A DNA stretch of 64,000 nt from Sphingomicrobium sp. (lineage in GTDB: Bacteria; Pseudomonadota; Alphaproteobacteria; Sphingomonadales; Sphingomonadaceae). The position numbers were made by a program, and so were the translations under genes. The notes beneath the pieces were generated by a model. It worked only from the letters and a program-made list of their open reading frames with translations, made no database searches and was not told the DNA's origin. Location of the stretch: contig JANWLR010000042.1 of the NCBI GenBank assembly GCA_025450755.1, positions 1 through 64,000 of the forward strand. Reading direction: 5' to 3'. Below, one piece after another: positions 1-64,000 of this stretch (positions within the stretch are counted from its first letter, which is position 1; every line of letters begins with the position of its first letter).

Positions 1-393
1 CACTTCGACAGTGAGATCCAGATCGGTGCGCTCGCCAATATGAAGTGGACCGAGATCAAGCCGCAGGTCGACGAGGTCGAGGTCCCGGACGGCAAGAAGA
101 TCATTGTTCTTTCGAAGGGCCGCCTGGTGAACCTCGGCAATGCCACGGGTCACCCGAGCTTCGTGATGAGCTCGAGCTTCACCAACCAAGTGCTGGCTCA
201 GATCGAGCTTTTCACCAAGGGCGATCAGTACAAGAACGACGTCTATGTGCTTCCGAAGCACCTCGACGAGAAGGTCGCGCGACTGCACCTCGATAAGCTC
301 GGCGTGAAGCTGACGAAGCTGAACGACAAGCAGGCCAATTACATCGGGGTCTCGGCTGAAGGGCCCTTTAAGCCCGATCATTACCGCTACTGA
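1..393 (+). CDS. ahcY: S-adenosylhomocysteine hydrolase, C-terminal part (5' truncated by window)
   Basis: This is the last 130 codons of adenosylhomocysteinase, which splits S-adenosylhomocysteine into adenosine and homocysteine in the cytoplasmic methyl cycle. The reading frame is open from base 1 and begins with [16 protein letters not shown], a stretch typical of the NAD-binding domain. The extreme C-terminus KPDHYRY carries the Lys and Tyr that in this family reach into the NAD site of a neighbouring subunit. The stop codon at 391-393 abuts the stop of the convergent sulfotransferase gene with no spacer. The true start lies outside the window, so full length cannot be judged. Confidence 0.96.
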
Positions 394-1971
394 TCAGGAG
401 TCTGCGACGGCCCCCAGGGTCTCGCGCAAGGGCCCCAGCCATTCCGCATAGGGCTTCCATCTGCCGATGCCGCTGCGATTGAGCGGCCGGCGGACCTGCT
501 CTGCGCTCGGTGTGCGGACCGTGCGATCGGATTCGTAAAAGCTGAGCAGATCATCCGTCCATTCGAGACCCAAATATTCGAGCGCTTTGCGCAACTCCGT
601 CTCGGGCGCGTCAATCAGAGTCTCGTAGCGAATGCTGCAGATGAGGTCCGGCGCGGCTGCACCCAAATGATCCATCAGACGCGTGTAATCGACGCAAGCG
701 CGCGCTTGATGCACGAGGTCAAACGATGCCGCATGGGCCGAGCCGAAGTGGTGCGTATAGTTCGAGAAGCAGCAATCCATCGCGTTGCGGCGAATCTCGA
801 TAAAGCGGGCCTGCGGCAGGATTTCGCGGATGAAAAGGATGTCGCTCCAGTTCGAGGGCATCTTGTCGATGAAAAAAGGCGCGTCGCTGCGTCGATGGTC
901 TGTCGAGCGCCGTAGATATTCCGCTCCCAACGCGGGTTTCTCCTCGGCCGAAAGGCGCGAGATATATTGCGGAACCGTCAGCGGCCCGCGTCGCATGTGC
1001 ATCTCGAGCGACGCTCGCATGAGCGCCCGAACATAGGGGAGCTCACCGGTCGCCTCGATCTCGGGATGGCAACTGAGTATCTGCTCGAGCAGCGTGGAGC
1101 CGGAGCGCGGCAAGCTGACCAGGAAAATGGGAATTGGTCCGGTGCTTTGCGCGGGCATGTCCAATCGCCCGACCGGAATCATTCGAATGAATTCATCGAC
1201 CTCGCTTGAGAGCTCGCTCGGATCATATTTGATGAGCTCGGCGCGGATCCGGTTGCCCTCACCATAATGGCTGAATGCTCGTTCATACTCTCCGCGGTCA
1301 TGCCATCCGCGGCCGAGCGCCATGTGCAGAGGCTCGACATTCAGGATATCGACGGCGCGCCCGACCTCCCTCTCCATGATGCACATATCTTCGTCCGTGA
1401 GGATTTTCGACTTGATGTCGGCGAGGCCCCACCAGGCCTCGCCGCGCTCGGGATCGTCCTCGATCACGTGTCGGTAAGCGGCGATCGCTTCGTCCGTTCG
1501 CCCGGCGAAGCGCAGGCTGTGACCGTAGGTGATCCAATGCTGCGCCTCAGCACGGGAATCCGCAACGACGCTTCGATATGCTTCGATCGAATCTTCGGAG
1601 CGGCCCAACCGGTCGAGAATCGAGGCTCGTGTGGCTCTCAAGGAGAGGTCGTCGAAACTCTTTTCGAGCTGCGTGAAGGCCGCCAGTGCTTCGCTGAGCC
1701 GATCCTGCCTGAACAATGTGATTGCGAGGCTTCGTTGCACATCGAAGGAGTTGGTCCCGAAGGAAATCGCTCGCCGAAGAAACTGCTCGGCCTGGACGAA
1801 GGCGCCTGTCTCCAATGCAATTTCGCCAAGCAGCGCCAGGCCGCGAGGTTCGTCGCGGTGCTCCCGCAAATGCTGAATGAGCACCATCGAGGCAGCGTCA
1901 TTGTTCTTTTCGCGAAAGAGCCGCTCGGCCTCGGTCAATCGAGGATAGGCTCTTACGCTTGTAGAAATCAC
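394..1971 (-). CDS. TPR-repeat sulfotransferase family protein
   Basis: A 525-residue protein. Residues about 1-250 are alpha-helical tetratricopeptide-type repeats (for example AEQFLRRAIS, AIAAYRHVIE), and the C-terminal half is a PAPS-dependent sulfotransferase. The 5'-phosphosulfate loop is PRSGSTLLEQ at residues 288-297 and the 3'-phosphate region is around 393-410 (EIRRNAMDCCFSNY). The family transfers sulfate from PAPS to hydroxyl groups. The acceptor here is unknown. No signal peptide is visible, so it should be cytoplasmic. It ends immediately beside ahcY and starts 9 bp after the next sulfotransferase, so the two are very probably co-transcribed, downstream of a TonB-dependent receptor. 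TPR-sulfotransferases of this type are common near such receptors in sphingomonads (recollection, not searched). Confidence 0.9.
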   Translation of the reverse strand: MISTSVRAYPRLTEAERLFREKNNDAASMVLIQHLREHRDEPRGLALLGEIALETGAFVQAEQFLRRAISFGTNSFDVQRSLAITLFRQDRLSEALAAFTQLEKSFDDLSLRATRASILDRLGRSEDSIEAYRSVVADSRAEAQHWITYGHSLRFAGRTDEAIAAYRHVIEDDPERGEAWWGLADIKSKILTDEDMCIMEREVGRAVDILNVEPLHMALGRGWHDRGEYERAFSHYGEGNRIRAELIKYDPSELSSEVDEFIRMIPVGRLDMPAQSTGPIPIFLVSLPRSGSTLLEQILSCHPEIEATGELPYVRALMRASLEMHMRRGPLTVPQYISRLSAEEKPALGAEYLRRSTDHRRSDAPFFIDKMPSNWSDILFIREILPQARFIEIRRNAMDCCFSNYTHHFGSAHAASFDLVHQARACVDYTRLMDHLGAAAPDLICSIRYETLIDAPETELRKALEYLGLEWTDDLLSFYESDRTVRTPSAEQVRRPLNRSGIGRWKPYAEWLGPLRETLGAVADS

Positions 1972-1980
1972 CGGGATTCC

Positions 1981-2772
1981 TCAGGTGTAGCCGAGGAGTT
2001 GGCGAAGGCCAGGCGCAGCATAGTCGACAAGCCGCCGATGCCTATCGGGCAATTTGTCGGGGATTTCCAGAGCGACGCCGGTGAGGTTCTCCCGAGCCGT
2101 ACCGCTGCGCCGCCGGTCAGAGCCGACCTTCACGCGCTGACGCCAATCGGAAGGAAGCGGCGAAATCCCGCACGCCTCGAAAAGCGCGCCGAAATAGGTT
2201 TCTGCTTCGTCACTCCCGAGATCCCGAATGTTTTGAAGAAGGTCTTCGTATCGGACCGGGTACACGTTCGATGAGCCGAGCCAGGCGGCCACGTTCAGGT
2301 CGTACATATCGGCGAGCTTCGGCGCCTTCGTATGGATTCCGAAGATCATCAGCGACAGAAGCTCGTCGACCGTAAGCTTGCCTTCCTTCAAATAATCGAC
2401 GTTCCCCTGAAACTCCTCCGACAAGTAGAAACGGGCGCGGGCAAGAACCCAATCATAGGGATCGCGGTAGAGCAGGATCTTTCGAACATGCGCGAGCTCG
2501 ATCGCCGACGCGTCCGAGAAGAACAGGTGCCCGTAGCTGAAGAAGGGAAAGTTCGGCAGGAACGCGTGGAGATGGTCCTTGAGGTTGCCCCACTGGATGA
2601 ACTGCTCGCGGTATTGCTGATCGAGCGGCACGAACATCCGGATGATATTCTTGAGCAGATGTGACCCGCTCTTGGGGATGCTGTTGAGGAAAAAAGGCTC
2701 ACGGATCGGCGCCGGATTGAACTGGGTCGTGTCGCTGTCGAGCGTGTCGCCCTTGAGTTTGATCGTCGCCAT
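1981..2772 (-). CDS. Sulfotransferase domain protein
   Basis: A 263-residue single-domain sulfotransferase. The PAPS 5'-phosphosulfate loop is PKSGSH at residues 33-38, and the 3'-phosphate element LLYRDPYDWVLARARFY follows about 90 residues later. A basic RSGTAREN-type segment near the C-terminus matches the position of the third PAPS-binding loop. The acceptor cannot be told from the sequence. There is no signal peptide. It lies between the TPR-sulfotransferase (9-bp gap) and a TonB-dependent receptor whose terminator hairpin sits 31-59 bp upstream of this start, so expression may depend on readthrough or on a promoter in the 78-bp gap. Confidence 0.88.
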   Translation of the reverse strand: MATIKLKGDTLDSDTTQFNPAPIREPFFLNSIPKSGSHLLKNIIRMFVPLDQQYREQFIQWGNLKDHLHAFLPNFPFFSYGHLFFSDASAIELAHVRKILLYRDPYDWVLARARFYLSEEFQGNVDYLKEGKLTVDELLSLMIFGIHTKAPKLADMYDLNVAAWLGSSNVYPVRYEDLLQNIRDLGSDEAETYFGALFEACGISPLPSDWRQRVKVGSDRRRSGTARENLTGVALEIPDKLPDRHRRLVDYAAPGLRQLLGYT

Positions 2773-2802
2773 CGATGCTGTGGTTACCGGCTGCGCGGTT
2801 CG

Positions 2803-2831
2803 AAAAAAAGGGCGGCAGTTGCCTGCCGCCC
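2803..2831 (-). terminator. Rho-independent terminator behind the minus-strand TonB receptor
   Basis: A perfect 9-bp stem (gggcggcag 2810-2818 with ctgccgccc 2823-2831) and a 4-base loop. On the minus strand it is followed by a run of seven T (2803-2809). It lies 20 bp past the receptor stop codon and before the sulfotransferase gene, so it should end or attenuate receptor transcription. Confidence 0.85.
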
Positions 2832-2850
2832 TGACGTCAAGTCTTACGCC

Positions 2851-5800
2851 TCAGAATTTCTTCGAGATATTGAAGAATATCCGGCGTCCCAGGAAGTCGT
2901 ATTGCGATGTGCCGACGACGGGGCCGATCTCCGAAGGCAATCCGCCGCCGCCGATCGTGCTGACCCGCGGCGGGCGAGTGTCGAAGATGTTGCGCATGCC
3001 GAGCGTCAGCTCGAGCCGATGGGCCGGACTGCCGAAGTCCTTGGTGACGGAGACCGCGTGGTAGAAGGTCGCCGGGACCCTCACGACGACGCAGTAATTG
3101 CCCCAAATGACCGAGGTCTGGCACAATGATCCGCCGTGGCGGTCCTTGAACTTCTGTTCGTTCGAGGATGCTCCGTAGAATTCCGTGTGCCACAAGAACG
3201 ACCAGCCTCCATGCGGCTTCCAGGTTACGTTGAGGTCGCCGACGAACTTGGGATCTCCGATGTCGCCGTTATTCGACACTGCCGGGCTCCCCGGCAGGAG
3301 GACGATCGAATCCTTCAGCTGGTAGGTCGCGTTGCCCAGAACCGTCAGTGAACCCCAGCGCCCCAATCCCTGCTGAACGAGCGCCGTGAAGTCGACGCCC
3401 TTGTTCCGCTGGTCCGAGATGTTGATGTACTTATCGTGGACATTGCTGATCGCATAGGGATCGGTGCCGTTCGTCCCGCGATCGAAGAGCGAGCAAAGCG
3501 GATCGTTCGGGAAACTCGGCGAGTCATAGCAGCCGAAGACGATATTCTGGGCTCCGAGCTGGGAGATTTCGCCCTTCACCCTGATGTCGAAATAGTCGAT
3601 CGCCAGGCTCATCCGGGTCTGCGGGAGGAAGGCGAACGAGGGCGTCAGGATGATGCTTGCAGTTTTGGCGGTCGAAGTTTCCGGATGGAGCACACCGATT
3701 CCGCCCTGCGAGAAGACCGTCGCGGTGATCGATCCGCCGCCGTAGTTGCTTGGAATTCCTGCGGCGGCACAATTGTCAGCCTCGCGCTGATCGATGTTAC
3801 CCTGCGCGAGGTTGAACGCATAGTTGACGCAAGGATCGATCGTCCGAGCGCTGACGAAGCTGGTCTCGTTCGCCTTGAATTCCTCGAACAGCGCAGGTGC
3901 GCGGAACGACGTCCCATATGTGCCGCGGAATCGCAGCCAATGATTGACCGCCCAGTTTCCGCCAAGCTTGTAGGTCCAATTCCATCTGTCGCTTGAGGTG
4001 GCCCCCGTCGTCGATTGCGTCGCCGTAACGTTGGTCACTCGAGCGGCGCCGCTGAATGACAGGTCGCGGAAGAAGGGATGCTCCTTGATCAAAGGCACCT
4101 GGATTTCGCCATATGCTTCGGTCGTGACCTCGTGACCGGCTGTGATTCCAGATTCGGAAGTCCCCCAGGCGTTGCCAGCCAGCGTGATCGCGCCTGGCGT
4201 GTCGACGATGCTGTCACGACGAGCAGTGACACCGATCGCCATCCCGATCGGTCCTGCCGGCAGGTTGAAAAGATGACCCGACATCGACGCTTCGCCGGAG
4301 AGCTGTTTGTAAAGCGTCTCGCCCGTTTCCCATTGGAATAGATAGTCCGCTTGCGCCGGCGTGAAGTGCCCGAAGAGGAAGTTCGGATCGAGCCAGGGCA
4401 GATCGATGCACTGCTTCTTCGAGATCGGCGTGACCTGGCCGACGCACGAGGACGTCTGGAAGTTGGTCATGTCGATGACGTCTTTGAGGATCTGTTCGGT
4501 GCTGTAGAGACCCTTGTTGTGGCTGTACTGGACGTAGGCGTCGTACGACCAGCCTTTAAAGAGACCGCCGAGGTCTCCGCGTAGGCCGCCAACGGCGCGC
4601 CAGTAGTCAACGCGCTGGCTGGTGTCGGAGCCGCGGTCCGTCACCGCCGTCGGGCTGAGGAAGTTCAGGCCCTGCCATCCCTTCGCCCAATAAGTGCCAT
4701 AGGGATCAGCGGGATTATTGTAGATGTCGCCGGTGAAGCCGAACGTCCAGAACTGCCGCCAGCCATTCTGGTAGGTCTTGCGCCGGTTCGCGAGGAACTC
4801 GGCATAGCCTTCGATATGATCCGTAAAGTTATAGGCGGCGTCAGCATAGAGCGTGTACCGCGTCGTCGCGGGGATGATCGTCTGCTCGCTCGCATAGGGG
4901 TTGAAATCGTTCTGAACGGCGTAGGACGCCGGATTGTATCCGGTCGGGAGCCAGCCTGGAGGTGCGACGAAGCAGGAATATGCCCCGCAACCGCTGATTG
5001 GCGGCAAGCCGTAGGTGTTTCCAGGGAAATATTGGATCAGGTTGACCGGCCCGACGTATGTGCCGTCAGCCAAGTGGAGGTTACCCGGCCCACCCAGATA
5101 ATTATATTCGTAATCGTAGGTCCAAACCTGGCCGACGGGCAGGTCTTCGCAATGATATTTGCCGGTGCGCGGGTCGATCAGGTCGGCGCGCTGGTTGGAC
5201 CCTTGCCTGAAGACATAGGCCTCGGGGCAGTTGAGGTACGACCGGTCGCCGCGTGCCAGCTCGTTCTGGTGGAAATAATCCAGCGCGATGAGGATGTGGC
5301 CGCGGTCAGTCGACCTGCCCCACATGATGCTGCCGCTGTACTGCTCTCCGCCCCGCTTCGTCGGAATGCTGCCGAACCCATCGATCTGGAGTCCGTTGAA
5401 GTCGGTCTTGGTGATCAGATTAACCACGCCCGCAACTGCGTCCGATCCGTAAATCGATGATGCACCCGTCTTCAGGATGTCGACGCGTTGGACGATTGAC
5501 TGCGGGAGCACGTTGAGGTCGAAGGAGGAGACGCCGCCTCGTGTGCCCGCCGGGCCTGCGCGCCGGCCGTTCAGCAGCACGAGTGTGCGGTTCGGGCCGA
5601 GCCCGCGAAGATCGATCGTCTCTGCACCCGGGCCGCCGTTCGTGACGAAGTTGGACGACAATGCGGACGTGATCTGCGTCGACCCAGCAGCGATCGGCGA
5701 GGACTGGAGCATATCGGCAGTGTCGAGATAGCCAGCCTGCTTCGAAAGTTGCGGATCGATCAAACTGACCGGGTCGGGGCTTGTGAACTCGGGTTGGCGG

Positions 5801-6075
5801 ATGCGCGTTCCGGTGATCACGATGTTCTTCTCGTTCCCAGTGACGGCACTGTCGCCACCTGTAGCAGGGACTTGCGCCGGCTGCTGCGCCTGTTGCTGGG
5901 TATTGGTCGGCGCGGTCTGCGGGGGTTTGGCCTTGGGTTTCCCCGATTGATCGGTCGCGGGGGGCGTCTGGGTGGTCGGTTGCGCGAATGCCGGCGTCGC
6001 AATTATGAGTGCGCCGATCGACGCACCGATGAGAAGCTGCGCACGCAGATTAGCTGCAGTTGGGTTGGCTGCCAT
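2851..6075 (-). CDS. TonB-dependent outer-membrane receptor
   Basis: A 1074-residue outer-membrane receptor that would use TonB and proton-motive force to import a ligand. Residues 1-31 are a signal peptide ending AFA|Q, then comes a Q/P-rich linker (about 32-75). The plug begins near residue 85 with a TonB-box-like NIVITGTR, followed by a beta-barrel rich in aromatic and Asn/Gly loops and ending in the terminal phenylalanine of ISKKF. No N-terminal STN signalling domain is seen, so sigma/anti-sigma regulation is unlikely. The length is in the large class common in sphingomonads. Substrate is unknown. It is divergent from a second receptor across a 365-bp gap, and two sulfotransferases follow it on the same strand. 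Confidence 0.95.
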   Translation of the reverse strand: MAANPTAANLRAQLLIGASIGALIIATPAFAQPTTQTPPATDQSGKPKAKPPQTAPTNTQQQAQQPAQVPATGGDSAVTGNEKNIVITGTRIRQPEFTSPDPVSLIDPQLSKQAGYLDTADMLQSSPIAAGSTQITSALSSNFVTNGGPGAETIDLRGLGPNRTLVLLNGRRAGPAGTRGGVSSFDLNVLPQSIVQRVDILKTGASSIYGSDAVAGVVNLITKTDFNGLQIDGFGSIPTKRGGEQYSGSIMWGRSTDRGHILIALDYFHQNELARGDRSYLNCPEAYVFRQGSNQRADLIDPRTGKYHCEDLPVGQVWTYDYEYNYLGGPGNLHLADGTYVGPVNLIQYFPGNTYGLPPISGCGAYSCFVAPPGWLPTGYNPASYAVQNDFNPYASEQTIIPATTRYTLYADAAYNFTDHIEGYAEFLANRRKTYQNGWRQFWTFGFTGDIYNNPADPYGTYWAKGWQGLNFLSPTAVTDRGSDTSQRVDYWRAVGGLRGDLGGLFKGWSYDAYVQYSHNKGLYSTEQILKDVIDMTNFQTSSCVGQVTPISKKQCIDLPWLDPNFLFGHFTPAQADYLFQWETGETLYKQLSGEASMSGHLFNLPAGPIGMAIGVTARRDSIVDTPGAITLAGNAWGTSESGITAGHEVTTEAYGEIQVPLIKEHPFFRDLSFSGAARVTNVTATQSTTGATSSDRWNWTYKLGGNWAVNHWLRFRGTYGTSFRAPALFEEFKANETSFVSARTIDPCVNYAFNLAQGNIDQREADNCAAAGIPSNYGGGSITATVFSQGGIGVLHPETSTAKTASIILTPSFAFLPQTRMSLAIDYFDIRVKGEISQLGAQNIVFGCYDSPSFPNDPLCSLFDRGTNGTDPYAISNVHDKYINISDQRNKGVDFTALVQQGLGRWGSLTVLGNATYQLKDSIVLLPGSPAVSNNGDIGDPKFVGDLNVTWKPHGGWSFLWHTEFYGASSNEQKFKDRHGGSLCQTSVIWGNYCVVVRVPATFYHAVSVTKDFGSPAHRLELTLGMRNIFDTRPPRVSTIGGGGLPSEIGPVVGTSQYDFLGRRIFFNISKKF

Positions 6076-6440
6076 TTCGATCCCCTGTTTGGCCGACCCA
6101 CCACACGGCCAGCTCCCAATCCGCTACGCTCGGATGGAGGTTTACCCGAGTCAATCTGCAAGTAATGTTCTGTTCATTCGCTTGTCGAAAGACAGGGTAC
6201 TGTTACCTTGGTGCAACAATTAACGGGCTACCGCCGACGATTGTGAGTGCTGTTAACAGGACGATCGGTTCATCAACCCAAGCACATCGAGTCCAAATGT
6301 CAGGTAGCCGACTTAAGCTTTTGGAAATGTTGTAATAATACTACACAAATCGAAATTCATCGGGCTTGGTCCCGTCGCCGATTGCCACTAGCTTTCTGGC
6401 CGCTACGGCCACTCCAACCTAAGTGGAGGGGTCCCTGTAA
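6076..6440. promoter_or_regulatory. Divergent intergenic region between two TonB receptors
   Basis: A 365-bp non-coding stretch that must hold the promoters of both divergent receptor genes. It is clearly more AT-rich than its surroundings between about 6150 and 6360, with TTGGAA near 6319 and an AT-rich taataatac tract about 15 bp beyond as a weak candidate promoter facing the right-hand receptor. I see no convincing operator palindrome and no coding frame. Confidence 0.5.
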
Positions 6441-9400
6441 ATGCGTGCTTTCGGTAGCGTTTCTCGTTTCTCATTCTCAGTTTCGGCAGTCGCTCTTAGC
6501 GCCGCGTTCGCCTCACCGGCACTAGCCCAGTCGGAGCAGACGCAGGTCCAGGCGCAGCAGGCCAATACAGCCCAAGCGTGCGCCAGCATTACCGATCCAG
6601 CAAAGCATTCGGCCTGCATCGAGACCAAGGCGACACAGGCGCCGCACGCCGCTGCGCAGGATCAGGGCCAGATCGTCATCACCGGTTCGCGAATTGCACG
6701 GCGCGAGAACCAAACGGCATCGCCGGTCGAGATCATCTCCTCCAAGGACATCGAGGCGCGCGGCTTCCAGACGGTTGCCCAGGCGCTCAACGAACAACCT
6801 TCGTTCGGCGTCCCGGGTGCATCGCCGGTGGGTTTCAATCAGTCGGGCTTCGGCGCCGGCCAAAGCTTCGTCGACTTCCTTGGCCTCGGATCGCAGCGCA
6901 CGCTGACGCTCGTCAACGGCCGCCGCTTTGTCAGCTCGAACACGTCATCGATTTTCGGACCGACCGGCGAGGGCGGAAGCCAGGTCGACCTCAATGTCAT
7001 TCCGACCAAGCTGGTCGACCGCATCGAGACGGTCGCCGCGATCGGGGCGCCGATCTATGGCTCGGACGCGATCGCGGGCACGATCAACGTCATCCTGAAG
7101 CGGAACTACGAGGGCTTCGACCTCGACGGCCAAGATGGCTTCTCGACGCGCGGCGATGCTCCGGACCGGCGCATCCGCTTGCTGGCAGGCCATAACTTCG
7201 CCGACGGACGAGGAAACATCACGATCTCCGGCGAATATGATAACTCGAAGGGTATCCTTTATACGGCCCGCGACGTCACATCTTCGGACGATCGCTACTG
7301 CAGTAACCGCGACAACCTCAGGGCATCGAATGGCTCGCGAATCCAGGTGATCTGCCCGGACGAGCGCATCCCGTCGATTTCGCCCTACGGCATCCCGATC
7401 GTAGGCGGCGCGGCATTCGGTCTCGATTTCCCGCTTAGCCCGCAACAGTCGAATCTGTTCATCGGCGACCCGAATCTGAACTTCGGAGTCCAGGACACGT
7501 CGGGCAACCAACTCAAGTTCGACCAGAACGGCGCCCTAATCCCGATCGACTTCGGCCGCACTGTAGGACCCGACACCGGGTTCAGCGTATTCACCAGCGG
7601 CGGCAACGGCTTCTCGCTGCGCGACGTCGAGAACCTGCTGACCGACATCAAGCGGTACAGTGGCATCAGTGAGATGTCCTATCAGCTGACCGACAACGTG
7701 CGGCTCTTCGGCGAGGGCTGGTACAGCGTCAGCCAAGGTCGCAATCTTGCCTCTCAGCCGGTCTACAACAGCGCGCTCTTCGGTTCGGCGGGAAGTCGAG
7801 ACGGCAACCTCATCATCCCGCTCAGCAATCCTTTCCTGTCGGACGCTGCGCGCACTGCGATTTTGAATTCGATCCAGAACAACCCGCTGTCCGATCAGAA
7901 TTTCCTCGGCGCCAATCAAGATTATTTCTACCTGGGCCGTGCAAGCGTGGACCTCTCCCCCGGCGTGTCGACCGGCAAGAATCGCGTGATGCGGTTCGTC
8001 GGCGGCCTCGACGGCACATTCCATGTGCTGCCCGGCCGCACGTGGAATTTTGACGCCTATCTGAACTACGGTAACTCCAGGACGACCAGCCGCAATCCGG
8101 AGCTGAACCAGCAGAACTTCCTGAATGCGATCAACGCGGTGCGTGACGCCAGCGGAAACATCGTTTGCGCCCCCGGCTATACGAATTCGCCGATCGCCAC
8201 AGTGAGCGAGACCTGCGCTCCGCTCGACCTGTTCGGCGGACAGACCAGCCAGGCGGCCCGCGATTATGTGACGACGATTGCGACACCGACGAACGTCAAC
8301 AAGCAATATGATGCCGTCGCATCGATCTCGGGCCCGCTCGTTTCGCTCCCGGGCGGGGACATCTCCTTCGCGCTCGGCGCCGAGCACCGGGTCGAAAGCT
8401 CGAACTTCGATCCGGGCGCTTTCTATTATGGCGCGGGGACCGGGGATTCGTCGCAGCGTACAAGCTATGGTCGCTCGGTGCCGATCGACCCGGTGTACGG
8501 CAAGTATCACACCAACGAGATCTTCGGCGAGTTGAACGCGGCAATCATTTCGCCGTCGAACAACATCCATTTCGTCCACGAGCTCACCGTTCAGACGGCG
8601 GGCCGGTACATCTGGAATTCGCAGGCCGGTGCGGATCCGACCTACACCGCGCAGATTCGCTATGCGCCGTTCCGCGACATCGCGTTCCGTGGCGCCTACA
8701 CTCGGGCGGTCCGGGCTCCGTCGATTACCGAGGCGTTCAATCCGACGTCCAGTGCGTTCGGTTTCGCGACCGACGTTTGCGATCAGGACCTCGTCAATAA
8801 TGGTCCCGATCCGGCGACGCGCGCAAAGAATTGCGCCGCCGCGGGCGTGCCGGCGAATTTCCACTCGCTGGCGAACGACCGGACGATCCAGACTTATACG
8901 TTCGGCAATCCCGACCTGAAAAACGAGAAGTCGGATGCGATCACCGTTGGGACCGTGCTGACGCCGCACTTCATCCCTGGCCTCAGCGCGACGGTCGACT
9001 ACGTAAACATCAAGCTCAAGAACGCGATTAGCGAGTTCTCGAACGATCAAGTCGTCGCCGCATGCTATGATGCTGCCGATTACCCCAACAATCCGTTCTG
9101 TGGGCTGATCACGCGCGACTTCAGTGGAACTCCCGCGACGAACAACAACTACGGGCAGCTGACGAACGTCGGGAGCAGCTACTTCAACTCGGCGACGCTT
9201 CGGTACAAGGGCGTCCTGGCCGAGCTGGCGTACCGCCACTCGTCCGACTTCCTTGGCGCTGGAAGCCATCTCGGGTTGAAGGTCAGCTACCAGTATCTCG
9301 ATACGCTCTCGTCGGTCGTGACCGCGGGTTCGGCGCCGGTGCTGACCAGCAACTCAGTGGGCTATTCACGGCACAAGGGGATCGCGACACTGGGCTATGA

Positions 9401-9686
9401 CCGAGGTGGGTTTTCCGGGCAGATCGAGGCCAATTATATCGGCAGGGCCCGGATCGACCCGAACAGCCCGGTCGACCTCTATGATCCGGCCTATGTGAAG
9501 AGCTTCGTCTACTTCAACCTGTCGCTGGCCCAGAATGTCGGCAGCCGGTTCACCTTCCACATCGATGTCGACAATCTTTTCGATGCCAAGCCGCCTTACC
9601 CGTACCCGGCGAGCGGCGGGACGGTCCCGTACTTTGCGGGTGTCCTTGGTACCTACATCCGCGTGGGCGCAGGCGTGCACTTCTAA
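6441..9686 (+). CDS. TonB-dependent outer-membrane receptor
   Basis: A 1081-residue receptor of the same class as its divergent neighbour but with clearly different sequence. Residues 1-29 form a signal peptide (ASPALA|Q), followed by a Gln-rich linker. The plug starts at about residue 75 with a TonB-box-like QIVITGSRIARRENQ and the element VEIISSKDIEARG typical of the plug domain. The rest is beta-barrel, closing with IRVGAGVHF, whose last residue is the usual terminal Phe. There is no STN domain. Ligand is unknown. A strong terminator follows, so it is probably transcribed alone. Confidence 0.95.
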   Translation: MRAFGSVSRFSFSVSAVALSAAFASPALAQSEQTQVQAQQANTAQACASITDPAKHSACIETKATQAPHAAAQDQGQIVITGSRIARRENQTASPVEIISSKDIEARGFQTVAQALNEQPSFGVPGASPVGFNQSGFGAGQSFVDFLGLGSQRTLTLVNGRRFVSSNTSSIFGPTGEGGSQVDLNVIPTKLVDRIETVAAIGAPIYGSDAIAGTINVILKRNYEGFDLDGQDGFSTRGDAPDRRIRLLAGHNFADGRGNITISGEYDNSKGILYTARDVTSSDDRYCSNRDNLRASNGSRIQVICPDERIPSISPYGIPIVGGAAFGLDFPLSPQQSNLFIGDPNLNFGVQDTSGNQLKFDQNGALIPIDFGRTVGPDTGFSVFTSGGNGFSLRDVENLLTDIKRYSGISEMSYQLTDNVRLFGEGWYSVSQGRNLASQPVYNSALFGSAGSRDGNLIIPLSNPFLSDAARTAILNSIQNNPLSDQNFLGANQDYFYLGRASVDLSPGVSTGKNRVMRFVGGLDGTFHVLPGRTWNFDAYLNYGNSRTTSRNPELNQQNFLNAINAVRDASGNIVCAPGYTNSPIATVSETCAPLDLFGGQTSQAARDYVTTIATPTNVNKQYDAVASISGPLVSLPGGDISFALGAEHRVESSNFDPGAFYYGAGTGDSSQRTSYGRSVPIDPVYGKYHTNEIFGELNAAIISPSNNIHFVHELTVQTAGRYIWNSQAGADPTYTAQIRYAPFRDIAFRGAYTRAVRAPSITEAFNPTSSAFGFATDVCDQDLVNNGPDPATRAKNCAAAGVPANFHSLANDRTIQTYTFGNPDLKNEKSDAITVGTVLTPHFIPGLSATVDYVNIKLKNAISEFSNDQVVAACYDAADYPNNPFCGLITRDFSGTPATNNNYGQLTNVGSSYFNSATLRYKGVLAELAYRHSSDFLGAGSHLGLKVSYQYLDTLSSVVTAGSAPVLTSNSVGYSRHKGIATLGYDRGGFSGQIEANYIGRARIDPNSPVDLYDPAYVKSFVYFNLSLAQNVGSRFTFHIDVDNLFDAKPPYPYPASGGTVPYFAGVLGTYIRVGAGVHF

Positions 9687-9710
9687 CCGGCCGCTCTAAC
9701 GGGGGGAGAG

Positions 9711-9747
9711 AAGGGCGGGAGGCTAGGTGCTTCCCGCCCTTTCTTTT
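9711..9747 (+). terminator. Rho-independent terminator after TonB receptor
   Basis: A perfect 10-bp stem (aagggcggga 9711-9720 with tcccgccctt 9732-9741), an 11-base loop and a T-rich tail tctttt. It lies 24 bp after the receptor stop and separates it from divL. Confidence 0.9.
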
Positions 9748-9793
9748 GAACCGCTTCGCCCTATGAATCGGCGAAGGGGGTAACGGCGCGATT

Positions 9794-12148
9794 ATGAGCG
9801 CTTCGGGCGCAACCTATGTGGCGATTGTGGTGCTGGCGCTGCTCTGGCTCGGCATCGCCGCGGCCCTGGCTGTGGCCGGCGCACGGCGATTTCGGCTTGC
9901 GCAACAGGTGCTGGAAGCAGCCCAGGCGAACGCGCGGCTAATTGAGTTGATGCCCGCTCGCCCGCTGCTCGTACGGCAAGACGACCGCGTCGAAGTAGAC
10001 CAGCAGTTGCTGCGGGACCTGGGCCTGGAAAAGCGGCCTGCAAAGCTGCCGGAACTCGTCGGAAACGACAGCGGCATTGCGCCGGACGACTTGGAGGCGC
10101 TCACCGATGACATAGAGGCCGCGCGTGCGTCGGTTGGACGGCTGTCGCGCAAAGTGCGCGCGCATGGCTCTGGACGAATTTTCGACGTGCGCGGCGGACC
10201 CGCTCCGGGTGAGCAGCCAGGGACCATGCTCCTCTGGTTCTTCGACACCAGCGCCGGCGAGGAGGAGCGGGCAAAACTGTCGCTTCGCCTCAAGCAGACC
10301 GAGGCTGCGCTCGGTTCGCTAACTCATCTGATCGAGGCCGCGCCATTCCCGATGTGGTACCGCGGATCCGATCTCAAGCTCGGTCTCGTGAACAGCGCCT
10401 TTGTCCATGCTGTTGAGGGCGAGGATGCCGCTGACGTGATCGAGCGCTCGGCCGAGCTTGTCGATGCTCAGGGCGCCGATAGCGCCGTTGCTACCGCCCG
10501 CGAAGCTCATGAAAGCGGGCGCGTTGTGTCACGGATGCAGCCGGCGATCATCCATGGCGAACGGCGCATGCTTCGGGTTGTCAACGTGCCCTTGTCGACG
10601 GGCGCCGTCGCGGGGTTCGCCATTGACATACAAGACCTGGAGGACGCGCGCGCCGAACTCGCCCGTTATATTGAATCACAGCGAGAGCTTGCGGACCGAA
10701 TGACCGCCGGCACGGCCCAATTTGATGCAGACCGGATGCTGAGCTTCTTCAATCGTCCATTCGCCGCAATGACCAAGCTCGATCCCGAATGGCTCGCCGA
10801 GCAGCCGGAATTCGACCGGTTGATCGAGCGCATGCGCGATGAGCAGCGGCTTCCCGAAACGCGCGACTTTCCTGCCTGGAAAGAGGAGCGGCGCGGCTGG
10901 TTCACAAGCGCCGAGGAAGTGCTTGAGGAAGAATGGATGCTTCCGAACGGCGACCATATTCGCGTGGTTGCCCAGCCTCTTCCGGACGGCGGACTTCGCT
11001 TGTTCCTCGAGGACCGGACCGAACAGCTGCGCCTCGCGTCAGCCCGTGACACTCTGCTTCGCGTGCGCGCAGCGACCTTCGACAATCTGTTCGAGGCGAT
11101 CAGCGTATTTGCCAGCGACGGGCGACTCTACACCTGGAACAGCCGCTTTCTCGAAGATTGGGAATTGGACGAGGAATGGCTCACCACGCACCCCCGGGTT
11201 GACGAGCTGGTTCCAGCGATGGCTCGAAAGCTCGTCAACCCAACCACGGCTGCTCAGATCCGCGAAATGGTCCGCCAGACGACCAATGAGCGCCAATCCG
11301 CCACTGGCCGGATTTCCATGACCGACGGACGTCATTTCCAGTTCGCCGCAGTTCCTCTGCCGGATGGAAACGCGCTCTTCACAATGGTCGACGTGACGGA
11401 CTCGACGCGTATCGAAGCGGCACTCCGGGAGCGTGCGGCAGCCCTCGAAGAAGCCGATCGGGTGAAAACCGATTTCGTCGCCAACATGAGCTACGAGCTA
11501 AGAACCCCCCTGACCTCGATCGGCGGCTTCGCGGAACTCCTAGCCGGGGGATATGCCGGCGACCTATCGCCAAAGGCGCGGGATTATGTGAGCGCCATCG
11601 TCGAATCCGTGGAACGCCTGTCGAAGCTGATCAATGACGTGCTCGATCTCACGACAGGCGACACTCGTGGCGTGGCGCTTGAGAAGGAGCGTGTCGACAT
11701 TGCGGGACTTTGCCGCGCTGCGGTCGAGACAGCGAAGGAAAGGGCTACGGAAAAGGCGCAGAAGCTCGAGGTGGGGATATCCCAGACTGCGGGCTATGTG
11801 TTCGGGGATGCACGGCGGTTGCGCGAGTCCGTCGAACACGTACTCCATAACGCGATTGCCTATACGGACCGGAAAGGCCGCATTTCGCTGAACGCCGATG
11901 GCGACAAAAAGAATGCCGTCATCCGGATCCAGGATAATGGGTCGGGGATCGACAGCGAAGACTTGCCGCGAGTCTTCAACCGTTTCGACAGAGTGGTTGA
12001 GGCCGGCATGCGCGGCGAAGCGGCGCTCGGCCTTGGTCTGCCGCTAACCCAGCAGTTCATCGAGGCGCATGGCGGCACGGTTGAACTGGAATCCGAAAAG
12101 GGCAAGGGCACAACGGTAACGCTCACGATTCCTCGCGGAACACGATGA
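9794..12148 (+). CDS. divL: DivL-like cell-cycle (pseudo)kinase with tyrosine in place of the phospho-acceptor histidine
   Basis: A 784-residue membrane sensor-kinase relative. A transmembrane helix spans about residues 5-27, followed by PAS-like segments (about 190-300 and 430-540), a DHp domain (about 555-625) and a HATPase domain (about 670-780, with the N-box HNAIAY, DNGSGID and the G-rich GLGLPL). The H-box reads NMSYELRTPL, so the usual His is Tyr567. That substitution is the hallmark of Caulobacter DivL (Tyr550), which regulates CckA and hence CtrA in response to DivK. By homology this protein should control cell polarity and division rather than work as an ordinary kinase. It overlaps tsaE by 4 bp and heads a tightly packed run of genes. 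A GA-rich ribosome site precedes the ATG. Confidence 0.85.
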   Translation: MSASGATYVAIVVLALLWLGIAAALAVAGARRFRLAQQVLEAAQANARLIELMPARPLLVRQDDRVEVDQQLLRDLGLEKRPAKLPELVGNDSGIAPDDLEALTDDIEAARASVGRLSRKVRAHGSGRIFDVRGGPAPGEQPGTMLLWFFDTSAGEEERAKLSLRLKQTEAALGSLTHLIEAAPFPMWYRGSDLKLGLVNSAFVHAVEGEDAADVIERSAELVDAQGADSAVATAREAHESGRVVSRMQPAIIHGERRMLRVVNVPLSTGAVAGFAIDIQDLEDARAELARYIESQRELADRMTAGTAQFDADRMLSFFNRPFAAMTKLDPEWLAEQPEFDRLIERMRDEQRLPETRDFPAWKEERRGWFTSAEEVLEEEWMLPNGDHIRVVAQPLPDGGLRLFLEDRTEQLRLASARDTLLRVRAATFDNLFEAISVFASDGRLYTWNSRFLEDWELDEEWLTTHPRVDELVPAMARKLVNPTTAAQIREMVRQTTNERQSATGRISMTDGRHFQFAAVPLPDGNALFTMVDVTDSTRIEAALRERAAALEEADRVKTDFVANMSYELRTPLTSIGGFAELLAGGYAGDLSPKARDYVSAIVESVERLSKLINDVLDLTTGDTRGVALEKERVDIAGLCRAAVETAKERATEKAQKLEVGISQTAGYVFGDARRLRESVEHVLHNAIAYTDRKGRISLNADGDKKNAVIRIQDNGSGIDSEDLPRVFNRFDRVVEAGMRGEAALGLGLPLTQQFIEAHGGTVELESEKGKGTTVTLTIPRGTR

Positions 12149-12579
12149 TCCTCAGAACAGAAGAGGATACGGCGCGGGCAGGGGCCGCGCTCGCGCGTGT
12201 TGCCCGTGCAGGAGACATAATCACGCTTTCCGGGCCTCTCGGAGTCGGCAAGACGGCACTTGCTCGCGGCTTCATCGAGGCCCTTGGGCATGAAGCGGAT
12301 GTTCCAAGTCCAAGCTTCGCGATCGTTCAACCCTATGAAAATCTCAATCCATCCGTCTGGCACGTCGATCTTTACAGGATCGAGGTACCTTCAGAGATGG
12401 ACGAACTAGGCCTCGACGCGGCCGCTGATGCGATCCTGCTGGTCGAATGGCCAGAGCGGGCAGGACGGGCGGCGTGGCCGGATTCTCTCGCATTATCGCT
12501 GGACTTCGGTCCGAATGCCGAGAGAATCTTGACAGCAAAGGTGCCCCGGTCATGGGAGGGCCGATGGCCCCCTCAATGA
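12145..12579 (+). CDS. tsaE: tRNA threonylcarbamoyladenosine biosynthesis ATPase TsaE
   Basis: A 144-residue P-loop protein of the TsaE (YjeE) family, which drives the TsaB-TsaD complex that makes the universal t6A modification at position 37 of ANN-decoding tRNAs. The Walker A motif is GPLGVGKTALARGF, followed by the conserved SPSFAIVQPY segment, the HVDLYRI motif and VEWPERAG. The length is normal for the family. Its ATG overlaps the divL stop codon (ATGA) and its own stop overlaps the next start, so translation is probably coupled through the operon. Confidence 0.95.
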   Translation: MILRTEEDTARAGAALARVARAGDIITLSGPLGVGKTALARGFIEALGHEADVPSPSFAIVQPYENLNPSVWHVDLYRIEVPSEMDELGLDAAADAILLVEWPERAGRAAWPDSLALSLDFGPNAERILTAKVPRSWEGRWPPQ

Positions 12580-13562
12580 CTCCGCCGCCACATGCCCCTG
12601 ATTTTCTTGCCGCATTCGGTTGGGCAGGCGCCGAAATCCTTCCGCTCGCCGGCGACGCGTCATTCCGGCGCTATTTTCGGGTGGTGCTGGGTGACCGAAG
12701 TGCGGTCCTGATGGACGCTCCGCCGCCCCACGAAGACCCGCAACCGTTCATCGCAGTAGCGGAATGGCTGATCGGGCGAGGCCTGAGCGCGCCGGAGATT
12801 CTCGCACGCGATTTGGAGAAAGGGCTCCTGTTGCTCGGAGACTTTGGCAGTGCGCGCCTTCGCGAGACGCTCGACGTGGATCCGCAGCGCGAACGCGAGC
12901 TGTATGAGCTGGCGACCGACCTGCTCGTCCACCTCCACGAACATCCGCCCATGGAAGGGCTCAACCCACATGGGCTCGACCAGTGGCTCGAGGAACTGAA
13001 GCTGTTCACGGAGTGGTACTGCAGCGCGGTGGGCGCCGATGTCGACGTGGATGCCTATCAAGCGGCCTGGCGCGAGGTGCTCGAACCGATTGCAGGTGAT
13101 GGTCTGGGCCCCGTAACGGTATTGCGGGATTACCATGCCGAGAACATCATGCTGGTCGAAGGGCGAGGCGGGGTCGAGCATTTTGGCCTGCTCGATTTCC
13201 AGGACGCACTTGCTGGACATCCAGCGTATGACCTCGCTTCAGTCCTGGAAGATGCCCGGCGCGATGTATCTCCGGAGGTCGAACGGACGATGATAGACCG
13301 GTACGTCGCAGCAACCGGCCACAATGAGCAATTCGAGCGCGCCTACTGGTCACTCGCGGCACAGCGCAACACGCGCATCCTTGGGGTCTTCACACGCCTG
13401 TGGAAGCGCGACAACAAGCCCGGCTATCGCCGCTTTCAGCCTCGCATGTGGGGCCTGCTCGAGCGGGACCTTGCTCAGCCGAACCTCAAGCCAGTTCGCA
13501 ACTGGTTCGATGTAAACATCCCCGACGAGTTTCGTCGCGCACCGTGGAAGCAAGCTGCATGA
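12576..13562 (+). CDS. amgK: N-acetylmuramate/N-acetylglucosamine anomeric kinase AmgK
   Basis: A protein of about 328 residues with the aminoglycoside-phosphotransferase fold. Kinase features visible are the GDASFRRYFR nucleotide loop, the catalytic-loop region VLRDYHAENIMLVEG and LLDFQDALAGHPAYDLAS with the metal-binding Asp. Together with the downstream uridylyltransferase this is the AmgK-MurU pair described in Pseudomonas and in Caulobacter, where AmgK phosphorylates MurNAc at the anomeric position. Start choice: ATG at 12576 overlaps the tsaE stop (ATGA); in-frame ATGs at 12564 and 12552 are alternatives, the former with GGAGGG only 3 bp upstream. Confidence 0.88.
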   Translation: MTPPPHAPDFLAAFGWAGAEILPLAGDASFRRYFRVVLGDRSAVLMDAPPPHEDPQPFIAVAEWLIGRGLSAPEILARDLEKGLLLLGDFGSARLRETLDVDPQRERELYELATDLLVHLHEHPPMEGLNPHGLDQWLEELKLFTEWYCSAVGADVDVDAYQAAWREVLEPIAGDGLGPVTVLRDYHAENIMLVEGRGGVEHFGLLDFQDALAGHPAYDLASVLEDARRDVSPEVERTMIDRYVAATGHNEQFERAYWSLAAQRNTRILGVFTRLWKRDNKPGYRRFQPRMWGLLERDLAQPNLKPVRNWFDVNIPDEFRRAPWKQAA

Positions 13563-14320
13563 TCCAGGCCAAACGTGCCCTTCGAATTCGCGCCGAAGTG
13601 CCGGCGGAGGTCCCCCAGACGGCGATGATCATGGCTGCAGGACTGGGCAAGCGAATGCGCCCGCTTACTGCGACCAAACCCAAGCCCCTGATCGAAGTAG
13701 GCGGGAAGGCGCTGCTGGACCATGTTCTTGAAAAACTTCGCCTCGCGGGGGTGAAGAAGGTCGTGGTCAACGTCCATTATCTCGCCGACGCGCTCGAGGC
13801 GCATCTTGAGAGCCGCGACCACGGTCTGGATGTTGTCATCTCCGACGAACGCGACCTGCTGATGGAGACCGGTGGCGGACTCATCAAGGCGGCGCCGCTC
13901 ATCGACTGCGATCCGTTCCTGGCATTGAACAGTGATAATTTGTGGATCGATGGGCCTGCCGACACGATCAAGCTCCTCGCGTCGCAATGGGACCACAGAA
14001 AGATGGATGCGCTCCTGCTTCTTGTGCCGCAGGCTCGTGCGCTCGGTCATAAAGGCATGGGCGACTTCCACATGGATCGCGAGGGAAGAATCCGCCGCCG
14101 CGAACGCAGCCATGTCGCGCCATTCGTCTTTACCGGCATACAGATTGCATCGAAGCGGTTGCTGCGCGACGCGCCGGAAGGTCCGTTTTCGACCAACCTT
14201 TTGTGGGATAGGGCGATCGAGGAGGGTCGCGCGTTTGGCGCCGTCCATCAGGGGCTATGGTTTGACGTCGGAACTCCACAATCGATTCGCTTTACCGAGG
14301 CGGCGATCGAGAATGTCTGA
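13559..14320 (+). CDS. murU: N-acetylmuramate-1-phosphate uridylyltransferase MurU
   Basis: A 253-residue nucleotidyltransferase. The signature MAAGLGKRMRPLTATKPKPL binds UTP and sugar phosphate, with ETGGGLIKA and the NSDNLW metal-binding Asp segment following. It would convert MurNAc-1-phosphate and UTP to UDP-MurNAc, completing the recycling step begun by AmgK. The chosen ATG overlaps the amgK stop codon; the frame stays open further upstream, but that extension lies inside amgK. It overlaps the next gene by 8 bp, so amgK, murU and addB should be one transcript. Confidence 0.9.
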   Translation: MIQAKRALRIRAEVPAEVPQTAMIMAAGLGKRMRPLTATKPKPLIEVGGKALLDHVLEKLRLAGVKKVVVNVHYLADALEAHLESRDHGLDVVISDERDLLMETGGGLIKAAPLIDCDPFLALNSDNLWIDGPADTIKLLASQWDHRKMDALLLLVPQARALGHKGMGDFHMDREGRIRRRERSHVAPFVFTGIQIASKRLLRDAPEGPFSTNLLWDRAIEEGRAFGAVHQGLWFDVGTPQSIRFTEAAIENV

Positions 14321-17189
14321 CCCAGGCCGGGTCGGCGTTTACACCATTCCCTCGCACCGCTCCTTTGCCGATGCGCTCGCAGCTGGGCTGATCGCCCAGT
14401 TCGGCGGGGCCCCTCTCGGACTGGCACAGGGACGAATCCTGCTGCCGAACAACCGGGCTGTGAGGGCAGTTACAGACGCCTTCGTCCGGGTGAGCGGCGA
14501 CGGGCTACTGCTGCCGCGATTGATTCCGGTCGGTGATCCGGAGCTCCACGAACGGCTTGGGGGGGGCCTTGACCGAATTGACGAGAATGACGCCGTTCCG
14601 CCTGCGATTGATCCTACCGAACGGTTGCTTACGCTGGCGTCGATTGTCCGCGGGGAAGGGAGCGCCGAAAGCTTGCGCCTCGCGGCCGATCTAGCGCGCA
14701 CGCTCGATTCCCTGCTGGTCGAGGAAGTGGCCCCGCATCGGCTGAAAGACGCGGTTTCGGAGGCGAGCGATCTTGCGCGTCATTGGGAAAAGTCGCTCGA
14801 AAAGCTCAAGCTCATCTACGATGAATGGCCGCAAATCCTGGCTGAGCAAGGAAAGATCGATCTTGCCGAGCGTCGCAATCGCCTGCTCCGTGGGTTGGCG
14901 AAGAGGTGGGAGCATGAACCGCCCGAGGGTTTCACAGTGGCCGCGGGCATTACGACGGCGGCACCAGCCGTCGCGGCACTGGTCGCGCGCGTGGCGCGAA
15001 TGCCTCGCGGAATGGCCGTGCTGCCGGGACTTTGGCTCAGCAATATATTCCCCCAAGAGGAATGGGAGGCGCTCGGGCCCGACGAAAACGGGCGCGGGGA
15101 ATCGACACATCCGCAGTTTCATTTGAAGCTTCTTCTCGACAGTATCGGCGTCGCTCGAAATGAGGTTCAAGCCTGGCGCTGGTCTGGCGGAGGTGCTTCG
15201 TCGCCGGCGCGGGGCCGCGCCGTCGCCAATGCCATGGCCGCCCCCAGCTTCTCGCACAAATGGGAGATCCTCAAGCCCGGCGAACGGCGCCTCAGCGGCA
15301 TTCGATTGGCCGTACTTCCCGATCCGGCTGCGGAAGCCCAGGCAATCGCTCTTGCTCTCCGGGAAGCGCTTGAAACTCCCGGAAAGGCCGCAGCTCTGGT
15401 CACCCCCGATCGTCAGCTGGCGGGCCGTGTTTCAGCGCTGCTCGCGCGTTGGCGAATCGAGGCGGACGACAGCGCGGGCAAGCCCCTCTCGGCTACACCG
15501 GCGGGAACGCTCATGCTCGCCGTCGCGAGCGCTTCGGCCGAGGAGATGGCGCCGGTGACGCTCCTGGCGCTGCTGAAGCATCCGTTGGTGGGCGGAGAAG
15601 GCGGCGAAAGAATTGCGTGGCTCGATTCCGTTCGCGAGCTCGACCTGAAGCTTCGCGGGCCGCGTCCGCCGGCTGGACTTGCTGGGCTCGACGCTCATTT
15701 CGGCGCTCTGCTGCAGTGGCGGCGGGTGCGTCAGAAGATCGAAGCTCTCGACGGAGTGCTCCGCAAACCCGTGTCACTGGCGGACCTCGCTATCATCCTG
15801 TCGGATGCCGCAGAGAGCTTGGCGGGCGATTCGGCATGGCGTGGCCCGGCGGGGCGCATGGCGGCGGAAAGGCTCGCGGAACTGCAGTCGTCGAAGTCTG
15901 CACGGCAGCTCTTGGTTGCCGCCGAAGACGTCGTACCCCTGCTTCGCCAACTGCTGGACTCGAGCGCAGTGCGACCGCCTTACGGCGGCCATCCGCGAGT
16001 CGCTATCTGGGGTCTGCTTGAGGCGCGTTTGCAACGTGCCGATCTGGTTGTACTCGGCGGTCTTAATGAAGGCGTCTGGCCTGCGCTTCCGACGCCCGAC
16101 CCATGGCTTCCGCCGAAGGTGCGCGCCGAACTGGAGATGCCGACTCTCGAATCCAGGATCGGCCTTGCCGCACATGATTTCGCAAGCATGCTGGGGGCTC
16201 CGGAAGTGCTGATCACGCGCGCGCGGCGCGATTCAAAGTCACCGACCATCGCCTCGCGGTTCCTGCTTCGCTTGGACGCAATCAGCGGCGGGTTGCCGCG
16301 GGACATTCAGCTCGAGCGGCTTACCCGAGCACTCGACGATCCCGGGCAGCCGCAGCCGGTTGCGCGACCGGCTCCATCGCCGCCGGGCGAGCAACGGCCG
16401 GACCGTATCTCCGTAACCTCCGTGGACCGGCTCAAGGCCGATCCATTCGCGTTCTACGCGAGCGCCATATTGGGACTGAAAGCGGAGGATCCAGTCGACG
16501 CGGATCATACCGCGCGATGGAAAGGAGAAGCCGTCCATAAGGTCTTCGAAAACTGGTTGCAGCATGACAATTGCGATCCGGACAAGCTCAAACCCAGGGC
16601 CCAGCTGCTGCTGAAGGACGAGGCCATCCATCCGATGCTGCGCGCGCTGTGGGCGCCGCGGCTCCTTGAGGCGATCGACTGGATCGCCGGAATGGAGCGT
16701 GACAATCGAGCGGAAGGCCGAAGGCCGCTGGCCGCCGAAACAAGCGGCGAGACAGTCATTGCTGGCGTAACGGTTCATGGTCGCGTCGATCGCATCGACC
16801 GGCTTGCCGACGGCGGCCTTGCAATTGTCGACTACAAGACCGGCGCGCCGCCGACCCAGAGGGCAGTGGCCGAGGGATTCGCGCTGCAGCTCGGTCTACT
16901 GGGATTGATTGGCAGCGCCGGCGGCTTCGAAGACATCGACGGGGATCCGGAGGCGTTCGAATATTGGTCGCTTCAGCGTTATCGCGGCAGCTTCGGGCGA
17001 TTGATGCGCCCCGACAAGGACATGGAACCGGGCGAGTTCCTTGATCATGCCTATCGGAACTTTTCCAAGGCGGCGGCTGACTGGCTGACCGGAAGCGAGC
17101 CGTTCACCGCGAAGCTCAATCCGGCCTATGCGCCTTATGGAGATTATGACCAGCTGATGCGGCTCGAAGAATGGTACGGCCGCAAATGA
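14313..17189 (+). CDS. addB: Double-strand-break repair protein AddB
   Basis: A protein of about 958 residues, the alphaproteobacterial AddB subunit of the AddAB helicase-nuclease that resects broken DNA ends and loads RecA. The N-terminal part is a degenerate helicase without a recognisable Walker A. The C-terminal third carries a RecB-type nuclease core (RVDRIDRL...AIVDYKTGAPP with the Asp and Lys of the PD-(D/E)XK site). I placed the start at the ATG overlapping the murU stop by 8 bp, giving MSDPGRVGVYTIPSHRSF, which fits the family N-terminus; the frame upstream is antisense-like noise inside murU. addA follows after 184 bp that hold a small antisense gene. Confidence 0.93.
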   Translation: MSDPGRVGVYTIPSHRSFADALAAGLIAQFGGAPLGLAQGRILLPNNRAVRAVTDAFVRVSGDGLLLPRLIPVGDPELHERLGGGLDRIDENDAVPPAIDPTERLLTLASIVRGEGSAESLRLAADLARTLDSLLVEEVAPHRLKDAVSEASDLARHWEKSLEKLKLIYDEWPQILAEQGKIDLAERRNRLLRGLAKRWEHEPPEGFTVAAGITTAAPAVAALVARVARMPRGMAVLPGLWLSNIFPQEEWEALGPDENGRGESTHPQFHLKLLLDSIGVARNEVQAWRWSGGGASSPARGRAVANAMAAPSFSHKWEILKPGERRLSGIRLAVLPDPAAEAQAIALALREALETPGKAAALVTPDRQLAGRVSALLARWRIEADDSAGKPLSATPAGTLMLAVASASAEEMAPVTLLALLKHPLVGGEGGERIAWLDSVRELDLKLRGPRPPAGLAGLDAHFGALLQWRRVRQKIEALDGVLRKPVSLADLAIILSDAAESLAGDSAWRGPAGRMAAERLAELQSSKSARQLLVAAEDVVPLLRQLLDSSAVRPPYGGHPRVAIWGLLEARLQRADLVVLGGLNEGVWPALPTPDPWLPPKVRAELEMPTLESRIGLAAHDFASMLGAPEVLITRARRDSKSPTIASRFLLRLDAISGGLPRDIQLERLTRALDDPGQPQPVARPAPSPPGEQRPDRISVTSVDRLKADPFAFYASAILGLKAEDPVDADHTARWKGEAVHKVFENWLQHDNCDPDKLKPRAQLLLKDEAIHPMLRALWAPRLLEAIDWIAGMERDNRAEGRRPLAAETSGETVIAGVTVHGRVDRIDRLADGGLAIVDYKTGAPPTQRAVAEGFALQLGLLGLIGSAGGFEDIDGDPEAFEYWSLQRYRGSFGRLMRPDKDMEPGEFLDHAYRNFSKAAADWLTGSEPFTAKLNPAYAPYGDYDQLMRLEEWYGRK

Positions 17190-17191
17190 AG

Positions 17192-17332
17192 CTAGCGCCG
17201 CGGCTTCTTTCTAATCTTCGACGCGTAGAGGAGGGCGGCAACGATCGCCGCCGAGCCAATGCCGACGGCTACGCCGGCCTTGACCAGCTTGTTACGCCGC
17301 TCTTCGCTGGCCCTGTCGAATTCGTCGTCCAT
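17192..17332 (-). CDS. Small single-span membrane protein between addB and addA
   Basis: A 46-residue open frame on the minus strand in the addB-addA gap. It begins MDDEFDRASEERRNKLVKAG, has one hydrophobic helix (about residues 20-38, AGVAVGIGSAAIVAALLYAS) and ends in the basic tail KIRKKPRR. That is a coherent topology: acidic/basic N-terminal region, one span, positive cytoplasmic end. GC-rich codon use looks like the neighbours. Function is unknown. It is too short for most gene finders. A gene of this shape is what I would expect from a real small membrane protein, but I cannot test conservation here. Confidence 0.6.
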   Translation of the reverse strand: MDDEFDRASEERRNKLVKAGVAVGIGSAAIVAALLYASKIRKKPRR

Positions 17333-17373
17333 CGGCGATTCTCTATGGTCTTGGGCGCGCGTTGGGAAGCGGT

Positions 17374-20300
17374 ATGAGCGAGCGGTTCAAAATCTTTCCG
17401 CCGCTGATGGATGAGCAGGCGCTCGCGGCCGATCCCAAGGCGCATGCGTCGCTTTCAGCCTCGGCGGGGACCGGGAAAACGCAGGTCCTCACGGCGCGGG
17501 TTCTCCTGCTTCTGCTTCAGGGCGCGCGGCCTGAATCCATCCTCTGCCTTACCTTCACGAAGGCAGCAGCCGCAGAGATGGCGAATCGTATCGGCGCTCG
17601 ATTGGCTGCCTGGGTGCGCATTCCCGAAAAGGTCCTGCGCAAGGACCTCTTCGCGCTCCGCGCCCAGACCGATCCGCAAACCATCGAACGCGCGCGCCAA
17701 TTGTTCGCCAAGGTGCTAGATTGCCCCGGGGGGCTGAAGGTCCAGACGATCCACAGCTTCGCCCAGGGCTTGCTCGCCGCCTTTCCGGCGGAAGCCGGGA
17801 TTGTGCCTGGTTTCCAACCAATCGATGGAAGGGCGGAGCAGGAGTTGGTACGCCGTACGCTCGCCGACCTGATGGCTGATTCAGAAGCGCGCCAAGATGA
17901 AGACTTAATCGGCGACGTCCAATGTCTCAGCCGGAGATTGGGTGAGGCTGGGGCGATCGAATATCTCCAGGCATGCGCGCGCGAGCCCGAGGCAATGGCG
18001 CGCCTCGGCGATCGAGCGATGATCGAGCCTACGATCCGCAGGCTAATGGATCTGCCCGATGAATCGGTCGAGGACTATATCGCGCATTATTGCGGCGACG
18101 ATCGCTTCGACTGCGATCTTCTTCGAGCCATTGCCGAGGCCAATCGCAAATGGGGTAAGCAGACGGGCCTCGAACACGCCCAGACAATCGAGCAATGGTT
18201 GACGCTAACGCCGATTGAACGTGCAGCCCGGCTATCGGACCTCTTCAAAATCACCAAGCGGGTCTATCCGGGGCAGGCGAAGGCCGAACCCCACTACGAA
18301 TCGCATGCTGGCCGGCTCGCCGTCCTCATCGAGGAGCTGCTCCGCATCCAGAACGGTGCGCTGCTCGCGCGCGACATTGCCGCGGGGCTGCGCGCCGGAC
18401 AGGCGTTCGCGAATGCCTATGCGAAAGCAAAGCGTGCAGCTGGAGTGGCAGATTTCAACGACCTCATCGAACGGACGCGCCACCTGCTCAAGCAGCAAGG
18501 GATAGGGGATTGGGTGCGCTACAAGCTCGATCGCCAGGTCGACCATGTGCTCGTCGATGAGGCGCAGGACACCAATGCTGCTCAGTGGGAGATCATTGAG
18601 CAGCTGGTCGATGAGTTTTTCAGCGGTTCGAGCGAAAGCGAAGGGCGGAGCCGCACTCTGTTCATGGTCGGCGATTTCAAACAGGCTATCTACGGCTTCC
18701 AAGGCACTGATCCACGCAAGTTTCAGGAAGCTCGTGAAGCATTCAAGCAACGCGCCGCCGCTCTAAGCAGCGCCGGAGATCTGTTCAGCTATCACCAGCG
18801 TGCAAGGGAGTTTCGGGACCTGTCGATCGCGGCGAGCTTCCGTTCCGCACAACCAGTGCTCGACGTCGTGGACGCCGTGATCGGCACTGTCGGACACAAG
18901 GCAATGGGGCTCAGCGATGCTCCAGCGAAGCACCGCGCGCACCATCTTGATCGCACTGGAAGAGTCGAGCTGTGGGAGCCGTTCGCGGTCGACCAATCCG
19001 CTGAGGATTTGGATGAAGGCGAGGAACGGTGGATTGCCTTGCGCGATCGACATTATGCCGATGCACTCGCCGAGCGCATTCGCTTGATGCTCGAAGAGGC
19101 GCCAGTCATCGCCTCGACCGGTCAGCCGATAACTCCGGGCGACATCCTTGTGCTGGTTCGAAGCCGGGGGGAACTCGCGTCACTGATCGTCGCGCGATTG
19201 TTCTCCGCCGGAGTGCCGGTCGCAGGAGTCGATCGGCTTCAGCTCCACGAGCCCCTCGCGGTGCAGGACTTGCTCGCCGCGGTGAAATTCGCAGTGCAGC
19301 CAAACGACGATCTTAGCCTTGCCTGCTTGCTCGTGTCACCGCTGATTGGATGGGACCAGGACCGGCTCCGGGAGCTCGCCTACGGACGGAAAGTTTCGCT
19401 GTGGCGTGAACTTCGGCAACGCGCGGACGACTTCCGGGACACGCACGACGCGCTCTCGGAACTATTGCGGATTGCTGATTTCGTGAACCCGTCGCGGTTC
19501 CTCGAGACGATCCTCACCGGACCGATGCAAGGCCGGCGGAAGCTATATTCGCGCCTTGGAATGGCTGCCCGCGATCCAATCGACGAAATGATGAACAGCG
19601 CGCTCGAATTCGAACGCAACGAGACAGCGTCGCTCGATCGCTTCCTCGCCTGGTTCTCGCGCGGCACAGTCGACGTGCAGCGCGACCCCGGCCAGTCAGG
19701 GAATGAAGTGCGCGTGATGACCGTTCATGGCGCGAAGGGTCTTGAAGCGCCGGTCGTCATCGTCGCTGACGCGACGGCCGATCCCGCGCGGCTTGGACGA
19801 ACGCCGCTGACTGTCGACGTTGAAGTTGAGCAAGCCGGCCTTGTTCCGCTTCTGCGCCCGAAGAAGGACGAGCGCTGCCCTCCCTTTGAGGAGATTATCG
19901 CATCCGAGGAAAAGCGCGATCTCGAGGAGCATCTGCGCCTGCTCTATGTCGCGCTGACCAGGTCCGCCGATCGGCTGATCGTGAGCGGCGTGATGCCGAA
20001 GGCGAAAAAGGACCGGTCCGATCCGCGGCCGGCCAACTCCTGGCACTTGATCGTCGAACAGGCCATGGCTGAAATGGGAGCGACGCCTTCCGACGGGCAT
20101 GTTGCGCTCCGCTACGGGTCGGACGCAACCTCGCGGTTGAAGCGCGCTCGAGCGAAGGTCGCTTTGCCTCCCGTTGCGATTCCGGCGTGGGCCACATCGC
20201 TCGCGCCGCCGGAGGCGCGGCCGCCGCGGCCGCTCGCACCGTCTGCGATCTCCGCGGACGATGAAAGCGCACCGCCGCCGAGCGAGGCAATTCGTGCTGC

Positions 20301-20766
20301 AGCATTGCGGGGCACATGGATCCATCAGCTGCTCGAGCGGCTACCGGCGGTCGATCCGAGCGCGCGGACAGCTGCCGCAAATCGCTGGTTGGAGAGTTCC
20401 GCGGGAATTGAGGATGCAGAGCTCCGCAACCAAATCGTATCCCAGGTCTGCGCAATCCTGTTCAATCCCCGTTTCGCGCCTTTGTTCGGCCCCGGCTCGC
20501 TGGGTGAAGCGCCTCTCGCTGCTACATTGCCTGACGGGCGCGTCATCGCCGGTACAGTCGATCGTCTGCTCGTCACCGAGAAAGAGGTTTCCGTTATTGA
20601 CTTCAAGACAGGATGGGTCCCGCCGACGGAAATCGACATTCCCAGCAGCCACCGCGCGCAAATGGCCGCTTATGCCGAGGCCCTGCAGGTCATCTTCCCG
20701 GGACGGAAGGTCGCTGCATCGCTGTTGTACACGGCAGCCCCGAAACTCATTGAACTCATGCCTTGA
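17374..20766 (+). CDS. addA: Double-strand-break repair helicase AddA
   Basis: A UvrD/RecB-family helicase-nuclease of about 1130 residues, partner of AddB. The Walker A motif is [12 protein letters not shown] (Lys35), and helicase motifs [51 protein letters not shown] and [16 protein letters not shown] are all present. The C-terminal nuclease has GTVDRLL and VIDFKTGW. So it should unwind and cut duplex ends. The ATG at 17374 is chosen; a TTG at 17362 would add four residues (MGSG). Gene order addB-addA-trxA matches other alphaproteobacteria. Confidence 0.95.
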
Positions 20767-20830
20767 GGGCAGCGCACCAAGTGCCCATATGCTCGTTAAC
20801 TTTTGCATTTCGCAAGGAGATTCGCCCGCC

Positions 20831-21151
20831 ATGGCAACCAAGACCGTTACCGACCAGAGCTTCGCCACCGACGTCCTCGGTTCCGACAGTCCTGTCCTCG
20901 TCGATTTCTGGGCGGAGTGGTGTGGGCCCTGCCGGATGATCGCACCGGCACTCGAAGAGATCGCAGGCGAGCTCGGCGACAAGGTCACGATCGCCAAGCT
21001 CAACATTGACGAGAACCCGGATATTCCTAGCCGTTATGGCGTCCGCGGAATTCCGACGATGCTGCTGTTCAAGAGCGGTCAGCCCGTTGCGCAGAAAGTC
21101 GGCGCAGCGCCGCGCAGCCAGATCCAGCAGTGGCTGGAGGGAAACCTCTAG
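20831..21151 (+). CDS. trxA: Thioredoxin
   Basis: A 106-residue classic thioredoxin that reduces disulfides in cytoplasmic proteins. The active site WCGPC (Cys31 and Cys34) lies after VLVDFWAE, and the cis-proline loop GIPTML is present. An aaggaga ribosome site 10 bp upstream supports the ATG at 20831; the open frame extends upstream only inside addA. It follows addA by 64 bp and its stop directly abuts the stop of the convergent GFA-family gene. Confidence 0.97.
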
Positions 21152-21595
21152 CTACTCGCAAGGGGGCTGCGTCCCCGCGAGCCCTCTCGTGTCCGGGCGG
21201 AACTTGTCGTGCCGAGGGAGTTCGTCCTTCGGCTCGAACCAGCCGATCCTGGTTCCCCAGAAGATGTGAAATTCGGGGCTAATCGCTTCCGGGTTGTCCA
21301 GCGTTGCGACGCTGAAATCCGCTGTCTCCGGCTGGTGGTTTACCTTCATGAGGAACGGCGTTCCGCATTCTCCGCAGAATTCGCGATGCCCAAAGCTGGA
21401 TGATGCCACAGCCTTCACCTTTTCGGCTCCGGCAGTCCACACGAAGTGGGGTTCAGCGACGCTCGCGAAAACCATCGCCGGAGCGCCGCTGCTGAGCTGG
21501 CACGTGCGGCAGTGGCACCATCCACAATCGAAAGGATCGCTCTTCAACTCGTAGCGCACCGCTCCGCACATGCATCCGCCTGTTAATTCCGGCAT
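21152..21595 (-). CDS. GFA/CENP-V family zinc protein
   Basis: A 147-residue protein of the glutathione-dependent formaldehyde-activating (GFA) fold. The zinc-binding cysteines appear in the usual pattern: CMC (Cys8, Cys10), CGWCHCRTC (residues 24-32) and FCGECGTPF further on. Family members bind zinc and some bind S-hydroxymethylglutathione, but most are not enzymatically characterised, so I give only the family. It is convergent with trxA and divergent from secA across 122 bp. Confidence 0.9.
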   Translation of the reverse strand: MPELTGGCMCGAVRYELKSDPFDCGWCHCRTCQLSSGAPAMVFASVAEPHFVWTAGAEKVKAVASSSFGHREFCGECGTPFLMKVNHQPETADFSVATLDNPEAISPEFHIFWGTRIGWFEPKDELPRHDKFRPDTRGLAGTQPPCE

Positions 21596-21717
21596 TTGTT
21601 CACGGTCCCTTTAATTGACTACGGCTAGGGCGCTCCTTACATCGCCGGGCGCAGTTTCCCAGAGCGTCGGCGAGGGTTTTCTCGTCTTCCAAACGCCCGG
21701 GTTTTTAAGGGAATTCC

Positions 21718-24459
<2,742 letters not shown>

Positions 24460-24473
24460 CGCCGACCACTGCC

Positions 24474-27400
24474 GTGGCGGCAATCGACCGGACAGAGCTG
24501 CGGCGGGCCTATCGGCCTGACGAGGAGCAAGTCGCAAGCGTTCGCATCGAACAGGCTCGCCTAAACGCGAGCGAAGCCAGCGAAGCGGCCGCTACCGCGC
24601 GTGCACTGGTCAAGAGCGTTCGCGCGCACAAGCCCTCGGGCGTTGACGCATTCTTGCAAGCATACGACCTCGGCTCGGATGAAGGCATTGCGATGATGTG
24701 CCTTGCCGAGGCGCTGCTTCGCATCCCGGACGCGCACACCGCCGACGAGCTAATTGCCGACAAGCTCTCTGGCCCCGATTGGTCGGAAAAGCTCGGGCGG
24801 TCGGATTCGTCGTTCGTGAATGCGGCCACTTTCTCGCTGTTGCTGACCGGCAAGGTGCTCGAGAGCGCGCAGGACCGTTCTGACAATTGGAAAGCTGCGC
24901 TTGGCCGGGCAGTCGGTCGCCTAGGCGAACCCGTAGTTCGAACCGCCGTCCGCGAGGCCATGAAGATTCTCGGGCGAAATTTCGTGTTCGGCCGGACGAT
25001 CGATGAAGCGCTGAAACGCGCCGGCCCTGAACGGCGTCAGGGCCTCAGTCACAGCTTCGACATGCTCGGCGAAGCGGCCAGGACTTTCGAGGATGCGGAT
25101 AGATATGCGCAATCCTACGCGAACGCCCTCGACCATATTGCCGCTGAGGCGAAGGGCGGCTTCAAGGCGTCTCCTGGTATCTCGGTAAAACTGACGGCGC
25201 TTCACCCACGGTTTGAATATACCCACCGCGAGGAAGCGCTCGCAACAGTCATTCCAATTGTCCGTGAACTGGCCCTCAAAGCCGCGAAAGCGGACGTCCA
25301 CTTCACCATCGATGCAGAGGAAGCCGATCGGCTCGAACTGCAGATGGACGTGTTTGAGGCCCTGCTTGCTGACGACATTTTGTTCGAGAATGGCTGGGGA
25401 GGATTCGGGATCGCCATCCAGGCGTACCAGAAGCGGGCGGCGCCGCTGTGCGATTGGGTGGCACAGTCAGCGCGAGCGCGCGGCCGCAAGCTCATGTGCC
25501 GGCTCGTCAAGGGCGCTTACTGGGACACCGAGATCAAGGCGGCGCAGGTTGCGGGATTGTCCGATTATCCCGTCTGGACCCGCAAGGTCGCGACCGACGT
25601 CTCCTATCTCGCCTGCGCGAAGAAGCTGCTTTCGGCGAGCGACATCATCTATTCCGCCTTCGCTACGCATAATGCGAACACGATCGGGCAGGTGAAGGCG
25701 CTCGCGGGTGACAAAGCGTTCGAGTTCCAGCGCCTCCATGGCATGGGCGAGGAACTGTACGAAGAGCTCGCTGAACTTGAGCGGCACATCGGCGACAAGC
25801 CGACGCCGGTGCGGATCTACGCACCCGTTGGCAGCCACAAGGAATTGCTCGCCTATCTCGTTCGGCGCCTTCTCGAGAACGGCGCCAACTCAGGTTTTGT
25901 CAACCGGATCGCCGACGAGCAGGTCTCGATCGACGAGTTGGTCAAGGACCCGGTCGCCGAGCTTGCGGCGCTCGAGCCCAAGCGCAATCCGAAGATCATC
26001 CTCCCGCCCGATCTATTCGGGACGCGGCGTCGCAACAGCACCGGGGTCGACCTGAGCGATCCGCTAGTGCGCGAGCCGTTGCTCGAACGGCTAAAAGCGT
26101 TCGAAGCCCGCAGCTGGATCGCAAAGCCAGGGATCGGAAAGGGCGAGGCCAGGCCGATCGTGTCGCCCCAGGACCATCGGATCACTGTCGGAACGACGTT
26201 CGAGGCGACCGCTTCCGAAGTCGATCGGATGGTTCGTTGCGCGCATGCCGCGCAAGTCGAATGGGATTCGCTTGGCGGCGAAGCGCGGGCAAAATTGCTC
26301 GAACGCACGGCTGACCTCTACGAGGCCCATGCGGAAGAATTTTTCTCGCTCTGCACTCGGGAGGCCGGGAAGACCTTGACCGACGCAGTGCTCGAAGTGC
26401 GCGAGGCCGTCGATTTTCTGCGTTTCTACGCATCCGAAGCTCGACGCCAATTCACCAAGCCGCTTCCGCTTCCGGGGCCCACAGGAGAGCGGAACGAGCT
26501 CAGATTGCACGGCCGGGGCGTGATCGCGAGCATTTCGCCGTGGAATTTCCCCCTAGCCATCTTCACGGGCCTGGTCTCGGCCCCCCTCGCCGCAGGCAAT
26601 GCAGTCATCGCAAAACCGGCCGGGCAAACGCCGCTGATTGGCGCGTTGGCGGTCGAGCTGATGCATCAGGCGGGCGTTCCCAGGGACGTGGTCCAGCTCG
26701 CGCCAGGCTCGGGGAGGGTCGTCGGCGGAACGCTGACTGCACATCCGCTGCTTTCGGGCGTCGTTTTCACCGGATCGACCGAAACCGCGCGCATGATCAA
26801 TCGCGCACTCGCGGAGCGCGACGGCCCGATCATCCCGTTCGTTGCTGAAACAGGCGGCCAGAATGCGATGATCGTCGATTCATCAGCGCTGCCTGAACAA
26901 GTTACGCGCGACGTCATTTCCTCGGCATTCCAGAGCGCGGGCCAGCGCTGCTCGGCCTTGCGCGTGCTTTTCGTGCAGGAGGATGTCGCCGATGGCATGA
27001 TCAAGATGATTGCCGGCGCAATGGAAGCGCTTAATGTCGGCGACCCGGGTGATCTCGCAACTGACGTCGGCCCGGTGATCGACGAGGCTGCAAAGAAAGT
27101 GCTCGATGACCACATCAAGTGGCTCGACAAGAATGCGAAGCAGATTTGCCGGCTGAAGGTGCCAAAGGCGGCTGCACACGGCTGCTTCGTTGCTCCCGTT
27201 TTTTATGAAATTAAGTCGCTAAGTCAATTGAATCGCGAGAATTTTGGCGCGATCCTTCACGTCATCCGCTTTGCCGGCGACAAGCTCGACGAGGTCGTCG
27301 AGGCAATCAACACGACGGGTTATGGCCTGACCCTCGGGCTGCAGAGCCGCATCGACACGGTCCGCGACTATGTCGAGGAGCATGCCCGCGTCGGCAACTT

Positions 27401-27590
27401 CTACGTCAACCGCAACCAGATCGGCGCCGTGGTCGAGAGCCAGCCATTCGGCGGCGAAGGCCTCAGCGGCACCGGACCGAAGGCCGGCGGGCCACATTAT
27501 GTTGCTCGATTTGCCACCGAGCGAGTCACCTGCATCGATACGACAGCGGCGGGCGGAAACGCTTCGCTAATGGCCTCGATCGACGGCTGA
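24474..27590 (+). CDS. putA: Bifunctional proline dehydrogenase / delta-1-pyrroline-5-carboxylate dehydrogenase
   Basis: A protein of about 1038 residues oxidising proline to glutamate in two steps with substrate channelling. The N-terminal half is the FAD proline dehydrogenase barrel (SVKLTALHPRFEY, FTIDAEEADRLELQ, RLVKGAYWDTEIK, ATHNANTI). The C-terminal half is an aldehyde dehydrogenase with SPWNFPLAI, catalytic Glu in VAETGGQNAMIVD and catalytic Cys in SAGQRCSAL. It ends with the conserved IDTTAAGGNASL. No ribbon-helix-helix DNA-binding domain is visible at the N-terminus, so it is unlikely to repress its own gene. I chose the GTG at 24474, 14 bp after secA, rather than an upstream ATG inside secA. 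Confidence 0.93.
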   Translation: MAAIDRTELRRAYRPDEEQVASVRIEQARLNASEASEAAATARALVKSVRAHKPSGVDAFLQAYDLGSDEGIAMMCLAEALLRIPDAHTADELIADKLSGPDWSEKLGRSDSSFVNAATFSLLLTGKVLESAQDRSDNWKAALGRAVGRLGEPVVRTAVREAMKILGRNFVFGRTIDEALKRAGPERRQGLSHSFDMLGEAARTFEDADRYAQSYANALDHIAAEAKGGFKASPGISVKLTALHPRFEYTHREEALATVIPIVRELALKAAKADVHFTIDAEEADRLELQMDVFEALLADDILFENGWGGFGIAIQAYQKRAAPLCDWVAQSARARGRKLMCRLVKGAYWDTEIKAAQVAGLSDYPVWTRKVATDVSYLACAKKLLSASDIIYSAFATHNANTIGQVKALAGDKAFEFQRLHGMGEELYEELAELERHIGDKPTPVRIYAPVGSHKELLAYLVRRLLENGANSGFVNRIADEQVSIDELVKDPVAELAALEPKRNPKIILPPDLFGTRRRNSTGVDLSDPLVREPLLERLKAFEARSWIAKPGIGKGEARPIVSPQDHRITVGTTFEATASEVDRMVRCAHAAQVEWDSLGGEARAKLLERTADLYEAHAEEFFSLCTREAGKTLTDAVLEVREAVDFLRFYASEARRQFTKPLPLPGPTGERNELRLHGRGVIASISPWNFPLAIFTGLVSAPLAAGNAVIAKPAGQTPLIGALAVELMHQAGVPRDVVQLAPGSGRVVGGTLTAHPLLSGVVFTGSTETARMINRALAERDGPIIPFVAETGGQNAMIVDSSALPEQVTRDVISSAFQSAGQRCSALRVLFVQEDVADGMIKMIAGAMEALNVGDPGDLATDVGPVIDEAAKKVLDDHIKWLDKNAKQICRLKVPKAAAHGCFVAPVFYEIKSLSQLNRENFGAILHVIRFAGDKLDEVVEAINTTGYGLTLGLQSRIDTVRDYVEEHARVGNFYVNRNQIGAVVESQPFGGEGLSGTGPKAGGPHYVARFATERVTCIDTTAAGGNASLMASIDG

Positions 27591-27812
27591 TGCGGTCCCG
27601 CGCTGGGACGTACCAAATGGTCTGTGGAGCGGGCGGCCGAGATCATCGTTTGCGGCTCTGCGGGGTGGTCCTTCTTAGCGGACACGAACACGCCTCGCCG
27701 GAGCGGCCGGGTCTGCACCCAGTCCGGCCGCTTCGATCATGCCTCGGAGCTCTCCACGATTTAAGGAGGAATGCGTAGAGCGCGCCTCCGATGCCCCGGC
27801 TAACTTTCGGTG

Positions 27813-28880
27813 ATGGACGTTGCCACCAGCTTTGCGCCCAGCACCGAGCTCGCAAGCCGCAAACATGCTCGCAAGGTCCGAACAGTCGCATGGTGGTTGG
27901 TGATTGTGCTGGGGATTGCCGCTATCGCAGTTGCGGCTTGGTGGTTCACCACGCGCCCGATCAACGTGGTTGGAAGTCGCGTTCGCCGCGGAAATGTGGC
28001 GGAGATCGTTTACGCCACAGGGTTCGTCGAACCTCAGCGTCCTGTCGACGTTTCGTCGCGCGTCACTGCGCCGGTCACAGCTGTTCTCGCCGACGAGGGC
28101 GAGAAGGTCGTGCGGCATCAGGCACTTGCAACCCTCGACGCGGAAGATCAGCGTCAAACGATCGGCCAGCTTTCCGCCGCTCGAATCAAGGCCGAGCAAG
28201 ACGAACGGCGCGCGCTCGCTCTTTTTTCGCAGGGCTGGATGGCAAAGGCGGGCCGCGACGAGGCAGTTGCGACCGCAAACGCCGCGCGCGCGGCGGAGGC
28301 CTCGGCTCGAGCGAAGCTAGACCAATTCACAATCCGATCGGGAATCCCGGGCGTTATTCTGCGGCGTGAGGTAGAACCCGGCGATCTCGCTACTGCGTCG
28401 AAGATACTATTCGAGGTCGGTGACCCCAAATTGCTCCGGGTTACTGCCACCGTTGACGAGCGCGACATTCCACTTGTCCGCACGGGCAGCGTCGCAATGA
28501 TGTCGACCGAAGCCTATCCGGGCCGGATTCTCCGCGGCTACGTCTACGAAATCACTCCGGGCGGCGACCCCGATCAGCGTGCCTTTCGCGTGCGAATCCG
28601 GCCCGAACAGGGATTGACCCTCCCGGTCGGCCTTACTCTCGAGGTGAATATCATGGCGGCCGAGCGGCAAAACGCGCTGCTGGTGCCGCCAAACGCTGTT
28701 CGCGATAATGCCGTCTGGGCAGTCGAAGATGGTCGGGCGGTTCAAAAGCCCGTCCAGGTGGGCATTCGAGGGGCCTCTCGTACGGAGATCAGAAGGGGCT
28801 TGAGCGATCTGGACTGTGTCGTCAGCAATCCTTCGGACAAGCTGAAGGACGGCCAACGCATTAGCGTCAAAGGCTGCTAG
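27813..28880 (+). CDS. HlyD/MacA-like periplasmic adaptor of an ABC exporter
   Basis: A 355-residue membrane fusion protein. One transmembrane helix lies at about residues 27-46, followed by the biotinyl-lipoyl-like half (VTAPVTAVLADEGEKV), a short coiled-coil hairpin, the returning lipoyl half (QFTIRSGIPGVILRREVEPGD) and beta-barrel domains. It would bridge the inner-membrane ABC transporter to the periplasm or an outer-membrane channel. It lies 1 bp before the permease gene, followed by the ATPase gene, which gives a MacAB/DevBCA-type operon. GTG at 27810 is an alternative start. No outer-membrane channel gene is nearby. Substrate unknown. Confidence 0.85.
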   Translation: MDVATSFAPSTELASRKHARKVRTVAWWLVIVLGIAAIAVAAWWFTTRPINVVGSRVRRGNVAEIVYATGFVEPQRPVDVSSRVTAPVTAVLADEGEKVVRHQALATLDAEDQRQTIGQLSAARIKAEQDERRALALFSQGWMAKAGRDEAVATANAARAAEASARAKLDQFTIRSGIPGVILRREVEPGDLATASKILFEVGDPKLLRVTATVDERDIPLVRTGSVAMMSTEAYPGRILRGYVYEITPGGDPDQRAFRVRIRPEQGLTLPVGLTLEVNIMAAERQNALLVPPNAVRDNAVWAVEDGRAVQKPVQVGIRGASRTEIRRGLSDLDCVVSNPSDKLKDGQRISVKGC

Positions 28881-28881
28881 A

Positions 28882-30126
28882 GTGCTTGCCCGCGTGCGGC
28901 TCATCCTCGGAATAGCCGTCAAGCACCTTGCAAAGCGCAAGCGCCAGACCGCAGTCGCCATCGCCGGTGTGGGCATCGGCGTCGGTTTCTTCCTTGCCGT
29001 CTCGGCAATGATGATCGGTAGCCAGAACGATTTCGTCCAAAGGCTGATCAGTTCCGCGCCGCACATCATTATCTCGGACGAGATTCGAAGTCCCCGACCG
29101 CAGCCCGCCATTCGGGCGCTTCGCGGCACGACCGTCGAGATCCAGGGCTACAAGACCCGCAACGAAGTCCGGGGAATCAAAGACTGGCAGGAAATCGTGC
29201 AAGCAGCGGAGGCTATCCCGGGTTCGATAGTGGCGCCTTCATTATCCGGCGCCGTTACGCTTCGCGTCGGCGGCCGGGAAGAGCCGCTCGGCATCATCGG
29301 CGTTGATCCCAGTATCGAAGAAAAGATTGAAAACGTGCAGGACAATATGTCCGCCGGCACTTTTCACGATCTTGAGACGACGCAGGGCGGGGTGATCATC
29401 ACGGAAGACCTGGCCCAGCGGCTCGGGGTCCGAATGGGCGACACTGTGGGGGCAACCTCAGCGGCAGGGACCCGGTCATTGAAGATCGTCGGGCTGTTCG
29501 CCCGAGGCCGCGGCCAGTTCGGCAACAACGGCTATGTTCTCCTGCGTGAGGCTCAATCGCTGACGGGTCATCCTTTCATCATCAACCGCATCGGGGTCAG
29601 TATCCCGGACCCGTACGCGGCGCAGACTGTCGCAGCGAACCTTGAAGACCGCTTCGGCTACAAGGCCCAAAGCTGGCAGGAGCGATCAGCCGATTTCATG
29701 ACTCTTCTGCTGACCCGTAACGTGATCATGTATTCCGTCATCTCGGCAATGCTGCTCGTCGCCAGCTTCGGCATCTACACGGCGGTGTCGAACTCGGTCG
29801 TGGACAAGCGCCGCGACATTGCAATCCTCCGCTCGATTGGCTTCTCACAAAGCGACCTGCAGCGCGTCTTCGTCGCGGAAGGAATAATATTGGCGATCAT
29901 CGGCGTCGTTGCCGGTTGGGCGATCGGAACGTTGCTCATGCAGATTCTCGGATCGATCCGGTTCCCGATTCTCGGTCGTGTGGAGCACCTTCCGCTCGAT
30001 CGAAGTGCGCGTCAGTTCATGATTGCTGGATTATCCTCATTGTGCGCCGCGGCCATCGCCGCATGGCTTCCCGCCCGAAAGGCGGCGCGCGTGGACCCAG
30101 TCGAGATCCTTCGCGGCGCCGCATGA
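28882..30126 (+). CDS. FtsX-like ABC transporter permease
   Basis: A 414-residue MacB/FtsX-superfamily permease. An N-terminal transmembrane helix (about residues 20-45) is followed by a large periplasmic MacB_PCD-like domain (about 50-260) and three C-terminal helices (about 270-300, 330-360, 370-395), the standard four-span layout without fused ATPase. The GTG start lies 1 bp after the adaptor gene, and its stop overlaps the ATPase start (ATGA). It should work with its neighbours as a mechanotransmission-type exporter; the cargo cannot be inferred. Confidence 0.88.
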   Translation: MLARVRLILGIAVKHLAKRKRQTAVAIAGVGIGVGFFLAVSAMMIGSQNDFVQRLISSAPHIIISDEIRSPRPQPAIRALRGTTVEIQGYKTRNEVRGIKDWQEIVQAAEAIPGSIVAPSLSGAVTLRVGGREEPLGIIGVDPSIEEKIENVQDNMSAGTFHDLETTQGGVIITEDLAQRLGVRMGDTVGATSAAGTRSLKIVGLFARGRGQFGNNGYVLLREAQSLTGHPFIINRIGVSIPDPYAAQTVAANLEDRFGYKAQSWQERSADFMTLLLTRNVIMYSVISAMLLVASFGIYTAVSNSVVDKRRDIAILRSIGFSQSDLQRVFVAEGIILAIIGVVAGWAIGTLLMQILGSIRFPILGRVEHLPLDRSARQFMIAGLSSLCAAAIAAWLPARKAARVDPVEILRGAA

Positions 30127-30803
30127 CAGCTTTGATGTCGACGCGCGCACTGTCGCGCACTCTTCCGACCGAACCACCTGTCACACTGGTACGAAATGTC
30201 GACCTGGACATTGCCGCCGGCCGGTTTCACGCGGTCATAGGACCGTCCGGATGCGGGAAGTCCAGTCTGCTGTATCTGCTGGGGCTACTTGATCGGCCGA
30301 CGGCGGGAACCGTCTTGTTCCGGGGCGAAGAAACGAACACGCTCAGTGGCGATGAGCGAGCCAGGCTCCGACTGGAGCAATTCGGCTTCGTTTTCCAGTT
30401 CCACTTCCTGCTTCCCGAATTCACGGCGCTGGAAAATGTCCTCATTCCCATCCGGCGCCTTGGTCGGCTGAACGGATCAGCAATGGCCGACCAAGCACTC
30501 GCAATGCTCGATGGGCTGGGGCTTGCTGGCCAGGCGGGAAAGACACCCGACAAGATGTCCGGCGGGGAGAGGCAAAGGGTTGCGATAGCCCGAGCTCTCG
30601 CGAACGACCCCAGCCTGGTGCTTGGCGACGAGCCAACCGGCAATCTCGATAGCGGAAACAGCGCGCACGTGATCCAGATTTTCCAGCGGATCGCCCATGA
30701 TCAAGGGCGGGCGGTGGTCTGCGTCACGCACGATCCGACGGTTGCAGCAGCCGCGGACGTTCGCATCCACATGCTTGACGGCGCGATCGAACGGATCGAA
30801 TGA
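30123..30803 (+). CDS. ABC transporter ATP-binding protein (MacB/LolD type)
   Basis: A 226-residue ATPase. Walker A GPSGCGKSSLLYLLG, Q-loop region FVFQFHFLLPEFTALENV, signature MSGGERQRVAIARAL, Walker B LVLGDEPTGNLDS and the switch His in VCVTHD are all present. The Phe-Leu-Leu-Pro after the Q-loop is typical of the LolD/MacB group. It partners the preceding FtsX-type permease; the 4-bp overlap suggests coupled translation. The chosen ATG at 30123 gives a normal length; the longer frame lies inside the permease gene. Confidence 0.92.
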   Translation: MTALMSTRALSRTLPTEPPVTLVRNVDLDIAAGRFHAVIGPSGCGKSSLLYLLGLLDRPTAGTVLFRGEETNTLSGDERARLRLEQFGFVFQFHFLLPEFTALENVLIPIRRLGRLNGSAMADQALAMLDGLGLAGQAGKTPDKMSGGERQRVAIARALANDPSLVLGDEPTGNLDSGNSAHVIQIFQRIAHDQGRAVVCVTHDPTVAAAADVRIHMLDGAIERIE

Positions 30804-31094
30804 AGTCCTGGCTCAACTGGCGGTTAGTGGCGCAGTCTCGCGAGAATTCCACAATATAGTGCCGTAAATAAATCGCGCCAGGAGAGCCCCAATGGCCATT
30901 CAACCGGAAGCTGCCAGAAAATGGGAGCGATGATTGAGCGCCCTCTCTCTGACTGCTCCTAATCCCAATTCCTTCTCCCCGGTATCCGGCAATTTCCGTA
31001 GCTGTCCCGCCCGGCCGGCACTCGTCAGTAATATCCCGTAATGTGCTCCGACCGGGGCGCCTTCATCCTCACGAGGATCTGAAGGAAGGTCGCC

Positions 31095-31853
31095 ATGAAA
31101 GATGAAGAGGCATCGGTTGCGCTCGTCACCGGCGCAAGCTCGGGCATAGGACGGGCGGCCGCGATAGCCTTCGCCCGCGCCGGCTACAATGTTGTGATCG
31201 CCGACGTTCACGAGGACCAGGGCCGAGAGGTTGCCGCCGAGTGTGAGCGCGAAGGTGCGACCTGTCGTTTCATTCGCTGCGACGTCTCTGATGAGAAGAG
31301 CGTGCAGAATTTGATCAGCGAAACTGTCATAAGCTTCGGGCGCTTGGATGCCGCATTCAACAATGCGGGTGTCGAGGGTGAGCTGGCGCCTGCCGGCGTA
31401 TGCACGACTGCCAATTTCGACCGTGTGATTGCGATAAACCTGCGTGGCACATTCCTGTGCATGCGCGAGGAATTGCAGCACATGGCAAAGCAAGCGACAG
31501 GTGGCGCGATCGTCAACACCTCGTCGATCGCGGGGCTGGTCGGTTTCCCCGGCATTCCAGCCTATGTCGCATCCAAGCATGGGATTGTGGGACTCACTCG
31601 GAATGCTGCGCTTGAATATGCGAAGCAGCAGATCCGCGTGAATGCCGTCTGCCCCGGAGCCATCGAGACGCCGATGCTCGAGCGCTTGATGTCGACCGGA
31701 GTTGCTCGTGAAGCCATCGTCCAGAGCGAACCGGTAGGTCGTATCGGCAAGCCCGATGAAATCGCCGCAGCAGTGCTGTGGCTGTGCAGCCCAGCCGCAA
31801 GTTTCGTCACCGGTCAGGCGATTGCTGTCGATGGAGGCTGGACAGCTGCCTGA
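31095..31853 (+). CDS. Short-chain dehydrogenase/reductase (SDR)
   Basis: A 252-residue classical SDR, an NAD(P)-dependent oxidoreductase. The cofactor glycine motif is TGASSGIG (residues 12-19), NNAG follows at 89-92, and the catalytic set is Ser143/144 with Tyr157 and Lys161 (AYVASK). It ends with the common VDGGWTAA. The acidic residue after beta-2 (VVIADV) suggests NAD rather than NADP preference (inference). Substrate is not evident. It is preceded by a 291-bp gap and a gaagga ribosome site, and followed by its own terminator, so it is a single-gene unit. Confidence 0.92.
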   Translation: MKDEEASVALVTGASSGIGRAAAIAFARAGYNVVIADVHEDQGREVAAECEREGATCRFIRCDVSDEKSVQNLISETVISFGRLDAAFNNAGVEGELAPAGVCTTANFDRVIAINLRGTFLCMREELQHMAKQATGGAIVNTSSIAGLVGFPGIPAYVASKHGIVGLTRNAALEYAKQQIRVNAVCPGAIETPMLERLMSTGVAREAIVQSEPVGRIGKPDEIAAAVLWLCSPAASFVTGQAIAVDGGWTAA

Positions 31854-31864
31854 TCAATTGCCGC

Positions 31865-31894
31865 TCCGCGCGTCGATTGTCGCGCGGATTTTTT
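31865..31894 (+). terminator. Rho-independent terminator after the SDR gene
   Basis: A perfect 8-bp stem (tccgcgcg 31865-31872 with cgcgcgga 31881-31888), an 8-base loop and six T residues, 11 bp after the SDR stop. Confidence 0.9.
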
Positions 31895-32024
31895 CGGTTG
31901 ACGGGTTGGCGTTAGTTAGGTGCAGAGCTTCCTAACCCATGTTATAGCAGGTCCTGACTCGCATTCGCACGAGCGTAAAGAGCTTGCGGAGCGTGTTGCT
32001 GCTCGGGGGCGGAGGTGTGAACAA

Positions 32025-32183
32025 ATGCAACGGTTCGTTGCGCGTGAGAACGTCAGGCGTTTCAAGGAGCAGCTGAAGGACTGCAATGATGAAGGGCAGC
32101 GGCAGACCCTGAGCCGCTTGCTTGCCGAAGAAGAAGCGAAGCTGAAAAAGCTCCTTCGCGGTGAGGTCGATTGGGCGGCTTAG
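32025..32183 (+). CDS. Small charged helical protein, function unknown
   Basis: A 52-residue protein, MQRFVARENVRRFKEQLKDC at the start and rich in Arg, Lys and Glu throughout, predicted to be one or two amphipathic helices. GGAGG lies 9 bp upstream of the ATG at 32025, which decides the start; the open frame runs up to 31920 but without a ribosome site. Small proteins of this composition, often starting with a VxxEN(I/V)RRF motif and ending in a LLAEEEAKL motif, are common in sphingomonads (recollection). Its stop overlaps the stop of the next, convergent gene by 4 bp. Confidence 0.65.
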   Translation: MQRFVARENVRRFKEQLKDCNDEGQRQTLSRLLAEEEAKLKKLLRGEVDWAA

Positions 32184-32362
32184 ATCGCTTCCCGGCGCGT
32201 CTGTTTGCTGCTCGAACTGCTATGAAACGTCAATTCCCGCTCACGCGCCAGATCTTCGAAGGCCTCTGACAGACGGAGAAGGAACGCCTGTTCGGGCTTT
32301 CCAGCGAATTCGCCGGCTTGCGCCCGGCAGACGGCTGCCTGTTCTGCAAGTGAAATGGTCAT
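32180..32362 (-). CDS. Small hypothetical protein
   Basis: A 60-residue protein beginning MTISLAEQAAVCRAQAGEFA, with a helical body and a polar serine-rich tail. AGGGG lies 6 bp upstream of the ATG at 32362, so I prefer it to the ATG at 32419. The body resembles the short LAEQAxxCR...LxxxAxxFEDLA helical proteins often seen in alphaproteobacteria, with no known role. It is convergent with the 52-residue gene. Confidence 0.6.
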   Translation of the reverse strand: MTISLAEQAAVCRAQAGEFAGKPEQAFLLRLSEAFEDLARERELTFHSSSSSKQTRREAI

Positions 32363-32829
32363 GGCGTGCCCCTGACTAACCTGCGGCGCTCCCGGGGTCC
32401 GTTGCCTCCAAAGACGCAATGCTTCCAGGAACGCCGCAAGCTTGGCCAGTCATGTCATCGTAGAGCTTCGGACCAAAGCTGCGCTAACAGCTTCAAACGA
32501 CGCGCCACTCCTTGACTGGCAAGCCAATGGTTAGACCACGCCGCGCGCTCGCCCCAATAAGATATTATACGGATGCGGGCGGGTCGCTGACGCGATGTCC
32601 CTAGATCAAGCGACGCTCTTGAACGTTTTAAATTGACAACCATGTAAGTAGCAGATTGGCCCGTTTCCCCTTTCGGGTCGGTCAGTCAGAACCCTGGGAG
32701 GGCTGACGGGCTCACCCGCGCCGAGGCTCGGGTGAGCCTACTGGGGAGGGCTTCCGGGCCGTACGCATGATTGCGTATGCAATCGCATTTTCAAGTCACT
32801 TAGAACGCCCTTCGAAAGAGAAAGCGGCA
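32363..32829. other. Intergenic region with a candidate structured RNA
   Basis: A 467-bp stretch with no convincing gene. Between 32692 and 32756 there is a perfect 10-bp inverted repeat (ggctcacccg 32709-32718 with cgggtgagcc 32729-32738) flanked by two near copies of ctgggagggct (about 32692 and 32741). There is no T-run after it, so it is not a simple terminator. It lies 64-140 bp upstream of the small membrane protein gene at 32830 and could be its leader or an independent small RNA. Confidence 0.4.
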
Positions 32830-33102
32830 ATGTCGACTTCAATTTCGAACACGGGCGCAAGAACGCTTCGCTTCGGCTTTTGCGGGGCAATAACGGCCGC
32901 GCTGATCTACACCGGCCTCTGGGCCGCAACTCAGCTTCCGATTGGCCCGTCAGACTTGATCGTCGAACTCTTCACCACACGCGAGCCCGCCAGCACTGCG
33001 GGTCTGAGGGAAGGAGTGCTCTACGCGGCGCTGATCGGCTCCTTCATCGCGGTTATCGGCTATCTTGCATTTGAAGGGCTTCGCTGGCTTGAGCAGCGAT
33101 AG
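32830..33102 (+). CDS. Small two-span membrane protein
   Basis: A 90-residue protein with two hydrophobic segments (about residues 16-36, FGFCGAITAALIYTGLWAA, and 64-82, VLYAALIGSFIAVIGYLAF) joined by a loop containing GPSDLIVELF. I chose the ATG at 32830; the frame is open further upstream but without a ribosome site. Function is unknown. It is the last chromosomal gene before the left boundary of the tRNA-Asn island. Confidence 0.6.
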   Translation: MSTSISNTGARTLRFGFCGAITAALIYTGLWAATQLPIGPSDLIVELFTTREPASTAGLREGVLYAALIGSFIAVIGYLAFEGLRWLEQR

Positions 33103-33130
33103 CGTCAACTGGACCACCTTTGAAGAGAAG

Positions 33131-33150
33131 TGGCTCCCCGGGCCTAATTC
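33131..33150 (-). repeat. Left attachment site: duplicated 3' end of tRNA-Asn
   Basis: tggctccccgggcctaattc. It matches the T-arm/acceptor 3' end including encoded CCA of the tRNA-Asn gene at 37103-37122, differing at one base (position 33146). The first 15 bases are identical. It lies 52 bp beyond the integrase stop codon. Confidence 0.85.
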
Positions 33151-33201
33151 AGACTTTGGCGGAAAACTGCGAAATAATTTGTAGAACCTACCCGAAATAG
33201 C

Positions 33202-34334
33202 TCATTTTGGCCCCTTAGAGCCCGAATTATTTGTAGGACCTTTTTCATTGCTTTTGCGGCTGGCCATTCGGGTCATGGCAATGTCTGCGAGGCGCTTCTG
33301 GTCAGCAGCTGCAGTGTAGATTGCGACATCCTTGTCCTGGCTCCAATTGCCGGCCGCCTTCAGTTCGGCTTGCGTGGCCCCACTCTCAGCCAGACGGCGG
33401 GCGGTGGCCTTTCGGAGACCATGGGCTGAGCAGTGAGGCAGACCGGCCTCGTCACAGCGACGCCGGAACCACATGCCAAAGCTAGCCGGAGTGGCAAACG
33501 GGGTGCCGTTATCGCTGAGCAGATAAGCCGTCTCTCCGATCCTATCCATCGCTTCGATGGCGGCGGTGAGCGGTGCAGCCTCCCTCAGCCAGATATATTT
33601 CTTGGTCTTCTCATTCCAGACATGGATCCACCCGTTCTTTCGGTGCCGCGGGCCAAAGCGACTGGCATCACCGCGACGCAGCAGGGTCCAGAGAATGATT
33701 TCGATGGCGAGCCGCCCCATCGTTCCCAAGGGGTAGTGAGCTTGGTACTGCTCGATCTCTTCTTCTGTCCAACTGTGGAACCAGGTGTCTTGGGCACCTT
33801 GCCGCGCCGGGCGAGGCGCAGGGGATTGGTTGTGATCCACTCGAGCCTGACAGCCAAGTCGAAGATGCGGGTCAGATCCTTCTCAAGGCTCTTCGCCGCG
33901 TTTGGTCCGCCGATCTTCTTACCCGCCGCGTTCTTACTCACCTTTGCCTTCGCTGAGAGGATGGCCTCAACGTGGCTAAAGCGCAGGCCTGTAACCGGCT
34001 TGGAACCGTGGGCTTTGCAGAAATCTTCAAGACGGGCGCGCACCTTTTCCTGCGTAGTGACGCCGGGGCCCGTGTACTCTGGGGTGCTGTAATAGCGGTT
34101 GATTAGGTCGCGGATCGTGTGCGGCCCTGCCGCCTCTGAAATCTTCGATGGTCGCAGGCCGGCTACGACCGCTTTATACTCCTCGCTCGGGTGCTTGGGG
34201 GTGCCGGGGTGGTCCTTGAACGAGTAATGATGCTCGCCCTGCTTACGGTAACGATAGCGCCGCTTGCCGTGCCGGTCTGTGAAGGCCGTCACATTCGGCG
34301 GAAGTCTCTCTGAGTCAGATGAACGTCGTCCCAT
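33202..34334 (-). pseudogene. Tyrosine recombinase/integrase, frameshifted
   Basis: Two overlapping frames on the minus strand together make one phage-type integrase of about 370 residues. The first (from 34334) starts MGRRSSDSERLPPNVTAFTD and holds the arm- and core-binding region. It loses homology after KVPKTPGS near 33785. The second frame resumes at once with TWFHSWTEEEIEQY and holds the catalytic domain: Arg in LLRRGD, HGLRKATA (HxxR), Trp in AGNWS replacing the second His, and the nucleophile Tyr in AIYTAA. All catalytic residues survive, so a single-base indel separates an otherwise complete protein. It may be a recent mutation that immobilised the island or a sequencing error. Confidence 0.85.
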
Positions 34335-34543
34335 TCTGGTGGGGGCTCCTTCGTCGTTGTGGTGGATCGTGCGCGCACTGCTCCCCCGCGAGGCGCTCGC
34401 GCGCTCGACGAGAGAGGTGGCTGGATGGATGTCTGGTGAGTGCGGCGCAGACCGAACTGGTCTGACTGCAGCAAGGGTTAGGTCACCTGTTTGCGTTGCG
34501 CTTTTGTGCCGCTACGCTCCGTATTGCTCGGGGCGGAGGGTGC

Positions 34544-34612
34544 GTGACCAACAAGTTGTATTACGGCGATGTGCTGTCTGACCGCAGCGGCAATACTGAG
34601 TCAGTGAATTGA
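34544..34612 (+). pseudogene. 22-codon remnant resembling the start of a DNA methyltransferase
   Basis: A GTG-started mini-frame with GGAGGG three bases upstream. It reads TNKLYYGDVLSDRSGN and then stops. NKLYYGDNL is a very common opening of beta-class DNA methyltransferases found with Type III and orphan systems, so this looks like the first residues of such a gene, the rest having been deleted. Its TGA (34610-34612) overlaps the TTG start of the large restriction-modification gene, so it may now act as a translated leader that couples translation. The similarity is short and from memory. Confidence 0.45.
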
Positions 34613-36999
34613 GCCTCCTAGCATCGCTTGCCGCGGCTAGGACCGAAGAGGACGTCAAGGACGCCTATATCAAGGCACTTGGCCTCAAGTCCTACTCCAA
34701 GAACCTGGTCGACATTCAGACCCAGGAAATCTGGTTCGAGGCGAAGGCAGTCTCAACGCCGGCGATCGTAATGTTTGGCCAACTGCTGTTCTACATTCGC
34801 GCTGCGAAGAAGCGCGGAGAGCCTGTTCCGGCATTCCTAGCTGTCATTGACCGCGACAAGGCGGCGATCATGCCTACCGAGAAGGCGTTGCCGCTGCTCG
34901 AAGATAAACGCATCGTCTGGCCCAAGGCCGGTTCACAGGCGGGTAAAGAGCTCGCCGCTCAGATCGCACCCTACGTGCAAGCGCATATCGTGGAATACAC
35001 GATCGAGCATGATGAGGCCGCATTCATCAAGGCCGTTAGGGACGCGATCCGTGAACGCCGGATCATCCGCACTCCAATCACCCCTGACAATCTCCGCCAG
35101 GTCTTCGACCGGTGGGTCGACATGGTGGGGAGCGAGCTGGGGCCGGTCAAGCCGGCCGATTATGCCGTGCTGTTCTTCGCCGACATAATGCACGACGGCA
35201 CGAACGAGGCGATGCGTAACCTACCCGCGCGTCTGTTGTTCAGCGGCGAAAAGCCCGTGTTCATCCTCGGTGCCGAACAATATGAATTGGCGAGCGAGCG
35301 AGGTTATCGTAATTTCTGGGCGATCTATCACCGCCCGCCCGAGCAGAAGCACCGTCACTATCTGCTTGAACGTCGCGACAGCCTACTTCCTGTCGACGAA
35401 CAGAAATTCAAAGGAGCCTACTACACACCACTGCACATTGTGGACAAAGCGTATGACCAGGTGGTCGCCACGTTGGGTCCTAACTGGCAGGACCGCTATC
35501 TCGTCTGGGATATGTGTGCTGGCGTTGGAAACTTAGAAGCCAAGCACAGCAACCTTCGTAACGTTTTCATCTCAACCCTCGACCCAGAGGATGTCACGAT
35601 CATGAAGTCGAACCCGGCGTTCGCCGGGGCGGAAATTTTTCAATACGACTATCTGAACGATGACGTCAGCGACTTCGGGGAGATCGACTACGATCTCTCA
35701 AACAAGGTTCCACCGGCCCTGCGCCAAGCCATTTCGGATGCACGCGACGGCAAGAAAGGCGCGAAGCCTATCTTGGTGCTGATTAATCCGCCTTATGCGG
35801 AGAGTGGGTCAGGGGCCGGGAAGGGCGACGAGAACAAGATTGGGGTGGAAAAAACGCGCATCAACGGCTGGATGCGCGAGATGAACGTGGGTTTCGCAAG
35901 CAAAGAGTTGTTCGCGCAATTCCTCATCCGCATTCGTCACGAGTTACCGAACGCTAAGCTCGCGATGTTCAGTACTCTCAAATATGTAAACGCTCCGAAT
36001 TTCGAGCTATTTCGAAGAGTGTGGAAGGCCGAATTCCTCAGCGGGTTTGTTGTCCCCAGCCGATCCTTTGACAGTCTCAAGGGAGAGTTCCCAATCGGGT
36101 TTCTGATTTGGGATCTGGCCAAGAAGATTTCGATTGGTGATATTGAGACCACCGTCCTCAACCGCGAGGGGACCGTCATCGGCGACAAAGCCTACGTTGT
36201 TCGTCCTGTTTCTAACTTCCTAAACGCTTGGATCCCCTGGCCTAAAGCCCGCGGCGAGTACACGGTTCCGCTTGCAAATGCGCTTACCGTCTCGGCCAAT
36301 CCGCGCAAGAAGCGCTCCTGCGAGGGCGCTTTGGGGCATCTATTCGCGGGCAATAATGATTTCCAAAACGCTGCCACGGGAACGTTACTAACGTCGTCGA
36401 TATACACGGGCAGAAATGGAGGCGGACTGTTTGTTTTGCCCAATAACCTATCATTGGCAGCTGTCATGTTCTCTGTCCGCCGGCTCATCAAACCGACCTG
36501 GCTGAACGATCGCGACCAGTTCCTGCAACCATCGAAGCCGCTGACTGACGAGTTCAAGTCCGACTGCCTCGTATGGATGCTGTTCAATGGCAGCAACCTA
36601 ACCGCTGGCGCGGATGGCCTTCACTGGAATGATCGCGACTGGAGCCTGATCAATCATTTTATTCCATTCACCGAGGCCGAGGTGGGCGCGAAGGGGCGGT
36701 TCGAGAGCGATTTTATGGTCCGCTACATAGCGGGTTTGACGCTTTCAGCCGAGGCGCGGGCCGTTCTCGATGAGGGGCGCAAGCTGTGGACGCGTTTCCA
36801 CGCGACGCAATTCCCTCGCAAAATTCGTGACGAATATAAGCTCGGTCGCCCAGACGCAGGCTGGTACCAAATTCGTCGCTCCCTCGAAGCTTACGGCGAC
36901 ACCGAACTGACTGACTTCGCTCCTTTCAGGACTGCGTATGCAGCGCTCACCGAGAAGCTGCAGCCGCAAGTCTACGAGTTTGGATTTCTCCCAACGTGA
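34609..36999 (+). CDS. Type IIG-like restriction-modification enzyme (nuclease plus adenine methyltransferase)
   Basis: A 796-residue protein. Residues about 12-60 look like a PD-(D/E)XK nuclease core (VDIQTQEIWFEAK, Asp35 with Glu44-x-Lys46). Then comes a helical linker (about 130-260). Next is an N6-adenine methyltransferase with motif X GAYYTP (269-274), SAM-binding motif I DMCAGVGNLE (301-310) and catalytic motif IV NPPY (393-396). The remaining 400 residues should include the DNA target-recognition region. One chain with both activities is the Type IIG plan, probably acting against foreign DNA while protecting the host by methylation. The start is a TTG; an in-frame stop at 34597 limits extension. 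No separate specificity or helicase subunit is present. A methylation-only or phage-defence methylase role is possible. Confidence 0.75.
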   Translation: MSLLASLAAARTEEDVKDAYIKALGLKSYSKNLVDIQTQEIWFEAKAVSTPAIVMFGQLLFYIRAAKKRGEPVPAFLAVIDRDKAAIMPTEKALPLLEDKRIVWPKAGSQAGKELAAQIAPYVQAHIVEYTIEHDEAAFIKAVRDAIRERRIIRTPITPDNLRQVFDRWVDMVGSELGPVKPADYAVLFFADIMHDGTNEAMRNLPARLLFSGEKPVFILGAEQYELASERGYRNFWAIYHRPPEQKHRHYLLERRDSLLPVDEQKFKGAYYTPLHIVDKAYDQVVATLGPNWQDRYLVWDMCAGVGNLEAKHSNLRNVFISTLDPEDVTIMKSNPAFAGAEIFQYDYLNDDVSDFGEIDYDLSNKVPPALRQAISDARDGKKGAKPILVLINPPYAESGSGAGKGDENKIGVEKTRINGWMREMNVGFASKELFAQFLIRIRHELPNAKLAMFSTLKYVNAPNFELFRRVWKAEFLSGFVVPSRSFDSLKGEFPIGFLIWDLAKKISIGDIETTVLNREGTVIGDKAYVVRPVSNFLNAWIPWPKARGEYTVPLANALTVSANPRKKRSCEGALGHLFAGNNDFQNAATGTLLTSSIYTGRNGGGLFVLPNNLSLAAVMFSVRRLIKPTWLNDRDQFLQPSKPLTDEFKSDCLVWMLFNGSNLTAGADGLHWNDRDWSLINHFIPFTEAEVGAKGRFESDFMVRYIAGLTLSAEARAVLDEGRKLWTRFHATQFPRKIRDEYKLGRPDAGWYQIRRSLEAYGDTELTDFAPFRTAYAALTEKLQPQVYEFGFLPT

Positions 37000-37102
37000 C
37001 GCGAAGCTGGCTACCGGAGGAGCCTGTTGCTCCACTGGCTAACCTAGTTAGCCAAAGAATGGCATCTAAACCATTGAAATATAAGGACTTTTTTGGAAGA
37101 GT

Positions 37103-37122
37103 TGGCTCCCCGGGCCTGATTC
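37103..37122 (-). repeat. Right attachment site within tRNA-Asn 3' end
   Basis: tggctccccgggcctgattc, the complement of the tRNA-Asn 3' end with CCA. It is the counterpart of 33131-33150 and restores a full tRNA gene after integration. Confidence 0.85.
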
Positions 37123-37177
37123 GAACAGGCGGCCACTCGATTAACAGTCGAGCGCTCTACCGCTGAGCTACCGGGGA
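37103..37177 (-). tRNA. tRNA-Asn (anticodon GTT)
   Basis: A 75-base cloverleaf with encoded CCA. The acceptor stem tccccgg pairs with ccgggga. The D-arm gctc/gagc, the anticodon stem ctcga/tcgag with loop ctGTTaa, and the T-arm gcctg/caggc with loop ttcgaat all form. The anticodon GTT reads asparagine codons. The discriminator base is G. Its 3' end serves as the attachment site of the adjoining island. Confidence 0.97.
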
Positions 37178-37232
37178 GCAGCCCTTTCGGGCAGGCCGGC
37201 TAGATAGCGAAGCCTTGCTTAAAGGCAAGTGA

Positions 37233-38069
37233 CTAGGTCGCGAATTGCTCCATCGCTATCCGCTCATCGAGCGCATGTTCCGGGTCGAACAAAAGCGTGA
37301 GCGAACGCTCCTTGTCGAGGCGCACGTCGACCTTCGCGACATCCCGAACCTCTATCTGGTCGGCGACGGCCGAGACTGGCCTGTTCGCGGCCTCGAGAAT
37401 GGTGAAGCACACAGCGGTGTCGTCGGGTAGGATCGCGCCGGACCACCGTCGCGGTCGAAAAGGGCTGATTGGCGTCAGCGCGAGCATCTTCGCCTGAAGC
37501 GGCAATATCGGACCATGCGCCGACAGGTTGTAAGCGGTCGACCCCGCAGGCGTCGCGACAAGCACGCCGTCGCAGGCCAACTCTGGAAGCGCGACGCGAC
37601 CATTGACCGAAATCTGGATCTTCGCAGTCTGGCGCGTTTCCCTCAGTAGCGAGACTTCGTTGATTGCGGCGTAAGTGTAGGATTCGCCCTTCACGGTCGT
37701 GGCGCACATCTCGAGCGGAGCAACGCGGATAGCCTTCGCCCCGGCGATCCGCCCCGGGAGGCGATCGATCCGCCAATCGTTCATCAGAAAACCGACCGTA
37801 CCGCGGTTGATTCCGAATACCGGCTTCGTGCTGCCCACCTCGAGCATTTTGTGGAGCGTCTGGAGCATGAAGCCGTCTCCGCCGAGGGCGACCAGCGTTT
37901 CCGCATCGTCCATTTCGGCAAACGTGTAGCGGCGGCGGAGCAAAGCCTCAGCCGCCTGAGCGACCTCCGTGTGCGAGGACAATAGACCTATCCCGAGATT
38001 GCGAAGGTCCTCGTGCGCATGGCTGGCAGAACTGGGCGCGTCCGCGTTCAACCCGTCGCTCCTTCTCAA
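37233..38069 (-). CDS. nadK: NAD kinase
   Basis: A 278-residue ATP-NAD kinase that makes NADP. The diagnostic GGDG is at residues 63-66 (LVALGGDGFMLQTLH). It is followed by NRGTVGFLMN and a conserved block with the NEVSLLRETRQT and DGVLVATPAGSTAYNLSA motifs that bind NAD. The C-terminus ends in the expected region. The N-terminal 20 residues (MRRSDGLNADAPSS...) look poorly conserved and the true start may be slightly downstream. It stands alone, divergent from the EAL gene. Confidence 0.93.
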   Translation of the reverse strand: MRRSDGLNADAPSSASHAHEDLRNLGIGLLSSHTEVAQAAEALLRRRYTFAEMDDAETLVALGGDGFMLQTLHKMLEVGSTKPVFGINRGTVGFLMNDWRIDRLPGRIAGAKAIRVAPLEMCATTVKGESYTYAAINEVSLLRETRQTAKIQISVNGRVALPELACDGVLVATPAGSTAYNLSAHGPILPLQAKMLALTPISPFRPRRWSGAILPDDTAVCFTILEAANRPVSAVADQIEVRDVAKVDVRLDKERSLTLLFDPEHALDERIAMEQFAT

Positions 38070-38225
38070 GCGTCGACCGGCTCCAAGATAGTGGCTGTGC
38101 CGTCGAACGTCACTGTCCCGTTTCGGGCCGTGGCGGAGACGTGACGTTTCGCCCTCGGCACTCGGCCGTTAGTCCCCAAACCGTGTTGACCAGGGACACA
38201 TCAGTTTGGGTAGGGTGAGGAGTGC

Positions 38226-39062
38226 ATGTTGACCTGGGACGACATCAGTAACTGGGGACGGCGGGCGTCGGATACAGGGGCACCGGCGCCCGCCAAACTC
38301 CATCGCGATATAATGCTCGAAGCATCGATTGCGCACGAGCAAGTTGACGTTCTCTACCAGCCATTGATCGAGCCGGCGTCGGGCCGAATCGTGGGTGCCG
38401 AAGCGCTCGCGCGGTCACCAGTGGTTGCCGATGCGCAGCTGCTCTTTGCACGCGCAGCCGCTGGCGGGCTGGCCGAGCGCCTGTCGCGGCTCGTGCAGCG
38501 CAAGGCGCTTCGAAACGCGGCGGTGTGGGAAGGTCCGCTGAAAGAGCTCGGTCTCTCGATCAATCTCCTTCCCGCTGACGTCTCCCGTCCCCACTACGAT
38601 CGCTGGCTTCTGGATGAGATAAGCGCATCTGGCATCGATCCTGCACGCGTCACCGTAGAAATCACGGAGAGCGCACTCCTTTTGAACCATGAGGAAGTGG
38701 CGGAGCGCCTCAGTCGCCTCCGTGAGACCGGGATCCGTATCGCGGTCGACGATTTCGGTACGGGCTATGCGAGTCTCGCATATCTGACCTCGCTCCCCTT
38801 GGATGCAATCAAGATCGACAGAGGGCTCGTCGCCGACATCGTCGGCGGTGAACGCGACCGGATCGTTGTGCGTGCGATGATTCACCTCGCCCGCGAACTC
38901 GAGCTGAAAGTTGTGGTCGAGGGGGTGGAGACAACGGGCCAGCTTGCGCTGCTCGCCGAATGGGGCTGCGATCTTTATCAGGGGTTCCTTGGGGCCGGTC
39001 CGCTCACGCAGGAAGAGCTCAGCCGCTTCGTTGCGGCATCAAACGCCGAACTCGTCGTCTAG
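38226..39062 (+). CDS. EAL-domain cyclic-di-GMP phosphodiesterase
   Basis: A 278-residue stand-alone EAL protein. The catalytic set is complete by eye: AEALAR (Glu59), SINLLP (Asn), VEITES (Glu), VDDFGTGYAS (two Asp), IKIDR (Lys), VVEGVET (Glu) and YQGF (Gln), so it should hydrolyse cyclic di-GMP to pGpG. A short N-terminal segment (about 40 residues) has no recognised sensor or membrane helix, so it is cytoplasmic. gaggag lies just upstream of the ATG. Its stop overlaps that of the convergent mfd gene by 4 bp. No cognate GGDEF cyclase is in the window. Confidence 0.92.
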   Translation: MLTWDDISNWGRRASDTGAPAPAKLHRDIMLEASIAHEQVDVLYQPLIEPASGRIVGAEALARSPVVADAQLLFARAAAGGLAERLSRLVQRKALRNAAVWEGPLKELGLSINLLPADVSRPHYDRWLLDEISASGIDPARVTVEITESALLLNHEEVAERLSRLRETGIRIAVDDFGTGYASLAYLTSLPLDAIKIDRGLVADIVGGERDRIVVRAMIHLARELELKVVVEGVETTGQLALLAEWGCDLYQGFLGAGPLTQEELSRFVAASNAELVV

Positions 39063-42000
39063 GCTGCTGCCTTCTTCTCACCGGCGGCGGCAACGCGCGC
39101 GAGACCCCGCGACAGTTGAAGCGCGCCATCGAGCCGGGCGTCCTGGGTGGGCCAATCGCGCGCTACGGTCATCTTGCTGTCGGGCCGGAGCTTGGCGGCG
39201 CCCTTGAGGCGATCGATGTACCCAAGCAGACCGGCCAGGTCTGGGAAACCGTCTGGCGCAAAGGTGACGACGGCACCTCTCGGACCGATGTCGAGCTTGG
39301 CGATGCTCGCTGCCCTGCAGCTCAGCTTAACCTCGACGATTTTCATGAGGTTGGCAGTTTCCTGCGGGAGCGGACCGAATCGGTCGATCAGTTCGGCGGC
39401 GAATGCGTCGATCGCCTGCCGGTCATCAAGCTCGGCCAGGCGCCGGTAGAGGCCCATTCGAAGGTCGAGGTCCGGTACATAATTTTCCGGAATCATGATC
39501 GGCGCATCAACGCTGATCTGCGGCGTGAACTCCTCGCGCGCAGGTATCCCGCCGGCCTTCAGTTCGACGATCGCGTCCTCGAGCATCGATTGATAGAGCT
39601 CGAACCCCACCTCCTTGATGTGACCCGACTGCTCATCGCCGAGCAGGTTGCCAGCGCCGCGGATGTCGAGATCATGACTGGCGAGTTGGAAGCCGGCGCC
39701 CAGACTGTCCAGGTCGGCGAGCACCTGCAGCCGCTTTTGGGCCGCCTCGGTGATCGATCGGTCCGCGGGCATAGTCAGGTAGGCGTAAGCGCGTGTCTTG
39801 GATCGGCCGACTCGTCCGCGCAGCTGATAGAGCTGGGCGAGGCCGAAGCGGTCGGAACGGTGAACGATCAGCGTGTTCGCGCTCGGGATGTCTAACCCGC
39901 TTTCGACGATCGTTGTCGACAGAAGCACGTCATATTTGCGGTCGTAGAAGGCGCTCATTCGCTGCTCGACCTGGCCGGCGCTCATTTGCCCATGAGCGGT
40001 GACAAATTTTACCTCCGGCACATGCTCGGTGAGCCATTCCTCGACGTTCGGAAGGTCCGCGATCCGTGGCACGACGAAGAAGCTCTGTCCGCCACGATAA
40101 TGCTCTCGCAAAAGCGCCTCGCGCATCACCACCGCATCCCACGGCGTGACGTAGGTTCTTACCGCGAGGCGATCGACCGGCGGAGTCTGGATGACGGACA
40201 ACTCGCGAAGCCCGCTCATTGCCATCTGCAGCGTCCGTGGGATCGGCGTAGCGGTGAGAGTGAGTACGTGGACATCGGCCTTGAGCGCTTTCAGGCGCTC
40301 CTTGTGCGCGACACCGAAATGCTGCTCCTCATCGACGATCACCAGGCCAAGCCGCTTGAAGCGAATGCTCTTCGCCAGAACGGCATGCGTTCCGATCACG
40401 ATGTCGATTGTGCCATTGGCGATGCCATCCTTGGTCTTCTTCGCTTCGGCCGCCGGCACCAGCCGCGATAGCCGCCCGACATTGAGTGGAAAGCCATGAA
40501 GCCGCTCGACGAAATTCGAGTAATGCTGACGCGCAAGCAACGTCGTCGGGCAGACGAGGGCGACCTGCTTGCCCGACATCGCCATGACAAAGGCGGCGCG
40601 CAAAGCGACCTCGGTCTTGCCAAAGCCGACGTCGCCGCAAACCAGGCGATCCATCGGCTTGCCTGCTTCGAGATCTTCCAGGACGTCGGCGATTGCCCGC
40701 TCCTGGTCGTCGGTTTCCTCATAGGGGAAGCGGTCGACAAACTGCGGGTAGCTTGTGTCCGGCTCGGCAATGACGCCCGGTCGGGTCGCTCTTAGTGCAG
40801 CCAGCTTGATCAGCTCGCCGGCGATCTCGCGGATTCGCTCCTTCATCCGCGACTTGCGCCGCTGCCAGCCTTCGCCGCCGAGGCTGTCGAGCGCCACGCC
40901 TTCGCTTTCGCTGCCGTAGCGGCTCAACAGCTCGATATTCTCGACCGGAACGTAGAGTTTGTTGCCGCGCGCATATTCGAGCGCGACGCAATCGTGCGGC
41001 ACCTTACTGACCGGTATCTGTGTCAGCCCCTCGTAACGGCCGATGCCATGCTCGGCGTGGACTACGAGGTCGCCGGGCGAAAGCGCTGCAAGCTCGGCGA
41101 GGAAGGCGTCCGCGGCCTTGCGCTTCTTGCGCCGCCGAACGAGGCGGTCGCCGAGCATATCTTGCTCGGTGAGGACGGCGACGTCGCGCGCAGTGAAGCC
41201 GTGGTCGAGGGGGAGAATAAGCAAGGCGGGCTGTGTCTTGGAACCGAGCGCCTCCTGCCAGCTATCCGCCAGCTTCTGCGCCTTGAGCCCATGGTCATCG
41301 AGCAGGCCGCTCAGGCGCTCGCGCGCGCCCTTGGTATAGCTTGCGAGCACGACCTTGTGACCGCCTCGGCGGAGCTCGCCGATGTGCTTGGCGACAGCTT
41401 CGTAGACGTTGGCCTGTTGGGCTCGCTCAGGCGCAAAATCACGGGCGGGCTGGACTCCGAAGTCGATCACTCGACTGGAATCGGGCTCTGGGAAGGGCGA
41501 AGTGAGGTGCACGGGCCGGTCGGCGACAAAGCCTTCCCATTCCTTCTTCGAAAGATAGAGCGCGCCTGGCCCAAGCGGACGGTAGCTCCCCGGCTCGCCT
41601 TCCATCGCCCGGATGCGGTTCTGGAAATAATCTTCGATCGCTTCGCGCCTAGCTTGCAGCGCCTGCTCGGCCGCGACATCACGAATGATGCGGTCGCCTT
41701 CGCCAAGATGATCGAACAAGGTCTCGAGACGCTCTTCAAGCAGCGGGAGCCAATGCTCCATGCCCGCCATCCGCCGACCTTCCGACAGCGCTTGGTAGAG
41801 CGGATCCCGGGTTGCGGTCGCTCCGAATTTCTCGCGGTAGGCCGACCGGAATCGCTTGATGCTGTCCGCATCAAGCAGCGCCTCCGATGCAGGCATCAAC
41901 GTGAAGGCATCCGCCTTGTTGGTCGAGCGCTGGTCGGCGGGGTCGAAGCGGCGAATCGAGTCGATCTCGTCGCCGAAGAAATCGAGGCGAAGCGCCATCT

Positions 42001-42547
42001 CTTCACCGGCCGGGAACACATCGATGAGTGATCCGCGCACCGCATATTCGCCATGTTCGGCAACGGTGTCGGCACGCTGGTAACCCAGCGCGTTCAGTTG
42101 CCCGACTAGAGCGTCGCGCTCAATGCGGTCGCCTACTGCGATTCTCCGCGTGAGCTGACGAATTCGAAATGGCGTCAGCATCCGCTGCGTCGCCGCGCTG
42201 ACCGTAGCAACGAGCAGCTGCGGCTTCTCGCGCTTTGCCTGGAGGGCGCTCAATGTTGCGAGCCGCTCCGCCATGACGCGAAGTGCGGGGGAGGCGCGGT
42301 CGTAGGGTAGGCAGTCCCAGCCGGGGAGAGTCAGCACTTCGACTTCAGGCGCGAACAAAGGCACCGTCTCGGCAAGGGCACGCATCGCCGCTTCGTCCGG
42401 CACGACCGCCACTGCGCGCCCGCCGGAGCCTGTCCCATGCGCAGCTCGGGCGAAGTCCGCGGCGAGCCAAGGCAAGAAGCCCGTCGGGACGCCGGCAAGG
42501 GTCAGCGGCTCATGTACGCGAAGGACGCGCTGCAGCGGCTCGCTCAC
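39059..42547 (-). CDS. mfd: Transcription-repair coupling factor Mfd
   Basis: A protein of about 1162 residues that removes RNA polymerase stalled at DNA lesions and recruits UvrAB. It has the UvrB-like N-terminal module, the RNA-polymerase interaction (CarD-like) domain (LVVHAEHGIGRYEGL), a RecG-like translocase (Walker A GDVGFGKTEVALRAAF, Walker B VDEEQHFGVAHK, motif with ESGLDIPSANT), and the C-terminal TRCF domain. I use GTG at 42547 rather than ATG at 42637: it overlaps the TGA of sdhE and starts at the conserved region (EPLQRVLRVHEPLTLAGVPTG). Confidence 0.96.
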   Translation of the reverse strand: MSEPLQRVLRVHEPLTLAGVPTGFLPWLAADFARAAHGTGSGGRAVAVVPDEAAMRALAETVPLFAPEVEVLTLPGWDCLPYDRASPALRVMAERLATLSALQAKREKPQLLVATVSAATQRMLTPFRIRQLTRRIAVGDRIERDALVGQLNALGYQRADTVAEHGEYAVRGSLIDVFPAGEEMALRLDFFGDEIDSIRRFDPADQRSTNKADAFTLMPASEALLDADSIKRFRSAYREKFGATATRDPLYQALSEGRRMAGMEHWLPLLEERLETLFDHLGEGDRIIRDVAAEQALQARREAIEDYFQNRIRAMEGEPGSYRPLGPGALYLSKKEWEGFVADRPVHLTSPFPEPDSSRVIDFGVQPARDFAPERAQQANVYEAVAKHIGELRRGGHKVVLASYTKGARERLSGLLDDHGLKAQKLADSWQEALGSKTQPALLILPLDHGFTARDVAVLTEQDMLGDRLVRRRKKRKAADAFLAELAALSPGDLVVHAEHGIGRYEGLTQIPVSKVPHDCVALEYARGNKLYVPVENIELLSRYGSESEGVALDSLGGEGWQRRKSRMKERIREIAGELIKLAALRATRPGVIAEPDTSYPQFVDRFPYEETDDQERAIADVLEDLEAGKPMDRLVCGDVGFGKTEVALRAAFVMAMSGKQVALVCPTTLLARQHYSNFVERLHGFPLNVGRLSRLVPAAEAKKTKDGIANGTIDIVIGTHAVLAKSIRFKRLGLVIVDEEQHFGVAHKERLKALKADVHVLTLTATPIPRTLQMAMSGLRELSVIQTPPVDRLAVRTYVTPWDAVVMREALLREHYRGGQSFFVVPRIADLPNVEEWLTEHVPEVKFVTAHGQMSAGQVEQRMSAFYDRKYDVLLSTTIVESGLDIPSANTLIVHRSDRFGLAQLYQLRGRVGRSKTRAYAYLTMPADRSITEAAQKRLQVLADLDSLGAGFQLASHDLDIRGAGNLLGDEQSGHIKEVGFELYQSMLEDAIVELKAGGIPAREEFTPQISVDAPIMIPENYVPDLDLRMGLYRRLAELDDRQAIDAFAAELIDRFGPLPQETANLMKIVEVKLSCRAASIAKLDIGPRGAVVTFAPDGFPDLAGLLGYIDRLKGAAKLRPDSKMTVARDWPTQDARLDGALQLSRGLARVAAAGEKKAAA

Positions 42548-42840
42548 GGGACAATCCGGATGTAATCGAGCTTCCGCATCGCTTCGATCATGGGACCGGA
42601 AAAGCGCGGTGGCGGCTCGCACACGCCGTGCGCCCACGCCATGATGTCGACGTCCTGCTCGTCGAGCATCGCCTCGAAGCTCGTCCTCTCTTCCGCGCCC
42701 CAGCTCTCATGGTGCGCATCAAAAAAGCCGCCGATCAGCAGGTCGGCTTCCTTGGTGCCACGGTGGTGCGCACGCCAGGCGAGGCGCTTCAGGTCCGGAT
42801 CGGCGGGCATGCTGGCCATGTAGTGAAACTCGAGCATCAT
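42544..42840 (-). CDS. sdhE: Succinate dehydrogenase assembly factor SdhE
   Basis: A 98-residue SdhE/SDH5 family protein, which helps attach FAD covalently to the succinate dehydrogenase flavoprotein. The signature region is RLAWRAHHRGTKEADLLIGGF, with the conserved RG of the flavinylation surface, followed by DEQDVDIMAWAHG. The start at 42840 is one of three nearby Met (also 42837 and 42819); the open frame further upstream is noise that overlaps the divergent recG start. Its stop overlaps mfd's GTG, so the two are coupled. Confidence 0.93.
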   Translation of the reverse strand: MMLEFHYMASMPADPDLKRLAWRAHHRGTKEADLLIGGFFDAHHESWGAEERTSFEAMLDEQDVDIMAWAHGVCEPPPRFSGPMIEAMRKLDYIRIVP

Positions 42841-42873
42841 TGCGAGCGCTGCCTGAGGCGCTAACAACCGCTT

Positions 42874-44934
42874 ATGCGGCCTGACATTCTCAACCCGCTG
42901 TTCACCGAAGTGGAAGCGCTGAAAGGTGTCGGACCACAGGTGGCCAAGCTGTTGAAGAAGCTGGACGTCACACGGGTCGTCGATCTGCTCTACCACCTGC
43001 CGAGCGGGTCGATCGAGCGCGTACGTGCGCCCTCTGCGAGCATGGCTCTTCTGGGCCATATTGTGATTCTCGACCTGAAGCCCTTCCAGACGCGCGAAAG
43101 CCGCTCAGGCCGCGGCCCCATGCGCGTATTCGCCTCGGATGGAGACGGCAACACCATCAGCCTCGTCTATTTCAACAACCCGGGCTGGGCGAAGCGCAGC
43201 TTGCCAATCGGTCAGGTGCGCACCGTCTCCGGCAAGCTCGAGCAATATGGCGAAGAATGGCAGATCATCCATCCGGAGGTGAGCGAGCCGGGAAAGGGAG
43301 TTCAGCCCGCCGTTCGCGAGGCGGTTTACCCCCTCACCGAAGGGCTCACGAACCGGCGTGTCGGGGAACTTGTGCGAGAGGCGCTCGAACGCGCTCCCGA
43401 GCTTCCCGAGTGGATCGAGCCAAGCCTTGCGGCGCGCGAATGCTGGAGCGCGTGGCGCACATCGCTGGCGCTGATCCACCGCGAGCCTGCCACCGCGGAC
43501 GCACGCAAGCGCCTCGCTTACGACGAGATCTTCGCCAACCAACTGGCGCTTCTGCTCTTGCGCCAATCGCAAAGAAGGCACCGGACCGCACCGCTTCCCG
43601 GCACGGGTGAACTGACGGCCACGCTCAAGTTGCCGTATCAGCTTACTGGAGCGCAGCGGCGCGTCATCGAGGAAATCCGCGGCGATATGGCGCAATCTGC
43701 TCCGATGCTTCGCCTTCTCCAGGGCGATGTCGGCTCGGGCAAAACCCTCGTCGCCGTGCTGGCCATGCTGACTGCGGTCGAGTCCGGCGCACAGGCTGCA
43801 CTGCTCGCTCCGACGGAAATCCTCGCACGCCAACACCACGCAACCTTGCTTGGGCAGCTTGACGGCATCGGAGTTCGAGTCGCGATCCTCACCGGGCGCG
43901 AGAAGGGCAGGGCCCGCGACAGTGTCCTGATGGGTCTGGCCGACGGCTCGATCAATATCCTCGTTGGCACGCACGCGATCTTCCAGGAGAAGGTCGCGTA
44001 CAAAAAGCTCGGTCTCGCGGTCATCGACGAGCAGCATCGCTTCGGCGTCTCGCAGCGGTTGCTGCTCGCGTCCAAAGCCGAATATCCACCGCATCTTTTG
44101 GTCATGACCGCAACGCCGATCCCGCGGACGCTGACGCTCACTCAATATGGTGAGATGGACGTCAGCCGGATCGACGAAATGCCGCCGGGACGAACTCCGG
44201 TCGAAACGCGCGTGATCAGCGAGGAAAAACTCTCTGACGTGGTGGACGGGCTTGGGCGACACATTGCTGGGGGCGGTCAGGCCTATTGGGTGTGCCCGCT
44301 GGTCGAGGAGAGCGAGAAGAGCGACGCCGCCGCGGCCGAGGAGAGCGCCCGGATCCTCAAGCTGCGCTTTGGCGACGGCAAGGTCGGACTGGTCCATGGC
44401 CGGATGAAGGGACCCGACAAGGATTCGGTGATGGCGCGATTCGCCGCGGGTGATTTGGCGGTGCTGGTAGCCACCACGGTGATCGAGGTCGGGGTCGACG
44501 TTCCTAACGCGACGCTCATGATCGTCGAAGGTGCGGAGCGCTTTGGCCTGGCCCAGCTCCACCAGCTGCGCGGCCGCGTGGGACGCGGCGCGGGCAAGAG
44601 TACCTGCCTGCTAATTCGAAGCCAGAATTTGACGGAGGTCGGCCGAGCGCGCCTTTCGCTCATGCGCGAGACGAATGACGGGTTCCGAATCGCCGAGGAA
44701 GATCTGCGGATGCGCGGCCCGGGCGAAATTCTCGGCACGCGGCAGTCGGGCGAGGAGGCCTTTCGCTGCGCAACAGCCGAAGATGTCGAGACGCTTGCGC
44801 CGATCGCCCAGAGTGATGCGCAGCTGCTGCTCGACCGGGACGGCGGACTGTCCGGTCCTCGCGGCCAAGCGGCGCGAACCTGCCTTTACCTGTTCGAGCG
44901 GGACCAGGCCGTAGGGCTGATCAGGAGCGGGTGA
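42874..44934 (+). CDS. recG: ATP-dependent DNA helicase RecG
   Basis: A 686-residue branched-DNA helicase that reverses stalled forks. An N-terminal helix-hairpin-helix/wedge region starts MRPDILNPLFTEVEALKGVG, then comes the OB-fold wedge domain (RVFASDGDGNTISLVYFN). The helicase motifs are GDVGSGKTLVA, DEQHRFGVSQR, TATPIPRTL, ATTVIEVGVDVPNATL and the C-terminal RMRGPGEILGTRQSG. Length and motifs are complete. It is divergent from sdhE-mfd with a 33-bp gap, so the two units share a promoter region. Confidence 0.97.
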   Translation: MRPDILNPLFTEVEALKGVGPQVAKLLKKLDVTRVVDLLYHLPSGSIERVRAPSASMALLGHIVILDLKPFQTRESRSGRGPMRVFASDGDGNTISLVYFNNPGWAKRSLPIGQVRTVSGKLEQYGEEWQIIHPEVSEPGKGVQPAVREAVYPLTEGLTNRRVGELVREALERAPELPEWIEPSLAARECWSAWRTSLALIHREPATADARKRLAYDEIFANQLALLLLRQSQRRHRTAPLPGTGELTATLKLPYQLTGAQRRVIEEIRGDMAQSAPMLRLLQGDVGSGKTLVAVLAMLTAVESGAQAALLAPTEILARQHHATLLGQLDGIGVRVAILTGREKGRARDSVLMGLADGSINILVGTHAIFQEKVAYKKLGLAVIDEQHRFGVSQRLLLASKAEYPPHLLVMTATPIPRTLTLTQYGEMDVSRIDEMPPGRTPVETRVISEEKLSDVVDGLGRHIAGGGQAYWVCPLVEESEKSDAAAAEESARILKLRFGDGKVGLVHGRMKGPDKDSVMARFAAGDLAVLVATTVIEVGVDVPNATLMIVEGAERFGLAQLHQLRGRVGRGAGKSTCLLIRSQNLTEVGRARLSLMRETNDGFRIAEEDLRMRGPGEILGTRQSGEEAFRCATAEDVETLAPIAQSDAQLLLDRDGGLSGPRGQAARTCLYLFERDQAVGLIRSG

Positions 44935-44935
44935 T

Positions 44936-45673
44936 TTAGCGCGGGTCGAAGACTTCGCCCGAGATCATCGAACGAAGGACGTCACCGTCGGTCGCAAGGC
45001 ATCCGGCATAGTGCATCTTTGTTTCGCCAATCCGCCGCCGGAGTTGGTCTCGATCCATGCCGATGCCCAAATTCCTCATATGGCGGAGCACGAATGACGA
45101 TGCTCGCTCCATACGGTGATTGTCGATTTCCAGATTGGCGATCGCCTCCAGAGCAATCTGCTTCTCGGCCTGGCTAAGTGGCCCGCCGTCGCGCGGGATC
45201 GACCTTAATGTTGCCAATTCGCCGAGCATCTTGGCGCGAACAGATTCCAGTTCTGGAATCATGACGTAGACGATCCTGAACTCATATTTTTCTCGCTGCG
45301 GAATATGAGTGGAGATTTCCGAAGAAACAGCATTTTCCCAGGCGTAATTGTCATATGTGCCAAGTGGCAGCCAGAGACCCTGCGCCAACCCTCGAAACGT
45401 CGTGCGATCACCTGCTTCAACTGCCTCCTTCACGGTCGCGAGGCGATCGTTGAGGCACTTGCTCATCATCAGGCGGACATAATTCTGCGGCGCGTCGCCC
45501 GCACCTAGCTCCTGCCGCATGTCGTCAGTCGCTGCATGGACCTTTTCGCGCCACGCGAAATCCTCAGCGGCGGACTGCGCAACCAACGCCGTCAGGACGC
45601 CGAGCACGATGATGACGAACTCCCGCAAGAAGTCACGCCAGTCGCCGAACAATCTTGGCCCGCGAACTTTCAT
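44936..45673 (-). CDS. Membrane-anchored protein of unknown function
   Basis: A 245-residue protein with one N-terminal hydrophobic helix (about residues 17-35, FVIIVLGVLTALVAQSAAE), preceded by a conserved-looking DWRDFLREF segment, and a mostly helical C-terminal part facing the periplasm or cytoplasm. Proteins with the same opening (DWREFLxEx(V/I)IIVLGVLxAL) are frequent in sphingomonads and are unnamed. It starts after a GC-rich gap and lies between tyrS and recG, sharing neither function. I cannot assign a role. Confidence 0.75.
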   Translation of the reverse strand: MKVRGPRLFGDWRDFLREFVIIVLGVLTALVAQSAAEDFAWREKVHAATDDMRQELGAGDAPQNYVRLMMSKCLNDRLATVKEAVEAGDRTTFRGLAQGLWLPLGTYDNYAWENAVSSEISTHIPQREKYEFRIVYVMIPELESVRAKMLGELATLRSIPRDGGPLSQAEKQIALEAIANLEIDNHRMERASSFVLRHMRNLGIGMDRDQLRRRIGETKMHYAGCLATDGDVLRSMISGEVFDPR

Positions 45674-45694
45674 CGGCGCCCCCCAACGCGAGAA

Positions 45695-46918
45695 TCATCT
45701 CACCAGCAACCCGTGCCTCTTCTTGCCCAGGCTGAGTTTCAGCGGCTCGTTCGCGGCCACAAGCTTCAGCCCCGGATCATTCACCGTAACATCGTCCAGC
45801 CGCACCGCACCTTCGACGATCTTGCGCCTGGCTTCCTTGTTGGATGGCGTGAAACCGAGCGCCGTCAGTGCATGGACGATGTTCATGCCCTCGCCGATCG
45901 AGAGGGTTGGCAGATCCTGACCGGCGCCCCCGCCTTCAAACGTTTCGCGGGCCGTCTGTTCGGCGGCGAGCGCTGCCTCCCGGCCATGGAGCATCGCCGT
46001 CGCTTCGGTCGCAAGGACGATCTTGGCTTGATTGATGTCCGCACCCTGGAGGCTCTCCAGCTTCCCGACGTCCTCGAGCGACAGGTCCGTAAACAGCTTC
46101 AGGAATCGCCCGACGTCGGCGTCAGCGGAGTTCCGCCAGAACTGCCAGTAATCGTATGGACTGAGCAGCTTCTCATCGAGCCAGACGGCGCCTTGCGCGG
46201 TCTTGCCCATCTTCGCGCCGTCGGCCGTGGTGATCAGAGGTGTGGTCACCCCGAACAGCTCGGTCCCGTCGATACGCCGCCCAAGCTCGATCCCGTTGAC
46301 GATATTCCCCCACTGATCCGATCCGCCGAATTGCACCCGGCAGCCGGCCCGCCGCGAAAGCTCAAGGAAGTCGTAGGCCTGGAGTATCATGTAGTTGAAC
46401 TCGAGGAACGTCATCGGCTGCTCGCGGTCCAGCCGAAGCTTCACGCTGTCAAATGTCAGCATCCGGTTGATGGTGAAGTGCCGCCCGACCTCGCGGAGGA
46501 AGGGAATGTACTGCAGCGAGTCCAGCCAGTCGGCATTATTCACCATGATCGCGTCTGTGGGTCCGTCGCCAAAGGTCAGGAATTGTTCGAAGACGCGCCG
46601 GATTGCTGCGATATTTTGGCCAATCTTCTCTTCGCTGAGGAGCTGCCGGCTCTCGTCCTTGCCAGAGGGGTCGCCGACCTTCGTCGTCCCTCCACCCATC
46701 AGAACGATCGGCCGATGTCCGGTCTGCTGCAGCCGCCGGAGCATCATGATCTGCACGAGGCTGCCGACGTGAAGGCTCGGCGCGGTCGCGTCGAACCCAA
46801 TGTAACCAGGCACGACCTGGCGCTCGGCTATTGCGTCGAGCGCCACCGCGTCGGTCACCTGATGGATGTAACCACGCTCGAAGAGCAGTTTCAGCAATGA
46901 AGATTTGTACGCCGTCAT
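45695..46918 (-). CDS. tyrS: Tyrosyl-tRNA synthetase
   Basis: A 407-residue class I aminoacyl-tRNA synthetase for tyrosine. The HIGH-type signature is HVGS (residues 50-53) and the second signature is KMGKT in place of KMSKS (about residue 230), both seen in bacterial TyrRS. ATP/tyrosine-binding stretches (GYIGFDATAPSLH, FGGSDQWGNI) are intact. The C-terminus has an S4-like domain (RKIVEGAVRLDDVTVNDPG). Full length. It sits 60 bp from the divergent DOMON-like gene. Confidence 0.96.
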   Translation of the reverse strand: MTAYKSSLLKLLFERGYIHQVTDAVALDAIAERQVVPGYIGFDATAPSLHVGSLVQIMMLRRLQQTGHRPIVLMGGGTTKVGDPSGKDESRQLLSEEKIGQNIAAIRRVFEQFLTFGDGPTDAIMVNNADWLDSLQYIPFLREVGRHFTINRMLTFDSVKLRLDREQPMTFLEFNYMILQAYDFLELSRRAGCRVQFGGSDQWGNIVNGIELGRRIDGTELFGVTTPLITTADGAKMGKTAQGAVWLDEKLLSPYDYWQFWRNSADADVGRFLKLFTDLSLEDVGKLESLQGADINQAKIVLATEATAMLHGREAALAAEQTARETFEGGGAGQDLPTLSIGEGMNIVHALTALGFTPSNKEARRKIVEGAVRLDDVTVNDPGLKLVAANEPLKLSLGKKRHGLLVR

Positions 46919-46978
46919 AAAACGCCGCTTAGCGTCGTTAACCTTCGCCTGCTACATTAGCTGCTAGATTAGGGCGCG

Positions 46979-47515
46979 ATGCAACTGAACCTGGTCCCGC
47001 ATCCGGCGACTCCGCCATCCGACCCAGCCTTCAAGGTCTGGGCCAACGTCGAGCATGCCGGCGCTCTTGGCGTGATCGCCTCGACCAACATCTGGTTCGG
47101 CGTCGGCGCGCCGGCGAGCCGCTTCGCAATTCCCGAGACGGAAGAGCCTGCCCGCGCGGAGGAACTGTGGAAGACCACCTGCTTCGAAGCGTTTCTCAGG
47201 GTGCACGGCGCCGAAGCCTATCGCGAATGGAATTTCGCGCCTTCGGGCGACTGGGCAGCCTATGATTTTACCAATCACCGGGAAGGGCGGACGGACGCGG
47301 AAGTGATGCCGCCCTATGTCCGGATCGAGGACAATCTGACCTGGCTGGCCCTTGGCGCGACCATCGCTGTCGACGCCAAGGCTGCGTGGGAGATTGGCCT
47401 CTCTGCAGTCCTCGAAGAAAAGGACGGCACCAAGTCATTCTGGGCGCTGGCGCATCCCGACGCCGAGAAGCCCGACTTCCACGACCCGGCTTGCTTCATC
47501 GCGCACCTGCCCTAA
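46979..47515 (+). CDS. DOMON-like domain protein
   Basis: A 178-residue protein with the carbohydrate-/heme-binding-type DOMON-like beta-sandwich signature (ELWKTTCFEAFLRV, YREWNFAPSGDWAAYDF). No signal peptide is evident, so location is unclear. Family members are annotated only by domain. It is followed after 9 bp by the DUF1343 gene, so the two are probably co-transcribed; whether they act together on cell-wall sugars is inference only. Confidence 0.75.
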   Translation: MQLNLVPHPATPPSDPAFKVWANVEHAGALGVIASTNIWFGVGAPASRFAIPETEEPARAEELWKTTCFEAFLRVHGAEAYREWNFAPSGDWAAYDFTNHREGRTDAEVMPPYVRIEDNLTWLALGATIAVDAKAAWEIGLSAVLEEKDGTKSFWALAHPDAEKPDFHDPACFIAHLP

Positions 47516-47524
47516 GCAGCGCGC

Positions 47525-48724
47525 ATGACCCTGTTCGGTATCGATCGGCTTCTCGCCGATGCGGAGCTTCGTCGTCCGCTCGAAGGTAAACGCGTCGCAC
47601 TTCTTGCCCATCCGGCATCGGTCACCCGTGATCTGACCCACAGCCTCGATGCGCTCGCTTCCGCTGGGGTGAACCTCACAGCTGCGTTCGGCCCCCAGCA
47701 TGGACTGCGCGGCGACAAGCAGGACAATATGGTGGAGTCGGACGACTTCACCGACCCTGTCCACCATATTCCGGTATTCAGCTTGTACGGCGAGGTTCGG
47801 CGACCGAGCGGCCAGTCGATGGGCACCTTCGATACGGTTCTCATCGACCTGCAGGACCTCGGCTGCAGGATTTACACGTTCATCACGACGCTGCTGTATG
47901 TGCTTGAGGCCGCTGCTGAGCATGGCAAGAGCGTTTGGGTGCTCGATCGGCCAAATCCGGTCGGACGCCCGATCGAAGGACTGGCACTCCGGCCCGGCTG
48001 GGAGAGTTTTGTCGGCGCCGGTCCGATCCCGATGCGGCACGGGCTGACGCTCGGTGAGCTCGGGCGATGGTTCGTCGATCACTTCAACCTTGATGTCGAT
48101 TACCAGGTTGTCGAGCTGGAGGGCTGGAAGCCGGACGCTGGGCCCGGCTTTGGTTGGCCTCCGGAGCGCGTGTGGATCAATCCGAGCCCGAATGCGGCGA
48201 ACGTCAACATGGCGCGTGCCTATGCCGGCACGGTGATGCTCGAAGGGACCAGCTTGAGCGAGGGCAGGGGCACCACCCGGCCGCTTGAGCTGTTCGGCGC
48301 GCCGGATATCAAGCCGGTACGACTCATGGCTGAGATGGAGACGCTCGCGCCGCAATGGCTTGCTGGTTGCAAGCTTCGCGACATCACATTCCAGCCGACC
48401 TTCCATAAGCACGTCGGTGAGATGTGCCATGGCGTCTTCATTCATGCCGAAGGGCCCTTCTACGACCATGAGGCGTTCAGACCGTGGCGCCTACAGAGTC
48501 TCGCGTTCAAAGCGCTCCGCCGTCTTTATCCAGACTATGCTCTATGGCGCGATTTCCCCTACGAATATGTGTTCGACAGGTTGGCGATCGACGTGATCAA
48601 CGGGTCGCCGCTGCTGCGCGAGTGGGTGGACGACGCCAATGCGATGCCGGCAGATTTTGACGCTGTTACCTTGCCCGATGAGCGCGACTGGCACGAGCAG
48701 CGCGAGCCTTACCTGCTCTATTGA
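47525..48724 (+). CDS. DUF1343 protein, NamZ-like exo-beta-N-acetylmuramidase
   Basis: A 399-residue protein of the DUF1343 family, now known from NamZ enzymes (GH171) that cut terminal MurNAc from peptidoglycan fragments. The family landmarks are visible: KRVALLAHPASVT, AFGPQHGLRG, VFSLYGE, FDTVLIDLQDLGCRIYTFI, WVLDRPNPVGR and NPSPNAANVN. Family enzymes often have a signal peptide; none is obvious here, so it may act in the cytoplasm on imported muropeptide sugars, which would feed the AmgK-MurU pair in the same window (inference). Its stop overlaps the convergent PhyH gene by 7 bp. Confidence 0.8.
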   Translation: MTLFGIDRLLADAELRRPLEGKRVALLAHPASVTRDLTHSLDALASAGVNLTAAFGPQHGLRGDKQDNMVESDDFTDPVHHIPVFSLYGEVRRPSGQSMGTFDTVLIDLQDLGCRIYTFITTLLYVLEAAAEHGKSVWVLDRPNPVGRPIEGLALRPGWESFVGAGPIPMRHGLTLGELGRWFVDHFNLDVDYQVVELEGWKPDAGPGFGWPPERVWINPSPNAANVNMARAYAGTVMLEGTSLSEGRGTTRPLELFGAPDIKPVRLMAEMETLAPQWLAGCKLRDITFQPTFHKHVGEMCHGVFIHAEGPFYDHEAFRPWRLQSLAFKALRRLYPDYALWRDFPYEYVFDRLAIDVINGSPLLREWVDDANAMPADFDAVTLPDERDWHEQREPYLLY

Positions 48725-49480
48725 GAATGTGCTTGTCGGCTTGGAAATTTTGATGTCTTCGTCCACCTTTCGGGTGACAGCCTGCGGAAGAGTGGCTGAT
48801 TCTCTACCGATACCGCTGTCAAAGCCTCGGACGCGATCCTGATGCGGTTGGCAGCTCCATAATTGGAAATGTCCGTGAACCACGGCTTTGCATAGACGAG
48901 GTAGATGATCGGCCGCTCAGTCCCGCTGCGATTCTGCGTTCCCTGGTGCCACAACCGGTAATCCATCGCATCGGCTCGGCCGCGCTCGATAAAGGGAAGC
49001 GGCGAACTACTCTTCTCGTAGCGGTCTTAGGTGGCTTTGCGTGAACAGCCTGGTTGTGCCTGTCTCGGGTGTGAGGTCCACCAGCGGAATAGCGATCGTG
49101 ACGGCGTAGGCTCCCATCAACGCTCGTACGACTTCATTTCCAGGGGATAGGTCCTCGTGATCCTTGTGCAGATGCTGGACCTTTGCGCGCGGCAGGGCAG
49201 TTACGATTGCAAGGCTGTCGATCAAAAAGATCTCGCCGAGCAGTCCCCTCGCCAATCGAAGGAGTTCCGGATTGGCGTACAGGTCCGGCGACAAATATGG
49301 CCCTTTCATTGTGATGGGCACCTGGATCCTGCGATTGCCGACCTTATAGCGGTCGGAGGAACTCGTGACGTCGGGGAACTGACGAAGATATTCTGCCCTC
49401 AGTTCATCGGCGAAAGCGGCGTCGAAGATGTGCTCGAGCACGACATAGCCATCTCTCGCAATGTGCGCCGTTTCGTCCAT
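48718..49480 (-). pseudogene. Phytanoyl-CoA dioxygenase family protein, frameshifted
   Basis: Two consecutive minus-strand frames form one Fe(II)/2-oxoglutarate oxygenase. The first (from 49480) begins MDETAHIARDGYVVLEHIF and carries the HxD iron ligands in HLHKDHED. It reaches a premature stop after LRPLREE near 49010. A +1/-1 shift at the cgagaagag stretch restores the other frame, which supplies EKSSSPLPF, the third iron ligand in LWHQG and the 2-oxoglutarate-binding Arg in GTERPIIYLVY. Full length would be about 254 residues, near the family norm. It may be a genuine pseudogene or a base-call error. Substrate unknown. Confidence 0.8.
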
Positions 49481-49591
49481 GCGGCGGTTTTCTTCGGTTC
49501 AATCGCCCCTTGGCAAGTGCGTTGAATCCAGTTCAGCAATGAGGCGGAGCGGCGTAGAAGGGCAGGTCAGCTTTCACAGGGGATTAGGCCG

Positions 49592-50149
49592 ATGCGTGTT
49601 CGCCTCTTCATCTTCGCGGTTAGCATTCTTTCGGCGGACCCGGTTTTCGCACAAGCTGGCGATCAGAAAGCGGCCCAAAATGCAGCGAACTGGGCAGTAT
49701 TCGAACAATTCTATCCGACACGAGCCGCTGCCGCGCATGAAGAAGGTGCGGTCGGCTTTACTGTGACGCTCGACAGCAAGGGACTGGTCACCGACTGCAA
49801 GGTGACCCACAGCAGCGGCTTCGCGTTGCTCGATCAGGAAACGTGCAACGTCATCACCTTGCACGCGCAGTTCAAACCGGACGCCGGCCTCTCTCCTTCG
49901 CAGGTGCGCACCAGCGATGGGATCATTGTCTGGAAGCTCCCCGCCAGCACGACGACGCTCGCGACGCCGAAGCCGGTCAAGACGTCCGACTTGGACAAGG
50001 TCGTCTGCAAGAAGAGCATCCGCACGGGCACGCTGGCCGCGGTTGAGCGCACATGCCTGACGGTGCGCGAATGGGCCCGGCAGTCCGATGACGCCAAGGA
50101 AACCTGGGACGAAATGCAGGGGCGCAAAGGAACGACGAAGGGCAATTGA
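49592..50149 (+). CDS. Secreted TonB C-terminal-domain-like protein
   Basis: A 185-residue protein with a signal peptide (about residues 1-20, ending VFAQ) and a domain resembling the TonB C-terminal fold (EGAVGFTVTLDSKGLVTDCKV...SSGFALLDQETC). It lacks the membrane anchor and proline-rich spacer of real TonB, so it is a soluble periplasmic relative rather than an energy transducer. An aggggat ribosome site precedes the ATG. It is 89 bp before the chemoreceptor gene and its role is unknown. Confidence 0.75.
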   Translation: MRVRLFIFAVSILSADPVFAQAGDQKAAQNAANWAVFEQFYPTRAAAAHEEGAVGFTVTLDSKGLVTDCKVTHSSGFALLDQETCNVITLHAQFKPDAGLSPSQVRTSDGIIVWKLPASTTTLATPKPVKTSDLDKVVCKKSIRTGTLAAVERTCLTVREWARQSDDAKETWDEMQGRKGTTKGN

Positions 50150-50238
50150 CCGACCGGCTCCCAAAGAGCGTGGTTAACGAAGAAGTAGGAGGTTGCTGAC
50201 TATCCATCTTCTCGTCATTGACCGGGAGCGCGCCTTCG

Positions 50239-51636
50239 ATGGCCACGCAGGGAATTGAGCAAGTCACGGAAAACGCCATCCGCGCAGTCGCGCGCGATTG
50301 CGGATCCCTGTCGATGGAGTGCAGCGACGTCGCCGGCTACGTCAAAGGGGTTTCAAGCCGCATCGCCGAGCATATGAAGATGCTCGATCAGCTCGAGGAG
50401 GTCACGACCAGGCTGCTCGGTGATCAGGGGCGAGTGAGCGACTCAACTGACGAAGCGCGGTTGCTGTCCGAGCAGGCGAAGGCCAAGCTCGAAGCAGGGC
50501 GCGAGGCAATCGAAGGCACCATCGATGGCTTCAAGGGCCTGACCGAGCTCGTCGTGCAGCTTGGTGAGCGCATGGCTGGCTTTGCCTCGGCGATGAACCA
50601 GGTCCAGACGGTTTCTTCGACCATCGAGACGATCGCGCGCAAGACCAATATGCTCGCGCTCAACGCGACTATTGAAGCCGCGCGCGCCGGCGATGCCGGC
50701 CGCAGCTTCGCGGTGGTGGCCGCCGAAGTGAAGAAGCTTGCTCACGATACACGCGCCGCAACCAGTCAGATCGCCTCGACGATCGGCGAGCTGACCCGAG
50801 AGGCGAGTGCAGTAACGACCGAAATCAAGACCGGCGTGGAGCGCAGCCGCGCTGCCCAGTCCGGCTTTGGAACGATCGGCGACACAGTCCGGGAAGTCAG
50901 CGAGATCGTCGGCATGGTTGATCGCCAGACGGAAGGCATCGCCCACTCGACGAGCATGATCCAGACGAGCGTCGATCGGGTGAAGGCAGGGCTTACCGAA
51001 TTTGCCGCGGATGCGCGCGAGAATGGCAAAGAGCTGCTCACCGCAGAGAAGCGGCTCGCGCATCTCGAGATGCTCTCGAACACGATGCTCGATACGCTAG
51101 CCAACTCGGGGGCCGAGATTGACGATACGCCGTTCATCCTAAAGGCCCAGGAAACTTGCCGCCAGATCCAGGCCGCGATCGAGCATGCGATCGACGCTGG
51201 CGAGGTCAGCCTCGATGATGTGTTCGACCGCGATTACAAGATCGTCGAGGGCACCAACCCTGTGCAGTATGACGTGCGCTTCAACGAAGCGGCCGACCAT
51301 TTTGTCCGACCGCTGCTCGATCGGACCAAGGGTGGCGATAACCGGATAATCGGTTCGGCGATCGGCGACATGAATGGCTATCTTCCAACCCACCTGACCG
51401 AGCGCAGCCACCCGCAAGGCCCCGATCCGGTCTGGAACGACGAGCATTGCCGCAACAAGCGCATCCTGATCGACGATACGACGCGGATGGCCCTCGCTAG
51501 CGAAAGGCCGGCGACGCTTGCGACCTACCGGATGGAGCTTGGCGACAAATATATTCCGGTGAAGAACGTCTTCGTTCCGCTTTGGATCAAGGGTCGTCGT
51601 TGGGGCAATTTCGAGCTCGCTTACCGCGATGATTGA
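50239..51636 (+). CDS. Soluble methyl-accepting chemotaxis protein
   Basis: A protein of about 465 residues without a transmembrane helix. The first 300 residues are a coiled-coil signalling domain with the highly conserved hairpin tip around [22 protein letters not shown] and [12 protein letters not shown]. The last 150 residues are a separate globular domain of unknown ligand ([18 protein letters not shown]). It should report to CheA/CheW from the cytoplasm. The ATG at 50239 has gggag upstream; a TTG at 50218 is the alternative. No other chemotaxis genes are in the window, so it works in trans. Confidence 0.9.
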
Positions 51637-51791
51637 CGAGCGCAGCACATGTCGCGGGCAGGTGCGAGCACGTCAACGCCGGCCTGAACAGGGTTCCCGA
51701 AAGCTTACCTGCAAATAAACCTCGTCTTTACGCCCTTGCGATACGACGATTCGAACAAGACTTCGCCTGACGACAGGACGAAAGGGGTGGA

Positions 51792-52463
51792 ATGGCAGTT
51801 AACCGGTCCGTCGGCCACAATCCGGTCAGCGTTGCCGAAGCGCAGCTCGCACGTGTCGCGGGCGAAGGATGCGCTCGCCATCCGTACCTCAATGCTTTGC
51901 TGGAAACCTCGGGCCGTCATTCGGGGCGCGATCTTGCAGACGCCGTGCACCTGCTGTGCAGCCTGCATGGCCGCTACCCTGGCCTGATCGAGCTCGCACT
52001 TCAGCGCTGCCCGAAAGGCCCGGTGCAGGATTGGCTCAACCGCGCGTCCGAAGGGTTCGAACGTGAACGCCTCTATGTGGTTCGGTTGACGTCCGCCGTG
52101 GGCCCGCTGCCAAGTACGCCGGGGGCGGCGGAGACCGAAGCGAGCCTCGTTGCCGCTCGCCACGCGCTCGAGACGCTGGCCATGTCGGAGCGTAATGGCT
52201 GCGCGCTTGGAGCGACGACCGCGCTCATCGGTGACTGGTGGCCGATCCGCCGCCTACTCGATCGCGCGGCGGCGCGCGTTGGAACAGAAGCGCCTGCGCC
52301 TTCTCTTCCCGACGAAACATCGGTTGTGGCGATTATCGACCGCGGAGCGGATGCGCCTGCAAGCCAGCGCGCCCTTGCTTTTGGCAGCGAGCAGCTGCTG
52401 CTCCAGCATCGCGCACTCTTCGATCTGCTAGAGGCCCGCGCAGAGGCTCGCGGAGACCTCTAG
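51792..52463 (+). CDS. Hypothetical protein, sphingomonad type
   Basis: A 223-residue protein, largely alpha-helical and without a signal peptide or membrane span. Identifiable segments are AVHLLCSLHGRYPGLIELA, GCALGATTALIGDWWPIR and a C-terminal helix. Aagggg lies 5 bp before the ATG. I do not recognise a characterised family. It is separated from the chemoreceptor by 155 bp and ends 11 bp before the convergent PspC-like gene. Confidence 0.7.
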   Translation: MAVNRSVGHNPVSVAEAQLARVAGEGCARHPYLNALLETSGRHSGRDLADAVHLLCSLHGRYPGLIELALQRCPKGPVQDWLNRASEGFERERLYVVRLTSAVGPLPSTPGAAETEASLVAARHALETLAMSERNGCALGATTALIGDWWPIRRLLDRAAARVGTEAPAPSLPDETSVVAIIDRGADAPASQRALAFGSEQLLLQHRALFDLLEARAEARGDL

Positions 52464-52474
52464 ACAAGCGGACG

Positions 52475-52759
52475 TCAGGCCGCCCGGGCCAGCTCGGTCT
52501 GCTCGTTTTCGGCTTCACGCCGCTCGCTGAGGGCTTCGACCGTCTTCGGCTTCGGGAAGAAGAAGCGCGAAGCCAGGACCAACGCACCCAGCGCCAGATA
52601 AACAGCGATCGAAAGGGTCGGGCTGTAGAGCACGCTCGCTGCGAACGGGATGCGCAGAAAGATCGGATTGAAGCCGAAATCCTCGCCGATCGCTTCGCAT
52701 ACGCCCAAAATATTGTGGGAACGGAGCGGAAGAGCGACCTGATTTTCCTGCGCAGACAT
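52475..52759 (-). CDS. PspC-domain membrane protein
   Basis: A 94-residue protein with the PspC layout: a conserved segment NILGVCEAIGEDFGFNPIFLR, one or two adjoining hydrophobic segments (about 36-66), and a charged tail rich in Glu. PspC in enterobacteria senses envelope stress together with PspB. No other phage-shock genes are next to it. Aggga upstream of the ATG supports the start. Confidence 0.8.
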   Translation of the reverse strand: MSAQENQVALPLRSHNILGVCEAIGEDFGFNPIFLRIPFAASVLYSPTLSIAVYLALGALVLASRFFFPKPKTVEALSERREAENEQTELARAA

Positions 52760-53010
52760 TGTTTTGAACTCCCTGGCAAAATCGTTGCTGATTACTGAGC
52801 AAGAGTTGTGCCAAATTAAAAAACAGTTCTATTTCAGCTGGTTGGAGGCGATACGCAAACTCGACTTGGCAATCTACGCCACGTCTGCAACCAGACAGTT
52901 GGGGGTTTTCACCATATGCTGCAAGTGCGATATTGCGGTGCAGCATTGATATTCGACGAACGGATGCAAACCTAAGTGCGGACGCTGTCCAAAGGGGCCG
53001 AACTGCAGTG

Positions 53011-53424
53011 ATGCGGATCATGATGAAGTCGAAGATCCACCGGGCGACGGTGACTCAAGCCGATCTTAATTATGTGGGCTCGGTCACGCTCGATTCTGCT
53101 CTGATGGAGGCTGCCGACCTGTTGGAAGGCGAGCAGGTAGCAATCGTTGATATCACCAATGGCGCCCGGATCGAGACCTATGTCATCCCGGGACCGCACG
53201 AAAGCGGCCTCATCGGCATCAACGGCGCTGCGGCGCACCTCGTGCACCCGGGCGATCTGATCATCATCATGAGCTACGCTGTCCTCGACGACGCCGAGGC
53301 GCGGTCGCTGAGCCCGACAATTGTCCACGTCAACGGTCAAAATCGCGTGGTGAAAATCGGCAATGACGCAGCCGAGCCGGTTCCTGGTTCCAGCCAGCTC
53401 AGGGGCGATCTGGCGGCGGTCTGA
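53011..53424 (+). CDS. panD: Aspartate 1-decarboxylase
   Basis: A 137-residue pyruvoyl enzyme making beta-alanine for pantothenate and CoA. The self-cleavage site is YVGSVTLD, with Gly23-Ser24 producing the pyruvoyl group on Ser24. Further family landmarks are GARIETYVI and [12 protein letters not shown] placed the start at 53011 by alignment to the E. coli opening (MIRTMLQGKLHR), which leaves a longer upstream frame unused. A 251-bp AT-richer gap without a gene precedes it. Its 3' end overlaps the convergent protease gene by 26 bp. Confidence 0.95.
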
Positions 53425-54628
53425 CGTCCGAACTCACGAGCAGCCTCCACGGCTCGGGAAGGTAATCCGTCGACATATAATAATAGAACAGGCACTGGCC
53501 CGAACTCGCGCGGTTGATGCCTTTGGCAATCCCGAAGGCAATCTCTCCGCTGAACACGGGTCCGCCGCTGTCTCCCGGAACGCAGTTCGGACCCTTCACC
53601 GTCACCCAGGTCGGCGAACAGGGGCCGCCGCACAAATCGCCGGGCGGAGCGTAGTCGGTTAGCTCGACCGTCGCGCAACTGTAGCCGGAGCTTTCGCCAT
53701 AATGGCAGACGAAGTCGCCGGCGCGGGTGCTTGCGACATTGCGCCAGGTTGCGAGCCGCCGGAGCGTTCCGGCGCCTCTGTTTGAATAGAAGAGGGGCAG
53801 GGGCGAATCCGGACTGCCATTGATCTGCACGTCCTGATAGCCGGCCCCCCAGGAGCCGATCATCGGCAGGTTTTCGGTCGTGCCGTCGCGATCGACATAG
53901 GTCAAATCGTCGGGACAGTGAGCCGCAGTGGTAACCGCAGTGGTCTCACCGTTGGTGACCACGTAGGCCGTCGTGCAGAGATTCGGGCGGTCCGTCAGGC
54001 TGCTGAGGCCTTCCACTCGGCCGCCGCCATCCACCGTCATGTTGGATTCGTTGAGATCGTTGAGCACGACCCGCAACGGCACGCCGCTGACTTGCTCCGC
54101 ACGGGCGCGGATCGATGCAGTGCCGAGCTTCTGAGCATCGGTACTCGTAACGAGCAGGACGATTTCGCCGGTCCGTTGATCGTAGCCGGCTCCGCGCGCG
54201 CTCGGAAGGTCGGCACGCAAGTCGATCAGGTGCCTTCGCATGGCGACGACTGCCTGGGCGTGGGTGGCCCTCGCGCCTGTCTTAAAGCTGATGGGCACGC
54301 CTGCGGCGCTGCGGTCGGGGACAGGCTGGTCGCCTGTCAGCAATACGACGATCCGGTACTCGGGCGAATGCTCGATCGAGATCCCGGCAAGCCGGTCCGC
54401 GAATTCCCGGGCAATCGCGTCGGTTGCTGCGACGCTGTCCTGCTGGGCTTTCAGCCGTCGCTGGGCCTCTTCAACGGGCACTCCGAACTGGGCCGCATAT
54501 TGGATTGCATCGTCCGCCAACGCTTCTTGCTGTGTCTGAACCGGCTGTGCGCCTGCACTTCCCGTGGTAAGGGCGAGCGCCGCCGCAAAGGACCACAAAA
54601 TGAACCAGGATCTTGCTGCCGACACCAC
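53399..54628 (-). CDS. Secreted trypsin-like serine protease
   Basis: A 409-residue S1-type protease. A signal peptide spans about residues 1-27 (ending SAGAQ), followed by a propeptide-like region of about 190 residues. The catalytic triad can be placed at His237 (TAAHC), Asp266 (GYQDVQI) and Ser354 (PGDSGGPV), with several cysteines for disulfides. It resembles the streptogrisin group. The GTG start at 54628 overlaps the start region of the divergent msrB gene by 29 bp; GTG at 54625 or TTG at 54598 are alternatives. Expected location is periplasm or outside the cell. Confidence 0.85.
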
Positions 54629-55091
54629 CTTCGACCTTACTCCTCCGACCGAAGATCAGTTCCAGGCGCTTGTCGCCGACCTGACCGACGAAGAAAAGCA
54701 TGTCCTTCTCGAGCATGGCACGGAAGCACCATTTTGCGGCTTATTCCTGAACGAGAAGCGGCCGGGCGTATTCACCTGCCGGCTGTGCGGACTTCCGCTG
54801 TTCCACGGCGGCACCAAGTTCGAGAGCGGAACCGGTTGGCCTAGTTTTACGCAACCGTACTCAACCGATCATCTCAAATATGTCAAAGACAGTAGCTATG
54901 GAATGATCCGCACGGAGATCGTCTGCGGCCGCTGCGGGTCGCACCAGGGACATGTGTTTCCCGACGGGCCGCCGCCGACCGGCGAGCGCTATTGCATCAA
55001 TTCTGTCAGCCTGGCGTTCACCCCTGCAGGCGAGCGACTACCTGACAATCTCGGGCGTGGCGCTCCTGAGGGTGAAATCGTCGAAGGATAA
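54600..55091 (+). CDS. msrB: Peptide-methionine (R)-S-oxide reductase
   Basis: A 163-residue MsrB that repairs oxidised methionine. Zinc ligands are Cys60/Cys63 (CRLC) and Cys109/Cys112 (CGRC). The catalytic Cys132 is in RYCINS. Aagga lies 8 bp before the ATG at 54600, which is preferred to the longer frame from 54564. An htrA-like protease gene starts 8 bp downstream, suggesting a small stress-response operon. The 5' end overlaps that of the divergent secreted protease. Confidence 0.95.
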   Translation: MNQDLAADTTFDLTPPTEDQFQALVADLTDEEKHVLLEHGTEAPFCGLFLNEKRPGVFTCRLCGLPLFHGGTKFESGTGWPSFTQPYSTDHLKYVKDSSYGMIRTEIVCGRCGSHQGHVFPDGPPPTGERYCINSVSLAFTPAGERLPDNLGRGAPEGEIVEG

Positions 55092-55099
55092 CAAGAAGC

Positions 55100-55948
55100 A
55101 TGGCCGACCCGCGTCCCGGCGCCCCAAGAATTCCGATACTCGTGCTGTTCGTGTTCCTGCTGATTGCAGCCGTGGTCGGCGGCGTTGTCGCGCGGATGCT
55201 TCCGGTCGGCGCCGACGAATCCGCGCAGCCCCGAATCCTTGCCGGGCCGGGCGACGACAGCCTGGCGCCGCTGGTCAAGAAGACGGCGCCGGCGGTGGTC
55301 AGCATCGCAACGCTGGTTCCCTCTCCACTCGAACAGAATCCTTTGTACCAAGATCCATTCTTTCGCCGCTATGCTGGGATTCCCGACGCCGCGCTGCAGC
55401 CGACGATGGCCGCTGGCTCCGGGGTGATCATCGACGGCGCCAAGGGTCTGGTCATTACCAATTTCCATGTCGTCCGGAACGCCGAAGCGGTCCAGGTCAC
55501 ACTCAAGGATGGCCGTAAATTCGCTGCGGATCCTGTCGGGCTAGATCCTAACCTCGACCTTGCGGTCTTGAGGATCGGAGCCAAAAACCTGCCGACTTTG
55601 CCGCTCGGCGACAGCAGCAAGCTGCAGGTGGGGGATTATGTCGTCGCCATCGGCAATCCATTCGGGCTTGGCCAGACGGTGACCAGCGGAATCATCAGCG
55701 CGACCGATCGGCCGCTAGGGCAGGGCGATTCGCGTCGATTCATCCAGACCGATGCGCCGATAAATCCGGGCAACTCGGGAGGGGCACTCATCAACCTTCA
55801 TGGTGAGCTCGTCGGAATCAACTCTGCCCTGTTCAGTCCGACTCAAAGCGAGAGCAGCGCCGGCAATGTCGGCATCGGCTTTGCCATTCCGAGCAAGGTT
55901 GTGAAGCAGGTGGTTGCCGAAGCTGAGCGAGCGAAGCTGGCGCAATAG
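55100..55948 (+). CDS. HtrA-type serine protease lacking a PDZ domain
   Basis: A 282-residue membrane-anchored trypsin-like protease. A transmembrane helix lies at about residues 12-32, and the Deg/HtrA catalytic domain has His123 (TNFHVV), Asp153 (LDLAVL) and Ser226 (GNSGGAL). The chain stops right after the protease domain, so the PDZ domain typical of DegP/DegS is absent. It would act in the periplasm on damaged or signalling proteins. It is closely linked to msrB, and tail-to-tail with the TonB-like gene (1-bp gap). Confidence 0.9.
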   Translation: MADPRPGAPRIPILVLFVFLLIAAVVGGVVARMLPVGADESAQPRILAGPGDDSLAPLVKKTAPAVVSIATLVPSPLEQNPLYQDPFFRRYAGIPDAALQPTMAAGSGVIIDGAKGLVITNFHVVRNAEAVQVTLKDGRKFAADPVGLDPNLDLAVLRIGAKNLPTLPLGDSSKLQVGDYVVAIGNPFGLGQTVTSGIISATDRPLGQGDSRRFIQTDAPINPGNSGGALINLHGELVGINSALFSPTQSESSAGNVGIGFAIPSKVVKQVVAEAERAKLAQ

Positions 55949-55949
55949 T

Positions 55950-56699
55950 TCAATCGTCAGCGCCGCTGCCGCTTCTTGAAAAGCTGTAGTCAATGCGGAT
56001 CCGGACCCAGGAGCCGACCAGTTCTCTTCCTCCCTTGCGTGGGGGTCGCACGCGGAACTGCCAAGCGGCCTGCCGGACCGCTGCGGCGAGATGGGATCCG
56101 TGAGGATATTGGTCGAGCTCGATGCAATCGTCGACCCGATCTCCAGCGATCGTCTTGCATTCGACAAGGCCCCAGCCGTCAGGCGGATTGGACGGGAGAT
56201 AGCCCGAGAGCTCCGCATCGGTCGGCTCGCGCGCCCATTCGGCGTTGAAGAGCAGTTCTCCATGCGGACCGCGACCGACTAACTCGCTGTCGCCGGCGCT
56301 GCCTTCGCCGGACGAGGCAATGTTGCGCAGATCGGCCGAGGCGAGTTGGTCGTGGCTCATCTCGATCCACGGCTGGCTCTTCTCGGCTGGAGCGGGCGGA
56401 GTGATCGTCGGTTTCACCGGCAGGATGATCGGCGGCGGCTTAGGCGTCGGCTGATTGATGGCGGTTCGGGTCTGACGGACAACAGCCTTGGTCGTCTCGG
56501 TCGAGGCGGCGCTGTGCGATTCCGGAACCAGGTCGATCGTGATCGCGGTCGATCGCGGCCGCTTGTCTGAAGCGACCACGCCGAGGCCCCACAAGACAAG
56601 CAAAAGCAGGAGGTTGACGCCGAGTGCCAGCGCGAATCCCGACGCACGCCGCTGCAACGGCGTTCTCTCATATGGCAGGGAGAGGCGATAGACTGACAA
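55950..56699 (-). CDS. TonB-like inner-membrane protein
   Basis: A 249-residue protein with the TonB plan: an N-terminal transmembrane helix (about residues 22-43, ALALGVNLLLLLVLWGLGV), a proline- and lysine-rich spacer (about 84-108, TPKPPP and ITPPAPAEKS), and a C-terminal domain (about 130-249) resembling the periplasmic TonB/energy-transducer fold. It lacks the ExbB/ExbD neighbours. It could energise one of the many receptors, including those in this window, but no direct evidence links them. Confidence 0.75.
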   Translation of the reverse strand: MSVYRLSLPYERTPLQRRASGFALALGVNLLLLLVLWGLGVVASDKRPRSTAITIDLVPESHSAASTETTKAVVRQTRTAINQPTPKPPPIILPVKPTITPPAPAEKSQPWIEMSHDQLASADLRNIASSGEGSAGDSELVGRGPHGELLFNAEWAREPTDAELSGYLPSNPPDGWGLVECKTIAGDRVDDCIELDQYPHGSHLAAAVRQAAWQFRVRPPRKGGRELVGSWVRIRIDYSFSRSGSGADD

Positions 56700-56759
56700 A
56701 GCTCAGGATTTCTGCGTCCCGTTCGCGATTGACCTAGCCGAGGCCGAAGTGAACTGAAA

Positions 56760-57332
56760 ATGAAAGCGTTGAGAGTTCACCTTGCCCGCGTTCCCGAGCG
56801 GGCCGACGAACGCCGCGTGGCGCAGATCGTCATCAGAGACGCCCAGGAGAGCGACGCGGAAAGCATCGCTGCCATCTATGCTCACCATGTCCTCACCGGC
56901 ACCGCCTCCTACGATGTAGAGCCGCCTTCCGTCGTCGCCACTCGCGATAAGATCTGGCGCATTACCAAAGCCGGCTGGCCGTTTCTCGTCGCCGAGATCA
57001 ACGGGCAGGTGGCTGGTTATGCCTATGTCACACAGTTCCGCGACCGGCCCGCGTATCGCTACACCGCCGAGGACAGCATCTACGTCGACCCGGATTACAT
57101 GCGCCGCGGAGTCGGCAAGGCGCTGCTCGAGGCGTTGCTGCCCAGTGCCGCCAATTATGGCTTTCGAACGGTGATCGCGGTCGTTGGAGGTGCCGAGCCC
57201 GCCTCGATCGCTCTTCACAAGGCCTGCGGCTTCGACGAGGTTGGACAGCTGAGGCGCGCCGGCTTCAAATTCGGTCGATGGCTCGACAACGTCTACATGC
57301 AGATCGATCTGCGGGAGGCCAACGAAACCTAA
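56760..57332 (+). CDS. GNAT N-acetyltransferase, phosphinothricin-acetyltransferase-like
   Basis: A 190-residue GNAT. The acetyl-CoA loop is YVDPDYMRRGVGKALLEALL, with the family pattern IRDAQESDAESIAAIYAHHV at the N-terminal side and ACGFDEVGQLRRAGFKFGRW near the end. Members of this subfamily acetylate phosphinothricin, methionine sulfone/sulfoximine or related amines. A GTG at 56817 would remove 19 poorly conserved residues and fits the family better, so the real start may be there. It overlaps the convergent small gene by 4 bp. Confidence 0.85.
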   Translation: MKALRVHLARVPERADERRVAQIVIRDAQESDAESIAAIYAHHVLTGTASYDVEPPSVVATRDKIWRITKAGWPFLVAEINGQVAGYAYVTQFRDRPAYRYTAEDSIYVDPDYMRRGVGKALLEALLPSAANYGFRTVIAVVGGAEPASIALHKACGFDEVGQLRRAGFKFGRWLDNVYMQIDLREANET

Positions 57333-57499
57333 TCGTTCGCCGGGGCGCCCGGATGCGGGTCGCTCTCGATCAGCTGCTCATATTTTGCCACAAGATCCAG
57401 GTGCACCGAGCGCACCCAGTCCGATTTCGCAGTCTCGGCGGCCGCGCGCTCAGCGGCGATCCGCGCGAGATAATAGTCCCGGTCAGATTTCCTGGTCAT
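57329..57499 (-). CDS. Small hypothetical protein
   Basis: A 56-residue protein, MTRKSDRDYYLARIAAERAA at the start, Ala/Arg/Glu-rich and helical, ending in EQLIESDPHPGAPAND. Openings of the form RDYYLxR are frequent in short sphingomonad proteins of unknown role (recollection). It is not annotated by length-filtered gene finders but has sound codon use and ends convergent to the GNAT gene (4-bp overlap). Confidence 0.6.
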   Translation of the reverse strand: MTRKSDRDYYLARIAAERAAAETAKSDWVRSVHLDLVAKYEQLIESDPHPGAPAND

Positions 57500-57887
57500 T
57501 GCCCCACCCCGGCGTTACCAAATCAACCGGTCAGCTCTGCGGCTGCCAGAAAAGAGTTAAACACCAACGATTTAGACTGACAAGAACAAAGTTCCTGCTG
57601 TCTCGTATCCATTCAAGAAATTTGCGTCTGTCCGGCAACGACTGGGCAAAACTCGAAGCCCTGCTCGGGCGAGGGGATGGCGCCCGGGGCAGGGCTTCAT
57701 ACTCTGGTCTGCGGCGCCGCCCGAGCTCGCTGAAGACGAGGCGGCGCCGCTGAAGACAGGTTTACGCCCCTCCGATTACCCGCATGTGACCATTATTGGT
57801 TAATGCCGGCCAATCTCCCGATCGTTTCGGCGACGATGCAGGTTGGAACCCCAGTCGGCTCGACGACGTTCAGCCCGCCACCAAACC
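57500..57887. other. Intergenic region with two strong hairpins
   Basis: A 388-bp gap with no credible gene. Hairpin 1 (57655-57698) pairs gaagccctgc with gcagggcttc and, inside, cgggcg with cgcccg, separated only by small bulges. Hairpin 2 (57711-57750) pairs gcggcgccgcc with ggcggcgccgc over an 18-base loop. No T-run follows either, so they are not typical terminators. Possible small RNA or untranslated leader. Confidence 0.45.
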
Positions 57888-58010
57888 ATGGACGACAAGA
57901 CCATCAATCTTTGGCGGCAGATCGAGGATTGCCGGCGTCGCGGCAAGGGCCGCTCGGCAGACCGCTCCAAACCGGCGGCGGTGCCCACCCGCGAGACCGT
58001 CGCCAGCTAG
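57888..58010 (+). CDS. Possible 40-residue basic protein
   Basis: An ATG-started frame MDDKTINLWRQIEDCRRRGK... ending at TAG 58008-58010, strongly basic and rich in Arg. It has good codon composition but no clear ribosome site and no recognised family. Included as a tentative gene only; it lies upstream of the cold-shock gene. Confidence 0.35.
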   Translation: MDDKTINLWRQIEDCRRRGKGRSADRSKPAAVPTRETVAS

Positions 58011-58205
58011 GCTGCACTGGCGGGATTGTCGGCGCTAATCGGGCGCCCGCCCTATCTATTTTCAGCGGGAAGGCGCATATGCGGCGGCGCTATCAGTTGC
58101 GCATTGACGGTCTTGAGGCGCTTAAGCGGGCGTCCTTTTTCCTTCTCCTGCCGCTCCTAGCAAGAAGCGCCCCGGCGATCGGGGCCGCACGAGAGAGAAG
58201 AAAAT

Positions 58206-58457
58206 ATGACTACGGGAACGGTAAAATTCTTCAACGAGAGCAAGGGCTACGGCTTCATCCAGCCGGACGAGGGCGGGCAGGACGCGTTTGTCCACATCAG
58301 CGCGGTTGAGAACAGCGGCATGCGCACGCTGCGCCAGGACCAGCGCGTCACCTACGAGCTTCAGCCTGACCGCCGCGGCAAGATGGCTGCGGTGAACCTC
58401 AAGGCCGCCGATGGTGCGGCACCGGCCACGGACGAAGCGGCAAACGAAAGCGAGTAA
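58206..58457 (+). CDS. Cold-shock domain protein
   Basis: An 83-residue single cold-shock domain protein that binds single-stranded RNA and DNA. RNP1 is KGYGFIQP and RNP2 is AFVHISAV, followed by a short alanine-rich tail. The gap of about 195 bp upstream (58011-58205) would hold its 5' leader, in which cold-shock genes are often regulated; nothing definite is seen there. The next gene follows after 2 bp. Confidence 0.95.
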   Translation: MTTGTVKFFNESKGYGFIQPDEGGQDAFVHISAVENSGMRTLRQDQRVTYELQPDRRGKMAAVNLKAADGAAPATDEAANESE

Positions 58458-58459
58458 GA

Positions 58460-58681
58460 GTGACCCAGCGGATGATCATCCGCAGCTCCAATCTCGAGTT
58501 CTTCCGGGCGCGCGCCGAACAGGCGCACGCCGACGCGGAGGAGGCGACGCTCGACCATGTGCGCGAGCGTTGCCGCCGCTCCGAAGCGGCGTGGCAGGCG
58601 CTCGCCGACCGGGCCGAGCGGAGCGAACGGCTACGTGTGTCGGAGGCGAAGCGAAAGGCTGAAGCCGGCCTCACCAGCTGA
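58460..58681 (+). CDS. Small charged protein downstream of the cold-shock gene
   Basis: A 73-residue, mostly helical protein very rich in Glu, Arg and Ala (NLEFFRARAEQAHADAEEAT). The GTG at 58460 lies 2 bp after the cold-shock stop, so it is probably co-transcribed; the ATG at 58472 would shorten it by four residues. Function unknown. Similar short Arg/Glu-rich helical proteins are common in sphingomonads. Confidence 0.65.
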   Translation: MTQRMIIRSSNLEFFRARAEQAHADAEEATLDHVRERCRRSEAAWQALADRAERSERLRVSEAKRKAEAGLTS

Positions 58682-58803
58682 ATGTCCGCACTTCATGCGG
58701 TCCTAACCACAGTTAGCTTGCCTCCCGTTGGCAATCGGCGTTACTGCCGTTGCTGACGCCAAGGCGCCGAGTTTGCGTTCCTTTCTTGAAAAGGAGACCT
58801 GCG

Positions 58804-59097
58804 ATGAGCCTTCTTGATGGCATCCTCAACCAGGTGTCGGGGAACTCGACGGTCGAGAACCTCGCCGCAAAGGTGGGCTTGAGCCCTGAACAGGTCGAGC
58901 AAGCGGTCGCTGCGCTCGGCCAAGCCCATGCCGCACCCGGAGACACGGTAACGACCGCCGCGCAGCAGACGGGACTTCCGCAGGACAAGCTCCAGGAAAT
59001 CATTGGCCATATCGGCGGCGAGGGTGCGCTCGGGCGCTTCGCCGCGCTTTTGCAGCAGGACGGCGGAGTCCTCGGAGGCATTAGGAACATCCTGTAA
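58804..59097 (+). CDS. DUF937/YidB-like protein
   Basis: A 97-residue protein resembling the YidB/DUF937 family of uncharacterised bacterial proteins. It begins MSLLDGILNQVSG and includes the helical segment GLSPEQVEQAVAALG and GGVLGGIRNIL at its end. Aaggaga 9 bp upstream fixes the ATG at 58804; the longer frame from 58750 lacks a ribosome site. Alone on the strand, with no obvious functional partner. Confidence 0.65.
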   Translation: MSLLDGILNQVSGNSTVENLAAKVGLSPEQVEQAVAALGQAHAAPGDTVTTAAQQTGLPQDKLQEIIGHIGGEGALGRFAALLQQDGGVLGGIRNIL

Positions 59098-59200
59098 CAG
59101 CGTAACAAGTCCCTGTTGTGTATGCGTTTTTCCGGTCTGTCAGTAGCCTGTGGGGTTGCGTCGATTGTGCGGCCTCCCAGTGCCGAGGGAGGAAAGAGCT

Positions 59201-59449
59201 ATGAAAAAACTCATGTTCGCACTCGCTGCGGTCAGCCTGGTCGCGAGCTCCGCGCCGTCGTTCGCAGCGGCCCCGTGCAAGGACTCCAAGGGCAAGTTCG
59301 TAAAGTGCCCAACCAAGCCCGCAGCCGCCAAGCCTGTCGCGGCCCAAAAGTGCCGCGATGCTAAGGGCAAATTCATCAAATGCCCGACCGCTCCGGCGAA
59401 GCCCGCGACCTGCCGCGACGCCAAGGGCAAATTCATCAAGTGCAAGTAG
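59201..59449 (+). CDS. Secreted small protein with three cysteine-flanked lysine-rich repeats
   Basis: An 82-residue protein with a signal peptide (about 1-23, ending SFA|A). The mature part has three copies of the 11-residue unit C(K/R)D(S/A)KGKF(V/I)KC, at nucleotides 59276-59308, 59351-59383 and 59411-59443, separated by alanine/proline/lysine spacers. The six cysteines could form three intra-unit disulfides. It is highly basic, so it might bind nucleic acid, cell wall or lipopolysaccharide (inference). It lies 16 bp before the next gene, which encodes a second repeat protein. Function not known to me. Confidence 0.75.
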   Translation: MKKLMFALAAVSLVASSAPSFAAAPCKDSKGKFVKCPTKPAAAKPVAAQKCRDAKGKFIKCPTAPAKPATCRDAKGKFIKCK

Positions 59450-59465
59450 GAAGAGGGAGGCTTTC

Positions 59466-60095
59466 ATGAACCGTCTAATCCTCGCGGCTGCGCTAGCCGC
59501 CGGCTGCACGCTCGCGTCCAGCACACCTGCACTCGCAGCGCCAAGGAATTACGATTGCTCCAAGCCTGGAAATGCCAACAAGGCGGCGTGCAAGACCGGC
59601 GCCAAGAACGCGCCCAAGGGCACGACCAAGCCTGCTCCGGCGGCCAAAATTGTCGCGCCGGCGAAGCCCGCCAGGGAAGCCAAGGCAGCTCCGGCCGCGA
59701 AGCCGGCGGCCAAGGTTGCGACGACGACCACCACCAAATCGGTCACCCGCAACTACGACTGCTCCAAACCCGGCAACGCCAATAAGGCGCAGTGCAAGGG
59801 TTCGACCACGGTCGCCACCAGCACGACCAAAACCATTCCCGCGCCGGCAAAGCCGGGCATGCTGCAACGGATGAAGAACGCCATGAGCGGCTCGTCGACT
59901 TCGACGCCCCAGCCCGCAACCGCCCCAAAGGCCACCCCTGCAGTACCGGTGAGGCCCGCAACGACTTCTAAGGCGACCGAGAACAACAACCCGGCCGGGG
60001 CGATCGCCCAGTGCAAGGACGGCACTTACAGCCACGCCAAGACCCACACCGGCGCCTGCTCGCACCATGGCGGCGTTGGGAAATGGCTCGGCTGA
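59466..60095 (+). CDS. Secreted DUF3761-type repeat protein
   Basis: A 209-residue exported protein. It has a signal peptide (about 1-25, ending ALA|A), two 17-residue repeats RNYDCSKPGNANKA(A/Q)CK (nucleotides 59544-59594 and 59748-59798), a long low-complexity Ala/Pro/Lys/Thr linker, and a C-terminal DUF3761-like segment AIAQCKDGTYSHAKTHTGAC followed by SHHGGVGKWLG. The ATG at 59466 follows the previous stop after 16 bp with aggga as ribosome site. DUF3761 proteins are exported and uncharacterised. It ends 9 bp before the convergent hemerythrin gene. Confidence 0.78.
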   Translation: MNRLILAAALAAGCTLASSTPALAAPRNYDCSKPGNANKAACKTGAKNAPKGTTKPAPAAKIVAPAKPAREAKAAPAAKPAAKVATTTTTKSVTRNYDCSKPGNANKAQCKGSTTVATSTTKTIPAPAKPGMLQRMKNAMSGSSTSTPQPATAPKATPAVPVRPATTSKATENNNPAGAIAQCKDGTYSHAKTHTGACSHHGGVGKWLG

Positions 60096-60104
60096 GCGGC
60101 CTGC

Positions 60105-60833
60105 TTACTTGCCTGCCCGGCCCACCGGAGGAGGCGGAGCGGTGAACGCAGCCAAGTCAGCCATCCCGAGCGTTCGCTCGATGTCGGCGACCTTGGCCAC
60201 CGCCATGTCGAATCCGTCGCCGCCGAATTCCTTGCGCTCGATATCCTCGAACTGGTCGCCGAGTTCGTCATAGCCCTTCGGCCCGACCGCTTTCTTGAAG
60301 GCGGGAAATATGATCGTGTCCTCGCGAGCGGTGTGTGGCTCGTACATCCGCGAAAAAGCGGTGAGCACCTTCGCCATTGGTGCGGCGTCGGCGGTTGCGA
60401 CGCGGCCCGCTTTCGTTCGGTCGATGATGTAAGCAGTAATCTCCCGCCCGCGTGCATGCTGAGCGAGGAGCGTATCGACCAGCCTCGCAGCTTCGCCGCC
60501 GGCGTTGCGGACGATCGGAAAGATATGCGCCTCCTCCAGGAGCTGCTCGTGATAGTGCTCGCCAAACGCCTGGAAGAGCTTCGCTGCATTGGCCAGCGCG
60601 GCTGCGTCGATCGCGGCGGGGTTGGCGGCGAGCTTCGGAGCGACCTCGCGATAGACGATGAGGACTCGGCGGAGCACGCCATGCTCGCGCATCAGGTCCT
60701 CGTTGCACGTGACCTCGCCGCCTTGCTCCTTGTCCTCGTCGCGGTCCTTGCATCCGCCGAGCGCAAGGGCGGAGCCGGCAAGCGCGACCCCCGCGAGCGA
60801 GACGAGTGCACTCCTGCGGTCCTGGTTTGTCAT
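60105..60833 (-). CDS. Hemerythrin-domain lipoprotein with Tat-like signal
   Basis: A 242-residue protein. The N-terminus has RRSALVSLAGVALA (twin-arginine-like) and a lipobox LGGC at Cys28, so it should be exported and lipid-anchored. The mature part carries a hemerythrin-like diiron set, His in REHG, HxxxE in HEQLLEE, His in QHARG and HxxxE/D in HTARED. Diiron hemerythrins bind oxygen or nitric oxide or sense them. No partner is adjacent. It is divergent from a 200-bp gap and then the kinase gene. Confidence 0.82.
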   Translation of the reverse strand: MTNQDRRSALVSLAGVALAGSALALGGCKDRDEDKEQGGEVTCNEDLMREHGVLRRVLIVYREVAPKLAANPAAIDAAALANAAKLFQAFGEHYHEQLLEEAHIFPIVRNAGGEAARLVDTLLAQHARGREITAYIIDRTKAGRVATADAAPMAKVLTAFSRMYEPHTAREDTIIFPAFKKAVGPKGYDELGDQFEDIERKEFGGDGFDMAVAKVADIERTLGMADLAAFTAPPPPVGRAGK

Positions 60834-61042
60834 TGCAGCTTCCCTTCTGCCGGTGCGTCGCCCCTTAGCCTGTGGCGGCGGCGCCGGACGCGCCAGTTAC
60901 AAATCGGGTGCGGGGCGGGGTGAAAGGTCACAAAGGTCGCGCCGCTACGCGCACGCGCGAAGGGAAATAAGCCCGAAGGCGAAGAAGAAGGCGAAGCGGT
61001 CCATAGCACGATGCCTATGCGCAGAACGCGCTTTTCGCGGGG

Positions 61043-62128
61043 TTAAGCTGAGACTTCCGCATCGGCGCGGTCGAAGTGGATCACTACGCGCATGCCCTTC
61101 CCCGGGGCGGAAGACGAGACGATTCTCGCCTTCGCATTCTCCTCCAGCGACTTGACGATCAGAGCCGACATCTTGCCGCTTGTCGGCCAGCGCTGGCCTT
61201 TGGACAGCCCGACCCCGTCGTCGGCGACTGTAACCTCGCAGCCCGAGGCGCCGACGATGCAGTGGACGGTGATCGTGCCGCCGCCGCGGCCCTTGAAGGC
61301 GTGTTTCAGCGAATTGGTCAGAAGCTCGTTGACGACCAAGCCCGCCGGCATGGCGACGTCGAGCAGGACCGGCCAGCTGTCGACCTTGAGGTCGAGGCGG
61401 ATGCCTTCGACGGCGTGGGCGCGCATGACCGCCGAGGCGACTTCGCTGAGGTAGGTGCCGAGGTCGACGCTCTCCTCGCCCGTGGCTTCGGATAACGAAC
61501 GATAGAGCAGGGCGAGCGCCTCGATCCTGCCGGCAAGGCGGTCGAAGCTGGTTGCGACCGCCTGGTCCGGGAGCGCGCGCCCTTCAAGGCGAATGAGTGC
61601 GGTAATCATCTGCAGGTTGTTCTTCACGCGATGCTGAAGCTCGCGCAGAAGTGTGTCCTTCTCGCGGACCAGCTGCTCGAGCTGCCGGCCGTCGTCGCGG
61701 CGCTCGCGGACCTCGGCCAAGGCGACCAGGCGGAAGACCGGCTTGCGCGAATCGTCGCGGATGATGTTGGACCAGGCGTCGAGCTTCGCCGGTGATGCTT
61801 CGTCGATGGTGAAGGTGCCGATATAATCCTGGTCGTCCGCGATCGCGTCACTAAGATGGCGGTCGTCGCCGGCAGCGCTCGCGCTTCCGGTGAGAGTGGC
61901 CCAGAGCTTGCCGATCAGGTCGGCTTCCAGCTGACCGGAGAGGCGCTCGAACTCCTCGTTCACATAGACGATCCGCTCCGACGGGCTAAGCTCCGACACG
62001 GCGATGGCGACCGGGACGTGATCGAGGAAAGACTTGAACTGCTCGCTCCTTAGCGCGCCGGCGAGATGCGGCGTTTCGAGCAAGGTTTCAGTGCGCTCCG
62101 GGGCGGCGGTTTTTTCAATCGTGGTCAA
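61043..62128 (-). CDS. PAS-HWE/HisKA_2 sensor histidine kinase
   Basis: A 361-residue soluble kinase. An N-terminal PAS domain (about 35-130) is followed by a HisKA_2-type phosphorylation domain with HRVKNNLQMI and a HATPase (NSLKHAF, VADDGVGL). The group is common in alphaproteobacteria, including kinases of the general stress response that act on PhyR. It starts 16 bp after the rpoD stop, so it is co-transcribed with the housekeeping sigma factor. No response regulator is adjacent. Confidence 0.9.
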   Translation of the reverse strand: MTTIEKTAAPERTETLLETPHLAGALRSEQFKSFLDHVPVAIAVSELSPSERIVYVNEEFERLSGQLEADLIGKLWATLTGSASAAGDDRHLSDAIADDQDYIGTFTIDEASPAKLDAWSNIIRDDSRKPVFRLVALAEVRERRDDGRQLEQLVREKDTLLRELQHRVKNNLQMITALIRLEGRALPDQAVATSFDRLAGRIEALALLYRSLSEATGEESVDLGTYLSEVASAVMRAHAVEGIRLDLKVDSWPVLLDVAMPAGLVVNELLTNSLKHAFKGRGGGTITVHCIVGASGCEVTVADDGVGLSKGQRWPTSGKMSALIVKSLEENAKARIVSSSAPGKGMRVVIHFDRADAEVSA

Positions 62129-62144
62129 AACCGCTCCGCTAGAA

Positions 62145-64000
62145 TTATTGGTCGAGGAAGCTCCGCATCTTCCGGCTTCGGCTCGGATGCTTGAGCTTGC
62201 GAAGAGCCTTCGCCTCTATCTGCCGGATACGCTCACGGGTGACGCTGAACTGCTGCCCGACTTCCTCCAGCGTGTGATCGGTGTTCATGCCGATGCCGAA
62301 GCGCATGCGCAGCACGCGTTCCTCGCGCGGGGTCAGTGACGCCAGGACCCGCGTGACCGTCTCCTTGAGGTTGGACTGGATCGCCGCGTCGACCGGGATG
62401 ACGGCGTTCTTGTCCTCGATGAAGTCGCCGAGGTGACTGTCCTCCTCGTCGCCGATCGGGGTTTCGAGGCTAATCGGCTCCTTGGCGATCTTGAGGACCT
62501 TACGGACCTTTTCGAGCGGCATGGAGAGGCGCTCGGCAAGCTCTTCCGGGGTCGCTTCGCGGCCGGTCTCGTGGAGGAACTGGCGGCCGGTGCGGACCAG
62601 CTTGTTGATCGTTTCGATCATGTGCACCGGGATACGGATGGTGCGCGCCTGATCGGCGATCGAGCGGGTGATCGCCTGCCGGATCCACCAGGTGGCGTAG
62701 GTCGAGAATTTGTAGCCGCGGCGGTACTCGAACTTATCGACCGCCTTCATCAGGCCGATGTTCCCCTCCTGGATGAGGTCGAGGAACTGCAGGCCGCGGT
62801 TGGTGTATTTTTTGGCGATGGAGATGACAAGGCGGAGGTTAGCCTCGACCATTTCCTTCTTCGCGATGCGGGCCTCGCGCTCGCCCTTCTGGACCATGTT
62901 GACGATGCGCCGGAACTCGCCCAGCGAGGTGCCGGTCGACTGGGCGATGTCGGCGATCTCGCCGCGGATGCGCTCGACCGTATCCCGCTCGGCCGACGCG
63001 AAGGCGGCCCATTTCTTGTCCAGGCCGGAAACGTCCTTCAGCCAGTTCTCGTCGAGCTCGCGGCCGGTATAGGTTTCGAGGAAGGCGCGGCGCGGGACGC
63101 GGTGCCGCTCGGCAAGGCGGAGCATCTGGCCGCCAAGCGCCATCAGGCGGCGGTTGTAGGCATAGAGCGCATCGACAAGCGTCTCGATCTTCGAATTGTG
63201 GAACTGGACGCTCTCGACCTCCGCGGTCAGCTGCTCGCGGAGCTTCTGGTACTTCTTCTCGTCCGACGCGGGGAATTCCTCGCCACCCTGGAGCGCGTCC
63301 ATGCGCGCCGCCTGGATCTTGGAGAATTTCTTGTAGACCGAGGTGATCTCGGCGAATTTTTCGAGGGCGCTGGGCTTCAGCGTCTCTTCCATCTGGGCGA
63401 GCGAAAGGGTGTTGTCGTCGTCGTCGTCGTCGGCCTCGGCCTGCGGCTGGGTGCGCCGCTCGACCATGTCCTCGTCGTCTTCGTTGGCATCGGCCTCGGG
63501 CTGGTCTTCGACCTCTTCCTCTTCCTTGATGGTCGGGCCGGCGACCTTCTCGCTGATCTCGCCCTCGGCGCCTTGCTCGCCTTCCTCGGTCGCGGTCAGC
63601 TGCTCGGCGGTGGGGCCCTTCGAGAGCATCGCCTCGAGGTCCATGATCTCGCGGAGCTGCATACGCCCTTCGTTGAGCGCGTTGGACCAGCCGATGATCG
63701 CGTTGAAGGTGATCGGGCTCTCGCACAGGCCCCAGATCATTGTGTCGCGACCGGCCTCGATGCGCTTGGCAATCGCGATCTCGCCCTCGCGGGAGAGGAG
63801 CTCAACCGCGCCCATCTCGCGCAGGTACATGCGCACGGGATCGTCGGTGCGGTCGGTCGGCTCTTTCTTGACCGCTGCTGCGGGGCGGGGGCCGCCGTCG
63901 TCGAGCGGATCGACCTCGTCCTCGATCTGCGGCTCGGCCTCAGCTTCCTGCTCTTCGTCGTCTTCGCCGCGTTCCTCGTTCTCGACGACCTGAACGCCCA
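62145..64000 (-). CDS. rpoD: RNA polymerase sigma-70 factor RpoD (5' truncated by window)
   Basis: The C-terminal 618 codons or so of the housekeeping sigma factor, open to the window edge at about 63998. The first internal Met at 63836 opens VRMYLREMG (region 1.2). The acidic non-conserved insert is visible (repeated Asp/Glu around 63420-63560), followed by regions 2 ([15 protein letters not shown]), 3 and 4 ([24 protein letters not shown]). The acidic N-terminal part continues outside the window. It recognises -10/-35 promoters. Confidence 0.97.

Follow-up and report, generated by a model that had tools for sequence, protein, structure and literature searches.

The stretch of DNA analysed here, a window of 64,000 nucleotides, contains two short neighbouring genes which code for small cysteine-rich proteins with an export leader. 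What do these proteins do outside the cytoplasm, and do they do it together? An earlier note on the window had described them as an exported and probably co-expressed pair of basic, disulfide-stabilised repeat proteins that may bind the cell wall or another polymer. The host is a sphingomonad known from a draft genome (2.19 Mb, 84% complete). We followed up this description by comparing both genes with profile and structure collections, related genomes and viral contigs.

Repeat units of the two proteins

The reading frame of gene 1 begins with the ATG at 59201 and is closed by the stop codon at 59447–59449. Three repeat units had been claimed for its product, and in fact the degenerate unit pattern has three matches in the 2.19-Mb assembly, all of them within gene 1 (Table 1), whereas the reversed control pattern has none. 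The protein shows the features that define its family, namely an export leader and at least two C-x9-C units with invariant C, D, G, F, and C. Gene 2 contains two copies of a unit with the consensus RNYDCSKPGNANKAxCK (NYDC unit) and ends in a DUF3761 domain (PF12587, E=7.6e-12, 46 bits compared to a curated cut-off of 29), exactly as the note had read it. However, the match covers the profile positions 48–81 of 82 only. The N-terminal half of DUF3761 with the motif YxNxxGxxVHxP is absent from gene 2, whereas small DUF3761 relatives such as the protein of locus L061 match the positions 7–81. The residues C-x-D-G...S...G-x-C-S-x-H-G-G, which are invariant in the DUF3761 alignment, are all present in gene 2.

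Table 1. Positions of the features discussed in the text, numbered from the first nucleotide of the window
Feature	Position	Strand	Description
Leader hairpin	59173–59192	+	CCTCCC-AGTGCCGA-GGGAGG with GCCGA loop; covers the Shine–Dalgarno sequence of gene 1; once in its own genome
Gene 1	59201–59449	+	Exported protein of 82 aa, three C[KR]D.KGKF.KC units
Gene-1 unit 1	59276–59308	+	Unit-pattern match
Gene-1 unit 2	59351–59383	+	Unit-pattern match
Gene-1 unit 3	59411–59443	+	Unit-pattern match
Gene 2	59466–60095	+	Exported protein of 209 aa, two NYDC units and DUF3761
Gene-2 unit 1	59544–59594	+	RNYDCSKPGNANKAACK
Gene-2 unit 2	59748–59798	+	RNYDCSKPGNANKAQCK
DUF3761	59979–60086	+	C-terminal half of the profile; Pfam match and confident AlphaFold2 region

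Alignments with their relatives show invariant cysteines and glycines in both proteins. As the same units recur in relatives from other genera, the gene-1 and NYDC units are more than chance repeats. Searches of Pfam, NCBIfam, and PHROGs gave no credible model, either for gene 1 or for the NYDC unit. The comparison with solved structures yielded weak matches only for gene 1 (to a streptavidin leader and a complex I subunit) and no match for gene 2. The two unit types have no profile similarity to each other, and we rejected a common origin; the profile match between gene 1 and gene 2 stems from the signal peptide. In three loci (L073, L074, L141) we found a variant of gene 2 in which a terminal K[TN]GKxVHYDC unit replaces DUF3761; these variants are located amid genes of cytochrome c maturation (Pfam matches to CcmE, CcmB, and a CcmC-type protein).

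Export, charge, and disulfides

Judged from their sequences, both proteins have leaders of the Sec/signal peptidase I type. Gene 1 has no lipobox, and gene 2 is probably not a lipoprotein since the cysteine at position 14 of its leader is replaced by glycine in the related genome G164. The number of cysteines in the mature protein is even in 54 of 54 gene-1 and in 31 of 31 gene-2 sequences, where the patterns used for counting required the paired cysteines of the units and the parity thus tests for the absence of extra single ones. All relatives of both genes are predicted to be basic with a pI of 9.2–11, and the host genome encodes DsbA as well as DsbB. Given the even cysteine counts, the basic character, and the presence of DsbA and DsbB, disulfide loops are very likely, and these predictions are in agreement with the exported, basic, disulfide-type proteins of the note. 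AlphaFold2 models the DUF3761 end with confidence, the remaining parts have low confidence (means of 61), and for the gene-1 units, which the note had singled out for structure prediction, weak two-strand hairpins only were obtained. Fold searches with the gene-2 model returned no match. We infer that these proteins are most naturally read as flexible chains bearing disulfide-closed loops.

Small, basic, and exported proteins with spaced cysteine loops could also be precursors of antimicrobial peptides that are freed by cleavage between the loops. We regard this as very improbable, as the units are hydrophilic and not amphipathic, genes for immunity, proteases, or exporters do not recur in the vicinity, and the family searches gave no match of toxin or bacteriocin type.

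Pairing and distribution of the genes

Both genes are on the same strand and are separated by 16 bp (59450–59465), the spacing given before, and a simple scan revealed no terminator in this gap. Co-transcription is probable. A gene for a hemerythrin-domain protein with an export-type leader (60105–60833, minus strand) is convergent with gene 2 and lies 9 bp from its stop codon.

By profile search, relatives of gene 1 are found in 57 and relatives of gene 2 in 18 of the 351 genomes of the family. Gene 1 is nearly restricted to the family: among 240 genomes sampled from the class, a single weak match was found elsewhere. Among the genomes of the named collection, NYDC proteins occur in sphingomonads and in one member of the Caulobacteraceae, and DUF3761 ends are present in Gemmatimonadota, other Proteobacteria, Acidobacteria, and actinobacteria, for example, Gordonia. 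Outside of the sphingomonads many DUF3761 proteins have DUF3761-like CKDGTxS...GACSxHGGV segments repeated on similar linkers. The loci L168–L208 from Gemmatimonadota and other soil bacteria are of this type and code for exported proteins with several such segments and Ala/Lys-rich linkers.

Of 71 genomes of the genus, six carry gene 2 and ten carry gene 1. Three genomes have both genes (G000, G164, and G198), in all three as tight same-strand pairs and at two different loci. The gaps are 16 bp in the window (G000), 25 bp in G164 (locus L060), and 23 bp in G198 (L062). The window and G164 have the neighbourhood of rpoD, csp, and a GNAT gene in common, but csp precedes the pair in the window and follows it in G164, so that the pair has stayed intact through rearrangement. 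The pair of G198 is located elsewhere, near genes that by eye resemble imuA, imuB, and dnaE2. In other genera gene 1 is near gene 2 in five loci (L139, L140, L164, L167, L214), and in L139, L140, and L167 a small DUF3761 protein adjoins gene 2. With the window, L060, and L062 included, 8 of 13 gene-2/DUF3761 loci have gene 1 no more than 5 kb away, for which random placement would predict about 0.5–1% per locus, and both genes co-occur in 13 of the 351 family genomes compared to 2.9 expected; both figures ignore common descent and overstate the independence of related loci. In G136 a decayed gene-1 stretch directly follows gene 2.

Recurrent pairing had been set as a check on the pair, which passes it: the pairing is real, as seen in these loci and in the three tight pairs of the genus. 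It is not general, since for each gene the majority of relatives occur without the other. This could be taken to mean that both are independent accessory genes of similar style which happened to become neighbours and act each on its own. The unaccompanied relatives, the lack of homology between the two unit types, and the genomes G204 and G197, in which gene 1 alone occupies the same rpoD/csp neighbourhood, speak for this explanation. Nevertheless, we consider it unlikely, because the adjacency recurs in several contexts, the gaps within the genus are tight, and the pair remained unbroken while csp switched sides.

Some further genes were observed repeatedly in these neighbourhoods. Genes of SRAP type (SOS-response-associated peptidase) recur at distances of a few kb from relatives of gene 1 or gene 2 in L061 (confirmed by Pfam), L062, L069, L142, L149, and L250, and DUF5818-type genes are found in L140, L142, and L149. 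A conserved protein of 68–95 aa recurs beside DUF3761 and gene-1 genes (L061, L139, L140, L149, L176, L163), the L061 copy of which has no Pfam match. A membrane protein of 285 aa with sub-threshold profile matches only is likewise found beside DUF3761 and gene-1 genes in L061, L140, L163, and L176.

The leader of gene 1

The hairpin is conserved within the genus. Its exact pattern in the window is also present directly before gene 1 in G173, G190, and G204, and variants of it precede gene 1 in G196, G197, and G164. Compared to 120 other leaders of the same loci, these seven gene-1 leaders form more stable folds (mean z of −2.2 versus 0.0, p about 2e-4 by resampling) and differ in the pairing of the Shine–Dalgarno sequence (p about 0.01), statistics that are suggestive only, as the motif was noticed before testing and the seven leaders are related. 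The position of the hairpin over the ribosome-binding site suggests that gene 1 may be under translational control.

Searches for other signals gave no candidate. EcfG general-stress promoters were rejected with one match in the window compared to 2.3 expected by chance, and so were LexA-type boxes, which occur at chance level and distant from the pair. No sigma-70 promoter was found near the pair, and the comparison with Rfam yielded just one sub-threshold match to ybhL, elsewhere than at the pair.

Relatives in temperate phages

Relatives of gene 1 are present in twelve viral contigs. In the sphingomonad prophages L241, L247, L249, and L251 the relative adjoins a gene for a secreted staphylococcal-type nuclease, a divergent one which is confirmed by Pfam for L247 and L251 and assigned by sequence for L241 and L249. 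Endolysin-type genes are also near gene-1 relatives: Amidase_2 in L247, peptidoglycan-binding domains in L241 and L251, and Glyco_hydro_108 in L250; in addition, there is one weak spanin match. In L242, L243, L244, and L246 an integrase, recognised by sequence, is close by. Genes with a DUF3761 domain are present in 69 viral contigs. Among 83 neighbours taken from part of these contigs, the most common identifiable ones are repressors, anti-repressors, and integrases, and we therefore rejected the idea that the phage DUF3761 proteins are pure lysis genes. In L264, L265, and L271 a CI-type repressor is encoded upstream of a small exported DUF3761 protein on the same strand. Genes that are expressed in lysogens commonly lie downstream of such a repressor; in other phages DUF3761 genes are near lysis or tail genes. 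Some viral contigs have DUF3761 fused to bacterial SH3 domains, which fits a location at the envelope.

The position downstream of the repressor raises the question whether the pair derives from a prophage system of superinfection exclusion. The exported loops, with or without the secreted nuclease, would then act in the periplasm and keep the DNA of a second phage from entering. The enrichment of repressors, anti-repressors, and integrases and the adjoining nucleases would suit such a role, and the repeat protein Ltp, encoded at a position of this kind, acts by such a mechanism (PMC3952083). On the other hand, Ltp is a lipoprotein with negatively charged active repeats, neither protein has a match among the anti-phage defence profiles of PADLOC-DB, the DUF3761 genes near lysis or tail genes do not conform to this arrangement, and the window pair itself is outside any prophage. 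We therefore think that this explanation is improbable.

We have still less confidence in the proposal that the proteins disturb the envelope, promote the release of phages or the formation of vesicles, and were retained by the host. An argument for it is the Halomonas phage Phm3, in which a secreted DUF3761 protein is encoded between endolysin and holin and the disruption of each of the four genes of the lysis cassette reduced phage release and vesicles, although these data do not separate the role of the DUF3761 protein from that of the rest of the cassette (PMC11131426). The endolysin-type genes near the gene-1 relatives of L241, L247, L250, and L251 point in the same direction. However, most of the identified phage neighbours of DUF3761 are not lysis genes, and the chromosomal pair has neither a holin nor an endolysin beside it.

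Proposed function of the pair

The reading that we tentatively prefer is that of an exported, disulfide-looped, and basic envelope pair which is accessory and partly prophage-borne, with contact to a polymer or nucleic acid as its likeliest mode of action. Both proteins would be exported by the Sec pathway as soluble and strongly basic proteins and would function in the periplasm or at the envelope. There DsbA and DsbB would oxidise short loops, each closed by a cysteine pair with 9–14 residues between the cysteines and strung on flexible linkers of Ala, Lys, Pro, and Thr; the chain of gene 2 would terminate in the small folded DUF3761 domain. By their positive charge the loops could then weakly contact an anionic envelope polymer or nucleic acid at several points, and both proteins may act together. 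Both families appear to have been disseminated as accessory genes, in part by temperate phages. The pair discussed here occupies a variable slot between rpoD and the GNAT gene, with the hairpin over the ribosome-binding site possibly adjusting the translation of gene 1. Our doubts about this envelope pair concern mostly its mode of action and the joint function; as the models outside DUF3761 are of low confidence and fold matches are lacking, no ligand was identified.

A bolder proposal, to which we give little credence, is that the loop families and DUF3761 form a widespread and hitherto undescribed envelope module of temperate phages, used for exclusion or release, which was taken into sphingomonad chromosomes and whose first gene is controlled by the hairpin.

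The prophage link of the relatives and the conserved hairpin in the leader of gene 1 are new compared to the earlier note. DUF3761 is widespread, yet named in a single paper of the literature searched, and the motif strings of gene 1 and the NYDC unit were not found there. The pair is compact and recurrent and has relatives in the lysogeny and lysis regions of phages, which makes the family amenable to plating, vesicle, and binding assays.

Comparison with known systems

The closest described family is DUF3761 (PF12587) itself. Its members share with gene 2 the export, the paired cysteines, and the C-x-D-G-T-[YF]-S...G-x-C-S-x-H-G-G segment, and the relatives from Gemmatimonadota share the Ala/Lys-rich linkers as well. 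In contrast, the remainder of gene 2 consists of the NYDC units and linkers for which Pfam has no model.

Like gene 2, the Phm3 protein combines a signal sequence with a C-terminal DUF3761 (PMC11131426). The chromosomal pair differs from the Phm3 cassette in that lysis genes do not adjoin it and that it has the NYDC units and the gene-1 partner.

Ltp from phages of Streptococcus thermophilus is a superinfection-exclusion lipoprotein whose repeats act via their negative charges (PMC3952083). The likeness consists in the export of a repeat protein and in a gene position within the lysogeny module, which is shared by some phage DUF3761 genes. On the contrary, the products of gene 1 and gene 2 are predicted to be basic cysteine loops, and an Ltp-type lipobox or membrane anchor is not conserved in them: Cys14 of the gene-2 leader varies and gene 1 has none.
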